Virus record (IMG/VR): IMGVR_UViG_3300046463_000268
Span: 1 to 20,277 of that record
Reading direction: 5' to 3' (one strand)
Source: a virus
Length of the DNA: 20,277 bases
Shown here: one piece after another, positions 1 to 20,277 of the stretch
Position numbering within the stretch: the stretch's first letter is position 1
How the letters are laid out: every line of letters starts with the position of its first letter
The notes under the pieces: model-generated
What the model was told of the DNA's origin: nothing
Databases searched by the model: none
The model's input: the letters and a program-made list of their open reading frames with translations, nothing else
Translations under genes and position numbers: made by a program

Positions 1-1418
1 AAGTTGATCGTGGACCCCGCGGGGGAGTACACAGCCGTCCTCATGATGACCGATGTGGCCACGGAGGAACGGAGGTACACGGAGGCCGTGACGTAGTCCC
101 CGGCGAGGCCGTTCATGAACGCCCTCACGGAGGAGCCCAGCGCGGACCAGCCGGAGGACGCGGTCGTCTTGGCCGTGCTGACGGTCTGCCGGGCGTAGGT
201 GGTCAGGCCCGGGATAGGCCCGTCGCTGGCGCCGGTGACGAACGAGACGGCGCCCGCCTCCGTGGTGCCCAGCGTGTAGGCCGCGAACCCGGTGGTAGCG
301 GTCACGGCCTCCGGGTTGCCCGCCCAGTTCGTGCGGAGGAACGCCGGGTAGTCCCCGTCGAAATAAGTCCCGACTGTGCTGGCCTGTTCCACGAGCATCT
401 GGGTGGCGTCCAGCGTGGCCGCCGCGGGGAGAATCTGGGTTCCGTCCATGACGGCGTAGACCTGTACCCGGTCGTAACTGCCCGTCGCGGTCGCGGTGGC
501 GGAGAGCTGGGTCCATGTGTTCGCGGCGAGGGTCACGGCGGTCCCGACGCCGGTCACGACGCCCGTTCCGCCCAGACTCAAATAGACCTGTACGTGCATG
601 GTGACGGCCGCGGACGCCCGGACCCATACCGAGCCGGTCCACGGGTCGCCCGTGATGCCGCTGACGGTTTCGTTGCGGTAAAAGCCGGAGTTGCCGCCGG
701 TCTTTGCCGTCCCCACCGTGGCCGTAATCATGCCGGGGAGCTTGTTCGGCCCGGTGGCGTTGCTGTTCGTGATGGTGGAGGATTCCCCGGTGCCGGAGAC
801 GTAAGACCAGCCCGTCGTCGCGGATACCGCGCGCGGGTTCTCCACATAGTTCCGGCGGAGTTCGTTCGTGCTGGTCGACGCTTCGCAGGAGGGGTTGGTG
901 GCGAGGTTTGTGTTTGTGGCTGCGGGCTGCTCGATCATTCCAGCTTCGCTGTCGAGCTTGTCACTGATCGCCCAGTTTGAGCCGCCCGTTGTCGCGAATG
1001 CCGTGATGACCGCGTTTGTGACGGCCGCTCCTGAGATTCCTTCCGCAAGGAGCCTCGTCCATGTGTTTGCCGCAACCGCAACGGAGGCGCCAGTGATCGT
1101 GTTGACGATGGTGTTCGAGGCGTTCCGGAAGTCGATCTTGAGCGCAAGTGTCTGTGCCTTCGACGGCCGCACCCAAAGCTGCCCAGCGATTAGAACGGAC
1201 GCCGGGATGCCCGTCTGGGTGTAGCTGATTCCGCCGCTGACGGCCGTCGTCGCTACCGACCATGTGACCCGGTTATAGGTGTTGCCGGTGTGGCTTGTGC
1301 CGCCCACGTTCGTGAGCGCCGCCGTGCCGCCCGTGCCGGCCACCGCCGCCCAGCCGGTGGTGCTCGTGGCCTCCGGGTTAGTCCAGAGGTTCGTCCTCGG
1401 AGATGTCGGTAGCGCCAT
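1..1418 (-). CDS. Minor tail protein with tandem carbohydrate-binding-like modules (3' end outside window)
   Basis: The reading frame is open from the ATG at 1418 to the window edge (472 codons, no stop), so the C-terminus is missing. The ATG directly follows the tape measure stop, which fits a tail-tip or minor tail protein. The protein consists of modules of about 160-175 residues, each opening with a short N-x-x-x-NP signature: NLWTNPEA at residue 10, NLATNPSCEA at 171, NYVENPRA at 190 and NWAGNPEA at 364. Each then continues into beta-rich Thr/Ala/Gly sequence with conserved W residues (AANTWT, SVWVR) and closes with a segment like MLVEQ..TVGTYFDGD. This pattern resembles CBM4/9-type beta-sandwich domains of phage minor tail proteins, which may bind cell-wall glycans. 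The family assignment is from pattern recognition, and sugar binding is an inference. Confidence 0.75.
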   Translation of the reverse strand, partial: MALPTSPRTNLWTNPEATSTTGWAAVAGTGGTAALTNVGGTSHTGNTYNRVTWSVATTAVSGGISYTQTGIPASVLIAGQLWVRPSKAQTLALKIDFRNASNTIVNTITGASVAVAANTWTRLLAEGISGAAVTNAVITAFATTGGSNWAISDKLDSEAGMIEQPAATNTNLATNPSCEASTSTNELRRNYVENPRAVSATTGWSYVSGTGESSTITNSNATGPNKLPGMITATVGTAKTGGNSGFYRNETVSGITGDPWTGSVWVRASAAVTMHVQVYLSLGGTGVVTGVGTAVTLAANTWTQLSATATATGSYDRVQVYAVMDGTQILPAAATLDATQMLVEQASTVGTYFDGDYPAFLRTNWAGNPEAVTATTGFAAYTLGTTEAGAVSFVTGASDGPIPGLTTYARQTVSTAKTTASSGWSALGSSVRAFMNGLAGDYVTASVYLRSSVATSVIMRTAVYSPAGSTIN

Positions 1419-4400
1419 TTAGAATCCGCCCTGCCTTACGCCCGCGCTGTTACGCAGCGAACGGTTGATGGTGGCGTGAGTCCCCGCCACAACGTCTTTG
1501 ATCTTTGCCTCGAGCCTACCGCCCAGTTCCGGGATCTCCAGCACGATTGTCGTACCCTCGAGTCCCGTCTGCCCCGGCCCAATAACGCGCTCCGGTGCCC
1601 CGGTGTTGTTCTGAATGAGGCTCGTGCCCGTCGGCAGGTACCCGCCCCGGTCGTACAGCTTCGGCGTGATGCCGCCCATTGCGTAGCCGCCGGCCTGGTT
1701 GTAGGCGCCCGCGAGGGAACCGTACCGGCCGATTGCGTATTTCATCGACGCGAGGATGTTGCTCATGGGGTCGTAAATGTTCGTGTTGTAGCCCGGCATG
1801 GCGTTCGCCCGGAACGTCGGGTCGATGACCTGCATGAGGCCCTTCGACGGGATCCCGGCGAGCGCGTTGCTGTCCCAGTTGTTAATCGCGTTGGGGTTGC
1901 CCCCAGACTCCTGGTTCATGCGCCGCAGTGTCGTCCCGAGAAGGTTCGACGGCTGCCCCATCATGGAGAGAGCCTGGCTGACGAGCCCTGCCCACTGCTG
2001 CACGCCCGCCCCAGCGGTCCCCGCGTCCACGGGTGTGCCGGCGGGGCCTGCGTGCTGCGTGAGGCCCTGTACGAGCTGCGTAGCCTTGTCCCCGAGCGAG
2101 CCAATGATCTTCATGGGGAACTGGGCAATCATCTGCCCAAAGTTCCCTCCGCCGGTCCCGCCGAGCATCTGCTGCACCGGTCCCTTGATGAGGTCCGTGA
2201 TGCCGCCGAGCGGGTTGCTCATGAAGTTGCCGACGTTCTTTGCCGTGTCCGACAGGAAGCCTGCAATGCCGCCGTCCGCGAAACCCATCATCTGCCGGAT
2301 GCCGGAGCTGTTGCCGCTCCTCGCCATTGCGTTCATGGCGTGGACCTTTTCGGCGCCGATGGCCTGCGTCCACTCCGGCCTCATGATGGCCTCACCGCCG
2401 GAGACCGCGATCACCTGGTTATCGACTCCCGGGCTGTACCCTGGCATGATGCCGCCCGTAGCGAATCCTGCCTTGACGTCCGGGAGTTTCATGTCCAGCC
2501 CAACCGAGCTGGCGATCTGGTTCCAGACCTTCTCGATTCCGTTGGTGTAGACGTTATCGACAATGAACCGGACCGGCGCCGCTGCGGCTTCCTTGATCTT
2601 GTTCCATGCCTTGCTGATGAAATCGCCGGTCGCGTCGAACGCCTTCCCGATGCCGTCAATCCCGTCGCTGAGCGGCTTGAAAACGTTGTCCCGGACCCAG
2701 CTCCATGCGCTGTCTGCTGCTGCCCGGATGTTCTCCCATGCGGGCTTGATGAAGTTCTCGTAGACCCACTTGAAGAGGGCGCCGAGCGCGTTCATGTCGT
2801 AGTTGATCGTGTTTATGACCTGGGCCTTCACCCAGTTCCATGCAATCTCAGCCGCGCTGCGGATGGCCTCCCATACGGTGCCGATCAGGTTGCCCACCCA
2901 TTTGAACACTGCCCCGATGGCGTCAAGATCCATTTTTATGGTGTTGATGACCTGGGCCTTGACCCAGTTCCACGCGATCTCGGCGGCGCTGCGGATGTTC
3001 TCCCATGCCGGCTTGATGTAGTTTTCGTACACCATTTTCATGAACTGGCCGACGGCATTGATGCCGTCGCTCATGGGTTTGAACACGCTGTCTCGGATCC
3101 AGTTCCACGCGGCTCCTGCGGCTTTCTGGATCCACTCCCAAGCCGGCTTGATTGCGTTGTCATAGACCCACTGGAACTCGCGGCCCATCTCCTTGAGCGC
3201 GTTCCCGATTGGCGTGAAGACGACCACGTTCAGGAAGTCGCCCACCATCTTGGCGCCCTTCATCATGTTGTCCCACGCGGGCTTGATCGCGTTCTCCCAC
3301 ATCCACTTCCCTGCTGCTGCGAGGAGGTTGAATGCGATGACGATCGGCGCCACAACGAGCGTCCCGATCACGGTCGCCATGAACTTGCCGGCGAGAACAA
3401 TTCCGTCGAAGATCGGCTTGAGGATGGTGTCGTAGAGCCACTTGGCTCCGTCCGAGACTATCTTCCAGCCGGCCGCCAGAACGTCCCCTACAGACTTGCC
3501 AAAGTCGGAAAACATGCCGACCGTGTTGTTGATGAAGTCGGAGAACATGCCGACCGTGTGGTTCACAAAGTCCGCGAACATGCCGACCGTGTTCGTCACG
3601 AAATCGTGGAACATGCCGTACGTGTTGGTCCCGAAATCCTTGAACATCCCGACCGAGGTCTGGAAAAACGAGACGACGTTTTGCCATGCCCCGATAAGCC
3701 ACGGGACGGCCGTGTTTACGATCCAGTCGACCACGTTCCCGACGGCCTCCTGGATCCATTTGAACGCCGCGTCGACGCCGTCCTTGAACCAGCCAACATT
3801 GTTGTATGCCCACACCAGGCCGGCGACAAGGGCTGCGAGCGCCATCACCACCACGCCTAACGGGTTTGCGTCCATGGCTGCGCTCAGGGACCAGAACTCT
3901 GCCGTGAGCATCTTCGTTGCCAGGGTGCTAATTGCCGATGTCGCGGCCCATGTTTTGCTGATGACAACCCACGCCGTGAAGCCTCCGACCAGGGCGAGGA
4001 TCCCGATGCCCAGCGCCTCCGCCGCACCCTTGTTCTCCCGGAACCAGTTCACCAGTTCCATAATCCCGTTCATGGTGTCTTTCATGGCTGGGGCGAGTGC
4101 CGTGCCAAGGGTAATCATGAGCGCCTCAAACTGCTGCTTGAGGCGTGCCGTGGTCGCGGCGAGGGTCTCCTGGGTGGCTGCGTTCGTAGAGATGTCCGAG
4201 CCCGACTGCTTGGCTGCCTGTGACATCTCCTCTGTCTTGTCCGTGAATGTCTTCATGTTCTCGCCGCCGAGCATGAGGGCCGTGTTCATGCCCGTAGCCC
4301 CGCCCATGATGTTCTTGAGCGCTGCTGCCGCGGTCTGCGCCTCGGGCCCGCCGTGCTTGATCTGGTCGTTGTAGCCGGCCACGGTCTGCGCGAGCGACAT

Positions 4401-5912
4401 GAACTGCTTGCCCTGCGCGTCGCCCTCCGCCCCGAGCCCCTTGATCTCCGTACTGAAAGCCTTCGCTGACACGTTCCCGTCGAGGAATCCTTGCGCCGCG
4501 GCCCGGAGCGTCGGGGACATCTGGTTCATCATCGTGTGCAGGTCCGCTGCCCCGGTGGCGCTCTTCTTCATCACATCGACCATGACGAGACCGTTCGGCC
4601 CGAGGTGGGATGCGATGGCGTCCGTGACGAGCTGGATTGTCCCGGTGAGGCCTCGTGTGCCAAGGTTCGCCGCGACGTCCTGCGAGTTGATGCCGAGCTG
4701 CTGCATCGCGCTCACGGCGACGTTGTTCGGTGCCTGCAGGGCCCGAATCGTGTTCGCGAGCTCCTGGGTTGATTCGGCCGCGCTCGTGCCGTGCTGCGTG
4801 AGTGTGGCGATCGCCCCGCCGACCTGCTCGAAACTGATCCCGGCCGCCGACGCGACAGGGAGGACCGTGGACAGGCTGCCCGCGTATTCCTGCATGGTGG
4901 TCTTGGCGGCGCCGGCGCCGGCGACGAGCTCGTTCGTCGTCGCTACTGCCTTGTCGCTCGTCAGGTGGTAGGACATCATGATCGACGTGAGGGCATTGGT
5001 CATCGTGCCCATGTCCACGTTTTCGGCTGCGGCGCCCTCGGCTGCCGCCTTGAGGACGTTCAGCCCGTCGGCGCCCCGGAACGTCGCCTTCTCCACCGTG
5101 TACATGCCCTCGGAGAGCTGCTCGGCGCTGACGCCCGTAGCCTGGGCAACATTGAGGATCCCGTCCCGTACCCGGTTCAGGTTGTCCTGGGATTCGCCGC
5201 CGGCCGTGACAAGGAGCTCCGTGCTCTTCTCGAACTTGCCCGCCATCTCCAGCGATGCCCCGCCCACGACAGCGAGCGCCGCCACTGAGCCGGCCGCCAT
5301 CTTGGCCGCACCGGCGCTGGCCGCCATGTCTGCCGCGTTCCGCTTCCCTGCCGCTGCTTCTGCTGCTGCCGCACCCTTGGCGAGCGCCACCTCCTGCAGC
5401 TTCACCGATTCGGCTACCTGCGCTGCTTCCGCGAGTGCCGCGTCCCCTGCCTTCGCAAACGCCGTGGCCTGCTGCTCCGCCGCCAGCTTGGCCGCGTTCG
5501 ATGCCCTGGCGGCGGCCGTGACTGCCTGGTCTGCTGCGGCGATGTCCGCCGCTGCCCCGGACTCCGCCGCGCGGGCTGTGGCGTCCGCTGCCGCCGTCGC
5601 CGCGGCTGCTGCCTTGGCTTGTGCGGCTTCCGTTTTGTCCGCGGCTACCTGTGCCTGCGCCGCGGCGGTCTGAGCTGCCTGGCGGGTCTTCTCCACCGCA
5701 GCAATGCTCTTGTCCGCCGCGGCCTGCGCCGCCTCCGCCTGTTTGGCCGCTGCGTCCGCCATGGCCTTACTGCCCATGCCGACCGACTCAGTCGTCCGCT
5801 CGTACTGTTCCTTGAATTTCTGTGCAGCCTCCGAGCCCGCCCCGAAGCTCGAAACCATGGAGCCGGCGTTGCCCGTGAGCATCGCCACGACGTTTACGAC
5901 TGCACCACTCAA
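1419..5912 (-). CDS. Tape measure protein with lytic transglycosylase domain
   Basis: This 1497-residue protein sets tail length and probably helps penetrate the cell wall. Seen in the sequence: an Ala-rich coiled coil at about residues 50-215; a TP901-type tape measure core at about 225-450; hydrophobic, potentially membrane-spanning segments near 633-652 and 685-703; five 11-residue repeats at 753-807; 44-45-residue Trp-rich repeats at about 876-1110; and a C-terminal lytic transglycosylase-like domain at about 1310-1420. The candidate catalytic Glu is E1335 in the motif QESGGNP, followed by SKGLMQV and a Y-x-x-GGYAMGG stretch. The TTG start is chosen because AGAGGAG lies 5 bases upstream, and because it is 13 bases past the stop of the frameshifted chaperone, a standard arrangement. 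It is the largest gene here and its role is secure. Peptidoglycan cleavage is inferred from the motif. Confidence 0.95.
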   Translation of the reverse strand: MSGAVVNVVAMLTGNAGSMVSSFGAGSEAAQKFKEQYERTTESVGMGSKAMADAAAKQAEAAQAAADKSIAAVEKTRQAAQTAAAQAQVAADKTEAAQAKAAAAATAAADATARAAESGAAADIAAADQAVTAAARASNAAKLAAEQQATAFAKAGDAALAEAAQVAESVKLQEVALAKGAAAAEAAAGKRNAADMAASAGAAKMAAGSVAALAVVGGASLEMAGKFEKSTELLVTAGGESQDNLNRVRDGILNVAQATGVSAEQLSEGMYTVEKATFRGADGLNVLKAAAEGAAAENVDMGTMTNALTSIMMSYHLTSDKAVATTNELVAGAGAAKTTMQEYAGSLSTVLPVASAAGISFEQVGGAIATLTQHGTSAAESTQELANTIRALQAPNNVAVSAMQQLGINSQDVAANLGTRGLTGTIQLVTDAIASHLGPNGLVMVDVMKKSATGAADLHTMMNQMSPTLRAAAQGFLDGNVSAKAFSTEIKGLGAEGDAQGKQFMSLAQTVAGYNDQIKHGGPEAQTAAAALKNIMGGATGMNTALMLGGENMKTFTDKTEEMSQAAKQSGSDISTNAATQETLAATTARLKQQFEALMITLGTALAPAMKDTMNGIMELVNWFRENKGAAEALGIGILALVGGFTAWVVISKTWAATSAISTLATKMLTAEFWSLSAAMDANPLGVVVMALAALVAGLVWAYNNVGWFKDGVDAAFKWIQEAVGNVVDWIVNTAVPWLIGAWQNVVSFFQTSVGMFKDFGTNTYGMFHDFVTNTVGMFADFVNHTVGMFSDFINNTVGMFSDFGKSVGDVLAAGWKIVSDGAKWLYDTILKPIFDGIVLAGKFMATVIGTLVVAPIVIAFNLLAAAGKWMWENAIKPAWDNMMKGAKMVGDFLNVVVFTPIGNALKEMGREFQWVYDNAIKPAWEWIQKAAGAAWNWIRDSVFKPMSDGINAVGQFMKMVYENYIKPAWENIRSAAEIAWNWVKAQVINTIKMDLDAIGAVFKWVGNLIGTVWEAIRSAAEIAWNWVKAQVINTINYDMNALGALFKWVYENFIKPAWENIRAAADSAWSWVRDNVFKPLSDGIDGIGKAFDATGDFISKAWNKIKEAAAAPVRFIVDNVYTNGIEKVWNQIASSVGLDMKLPDVKAGFATGGIMPGYSPGVDNQVIAVSGGEAIMRPEWTQAIGAEKVHAMNAMARSGNSSGIRQMMGFADGGIAGFLSDTAKNVGNFMSNPLGGITDLIKGPVQQMLGGTGGGNFGQMIAQFPMKIIGSLGDKATQLVQGLTQHAGPAGTPVDAGTAGAGVQQWAGLVSQALSMMGQPSNLLGTTLRRMNQESGGNPNAINNWDSNALAGIPSKGLMQVIDPTFRANAMPGYNTNIYDPMSNILASMKYAIGRYGSLAGAYNQAGGYAMGGITPKLYDRGGYLPTGTSLIQNNTGAPERVIGPGQTGLEGTTIVLEIPELGGRLEAKIKDVVAGTHATINRSLRNSAGVRQGGF
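2583..3287 (-). repeat. Five-plus Trp-rich 44-45-residue repeats inside the tape measure gene
   Basis: Units start at residues 876, 921, 966, 1010, 1055 and 1099 of the tape measure protein, mostly with IKPAW. The period is 44-45 codons (132-135 bp). Units 3 and 4 are almost identical in DNA (2812-2870 against 2945-3005), which points to recent duplication. Trp and Phe recur at fixed positions. Such repeats are common in tape measure proteins and change tail length by whole units. Confidence 0.85.
3492..3656 (-). repeat. Five 33-bp tandem repeats (11 residues each) in the tape measure gene
   Basis: The core AACATGCC (or AACATCCC) recurs on the plus strand at exact 33-bp intervals: 3511, 3544, 3577, 3610 and 3643. 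Each unit encodes the pattern [ST]-[VY]-G-M-F-x-D-F-x-x-x (residues 753-807). Eleven-residue periodicity fits an extended helical rod, as known for other tape measure proteins. Confidence 0.9.
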
Positions 5913-5925
5913 GGTGTCTCCTCTG

Positions 5926-6641
5926 TTATTGCGCGTTGCGCTGTTCCGCCTCGTGCGGCTCGATGACCGTGATGAGCTGTGACCATTGCATGAACTCGTA
6001 CCCGCTCATTGGGTCCCGGCCGGGCCCTCCATGAAGGAGCTCATGGAGGGTCCTGCCGGTGCGTTCCGCGATTATGAATTGGAGCCGGAGGTCCCCGGAA
6101 GTGAGGATTTTTTTGCTTCCTCGTCCTCCATGGCCTTGCCCATGCCCGAGAGTTTCATGGCTGCGGTACCGATCTTGTCAGCCGGCCCGGCCGCGCGGCT
6201 GTTCACGAACTCCTCGTCGTCGTGGCTGAAAACCTTCTCGCCGGTCTCCGGGTCGAAGCTACACGCGATGATGAACTGAGACATGATGCGGGCGACGGGT
6301 GCGTTGCCCTCTTCGTCCATGATTTCGGCCATGATTTCCTGGCGCTCCCCGAGCGTCACGGACCGGACCTCGATGTCGACGCCGTCCCATTCCGGAACGT
6401 TCACGATCTCCGACTTGTACGGCCGCACCGATGCAATGCGGTCGCGGATGCTGCGCCGTACGCCCCCACCCGGGGCCTGGTAGCCGGCGGTCTCCGCCGG
6501 TACCGTGTGGGCCTGCTCCGGCACTTCCTCGGGCAGGTTGCCGTTGAAGTTGCCGCGGAAGTCGTAGGCCTCCGGGTGGTTGCCCTCGACGAAACCGTTC
6601 TCGGGCTGGTTGTGGGCGTGGTTGTTACGGTGCTCGGTCAC
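5926..6641 (-). CDS. Tail assembly chaperone, -1 frameshifted long form (gpGT-like)
   Basis: At 6114-6108 the message reads GC-A-AAA-AAA-TCC, a canonical X-XXY-YYZ slippery heptamer (all A) in the frame of the short chaperone. Slipping back one base puts the ribosome in a frame that stays open for 60 more codons, from ATC at 6108 to TAA at 5926-5928. The extension contains a plausible chaperone tail (GYEFMQWSQLITVIEPHEAE). The segments are 6641-6108 then 6108-5926, giving about 238 residues from the GTG start. The stop lies just before the ribosome binding site of the tape measure gene. Programmed -1 frameshifting here is well established for long-tailed phages; its occurrence in this phage is inferred from sequence. 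Confidence 0.85.
6025..6050 (-). other. 10-bp stem-loop in the chaperone extension
   Basis: The arms CCCTCCATGA (6025-6034) and TCATGGAGGG (6041-6050) pair perfectly around a 6-base loop. The structure begins about 57 bases after the slippery site on the mRNA, farther than the usual 5-9 bases. It may act on frameshifting or on ribosome flow into the tape measure gene, or it may be incidental to the coding sequence. Confidence 0.5.
6072..6641 (-). CDS. Tail assembly chaperone, unshifted form (gpG-like)
   Basis: This gene lies between the tail tube and tape measure genes, the conserved place of the tail assembly chaperone. The protein has a charged, Asn/His-rich N-terminus and then a conserved-looking core (RPYKSEIVNVPEWDG, VRSVTLGERQEI) typical of these chaperones, which keep tube and tape measure subunits soluble during assembly. 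I place the start at the GTG at 6641 (189 residues) because AGGAG sits 10 bases upstream of it. An in-frame ATG at 6659 would add six residues, but it has no ribosome binding site and overlaps that AGGAG itself. The gene ends with the poly-A slippery run that allows the longer product. Role confidence is high from position and frameshift; the start is less certain. Confidence 0.85.
   Translation of the reverse strand: MTEHRNNHAHNQPENGFVEGNHPEAYDFRGNFNGNLPEEVPEQAHTVPAETAGYQAPGGGVRRSIRDRIASVRPYKSEIVNVPEWDGVDIEVRSVTLGERQEIMAEIMDEEGNAPVARIMSQFIIACSFDPETGEKVFSHDDEEFVNSRAAGPADKIGTAAMKLSGMGKAMEDEEAKKSSLPGTSGSNS
6108..6114 (-). promoter_or_regulatory. -1 ribosomal slippery site A-AAA-AAA
   Basis: Seven A residues on the message are phased exactly for a -1 tandem slip (codons 183-184 counted from the ATG at 6659). 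Downstream on the mRNA there is a weak hairpin with CCGG/CCGG arms, beginning 9 bases after the heptamer. A stronger 10-bp hairpin occurs at 6025-6050. Either could modulate the slip. Confidence 0.85.
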
Positions 6642-6689
6642 GATGGACACTCTCCTCATTGGGGTTTACTGCTAGGTGGTGGGGTTGGT

Positions 6690-7115
6690 TTAGTAGACGC
6701 CGCGGGTGGTGACGCCGGTCCGCTGGCCGTCCAGCTTGAACGTCGAGATGCCGCCGACCGGGGTCGTGATCGTGTAGTTGGTCGGGATCCAGTTCAGCGA
6801 GTATTTGATCTTGCCGGTTGCGCTGCCCTGGGGCCCGTACTCCAGCTTGATATTGGCGTTGGTGCCGTTCATGATCGCATCGATGGAGGCGCTGATCGTG
6901 CCGTCCAGGACCGAGTCGAACAGGCCCGCGATGGAGACCGTGGAGTCTTCGAGGCCGGCAATGTATTCCTTGCCGACGTCCCCGAAGTGGGTCGCCTCAG
7001 CGGTCGCAACGGACCGCGGGATATCGCAGGTGTTGGTGATCGCGGAGATGTCCACGAGCGTGTTGGTGGCGTCGCCAATCTTGACTACAGCGACTTTACC
7101 GTGGGAGAAAGCCAT
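6690..7115 (-). CDS. Tail tube protein, short paralog
   Basis: This 141-residue protein looks like a TP901-1-type major tail (tube) protein and sits directly upstream of the tail assembly chaperone. It opens with MAFSHGK and carries FGDVGKEYIAGLED at residues 44-57, followed by IAGLFD. The same signature occurs in the longer neighbour at 7136-7903, so the two genes are paralogs. The ATG start has AAGGA about 9 bases upstream. Hexamers of such proteins stack to form the tail tube around the tape measure. Which of the two paralogs is the main subunit cannot be decided from sequence, although this one is the minimal form. Confidence 0.8.
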   Translation of the reverse strand: MAFSHGKVAVVKIGDATNTLVDISAITNTCDIPRSVATAEATHFGDVGKEYIAGLEDSTVSIAGLFDSVLDGTISASIDAIMNGTNANIKLEYGPQGSATGKIKYSLNWIPTNYTITTPVGGISTFKLDGQRTGVTTRGVY

Positions 7116-7135
7116 GGCTATTTTTCCTTACTTCG

Positions 7136-7903
7136 TTAGAATCGGGCGAATGCCACGACGGCGGTTATGGTTCCTGATCCGGCCACCGTGGTCACGCTCG
7201 CGCGGACGTAACGGTTGACGGTTCCTGGCGCCAGCATAGGCGCGTAGGCTGTCGGCTGCCCGAACGGGTGCGTCGCGTCGATCGCCACACCGGCCGGGAC
7301 AGTCTGCGTGATGAGGTCCACCCACACGCTGTTGTCCACGCTGTGCTGGACCTTGACCGTCGTCGCGACGGTCCTCGTGTTGGTCGTGACATGGATGTTT
7401 GCCTGACCGCCGGCGGCGCTGGTGCTGCCGGTTCCCCAGTCGACCGATGCCGAAAGGAACGTGCCCGTCGTGGTGTAGGCGGTCCGGTCGTTGAGGACCT
7501 TTCCCCAGTCGACTGCCCCGGATACCTGTGCGCTCATCTTGAGCGTGACTGCCCCGCCGACGGGTGAGGATGGGGTGACGCTCGTGTTCCAGCAGTCCGC
7601 GAGGCGTGCCTGCCGGCCGATGATGCAGCCGCCGTCCGGGCAGTACGTCGCCGGGTACGTGGCCGTTGCGCTCGAGCTGAGCGCCCAGAGCCGGTCATCG
7701 ATCTGGCCTACGTCACCGTCGAAGAATCCTGATGCGTTCAGGACCGCGTCCTCGAGCCCGGCAATGTATGCCTTGCCCGTCGCCCCGAACGCCGTGACGT
7801 CCGCGGTGCCGATGGTCCTGGGGCTGTCCGCGCTGTTGAAGTACGGGGATGCGTCGAGGGAATCGAGGAAGAGCGCTGTCGCTTTACCGTGGCGGAATGC
7901 CAT
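7136..7903 (-). CDS. Tail tube protein, long paralog with extra C-terminal beta domain
   Basis: The first 150 or so of 255 residues resemble the downstream tube protein: MAFRHGK at the start, then FGATGKAYIAGLED at residues 39-52 and ASGFFDG. The last 100 residues form an added beta-rich domain with the pattern VQHSVDNSVWVDL at about 185-197 and RYVRASV near 231. That pattern recurs in the large protein at the right edge of the window. The ATG overlaps the stop of the preceding gene by one base (TAATG), and the gap to the short paralog is 20 bases. Tube proteins with extra surface domains are known (for example SPP1 gp17.1*), usually decorating the tail exterior. This may be the main tube subunit or a decorated minor one. 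Confidence 0.75.
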   Translation of the reverse strand: MAFRHGKATALFLDSLDASPYFNSADSPRTIGTADVTAFGATGKAYIAGLEDAVLNASGFFDGDVGQIDDRLWALSSSATATYPATYCPDGGCIIGRQARLADCWNTSVTPSSPVGGAVTLKMSAQVSGAVDWGKVLNDRTAYTTTGTFLSASVDWGTGSTSAAGGQANIHVTTNTRTVATTVKVQHSVDNSVWVDLITQTVPAGVAIDATHPFGQPTAYAPMLAPGTVNRYVRASVTTVAGSGTITAVVAFARF

Positions 7904-8259
7904 TACTCAGCCACCGCCTGGGGCTCTTCTGCGGGTGCCGGGGCTTCCGGTGCGGGCGCGGGCTCGGCCGGCGCTTCTGCGGGCTCCTCCGGGGCTGCTG
8001 CGGGCTCGGCCGGGGCCTCTTCCGCCGGGGCCTGCTCCGCCGGGGCCTGCTCCGGCTGGGCGGGCTCCTCCGGTGCGGGGTTGCTCTCCGGTGCGGCCGG
8101 TGCGTCCACGGGCGCACCGGAAGCCTTCTCGATCACGCCCGCTGCCAGTAGCTTGCTCGTCGCGAAGTCGGGCAGGTCGCTCACAATGTCGCCCACCTCG
8201 GCCCGCTTGTCGTCCGGTGGGTAGTTGATCCCCACCAGCACGCGGTATGTATCGCCCAC
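7903..8259 (-). CDS. Hypothetical Pro/Ala/Glu-rich protein, first gene of the tail operon
   Basis: This 118-residue protein has two parts. Residues 1-46 form a small folded-looking domain (YRVLVGINYPPDDKRAEVGD, then DLPDFATSKLLAAGVIEK) of a kind often seen in short phage proteins near capsid and tail genes. From about residue 50 to the end it is an acidic low-complexity tail of repeated A-P-A-E-E-type units with no predicted fold. The GTG start has AAGGG 7 bases upstream. It is the first gene after the regulatory module at 8292-8384 and is translationally coupled to the long tube protein. It is probably a virion or assembly protein; the function is unknown. Confidence 0.6.
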   Translation of the reverse strand: MGDTYRVLVGINYPPDDKRAEVGDIVSDLPDFATSKLLAAGVIEKASGAPVDAPAAPESNPAPEEPAQPEQAPAEQAPAEEAPAEPAAAPEEPAEAPAEPAPAPEAPAPAEEPQAVAE

Positions 8260-8291
8260 GGCTCCGCCCTTCTGTCGTTACTGTCCCTTGG

Positions 8292-8338
8292 AGAATAGCA
8301 ACGCCCCGGCCTGCGTCTTCTCTGAGACACGCCGGGGC
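8292..8338 (-). promoter_or_regulatory. Hairpin plus -10-like element upstream of the tail operon
   Basis: The outer stem GCCCCGGC (8303-8310) pairs with GCCGGGGC (8331-8338), with an inner stem GTCT/AGAC around a 6-base loop. Five bases downstream on the minus strand lies TATTCT (8297-8292), a plausible -10 hexamer about 33 bases before the GTG at 8259. No convincing -35 is visible. Thirteen bases (GACACGCCGGGGC, 8326-8338) are identical to 15634-15646. Confidence 0.5.
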
Positions 8339-8353
8339 CATTCGGGCACAAGG

Positions 8354-8384
8354 AAGGCCACCCGTGAGCGCTACGGGTGGCCTT
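8354..8384 (-). terminator. Terminator hairpin at the end of the accessory cassette
   Basis: A perfect 12-bp stem, AAGGCCACCCGT (8354-8365) with ACGGGTGGCCTT (8373-8384), has a 7-base loop and is followed on the minus strand by a modestly T-rich tail (TTCCTTG). It lies between the stop at 8429 and the tail operon start at 8259, so it would end transcription of the accessory genes. Confidence 0.7.
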
Positions 8385-8428
8385 CGTGGTCGCCGGTGGA
8401 AGGATGAGGCCCGGCTGCCTCGTCTAGT

Positions 8429-8917
8429 CTAGCGGTTCTTGTGCTTCTCGTGCCCGTGGGTGATTAACGCCTTGATTGCTGTCTGCCCTAACGTCTCGTG
8501 GATTGCGTGCGGGAACTTGAATATGAGGCTGACCGTCGTTCCGTAGCTCATGCCGTCGTATTGTTCCTCGTAGTGCGTGAGGATGTCCCCGAGGGCCTCG
8601 ATCGGGATGAGCCCGCCACGGATGAGCTGCCGCTGGTAATCCTCGTGCCGCTTGATCGCCGCCTCTTTGTACCCGCGCTCCGATGCCACCCGGGCCTGGC
8701 TCTCCTCCAGCCGGCGCCGGAGATCCTCCTTTGTGTCGAACTCCGGGCCGTACGGATCGATCCCGGTCTCCACCATGCCCGGCGCCGTCACAACCTCCGG
8801 CGCCCACTCCCAAATCTTCCCACCATTCTCCCGCGCCATCTGCGCGGCCTCTTTGATCGTTAGGCCCTGGATCAGGTCAAACTCTTCATTCCGTGCCCCG
8901 TACTTGCGCTTGCCCAT
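8429..8917 (-). CDS. Hypothetical protein, last gene of the accessory cassette
   Basis: This 162-residue protein is not recognised. It has a basic N-terminus (MGKRKYGARNEEFD), a helical middle rich in E, R and K (about residues 64-95) consistent with a coiled coil, and a C-terminal HGHEKHK tail. The ATG has GGGAG 7 bases upstream, one of the better ribosome binding sites in the cassette. A terminator hairpin follows it. There are no Cys residues, unlike several of its neighbours. Calling it coding rests on the ribosome binding site, the tight packing and the absence of a better frame. Confidence 0.7.
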   Translation of the reverse strand: MGKRKYGARNEEFDLIQGLTIKEAAQMARENGGKIWEWAPEVVTAPGMVETGIDPYGPEFDTKEDLRRRLEESQARVASERGYKEAAIKRHEDYQRQLIRGGLIPIEALGDILTHYEEQYDGMSYGTTVSLIFKFPHAIHETLGQTAIKALITHGHEKHKNR

Positions 8918-8929
8918 TGTGCTACTCCC

Positions 8930-9232
8930 TTAGTCGTTGTCTTTGTACTGCAGAATCCGTTTGTCTTTGTCCGGGCCCGCCTGGTGTGTCCCCCACACCA
9001 CGGATAGCCCGAGCGCCGCGTAGGCCTGCGCTTTGCCGTGCGGGACGTATCCCTTGCCCTCGACGTATGCGTGCCCGTCAACCTGCGCCAGCGGCTCCGA
9101 TGCCGGTTCGGGCCCGGTGTTCCACCATGAGCGGCCGCAGCGGCAGTCGTGCGCGGTCTCGTGCCCGGTCTCCGCCTGGCAGGAGCATGTGTGCCGGCTG
9201 CGGTTGAATGTCCGCTCCGCCCTGCAGCTCAC
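8930..9232 (-). CDS. Small Cys/His-rich hypothetical protein
   Basis: This 100-residue protein starts at a GTG (9232) that overlaps the stop of the preceding gene as GTGA, indicating coupled translation; its own ribosome binding site is weak. The first third is rich in metal-ligand residues: C3, H14, C16, C18, H24, H28, C30 and C32. The remainder reads VDGHAYVEGKGYVPHGKAQA and on into a possible short beta/helix domain. Zinc binding is an inference from the spacing. The frame is open further upstream, but that part lies inside the neighbouring gene and I do not count it. Confidence 0.6.
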   Translation of the reverse strand: MSCRAERTFNRSRHTCSCQAETGHETAHDCRCGRSWWNTGPEPASEPLAQVDGHAYVEGKGYVPHGKAQAYAALGLSVVWGTHQAGPDKDKRILQYKDND

Positions 9233-9489
9233 GGCTTCGGGTAAGGGTTCGCGGTCTCGTAGTCGAGGTCCGTTGCTCCCGCTTTGTAGCCCTCTTCCCA
9301 TCCCTCGTGCATGCTCCCGAATCCGGCCGCCCTGAGCCGTCCCACAACATGCGCCGTGACCACGATCGACTCCGGGTATGCCTCGCCCTCGTACACCTTG
9401 TCGCAGCCCTTGGCGTGGCAGACGTGCCGCCCGTCCCGGAGCCCGTGCCTGGCGTGCTCGTTGATGATGTCCACCATTGTCTTACTCAT
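9229..9489 (-). CDS. Small hypothetical protein
   Basis: An 86-residue unrecognised protein. The ATG at 9489 overlaps the stop of the upstream gene and has GAGGAG about 8 bases before it. Visible features are H22, C24, H25 and C29 in the segment RHVCHAKGCDKVYEG, which could bind a metal, and a C-terminal region rich in Gly, Tyr and acidic residues. Overlaps of a few bases on both sides place it inside the co-transcribed accessory cassette. Confidence 0.65.
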   Translation of the reverse strand: MSKTMVDIINEHARHGLRDGRHVCHAKGCDKVYEGEAYPESIVVTAHVVGRLRAAGFGSMHEGWEEGYKAGATDLDYETANPYPKP

Positions 9490-9865
9490 TGCTGGCGCTC
9501 CTCGGTAGTGGTTCCAGCCCGCCCGATGGCGTGGCCCATTTGCGCTGATATTGCCGGGTCAGCCGTAGCAGGCTGAGCTTCGTAAACCACGGCACCGTGG
9601 CGTCTAGCTCCTGGTGCATGTTCTGGCTCACCCATTCGCTCACGCCGCCGTAGTAGCCCTCAAAGTAATAGGGGTCCACGCTGTCGATGATGCGCCGCAG
9701 CTCCGCGCAGTGGCCGCACGCAACATTGGTGAAGAAGTCGCCTTCCCAGCTCCCCGCGTGCCGGGCGTACAACTCGCCCGGGGTGATCGTCCGCCAGCAC
9801 TCCTCGCACTGGTGGGTCTTCCGGGCCTTGACCGTGCGTGTCGCGCCGAAGTCCTGGCCCGTCAC
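9482..9865 (-). CDS. Zinc-ribbon-like hypothetical phage protein
   Basis: This 127-residue protein has two CxxC pairs, C20/C23 (HQCEECWR) and C50/C53 (ACGHC), separated by 26 residues including PGELYARHAGSWEGDFF. The arrangement is typical of a zinc ribbon, and I recognise this general pattern from small phage and prophage proteins of unknown function. The C-terminal half carries many aromatic residues (DPYYFEGYYGG). The GTG at 9865 is chosen because it overlaps the previous stop (GTGA) and has GGGAGG upstream. A longer in-frame reading exists but lies inside the upstream gene. The function is unknown; nucleic-acid or protein binding is possible. Confidence 0.7.
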   Translation of the reverse strand: MTGQDFGATRTVKARKTHQCEECWRTITPGELYARHAGSWEGDFFTNVACGHCAELRRIIDSVDPYYFEGYYGGVSEWVSQNMHQELDATVPWFTKLSLLRLTRQYQRKWATPSGGLEPLPRSASNE

Positions 9866-10086
9866 GGTTTTCCTCCCTTGTGGATGAGTGCCGGCCTGCG
9901 GTACTCGCGGGCCCTGTCGCGCCGGAGCCGGCGCCGCTGCTTCTCCGTGTCCGCGAACGCTATCCGCAAATCCCACCGTGTGGCCCGGTTCGCCCATCCC
10001 GCGGCCTCGCTGACCGCCCGGAGCCCGGCCGCGAACTCATCCAGCGATTCAAGCATGCTCCGGAAAAATTCCTCGGTTGTGGTCAT
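9862..10086 (-). CDS. Small basic helical hypothetical protein
   Basis: A 74-residue protein starting at the ATG at 10086, which overlaps the preceding stop as ATGA. The N-terminal half is helical (TTTEEFFRSMLESLDEF). The C-terminal half is strongly basic (KQRRRLRRDRAREYRR), which suggests nucleic-acid contact or simply a charged tail. A longer in-frame reading up to 10614 crosses two neighbouring genes and is rejected. It is not recognised as a known family. Confidence 0.6.
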   Translation of the reverse strand: MTTTEEFFRSMLESLDEFAAGLRAVSEAAGWANRATRWDLRIAFADTEKQRRRLRRDRAREYRRPALIHKGGKP

Positions 10087-10445
10087 GCCGTCACCGCCAC
10101 GATGTTTGCGAGGGGAATGTTGATGGTGGAGGAGCGGCCGGTGCTGTGCGTGACTGATTTCTCGTTGACGCGGATGATCCGGTACCAGCCGTGGCTCGTG
10201 CGTACCTGCGTCGCTGCTTCGAGCTGGGCCCGGGTGAACGGCTGCGGGCGCCTGCGCTGGAGCACCTCCAGCCGGATGCGGACCGCCGCCGCGGTGTCGG
10301 TGTCGCCGTTGGCTTCGGCGCCGGAGATCACGCGCTCCATGGCCGCGACGTCCTTCTCCCACTGGGCAAGCTGCGGGGCTTCCGCCTTGTCGTAGGGCCA
10401 CTGTTTGCGGGTAATGATGTCCTCGACCAGCTCCGGGCCTGTCAT
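10083..10445 (-). CDS. Hypothetical protein of the accessory cassette
   Basis: A 120-residue unrecognised protein. The first part is helical with acidic and basic residues alternating (about residues 15-75). The second part has a beta-like stretch with W, Y and several I/V residues (HGWYRIIRVNEKSVTHS, then INIPLANIVAV). The ATG overlaps the upstream stop as ATGA. The C-terminal half resembles a small beta-barrel or SH3-like fold; that is an impression only. Confidence 0.65.
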   Translation of the reverse strand: MTGPELVEDIITRKQWPYDKAEAPQLAQWEKDVAAMERVISGAEANGDTDTAAAVRIRLEVLQRRRPQPFTRAQLEAATQVRTSHGWYRIIRVNEKSVTHSTGRSSTINIPLANIVAVTA

Positions 10446-10639
10446 CGCCTGCCGCCCTTGCGGATGCTGTAGCCGCCGACGCTCTTCTGCCGGGCGAGTC
10501 TGGCCTGCGCCGGGGTGAGTTGTACCGTGATTGTGGTGCCGTCGATCTCAACGGCTGCCGGCACGATGCCGCCGCGGATGGGGTCCCATCCCTGGGCGGC
10601 GACGGTCTGGTCATAAATTGGGGTCTGGTTTTCGCTCAT
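10442..10639 (-). CDS. Small hypothetical protein, first gene of the accessory cassette, possibly leaderless
   Basis: A 65-residue unrecognised protein with a beta-like centre (VEIDGTTITVQLTPAQAR) and a basic C-terminus (RKGGRR). It lacks a Shine-Dalgarno sequence. Instead, TATGAT lies at 10651-10646 and six bases later comes the A of its ATG, the geometry of a leaderless transcript as is common in actinobacteria. The 18-bp repeat motif (10645-10662) overlaps this putative promoter. As the first gene of a seven-gene overlapping set, its promoter would drive the whole cassette. Confidence 0.65.
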   Translation of the reverse strand: MSENQTPIYDQTVAAQGWDPIRGGIVPAAVEIDGTTITVQLTPAQARLARQKSVGGYSIRKGGRR

Positions 10640-10644
10640 GCCCC

Positions 10645-10662
10645 AATCATAACCTAGGTTTC
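10645..10662 (-). promoter_or_regulatory. Repeat motif copy 1: palindrome plus TATGATT
   Basis: The minus strand reads GAAACCTAGGTTATGATT. The core AACCTAGGTT is a perfect 10-bp palindrome. Two further copies occur at 17155-17172 and 18434-18451, all between genes and upstream of accessory cassettes. It is likely an operator overlapping a promoter; the TATGAT part could be the -10. Confidence 0.65.
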
Positions 10663-10663
10663 T

Positions 10664-10840
10664 TTAGTCGGGGGTGTCCGCCGTAATCCGCGTCTCACGC
10701 GGAATAGTCCCGTCCGTACTCCGGTTCTCCGTCTTGCACCGCCCGCACCCAATCGTCCATGGCCGCGTCACCGACTCCGCGAGAAGCTTCCCGCACCCCC
10801 GGCACCTCGGCCTGACATCCGTCGCGATCAGCCTACCCAC
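10664..10840 (-). CDS. Small Com-like zinc-ribbon protein
   Basis: A 58-residue protein with C13, C16, C32 and C35 in the pattern RCRGCGKLLAE ... IGCGRCKTEN. It closely matches the layout of the Com family of small phage zinc proteins. Com of phage Mu activates translation of the mom DNA-modification gene, but Com-like proteins also occur without mom, and no mom gene is visible here. The GTG at 10840 is chosen because it overlaps the upstream stop by 8 bases and has GGGGAG just before it. A longer in-frame reading to 11044 lies inside the upstream gene and is Arg-rich nonsense. Family resemblance is fairly clear; the function here is open. Confidence 0.7.
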   Translation of the reverse strand: MGRLIATDVRPRCRGCGKLLAESVTRPWTIGCGRCKTENRSTDGTIPRETRITADTPD

Positions 10841-11123
10841 GGGGCTCCCCGCAATCCCCACAGAACCGGACCAGCCCTGACATGGTCTCCGTCTCCATGG
10901 CCGGGCCCGTGTGCTGGCAGTCCACCGCCGGGGCCTGCCCCATGACCGCCGTAGGGTCCTCCGCCGGCGCCTGCTCACGTCCGCCCTGGTGCGCCCGGGA
11001 AAGGTCCTGTGCCCGGTCCACAAGGGCTTCCCGCGCCATGACAAGCGTGCCCAGTGAGGCGTCGATCGCGATGACCGCCTTCTCCAGCGCCCTCATCGCC
11101 TCATCGTAAACTTGCTCAGACAT
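10833..11123 (-). CDS. Small protein with helical N-terminus and C-terminal Cys motif
   Basis: A 96-residue protein. Residues 3-45 are helical (YDEAMRALEKAVIAIDA onward), and the C-terminus has a likely zinc knuckle: C69, H71, C88 and C91 (DCQHTG ... RFCGDCGE). The ATG at 11123 has GGAG 7 bases upstream and overlaps the tail terminator gene by 8 bases, so it is co-expressed with neck genes. No family is recognised. It and the next small zinc-ribbon gene mark the shift from neck genes to accessory genes. Confidence 0.65.
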   Translation of the reverse strand: MSEQVYDEAMRALEKAVIAIDASLGTLVMAREALVDRAQDLSRAHQGGREQAPAEDPTAVMGQAPAVDCQHTGPAMETETMSGLVRFCGDCGEPRG

Positions 11124-11550
11124 AACTCGGCTCCAGACTGATCGTGAACATGGTGCTGAAAATCTCCTGGTTGCGTTTGTCCCTGCCCTGCGAGTTGATG
11201 TTCCCCGGCTGCGCGTAAAGCATCCGCAGCCCGCGACTGGTGTACTCGCCCTGGTTCGCGATCAGGTACCGGAGCCTCATCATCTCCGTACGGGCCTGCA
11301 CATAGTCCGTCGGGTCACCCTGGACAAGGACCTCGATCACGGCTTCTTCGAGCGCGACGGCCGTCCCCATGGTGAACTGTGGTGCCCCGCCGGGTGCGTC
11401 CAGCACGAACCGGCACAGCCCGTTCTTGTCCTGCGTGTATGCCATGAACACATCCGTGTTGAGCACCGCGCCGGGGGTCTTCGCGATGATGAGATCAGCG
11501 ATCAGTTCCATGGCCGTTGGGGCGCCCGTGATGAGTGTGGGGTCAGCCAT
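11116..11550 (-). CDS. Tail terminator protein
   Basis: A 144-residue protein in the classical position after the HK97-gp10-like neck gene. Segments such as AMELIADLIIAKTPGAVLN at the N-terminus, the central DAPGGAPQFTMG, and the C-terminal IFSTMFTISLEPSYV fit the fold of minor capsid or tail terminator proteins (PF12691/DUF3168-like). These form a ring that stops tube growth and joins tail to head. The ATG has GAGGAG 7 bases upstream. The assignment rests on gene order plus general sequence character and is not a strict motif match. Confidence 0.75.
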   Translation of the reverse strand: MADPTLITGAPTAMELIADLIIAKTPGAVLNTDVFMAYTQDKNGLCRFVLDAPGGAPQFTMGTAVALEEAVIEVLVQGDPTDYVQARTEMMRLRYLIANQGEYTSRGLRMLYAQPGNINSQGRDKRNQEIFSTMFTISLEPSYV

Positions 11551-11974
11551 TGAGTATCTCCTCGATCTTCATCGCAATGCGTGCGTCCAGTCCCGGGATG
11601 TGCGCCTCGACCGGGTCTGATAGGTAGTCTTTTTTCTTGCCGTTCCCGAAATTCTGGATGACGTGCGTCCCGTCCTCCCGCATGCCCCGGTGCAGGTACA
11701 TCGCGTAGGCGACGGCGCTCGATCCGTAGCTGAGCTGGACCGTGACCTCGCCGGCCGTGAACACCGGGTTTTGCACCCGGGCGCTGGCCTTGAGCCCGCC
11801 GAACCGGAACGGCGCCTCCTCCTGGCTGTCCCTCATGATGAGATCCGCCTCTTCTTTCAGCACCCGCCCAAGGGTCGGTTGTGCTGTGGCGCCGGCGCGG
11901 GTGAGTAGGGCCACGAGCTCGTCGTGCCCCACCACCTCGATGCTGCCGATCAGTCCATCAGGCACCGGCGCCAT
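11543..11974 (-). CDS. HK97 gp10-like neck/tail completion protein
   Basis: This 143-residue protein shows the hallmark features of HK97 gp10-type proteins: a helical N-terminus (VALLTRAGATAQPTLGRVL) and a C-terminal ring segment (YAMYLHRG, then PVEAHIPGLDARIAMKIEEIL). It takes part in the head-tail joining complex. The ATG at 11974 is preferred because GGAG lies 9 bases upstream. An upstream in-frame ATG at 12055 would add 27 residues of Ser/Thr/Arg-rich sequence lying wholly within the stopper gene. It overlaps the stopper gene by 17 bases. Confidence 0.8.
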   Translation of the reverse strand: MAPVPDGLIGSIEVVGHDELVALLTRAGATAQPTLGRVLKEEADLIMRDSQEEAPFRFGGLKASARVQNPVFTAGEVTVQLSYGSSAVAYAMYLHRGMREDGTHVIQNFGNGKKKDYLSDPVEAHIPGLDARIAMKIEEILNG

Positions 11975-12356
11975 GCCCCGATTCTCCACGTTCCCCGAAG
12001 TAAATCTCCTGGTGGTGGATTCCCTCGGCGCCGTACCGGTTGATGACGACGGCAATCATGGCTGTTTCCCAGCCCGTCACACTGGAAAGGCTCGGGATCT
12101 CCGCCTTATCGTTGGTCGTCAGCCACGGCACAATCCAGCCAAGATACGCTTTGCCGCTTACCGGCCTGACTTCCCCTGTCGCCGTGGTCAGGTTCTCGCT
12201 GCGGTCCTCCATGTGCATGGGGATGAGGATGGGTGATGTCCCGTAGGTTTCCTTCCCGTAGGCGTCCCGCCCCGAGAACTGGGTCACCCGGAGGTTGGCC
12301 GGCATGAGCGCCAGGAACTCCGGCTCCACCTCCGTGAATCCGTACTGGTTGGTCAT
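11958..12356 (-). CDS. Head-to-tail stopper protein
   Basis: A 132-residue protein directly after the adaptor gene, with an ATGA overlap. It has a beta-rich centre (LRVTQFSGRDAYGKETYG) and the pattern KAYLGWIVPWLTTNDKAEIPSLS, which resembles head closure (stopper) proteins of siphophages that plug the portal channel after DNA packaging. The ribosome binding site is weak, so translation probably depends on coupling. Evidence is mainly gene order (adaptor, stopper, gp10-like, terminator) together with size. Confidence 0.75.
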   Translation of the reverse strand: MTNQYGFTEVEPEFLALMPANLRVTQFSGRDAYGKETYGTSPILIPMHMEDRSENLTTATGEVRPVSGKAYLGWIVPWLTTNDKAEIPSLSSVTGWETAMIAVVINRYGAEGIHHQEIYFGERGESGHGAGA

Positions 12357-12778
12357 AGCCCGAGCCCGCCCATCATGAAGCTAGACAGCGCCGGGCTGTC
12401 CATGCCCCCCACAGCGAACACCGACGGCTGAGAGCTGTCCCATACGGGCCCACCCTCCGCGACGGCTGTGCGGCCGGCGAGGAGCCTGTCTGCGAGCTCG
12501 TAGTATTGCTGCGCCATGGCCGGGAAGTCGTACTTGACCTGCAGCGTCCCAATCCTGGTCTCCGCGACAACGAGTGTGGAGAACTTGTTCGCCATGGCCC
12601 GCGCGGTCTCGCTCGCCGCCTTGTAGGCGTCCGGGACCCCGTTGTAGGTGTTCTGCGTCAGCCAGAAATCAATGTCCCCGTCTGCCGGGCTGTACTTGCC
12701 CTGGGTAACATCGCCCAGCAGGTACCGCACAAGGTCGCGGTTACTCGAAGCTAGGTTGCCCGAATATGTCCAGCTCAC
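12353..12778 (-). CDS. Head-to-tail adaptor protein
   Basis: A 141-residue protein with a strong match to the usual adaptor pattern: an N-terminal WTYSGNLASSNRDLVRYLLGD, then DGDIDFWLTQNTYN, a helix AYKAASETARAMANKFS, and VKYDFPAMAQQYYELADRLL. Adaptors form a ring under the portal. The C-terminus is Gly/Met-rich (SSFMMGGLGL). The GTG at 12778 overlaps the upstream stop as GTGA and has GGAGGA 9 bases before it. Confidence is high because both pattern and context agree. Confidence 0.85.
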   Translation of the reverse strand: MSWTYSGNLASSNRDLVRYLLGDVTQGKYSPADGDIDFWLTQNTYNGVPDAYKAASETARAMANKFSTLVVAETRIGTLQVKYDFPAMAQQYYELADRLLAGRTAVAEGGPVWDSSQPSVFAVGGMDSPALSSFMMGGLGL

Positions 12779-13014
12779 CGATGGTCCTCCACATTCCAGA
12801 TCTTCTTATTGCATGTGCCGCAGCGGTATTCCCGCCAGCTCGTCAGAACCTCATACAGGCTGACGGTCCGTTGCTGCGCGTCCGGGTAAAACCCAAGGTA
12901 CCGTGCCCCGCATTTCTCGTGGTACTCGCGGGGCCCGTACCTGGTCTGGATCATCAGACCCACCATAACCTCGAGAAGTGTCAGGCTCGGGGCCTCCGGC
13001 GCTGGTGCCTTCAT
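12775..13014 (-). CDS. Small zinc-ribbon-like hypothetical protein within the neck genes
   Basis: A 79-residue protein with H32, C35, C65 and C68 (EYHEKCGARYLGFYP ... YRCGTCNKKIW), consistent with one zinc site. It sits between the head fibre gene and the adaptor gene, and its stop overlaps the adaptor start as GTGA. No known family is recognised. The start at 13014 has only a weak ribosome binding site. Confidence 0.65.
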   Translation of the reverse strand: MKAPAPEAPSLTLLEVMVGLMIQTRYGPREYHEKCGARYLGFYPDAQQRTVSLYEVLTSWREYRCGTCNKKIWNVEDHR

Positions 13015-13023
13015 GGCTCAGGC

Positions 13024-13299
13024 CTATTTCAGGTGCCCGGCGTTTTTCAGCGCCAGCGATAGTGCGTTTACCTGCGTCACCAGGTTATTGATGATGCCCT
13101 GCTCTGTCGCCGTGTAGGTCGCCCCGGCGCTGCCGGCCGTTGCCGTCGGCGCCGTCGGTGTTGACGCGATGACCGGCTTCTGCCCGGACACCGCAGTGAC
13201 CAGACCGTCCACGCCCGATGCCGGCGAAACCACCTTGCCGCCATCTCCGATGACAAGCGTCTTCACCACAATCTTGTCGAAATACTCTGTCCCGCTCAC
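13024..13299 (-). CDS. Putative head fibre protein
   Basis: A 91-residue protein directly downstream of the major capsid gene. The N-terminus has a small beta-like region (FDKIVVKTLVIGDGGKVV), followed by a Ala/Thr/Pro/Val-rich linker. The C-terminal part (GATYTATEQGIINNLVTQVNALSLALKNAG) is a short coiled coil closely resembling Phage_fiber_2-type head fibre proteins, which trimerise and project from the capsid. The GTG at 13299 has a strong GGAGGAGG site. It is separated from the capsid gene by a strong terminator, which would keep its expression below that of the capsid protein. Confidence 0.65.
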   Translation of the reverse strand: MSGTEYFDKIVVKTLVIGDGGKVVSPASGVDGLVTAVSGQKPVIASTPTAPTATAGSAGATYTATEQGIINNLVTQVNALSLALKNAGHLK

Positions 13300-13316
13300 T
13301 GCCCCTCCTCCGGGGT

Positions 13317-13357
13317 AAAAGGACGGCCCGGCACCCGTGCTGGGTGCCGGGCCGTCC
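13317..13357 (-). terminator. Strong intrinsic terminator after the major capsid gene
   Basis: A perfect 16-bp GC-rich stem (13321-13336 with 13342-13357) and a 5-base loop are followed on the minus strand by TTTTA (13320-13316). It lies 17 bases past the capsid stop and about 20 bases before the head fibre start. It is a textbook Rho-independent terminator and probably leaves only partial readthrough into the neck genes. Confidence 0.9.
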
Positions 13358-13374
13358 CGCGTGTCTGGTGCTGG

Positions 13375-14352
13375 TTAGGCGACGGCGGATGCCATGAACA
13401 CGCCGAGGTTCGGCGCGACAACCTTGTTCGACCAGGCAGCCTGGGACTCAATGCGAGTCGCCTTGAGGTTCTCCATGCGGATCTGGTAGGTACCGACGGT
13501 CAGGCCGCTGGTCCCGGTGATGCCGTTCCAGGAGAACGTGTAGCCGGCGGACGGGGTGAGCAGGCCCGGGTTCGGGGCACTGTGGCAGAGCAGGATCGAC
13601 TTGGGGTAGATGTACTGCACCGCGTCGGTCTGTCCTTCCTTGTTCGATGCGACAAGGGTGCGGGCGACGATAACCTCGTCAACACCGAAGTAGCGTGCGA
13701 GCAGCTCCTCCGTCACAACATTGGCCGACGTGTACTTGATTCGGTCGATGATGTTGGGGTGGTTCTTGAGCGCGTTGAAAACCTGCTTGCCCAGAACAAT
13801 CTTGTTGACGTCGTAGCCGGTGACGCCGGCAACGTTTTCCTTGGCCGCCTCGATCGTGGAGATCGGGGTGGAGTTGGTGTAGTCGTTGAACTGGATGAAC
13901 TGGTTTGCGGACGGCGCGGATGCGACGCCGGTCAGGTCGGTGCCCCAGACGCCGGTCTTGAAATAGGTGTTGGCGAAGTCGACTTCCTGGCGGAGCAGGA
14001 GGCGGCTTGCAACAAAGTTGGTGGCGTCCGTGAGCGGGCTCAGCGGGGAGGTCGCGTTCTGCATGACCTGGTCGCCAACGTCCTTGTGGAAGGCCCATAC
14101 GTCGGTCGAGTAGGTGTCGGTGCCGACGTTGTAGCCGGATCCGACGGACTCGGTCGCGTCTGCCCGCTTCTGGGCGACGTCCTGCAGCCAGTCGTTCTGG
14201 TTGTACTTGAAGTACAGGCCGCTGGCCTTGTCCACCGGGACCACAGGGAAAACCTTGTGGGCGATGTAGTTATCCTGCGACTGCATGTATGCAACCGACA
14301 GGTTGGTAAGGACCGCGTCAATGTGGGATGCATTGAATCCGGGCTGTGGCAT
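13375..14352 (-). CDS. Major capsid protein
   Basis: This 325-residue protein builds the capsid shell. It matches a widespread major capsid family: N-terminal SVAYMQSQDNYIAHKVFPVV, the dipeptide-rich YFKYNQNDWLQDVAQKRA, then TDTYSTDVWAFHKDVGDQV, and a segment LLLRQEVDFANTYFKTGVWG in the first half. Further on, KIVLGKQVFNALKNHPNIIDRIKYT is also typical of the family. The ATG has AGAGGA 11 bases upstream. It comes after scaffold-like and decoration genes, and a strong terminator follows. I do not see a cleaved N-terminal delta domain. Confidence 0.93.
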   Translation of the reverse strand: MPQPGFNASHIDAVLTNLSVAYMQSQDNYIAHKVFPVVPVDKASGLYFKYNQNDWLQDVAQKRADATESVGSGYNVGTDTYSTDVWAFHKDVGDQVMQNATSPLSPLTDATNFVASRLLLRQEVDFANTYFKTGVWGTDLTGVASAPSANQFIQFNDYTNSTPISTIEAAKENVAGVTGYDVNKIVLGKQVFNALKNHPNIIDRIKYTSANVVTEELLARYFGVDEVIVARTLVASNKEGQTDAVQYIYPKSILLCHSAPNPGLLTPSAGYTFSWNGITGTSGLTVGTYQIRMENLKATRIESQAAWSNKVVAPNLGVFMASAVA

Positions 14353-14392
14353 TGTGCTTTTTCCTCTCTAGGGTTTCTGCTGGTCAGCCGGA

Positions 14393-14776
14393 TTAGGCGT
14401 GCAGGAAGCTGGCGCCGAAGTCGACAAGTCCCGTGAAGATGTCGCCGGAAACGGCGCTCACCATTGCGGTACCGACTACGGGGGTGCCGGTGACGGCGGT
14501 GATCGCAGCGCCAGAGGCGTTGAAACCAAACTGGGCGCCGGCTGCGATGGTGCCGCCGGCCTTCACCTTGACGGCTCCGCTCGTCGCGATGGCTGCGGCT
14601 TTGCCGGCCTTCGGGTCAGAGTAGAGCACGCCGAACGGGTTGTCGCTGGTCGCGGCAATCGGGATGATCTGCCCGGCTGCGTCCAGCTTCACGCCCGTGT
14701 AGAGGTACGTGGCCGTGGCGGAAAGGTCATTGGTGCTGTTGCGAGTGACAAACTCGACATTCTGCTCGTAAGCCAT
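14393..14776 (-). CDS. Capsid decoration protein (DUF2190-like)
   Basis: A 127-residue, Ala/Gly/Val/Thr-rich, beta-dominated protein just upstream of the major capsid gene. Segments such as AATSDNPFGVLY, GAVKVKAGGTIAAGAQFGFN and VVGTAMVSAVSGDIFTGLV match the repeated turn-strand layout of DUF2190-type head decoration proteins, which stabilise the capsid surface after expansion. The ATG at 14776 has a GAAGGGGG ribosome binding site 8 bases upstream. Position and pattern agree. Confidence 0.8.
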   Translation of the reverse strand: MAYEQNVEFVTRNSTNDLSATATYLYTGVKLDAAGQIIPIAATSDNPFGVLYSDPKAGKAAAIATSGAVKVKAGGTIAAGAQFGFNASGAAITAVTGTPVVGTAMVSAVSGDIFTGLVDFGASFLHA

Positions 14777-14779
14777 TGC

Positions 14780-15574
14780 TTATGCCCCCTTCTGGGCTTC
14801 GAAGTAACGGGTCTGCAGTTCGGGGGAGCCCTGGAGAGCCTTCGCGAACGCGGCCTCGGCGGTCAGGGAGCTGTCCGACTTGCGGAGCTCCTCGCCTGCG
14901 GCGGTGATCTCGGAGAGCACCCCGTCGACGCCGGTGCCGGCAGACTTCGCAACGGTGCCGACCTCGGTGAAGAGGCCCGATTCTGCGAGCTGGGCGTCGG
15001 CTGCGGCGAGCGCGGTCTCGATGCTCTTCGCAACGTCCGGGGCGACCATTGCCATGCGGCGGAGTGCCGGGGCAACCTCGCCGTGGTTGATCGCTACAGC
15101 CTTGAACATGTCCTTGGACTTGGCGATCGCGTCAACGTCCAGTCGGGCGTCGCGTTCCTTCGCGAAGTCCGCGCGGTCCTGGGCGGCCTGCTTGCGGAGC
15201 TCCTCGGTTTCCCGTGCGGACTTCTCCAGCATGTCGCGGACGGCCGGGGGAAGGTCTGCGGACTTGAGCAGTTCCTCCGGGGTCTGTTCCTTGGCTGCGG
15301 GTGCGGGCGCTGCGGCTGCCTTGGCTACCGCCTCGTCGCGCTCTGCGGTCAGTGCGGCCACCTGCTTCTGGAGGTCCTCAACGGTCTCCGTGGCGCCATT
15401 CTTCTCTGGCACGTTGGTTCCTTTCATTGTGTTGAGGGACCCAAACAGGCCCTCGACTACTGCGGGGGTGGCAGACTTCATGACTACCCAGCCTTCGGTT
15501 AGGTGCGCTGGATGATCGACGCCGGATGTCTCCGTGACATCGATCTCGACCATCTTTCGCTGCTGCTGCGGCAC
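14780..15574 (-). CDS. Putative capsid scaffolding protein, possibly related to a prohead protease
   Basis: A 264-residue protein, first gene of the capsid operon. The N-terminus (VEIDVTETSGVDHPAHLTEGWVV) resembles the start of proteins found at this place in other phages. The middle is a long charged coiled coil (about residues 62-150), and the C-terminus has AEAAFAKALQGSPELQTRYFE, a motif often found at the end of scaffolds or protease-scaffold proteins. No protease active-site motif is evident, so scaffold is the better call. The GTG at 15574 is chosen because GGGAGG lies 5 bases upstream. A longer frame to 15712 runs through the terminator and is unlikely. Confidence 0.7.
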   Translation of the reverse strand: MPQQQRKMVEIDVTETSGVDHPAHLTEGWVVMKSATPAVVEGLFGSLNTMKGTNVPEKNGATETVEDLQKQVAALTAERDEAVAKAAAAPAPAAKEQTPEELLKSADLPPAVRDMLEKSARETEELRKQAAQDRADFAKERDARLDVDAIAKSKDMFKAVAINHGEVAPALRRMAMVAPDVAKSIETALAAADAQLAESGLFTEVGTVAKSAGTGVDGVLSEITAAGEELRKSDSSLTAEAAFAKALQGSPELQTRYFEAQKGA

Positions 15575-15598
15575 TGTGCCCTCCCTAGGTTCCCCCTG

Positions 15599-15646
15599 AG
15601 CATAGGACAGCCCCAGCGGTCGCGATCTTGTGCGACACGCCGGGGC
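15599..15646 (-). promoter_or_regulatory. Hairpin plus -10-like element upstream of the capsid operon
   Basis: The arms GCCCC-a-GCG-GTCGC (15610-15623) and GCGAC-a-CGC-c-GGGGC (15632-15646) form a stem with one mismatch and one bulge. Five bases further on the minus strand is TATGCT (15604-15599), a plausible -10 hexamer 25 bases before the scaffold start. Spacing and 13 identical bases match the element at 8292-8338. No clear -35 is seen. Confidence 0.5.
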
Positions 15647-15685
15647 AAAACAAAGGACCCCCACCGCGTGATGCGGTGGGGGTCC
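15647..15685 (-). terminator. Terminator hairpin upstream of the capsid operon
   Basis: A perfect 13-bp stem, GGACCCCCACCGC (15655-15667) with its complement at 15673-15685, has a 5-base loop and is followed on the minus strand by TTTGTTTTG (15654-15647). It would end transcription of the accessory genes before the capsid operon begins. Confidence 0.85.
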
Positions 15686-15786
15686 CTCGTGTGCGTATTC
15701 GGTCGCCACCAAGAGCCATCGCCTTTCACGGGCCCCGGCTGGTGTTCGCCCGGCGGCTGGTCGCTATTCGTGCATGCTGCTCTTGC
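15686..15786. other. Non-coding spacer between the tRNA-like element and the terminator
   Basis: No gene with a ribosome binding site is visible here. In-frame readings through this stretch continue across the terminator and do not look like protein. Together with the flanking elements it forms a 393-base gap (15575-15967) without a confident gene. Confidence 0.5.
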
Positions 15787-15848
15787 GGACTGGCAGGAAT
15801 CGAACCTGGCTGGTTGGCTGTACGCCCCTCCGCTCTCGCGGTCAGTCC
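15787..15848 (-). ncRNA. tRNA-like cloverleaf, possibly a decayed tRNA
   Basis: On the minus strand a 62-base segment folds as a small cloverleaf. The closing stem is GGACTG/CAGTCC, followed by a hairpin CCGC-GAGA-GCGG, a short GGC/GCC hairpin, and a very tRNA-like T-arm, CAGG-TTCGATT-CCTG. The T-loop is a perfect match to tRNA consensus. Against a working tRNA: the D-arm has a GNRA tetraloop in place of a D-loop, there is no 7-base anticodon loop, the length is about 10 bases short, and no CCA follows. It could be a pseudo-tRNA, an attachment-site relic or a tRNA mimic. Confidence 0.4.
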
Positions 15849-15849
15849 T

Positions 15850-15869
15850 CCCGCTGTCATGTCAGCGGG
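15850..15869 (-). other. 7-bp stem-loop next to the tRNA-like element
   Basis: CCCGCTG (15850-15856) and CAGCGGG (15863-15869) pair perfectly with a 6-base loop, immediately 5' of the tRNA-like segment on the minus strand. No T-tract follows, so it is not a typical terminator. It may be a processing signal or part of the same RNA. Confidence 0.45.
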
Positions 15870-15873
15870 CTAT

Positions 15874-15966
15874 TCAGTTGTCGGCGGCCTGGATCCCTTG
15901 CAGCTCCCGCGGTGTGCGCGGTGCCTTCCCGGTGCGGGCCTGCCGTCCCTTGCGGGTCTTTGCCAG
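15874..15966 (-). CDS. Possible 30-residue basic peptide with a CTG start
   Basis: One base after the stop of the membrane protein gene an open frame runs from CTG (15966) to TGA (15874-15876). It would encode a very basic peptide beginning (M)AKTRKGRQARTGKAPRTP. GAGG is found 7 bases before the CTG. No ATG, GTG or TTG is available in this frame. It may equally be a leftover of a longer gene. Existence as a real gene is uncertain. Confidence 0.25.
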   Translation of the reverse strand: MAKTRKGRQARTGKAPRTPRELQGIQAADN

Positions 15967-15967
15967 T

Positions 15968-16135
15968 CTACAGCCTCGACGCCCTGATGATTCTACGGCG
16001 CCGGCGGCTCTGGGCGATGCCCTTGAAGATCGTCATGATGACGCCGACGATGATTCCTACAGCCATGGCGAGAAGGTAGAGCAGGAAGCCTCCGACCGCG
16101 AGGCCGATGATGATGAGGGCTGCGTAGAGAATCAT
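15968..16135 (-). CDS. Small membrane protein
   Basis: A 55-residue protein with about 35 hydrophobic residues at the N-terminus (ILYAALIIIGLAVGGFLLYL and on to VIMTIF), enough for one long or two short membrane helices, then a basic tail with RRRRR. The ATG at 16135 is 4 bases past the stop of the preceding gene. An upstream TTG at 16168 would lie in that gene and is not favoured. Size and shape would permit a holin-like role, but there is no lysis gene nearby and I do not assign one. Confidence 0.6.
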   Translation of the reverse strand: MILYAALIIIGLAVGGFLLYLLAMAVGIIVGVIMTIFKGIAQSRRRRRIIRASRL

Positions 16136-16139
16136 GGCC

Positions 16140-16400
16140 CTAGTCTTCCGTCGTGACTGCGAGAACAAAGCTGTTGTATGGCTCCAGGAAGAGGCCGGGG
16201 ACCATTGCGTACGGGACCTTGAGCGCCCAGTCTTCCGGGCCCTCCTCCCAGCACACGTACCAGCACTCGGTGTCGCGTTCCGACCAGTGGCCGGGCTCCT
16301 GCACGATTGGCTGCGTCGGGTACGTGCTGTACTGCTGGAACATCTTCGCTACTGCCGCGCGGGCTTCTTCGGCGTGTGCGCGTGTGGTCTGGGTCTTCAT
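16140..16400 (-). CDS. Hypothetical protein with WYVCWEEGP motif
   Basis: An 86-residue soluble protein. The N-terminal third is helical (HAEEARAAVAKMFQQY). The centre is aromatic (HWSERDTECWYVCWEEGPEDWA), and the end is hydrophobic (FLEPYNSFVLAVTTED). I recall similar small proteins in phages of actinobacteria but no known function. The ATG has AGGGAGGG about 8 bases upstream, so it is well expressed within the accessory cassette. Confidence 0.7.
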   Translation of the reverse strand: MKTQTTRAHAEEARAAVAKMFQQYSTYPTQPIVQEPGHWSERDTECWYVCWEEGPEDWALKVPYAMVPGLFLEPYNSFVLAVTTED

Positions 16401-16436
16401 GGTGGTCCCTCCCTGGGCCTTGTGCTGGTGGTGGTG

Positions 16437-16838
16437 TTAGTGTGCGCGGCAGTCGGCAGCGGCCGTGGTGTAGCCCGGCGTGGCCGCCGCTACCTTGGCG
16501 TTCGCTTCATTGACCGGGGCGAGCTGCGCCTCGATGCCTGCCGTGTCGAACTTGGACACTGCGGTGAACGCTGCGGACACGGCGCCGAATGCGTCGGCGG
16601 ATGCGTGCATGATGGTTTCCGCAGAGTCCAGTGCCGTCTTGCACGATGCCGGGCTTACGGTCGTCGTGGTGGTGGTGTTGTGCGCTCCGGATGCCCCGAT
16701 GAGGGTGCCGATAACGAAGACTCCGAGCACGGCTGCGGCCTTGATGGCGGCGTGCTTGCGCTGCTTCTTGGGTGCGGGTGCCGGGGTGCTGGCGGGGCTG
16801 TGATCGGGCTGTGCAGGGGTGCTGGTCTGGTTGCTCAC
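16437..16838 (-). CDS. Single-span membrane-anchored protein
   Basis: A 133-residue protein. Residues 1-28 are Pro/Ser/Lys-rich and probably cytoplasmic. Residues 30-52 (IKAAAVLGVFVIGTLIGASG) form one membrane helix. The remainder is an Ala-rich, helical external domain with two Cys residues near its ends (one in PASCKTAL, one in AADCRAH) that could form a disulfide. The GTG at 16838 has AGGGAG 6 bases upstream. The layout fits a surface-exposed protein anchored in the host membrane. A role in superinfection exclusion or another host change is a guess. Confidence 0.65.
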   Translation of the reverse strand: MSNQTSTPAQPDHSPASTPAPAPKKQRKHAAIKAAAVLGVFVIGTLIGASGAHNTTTTTTVSPASCKTALDSAETIMHASADAFGAVSAAFTAVSKFDTAGIEAQLAPVNEANAKVAAATPGYTTAAADCRAH

Positions 16839-16897
16839 GGTGTTCTCCCTAACGGTGTGGTGGTGCTGGCGGGCCCGGGGTGGGCCCGCCGTGGTGG

Positions 16898-17113
16898 CTA
16901 GATGGTCGGACGGTTGAGTGTGATCGGGGTGCCGAGCTTGATGCTGGCTGCGACGATGGCCTCGATTTCGGCGGCCTGCTTGGGGGTGAATCGGGTGCCC
17001 TTGATTTCGAGGTCAACGGCGGTGGCGAGGATCATGTCGAAGGCTGCTGCCCGGGTGATGGTGTTGTGTGCCGCAATGGTGGTTGCCATCTGGGTTGCTT
17101 TGACTTCGAGCAT
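16898..17113 (-). CDS. Small hypothetical protein, first gene of an accessory cassette
   Basis: A 71-residue Ala/Ile/Thr-rich protein, probably mostly helical (TQMATTIAAHNTITRAAA, then TPKQAAEIEAIVAASIKLG). No family is recognised. The ATG at 17113 has AGGGAG 7 bases upstream. The repeat motif at 17155-17172 lies 41 bases before the start and would provide its promoter or operator. Confidence 0.65.
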   Translation of the reverse strand: MLEVKATQMATTIAAHNTITRAAAFDMILATAVDLEIKGTRFTPKQAAEIEAIVAASIKLGTPITLNRPTI

Positions 17114-17154
17114 TTGGTGTCTCCCTGGGTTGGTCTGGTCTGTGCTGCTGAACT

Positions 17155-17172
17155 AACCATAACCTAGGTTTC
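17155..17172 (-). promoter_or_regulatory. Repeat motif copy 2: palindrome plus TATGGTT
   Basis: The minus strand reads GAAACCTAGGTTATGGTT, identical to the copy at 18434-18451 and one base different from the copy at 10645-10662. It lies in the 108-base gap between two accessory cassettes, upstream of the gene starting at 17113. Confidence 0.65.
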
Positions 17173-17221
17173 GATCTTGTGGGGGAGTTTTCGGGGATTT
17201 TCTCGAAAAACTTTCGCAGCC

Positions 17222-17476
17222 CTACTCGCCGGCCGTGTCCACCGTGAACGCCCAAAGCTTCGCCTGCGCCTCTTCCAGCTCCGCGAGCGCCGCCGCCTTC
17301 CGGTCCTCCAAGAGTGTCCGGACTGAGTCGTTGTGCGGGTGATGCTCCCCAGTGAAGTAGACCTCCGGCCGCATGAAGCCCGCGAGCGCCTCCGCTGCTG
17401 CGTGGGTGGTGTCTGCTCCCTCGACATCTACCGTGACTGCCTGGCCGTGCCCGTTCACAATCCGTACCATGCTCAT
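17222..17476 (-). CDS. Hypothetical protein, last gene of the first accessory cassette
   Basis: An 84-residue acidic protein. The N-terminal half looks like beta strands (MVRIVNGHGQAVTVDVEGAD), and the C-terminal half is an Ala/Glu-rich helix (DRKAAALAELEEAQAKLWAF). The ATG at 17476 overlaps the upstream stop as ATGA. A second Met two residues later is an alternative start. No family is recognised. Confidence 0.7.
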   Translation of the reverse strand: MSMVRIVNGHGQAVTVDVEGADTTHAAAEALAGFMRPEVYFTGEHHPHNDSVRTLLEDRKAAALAELEEAQAKLWAFTVDTAGE

Positions 17477-17778
17477 ACTCTGGCCCTCGCCCCTTTTCCT
17501 TCACTCATAACGTCATCCAAGTACCGGAGGCAGCCGATGCACGGCGCCTCCCCGAGCGCCCTGTGCATTGCCAGATTGTCGGCGCCGCCCGGGTGCGGTG
17601 CGCTCAGTCCCGGGTTGCGGGCGTCCCGCGGTTTCATGTGGAACAGTTCCGCACAGATCATGCGGGCCCGGTGCTCCTCGATCGTCTCCCATGCGGGTAC
17701 CTTGAATCCGCACAAGCAATGCCCCGTGATGGTGGTGCTCGGCCGGTGTGCCCGCAATACTTCGCTCGTGCGGGCCAC
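17473..17778 (-). CDS. Small Cys-rich hypothetical protein
   Basis: About 101 residues with HCLCGF (H20, C21, C23), H36, C42, and a second pair C80/C83 (PCIGCLRYLDD). The Cys and His spacing suggests one or two zinc sites. The start is uncertain. The GTG at 17778 and a TTG at 17811 (adding 11 residues) both have only weak AGGG-type sites. A reading extended to 18183 passes through the upstream gene and is rejected. It overlaps the next gene by ATGA. Confidence 0.6.
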   Translation of the reverse strand: MARTSEVLRAHRPSTTITGHCLCGFKVPAWETIEEHRARMICAELFHMKPRDARNPGLSAPHPGGADNLAMHRALGEAPCIGCLRYLDDVMSEGKGARARV

Positions 17779-17824
17779 CCGCCCAGCCCTGGCTTTCCCC
17801 TCAGCTTCCAAAGCCCTGCCCTGC

Positions 17825-18103
17825 CTATTCCGCCGCTGTGGCGTTCTGGACCATCTCAACGATTTGCTGAGCCTGGCCGATACTGATTTCTGCCCCGACC
17901 GTGTGGCGAATGTGCTTGTACAGGTCCTCAATGATGGCGGCCTGCTTCTGGTTGGCCGCCCGAGTTTCGGCGCCCTTCTTTGCCGCCTCTGAGCGCTTCG
18001 CTGCGGCGTCTTCCTCCGCTGCTGCGTCGGGCGCCGGCTGGTCGGTCTCCGGGGCCGTGGCGGGCTGCTGCTCGGGGGTGGGTTCGGTGGTGTCTTCTGC
18101 CAT
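17825..18103 (-). CDS. Hypothetical protein with acidic linker and helical C-terminus
   Basis: A 92-residue protein. Residues 1-32 are acidic Pro/Thr/Glu/Ala-rich and probably disordered. Residues 33-65 are a charged Ala/Lys helix (AAKRSEAAKKGAETRAA). The end, ISIGQAQQIVEMVQNATA, is another helix. The ATG has GGAGAG about 7 bases upstream, and the start is 4 bases past the preceding stop. No family is recognised. Confidence 0.7.
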   Translation of the reverse strand: MAEDTTEPTPEQQPATAPETDQPAPDAAAEEDAAAKRSEAAKKGAETRAANQKQAAIIEDLYKHIRHTVGAEISIGQAQQIVEMVQNATAAE

Positions 18104-18107
18104 TGTT

Positions 18108-18401
18108 CTACTCTCCTGCGTGGTTGGTGTGGATGTGGTCCGCCGTCGCTACTGCCCCGGCGTAGAAACCCAGTATTCCCCATGCCCGGTACCCGGGCAC
18201 AAGCTTGGCGTACAGGGCGAGCGGCATGCCGAAGACTGCGGCCTGCCGCTCTATCTCCTCCTCGTAGTGGAGGATTGCCCGGGTTGCCTGCTCTTCGGTT
18301 AGCCCGAAGACCTGCACGACTTCTGCCTGGGCGATGGTGTGCTTTGTCGCGGCGCCCTCTACGATCGCTTCCGCGTCCGCGAGTATGTCGTTTCCTGTCA
18401 C
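18108..18401 (-). CDS. Hypothetical protein, first gene of the first accessory cassette
   Basis: A 97-residue protein, helical in the first half (NDILADAEAIVEGAATKH, then VFGLTEEQATRAILHYEEEIERQ) and with a hydrophobic Gly/Ala/Tyr stretch near the end (YRAWGILGFYAGAVATA) that might touch membrane. The GTG at 18401 is chosen because GGAGGAG lies 6 bases upstream. A longer TTG start at 18434 would begin inside the repeat motif and is less likely. Function unknown. Confidence 0.65.
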   Translation of the reverse strand: MTGNDILADAEAIVEGAATKHTIAQAEVVQVFGLTEEQATRAILHYEEEIERQAAVFGMPLALYAKLVPGYRAWGILGFYAGAVATADHIHTNHAGE

Positions 18402-18433
18402 TGTCGTCTCCTCCTGGTCGGCCTTACTCCCCA

Positions 18434-18451
18434 AACCATAACCTAGGTTTC
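18434..18451 (-). promoter_or_regulatory. Repeat motif copy 3: palindrome plus TATGGTT
   Basis: The minus strand reads GAAACCTAGGTTATGGTT. It lies between the stop at 18472 and the GTG at 18401, 32 bases before the gene. It is likely a promoter with an overlapping operator, or a repressor site. Same sequence as copy 2. Confidence 0.65.
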
Positions 18452-18471
18452 GGGTAGGGTGTGCGCCCGCA

Positions 18472-20277
18472 CTATGCGCCGAGGGCCTTGATGGTGACGT
18501 ACCCGGCTGTCACGCCGACGCCTGCGGTGGAGACGCGCGCCCGGAGGAACTTGGGGTACGCGACGTCTGTGGCCGAGTAGACGACCGTGGAGGACGCGAC
18601 GGCGGTCAGCGGCGAGCCGATGGAGTACCACGAGGAGCCGTCCTCGCTCCCCTCCAACTGGAGGACCGGGGCCGTCGTGGTGATGGCCCCGACGTTGATA
18701 CCCAGCATGAACTTGGTCGCCTCGTCCACCGTGTACACCGGGGTGGTGGAGTTCAGCGTCGTCAGCACCACGGACCGGTCAAAGAACTGCCGGAAGAACG
18801 GGGCGTTGGACGAGAACTCCACGCGGTTCAGAACGCGGGTGAATGACGGCGTCGTGCCGCCGATGGTCTGAACGTAGCGGTAGCGGGTACCGTACTGCGC
18901 CCGGATGAGCGGGGAGGTGTAGGCGCCGTTGGCCGTGATGCGGGGGAAGTCATAGATGCGGATCCAGTTGGTGCCGTTATCCATGGACTCCTCCACCCCG
19001 ACGTCCATCGTCGGAGTCGTACCGGAGACTGCGGTGACGATGATGTTGAACGAGTGCGCGTAGACACCCACGTTGTTCACCACGCCGGGGGCGATAGCGG
19101 ATGTCGTCGCCGTGGTCGTGATGGCAGCGGAGGCAATGTCTGCCACGGTGAACCCAGCGAAGCCCGCGGCGTTCCACATTTGTCCGTTGGAGCCCGTGGA
19201 CTGCGTGGAGCTCACAGACGCGGAGCTGGTCACGGAGACCGGGACGGCGTTGTTACCGTCCGAGACGTTGCCCCTCCCGCCCATGACTTCCACGGCGAGG
19301 CGGGTGTAGTCCATAACGCGGGCGAAGTGGAACCGGACGTCCGTGCGCCGGATGACCGCGCCGCCGGTGGCGATGGAGCCAAAGTCCGCCCCGGAGCCCT
19401 GCAATTCCAGCGCCGCGCCGTTCACCCGGAGAACCTTGTAGGCGCCCTCGTAGGCCGCCGCGGCCCCGGTCATCCCGTACAGGTGGACGTACTCGCCCGG
19501 GAGACCCGCGGACCATGTGGTATTGCCGGTCACGGTCAGGACGGTCGAGGTCTGGGCGATGGATTGGGCGACCTGCCCGAACACGCCTGGGGCCAGCACG
19601 GAGCCCTGTACCTGCCACACGGCGCCGCCGGAGGAGGATGCCGTGACTGCGCCGCCGATGACGATGGTGAAGTTGGTCGCGTCGATGACGGAGGCCACGG
19701 CTGTCTGGGCGCTAAGGTTCGGGAAGTTCGCTTGGTCGAGGACGCCGTAAATCTGGACCCAGTCCGTCACGGCCAGCCCGTGCGGAGCGGACGTGGTCAC
19801 GGTCGCCGTGGTCGTGCCCGTCTTGGCGATGCTGGTGATGCGGGCGACGGGCATGGTCAGGCCGGTGAGGTTCCGGGCGCGGAGGTGAATCTTGTATTCC
19901 GGGTCCTCGTCCGGGATGCCCTGGGAGAACTTGCCATAGCCTGACGTGCTGGAGCTGGAGTCCGTGTTGTAGGCCCGGTAGGCGACCTCATCAAGGGAGT
20001 AGTAAAGCTCATTGACGGAGGCCGCGTTAAAGGCGTCCGTGTAAGGGCTGGTGCTGGACTGGATGGCCGTGGTGGTGCCGATGCCGGAGGTGGTGGAGCG
20101 GAACTTGGACCCGTTCCTCCGGGACACGAACGAGGCGTTGGTGGTCGTGGTGTTTTCGAGCAGGAGCCCGGCGCCGTTCTTAGCGAGCCGGAGCGGGTCC
20201 ACCCAGCGGACGACGCCGCCGGTCGAGTTGTACGAGCCGTTGGCCAGCGTACAGGGGACGGTGAAGGTGTTGGCGTC
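18472..20277 (-). CDS. Large beta-rich virion structural protein (5' end outside window)
   Basis: The frame is open to the right edge. GTG codons occur inside, but 25 more sense codons precede the one at 20202, so the true start lies beyond the window. The visible 601 codons encode a Thr/Ser/Ala/Val-rich, beta-dominated protein. One region (APHGLAVTDWVQIYGV) resembles small FCCH-like beta repeats often found in tail fibres. The C-terminal 250 residues contain two copies of a beta module with patterns VEESMDNGTNWIRIYDF...RYRYVQT and LEGSEDGSSWYSIG...FLRARVS, also present in the long tail tube paralog. It lies upstream of the capsid operon and so is probably a virion surface or fibre protein. 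The exact role is unknown. Confidence 0.65.
   Translation of the reverse strand, partial: DANTFTVPCTLANGSYNSTGGVVRWVDPLRLAKNGAGLLLENTTTTNASFVSRRNGSKFRSTTSGIGTTTAIQSSTSPYTDAFNAASVNELYYSLDEVAYRAYNTDSSSSTSGYGKFSQGIPDEDPEYKIHLRARNLTGLTMPVARITSIAKTGTTTATVTTSAPHGLAVTDWVQIYGVLDQANFPNLSAQTAVASVIDATNFTIVIGGAVTASSSGGAVWQVQGSVLAPGVFGQVAQSIAQTSTVLTVTGNTTWSAGLPGEYVHLYGMTGAAAAYEGAYKVLRVNGAALELQGSGADFGSIATGGAVIRRTDVRFHFARVMDYTRLAVEVMGGRGNVSDGNNAVPVSVTSSASVSSTQSTGSNGQMWNAAGFAGFTVADIASAAITTTATTSAIAPGVVNNVGVYAHSFNIIVTAVSGTTPTMDVGVEESMDNGTNWIRIYDFPRITANGAYTSPLIRAQYGTRYRYVQTIGGTTPSFTRVLNRVEFSSNAPFFRQFFDRSVVLTTLNSTTPVYTVDEATKFMLGINVGAITTTAPVLQLEGSEDGSSWYSIGSPLTAVASSTVVYSATDVAYPKFLRARVSTAGVGVTAGYVTIKALGA

Follow-up and report, generated by a model that had tools for sequence, protein, structure and literature searches.

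The 20,277-nt virus fragment analysed in this study (the window), whose closest isolated relatives are Arthrobacter phages, carries on its minus strand two composite modules, one before the capsid operon and one before the tail operon, which are probably terminator-insulated, activator-type late promoters with a box read by a protein. Both copies begin with a perfect 13-bp terminator stem; the 13-mer GCCCCGGCGTGTC comes next, and a TATNCT hexamer stands 28 or 29 nt beyond it, ahead of a GTG start codon. This late-promoter type of actinobacterial phages is real and conserved over several phage genera, and it apparently has been undescribed so far: we found no descriptions of late promoters in Arthrobacter or Microbacterium phages, promoters go unmentioned in a paper on 46 Arthrobacter phages, and a literature search with the box sequence brought up nothing but unrelated papers. 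Judged by sequence comparison, the box and its spacing are the conserved part, while a second hairpin, which had caught attention in an earlier sequence-only reading of this DNA, appears to be incidental.

At the tail operon, the intrinsic terminator (8347..8385, minus strand, fold z −4.9) revealed a perfect 13-bp stem GAAGGCCACCCGT/ACGGGTGGCCTTC (8385–8353) with a 7-nt loop, followed by CTTGTG. Downstream on the same strand lie the box GCCCCGGCGTGTC with its conserved core GGCGTGTC (8326..8338), the second hairpin of 8 + 6 bp (8303..8338), which is absent in the relatives, and, 28 nt past the box, the −10 hexamer TATTCT (8292..8297). Five nucleotides separate the second hairpin from TATTCT, and a further 32 nt lead to the GTG at 8259, the start of the first gene of the tail operon (phrog_7924, 7903..8259, minus strand). 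Behind this gene, two major tail proteins are encoded (7136–7903 and 6690–7115), with a chaperone and the tape measure protein next.

The capsid module is organized in the same way. Its intrinsic terminator (15647..15690, minus strand, fold z −8.7) has a perfect stem of 13 bp (15685–15655), or 18 bp counting wobble pairs, with the T-run TTTGTTTT after it, so that at both modules a GC-rich perfect stem precedes a T-rich tract, as in intrinsic terminators generally. The box GCCCCGGCGTGTC (15634..15646), the second hairpin (15610..15646, likewise missing in relatives), and the −10 hexamer TATGCT (15599..15604), located 29 nt past the box, follow on the minus strand, with 5 nt between hairpin and TATGCT and 24 nt from TATGCT to the GTG at 15574. 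There, the first gene of the capsid operon begins (phrog_13547, 14780..15574, minus strand), followed by genes for a scaffold (14393–14776) and the major capsid protein (13375–14352). The sequence-only reading had thus placed both modules correctly before these operons, and its 13 identical bases as well as the five bases between hairpin and TATNCT were recovered in both; its stem lengths of 12 and 13 bp held for the capsid module (13 bp), while the tail stem measured 13 rather than 12 bp. The window contains just two copies of the 13-mer, and a repeated 13-mer with TANNNT 26–30 nt past both copies was seen in only one of 100 dinucleotide shuffles of the window. A sigma-70-type promoter or −35 element was looked for at both window modules and was found at neither.

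Comparison with other phages revealed as the conserved unit an intrinsic terminator, (C)CCGGCGTGTC, an unconserved spacer of 28 nt (27–29), and TANNNT, with no −35 element. The box followed by 27–29 nt and TANNNT was detected in Arthrobacter phages Wheelbite, Waltz, Shrooms, Edmundo, Salgado, LiSara, Kovu, Ottawa, and Kharcho, and also in Microbacterium phage ValentiniPuff and in L057, at head and tail operons and often with an 11–16-bp terminator stem 9–21 nt upstream. The arrangement of terminator and promoter at both operons is kept in the Laroyevirus phages, Kovu, Ottawa/Kharcho, and L057. Over ten isolate genomes (608 kb), GGCGTGTC-N27-29-TANNNT yielded 23 matches on the structural-gene strand and none on the opposite strand, though these genomes are related (six of the ten belong to Laroyevirus), so that the 23 sites are not all independent. 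The reversed GGCGTGTC pattern gave no match on either strand of the same ten Arthrobacter and Microbacterium phage genomes. Nearly all 23 sites stand before genes for portal/protease, capsid, or tail. Every isolate has them at its head and tail operons, Kovu additionally at the portal gene, and ValentiniPuff at the capsid protease gene. The claim that the modules precede the two structural operons only therefore applies within the window, while relatives carry another copy before portal or protease genes. One of the sites in Kovu, at the junction of gp48 and gp49, is surrounded by small genes of unknown function.

In an alignment of 17 modules, GGCGTG-C and TA...T were invariant and the spacer was variable, an invariance that is partly by construction since the sites had been chosen by box and TANNNT. 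Less affected by this selection is the placement of the exact box: copies of CCGGCGTGTC occur twice each in Wheelbite and in the L119 record, at both operon starts and with the hexamer at 28 nt, and three times in Kovu, with the hexamer at 27–29 nt in all. Two unrelated contigs that matched by motif only (L157 and L167) carry the box directly before a gene similar to phrog_13547 and capsid genes. The pentamer GTGTC was present in 21 of 23 folded modules, including both window copies, the other two having GTGCC and GAGTC. At several sites, e.g., at the Kovu portal gene and the ValentiniPuff tail genes, where the site lies inside gp61, the terminator is absent, and box and spacing are kept. The box is thus coupled to the −10 rather than to the terminator, which is not always present and whose distance from the box varies. 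Most freshwater relatives by capsid gene (55–60% identical) do not carry the module. A search for pentamers behind terminators in these relatives returned too few cases, of which L050 was suggestive (terminator-GTGTC-N29-TATTCT). TANNNT is in itself a weak −10.

A −10 lacking a −35, together with an asymmetric box centred near −46 at a fixed distance, displays the anatomy of an activator-dependent promoter, and this layout was found at both modules. We propose that the intrinsic terminator would halt RNA polymerase arriving from upstream genes and that directly behind it a promoter for the structural genes would follow, with a −10 (TANNNT) and without a −35. The latter would be replaced by the (C)CCGGCGTGTC(G) box at about −53 to −41, i.e., a fixed 28 nt (27–29) before the −10, where a sequence-specific DNA-binding protein may recruit or position RNA polymerase with its main sigma factor. 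Based on the structural genes served, transcription presumably starts at the modules and would be late. The idea of boundary elements that stop readthrough and restart transcription thus stands as far as a terminator plus a restart promoter with conserved −10 position is concerned; recognition of the hairpin does not. As a search key, the box with its fixed spacing could be used to find late operons, and it predicts start sites to the base.

Concerning the protein that reads the box, host WhiA, possibly together with a WhiB-like partner, is the likeliest reader, albeit as a tentative candidate put forward from sequence comparison; the partner is considered since the phages encode one. WhiA binds GACAC (PMC3781837, PMC4850268). 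This pentamer is the reverse complement of GTGTC, the core of the box. In Streptomyces venezuelae, sepF3 is activated by WhiA, which also binds upstream of ftsE; the published WhiA consensus consists of GACAC alone, and neither its orientation nor its distance is fixed (PMC3781837). We scanned 119 host genomes, all from a single actinomycete order, for CGGCGTGTC-N27-29-TANNNT and found no host-wide enrichment (67 matches vs. about 60 for the reversed pattern). The matches recur at particular genes, namely 12 at sepF, two at ftsE, and others at recA and one gene of the BldC family; those at recA come from at least two genomes and revealed a LexA-like site inside the spacer. Among the 12 sepF sites, the spacers are on average 40% identical and the −10 elements (TACCGT) 94% identical, where the search pattern demanded TA...T alone. 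The sepF and ftsE sites display the layout box-27/28-TANNNT, which about 13 of 98 sepF promoters of the order match and about 85% lack. As sepF and ftsE are orthologues of Streptomyces genes bound by WhiA, their recurrence makes WhiA the best single candidate. Against it stand the shortness of GACAC (5 bp) and the reported consensus, which has no extension matching GGCGTGTCG. A peak of GTGTC-N36-TANNNT before sepF (29 of 62) was rejected as coding sequence, CGTGTCGG encoding R-V-G of the conserved C-terminus of the upstream gene product.

A WhiB-family protein is encoded in all ten isolate genomes with the box and also in ten of ten large capsid-gene relatives without it, so that its co-occurrence with the box is uninformative. 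At the position where others show G[VI]WGG, the WhiB proteins of Laroyevirus and Kovu carry GVWAA/GVLAA. A further-reaching and rather doubtful possibility is that the virion operons are placed under the WhiA cell-division switch of the host, with the phage WhiB-like protein as partner and WhiA being diverted, during infection, from sepF and other division genes to the capsid and tail operons. For the WhiB-like proteins that are widespread among phages, the box suggests a possible target, and one that can be tested concretely. The similarity to the WhiA/WhiB-dependent Streptomyces promoters of sepF3, ftsE, ftsZ, and ftsW consists of the GTGTC/GACAC core near the promoter, and the host genes with box-28-TANNNT are orthologues of sepF and ftsE; in contrast to WhiA sites, the phage box has a greater length and a rigid position, and its dependence on WhiA is putative.

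The box might instead be read by a late activator encoded by the phages themselves, which we regard as unlikely. Late activators such as Ogr of P2, C of Mu, and MotA of T4 use promoters consisting of a box plus a −10 without a −35, and these promoters resemble the phage modules in this layout, in the fixed distance of the box, and in serving virion genes, while box sequence and distance differ and the hosts studied here are Actinomycetota. In addition, the tail module of several Laroyevirus genomes is immediately preceded by a small gene with an HTH DNA-binding annotation. An ORF-by-ORF comparison (E 1e-4) of Ottawa, Kovu, Wheelbite, and ValentiniPuff, however, revealed no common HTH or regulator family, the shared genes being structural genes, SSB, and one other ORF, though a short diverged protein could escape such a comparison and the WhiB family is one regulator family that the four genomes do share; moreover, the box layout also occurs at the host sepF and ftsE promoters. 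It is improbable that the box mimics an upstream element found in host rRNA promoters. About 50 16S promoters of Microbacterium and Agrococcus carry CGGCGTGTCG two bases before TTGACA, and the order box-NN-TTGACA was found in several phage contigs, but these roughly 50 exact matches were largely selected by the search pattern. Among 33 rRNA promoters chosen without the box, GGCGTGTCG was present in six and GTGTC in seven, and the unbiased consensus reads CGGCG(C/T)G(T/C)CGA, i.e., related letters just upstream of the −35. The box is missing from most other actinomycete 16S promoters; unlike the phage modules, 16S promoters possess a strong TTGACA, which lies beside the box at neither window module, and their distance to the −10 is 2 nt shorter (26 vs. 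28). That the box belongs to the terminator, as a downstream termination or antitermination signal with a fortuitous −10 match, would agree with its usual location 9–21 nt past a terminator, but is very improbable given the fixed spacing to the −10 alongside a variable distance to the terminator, the Kovu portal and ValentiniPuff tail sites mentioned above, and the host sepF sites, which have no terminator.

Least credible of all, and largely refuted for this phage family, is the initial suggestion that the modules form a composite RNA or DNA structure whose second hairpin is recognised by a phage factor. Both window copies do fold far better than shuffles (second hairpins, z −4.5 for the tail and −6.3 for the capsid module; −5.5 and −4.3 for the two modules when folded from box to −10), and their inner stems differ in sequence and still pair, as the sequence-only reading had stated in calling them compensatory; relatives, however, show no such pairing. 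We folded 23 modules from box to −10, taken from the window, L005, L057, L157, L167, Ottawa, Kovu, Wheelbite, Waltz, Shrooms, Edmundo, Salgado, and ValentiniPuff, and the second hairpin was absent in all 21 modules outside the window (fold z −1.6 to +1.3 vs. shuffles). RNAalifold detected no conserved base pairs across the 17-module alignment, and the window hairpin paired 47.1% of cells compared to 45.7% in shuffles, so that pairs kept across relatives with compensating changes, the mark of a conserved RNA structure, were not found. Even in L005, the closest relative (92% identical capsid protein), the terminator, CCGGCGTGTC, 28 nt, and TACGCT are kept and the hairpin is gone. The outcome named beforehand as a refutation, a lack of conservation in related phages, was seen for the hairpin but not for the 13-base sequence or its spacing. 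Furthermore, the hairpin is located wholly upstream of the −10, with 5 nt in between, and would therefore lie outside an RNA starting from that promoter.

The 3' arms of the two second hairpins (8303–8310 in the tail and 15610–15617 in the capsid module, minus strand) read GCCCCGGCCTGCGTCT and GCCCCAGCGGTCGC on the opposite strand, the latter in the capsid module, and are imperfect inverted copies of the box. Our guess is that both window hairpins probably originated from such a second, inverted copy, the hairpin itself being a side-product. A striking two-copy "compensatory" hairpin can thus be incidental to a DNA box.

Cluster K mycobacteriophages likewise carry short repeated elements (SAS/ESAS), which contain inverted repeats and precede selected genes. 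The ribosome-binding site at the start codon forms part of these elements, unlike the phage box described here, which lies upstream of the expected transcription start.

Besides the module carrying the box (the conserved 10-13-nt sequence at a fixed distance before a TANNNT -10 hexamer), the window revealed a second repeated promoter-like element, GAAACCTAGGTTATGRT, in three copies on the minus strand (10651-10660, 17161-17170, and 18440-18449), each made up of a perfect palindrome (AACCTAGGTT) joined to a -10 hexamer (TATGAT or TATGGT). Since an ATG lies only 6 nt beyond the copy at 10651, the sequence suggests that the transcript from this copy is leaderless. In L057, another phage contig with a box module, AACCTAGGTTTAGGCT was present 5' of the head module.

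The gap separating the capsid terminator from the last gene upstream of it contained a tRNA-like stretch on the minus strand (15785-15850), displaying a T-arm (GGTTCGATTCC), an acceptor-like pairing (GGACTG/CAGTCC), and a short D-arm. ARAGORN called no tRNA at this position, the match to tRNA-Sec was weak (E 4.9), and no counterpart was obvious in the closest relative, L005. At 15850-15880 on the minus strand and at about 250-287 in L005, CAACTGAATAGC is followed by a stem-loop with the loop ACATGA; in these two sequences, the stem reads CCCGCTG/CAGCGGG in the window versus ATCGG/CCGAT in L005, pairing being kept despite the change.

In six other phage contigs (L114, L003, L004, L090, L145, and L164), the box (CGGCGTGTCG) was located exactly 2 nt 5' of a -35 element reading TTGAC(A), and the -10 followed after a further 17-19 nt. 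The records of L003, L004, and L114 harbored this arrangement 4-6 times each, nearly all on one strand, and the reversed pattern gave 0 matches in them. A terminator followed by CCCCGGCGTGTCG, 29 nt, and TAAGAT was identified on the minus strand of L143 (12688) and L168 (3633), which have CTTAAGATATG at the -10 in common; no capsid operon was seen in either contig, and L168 carries a ParA gene. In the freshwater relatives L006 and L010, the capsid operon was preceded by the box in inverted form (CGACACGCCG), 5' of the gene that comes before scaffold and capsid. About 4.6 kb past the capsid gene (about 15568 in L010), a terminator is followed by TTGGCGTGTCG, 12 nt, and TATGCT, similar to the box module in sequence but different in spacing.

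At host recA promoters (L466 and L471), the box lies 5' of a LexA-like site (CGAACGCGTGTCCG and CGAACACGTGTTCG, respectively), accompanied by a TANNNT hexamer. Regarding phage WhiB-like proteins, those of Laroyevirus (Wheelbite, L433) and Kovu (L434) revealed GVWAA/GVLAA in place of the G[VI]WGG of most others, so that their sigma contact may differ. Finally, the tape-measure gene harbored tandem repeats (window 2728-3664) of 33 bp and with 135-bp spacing.
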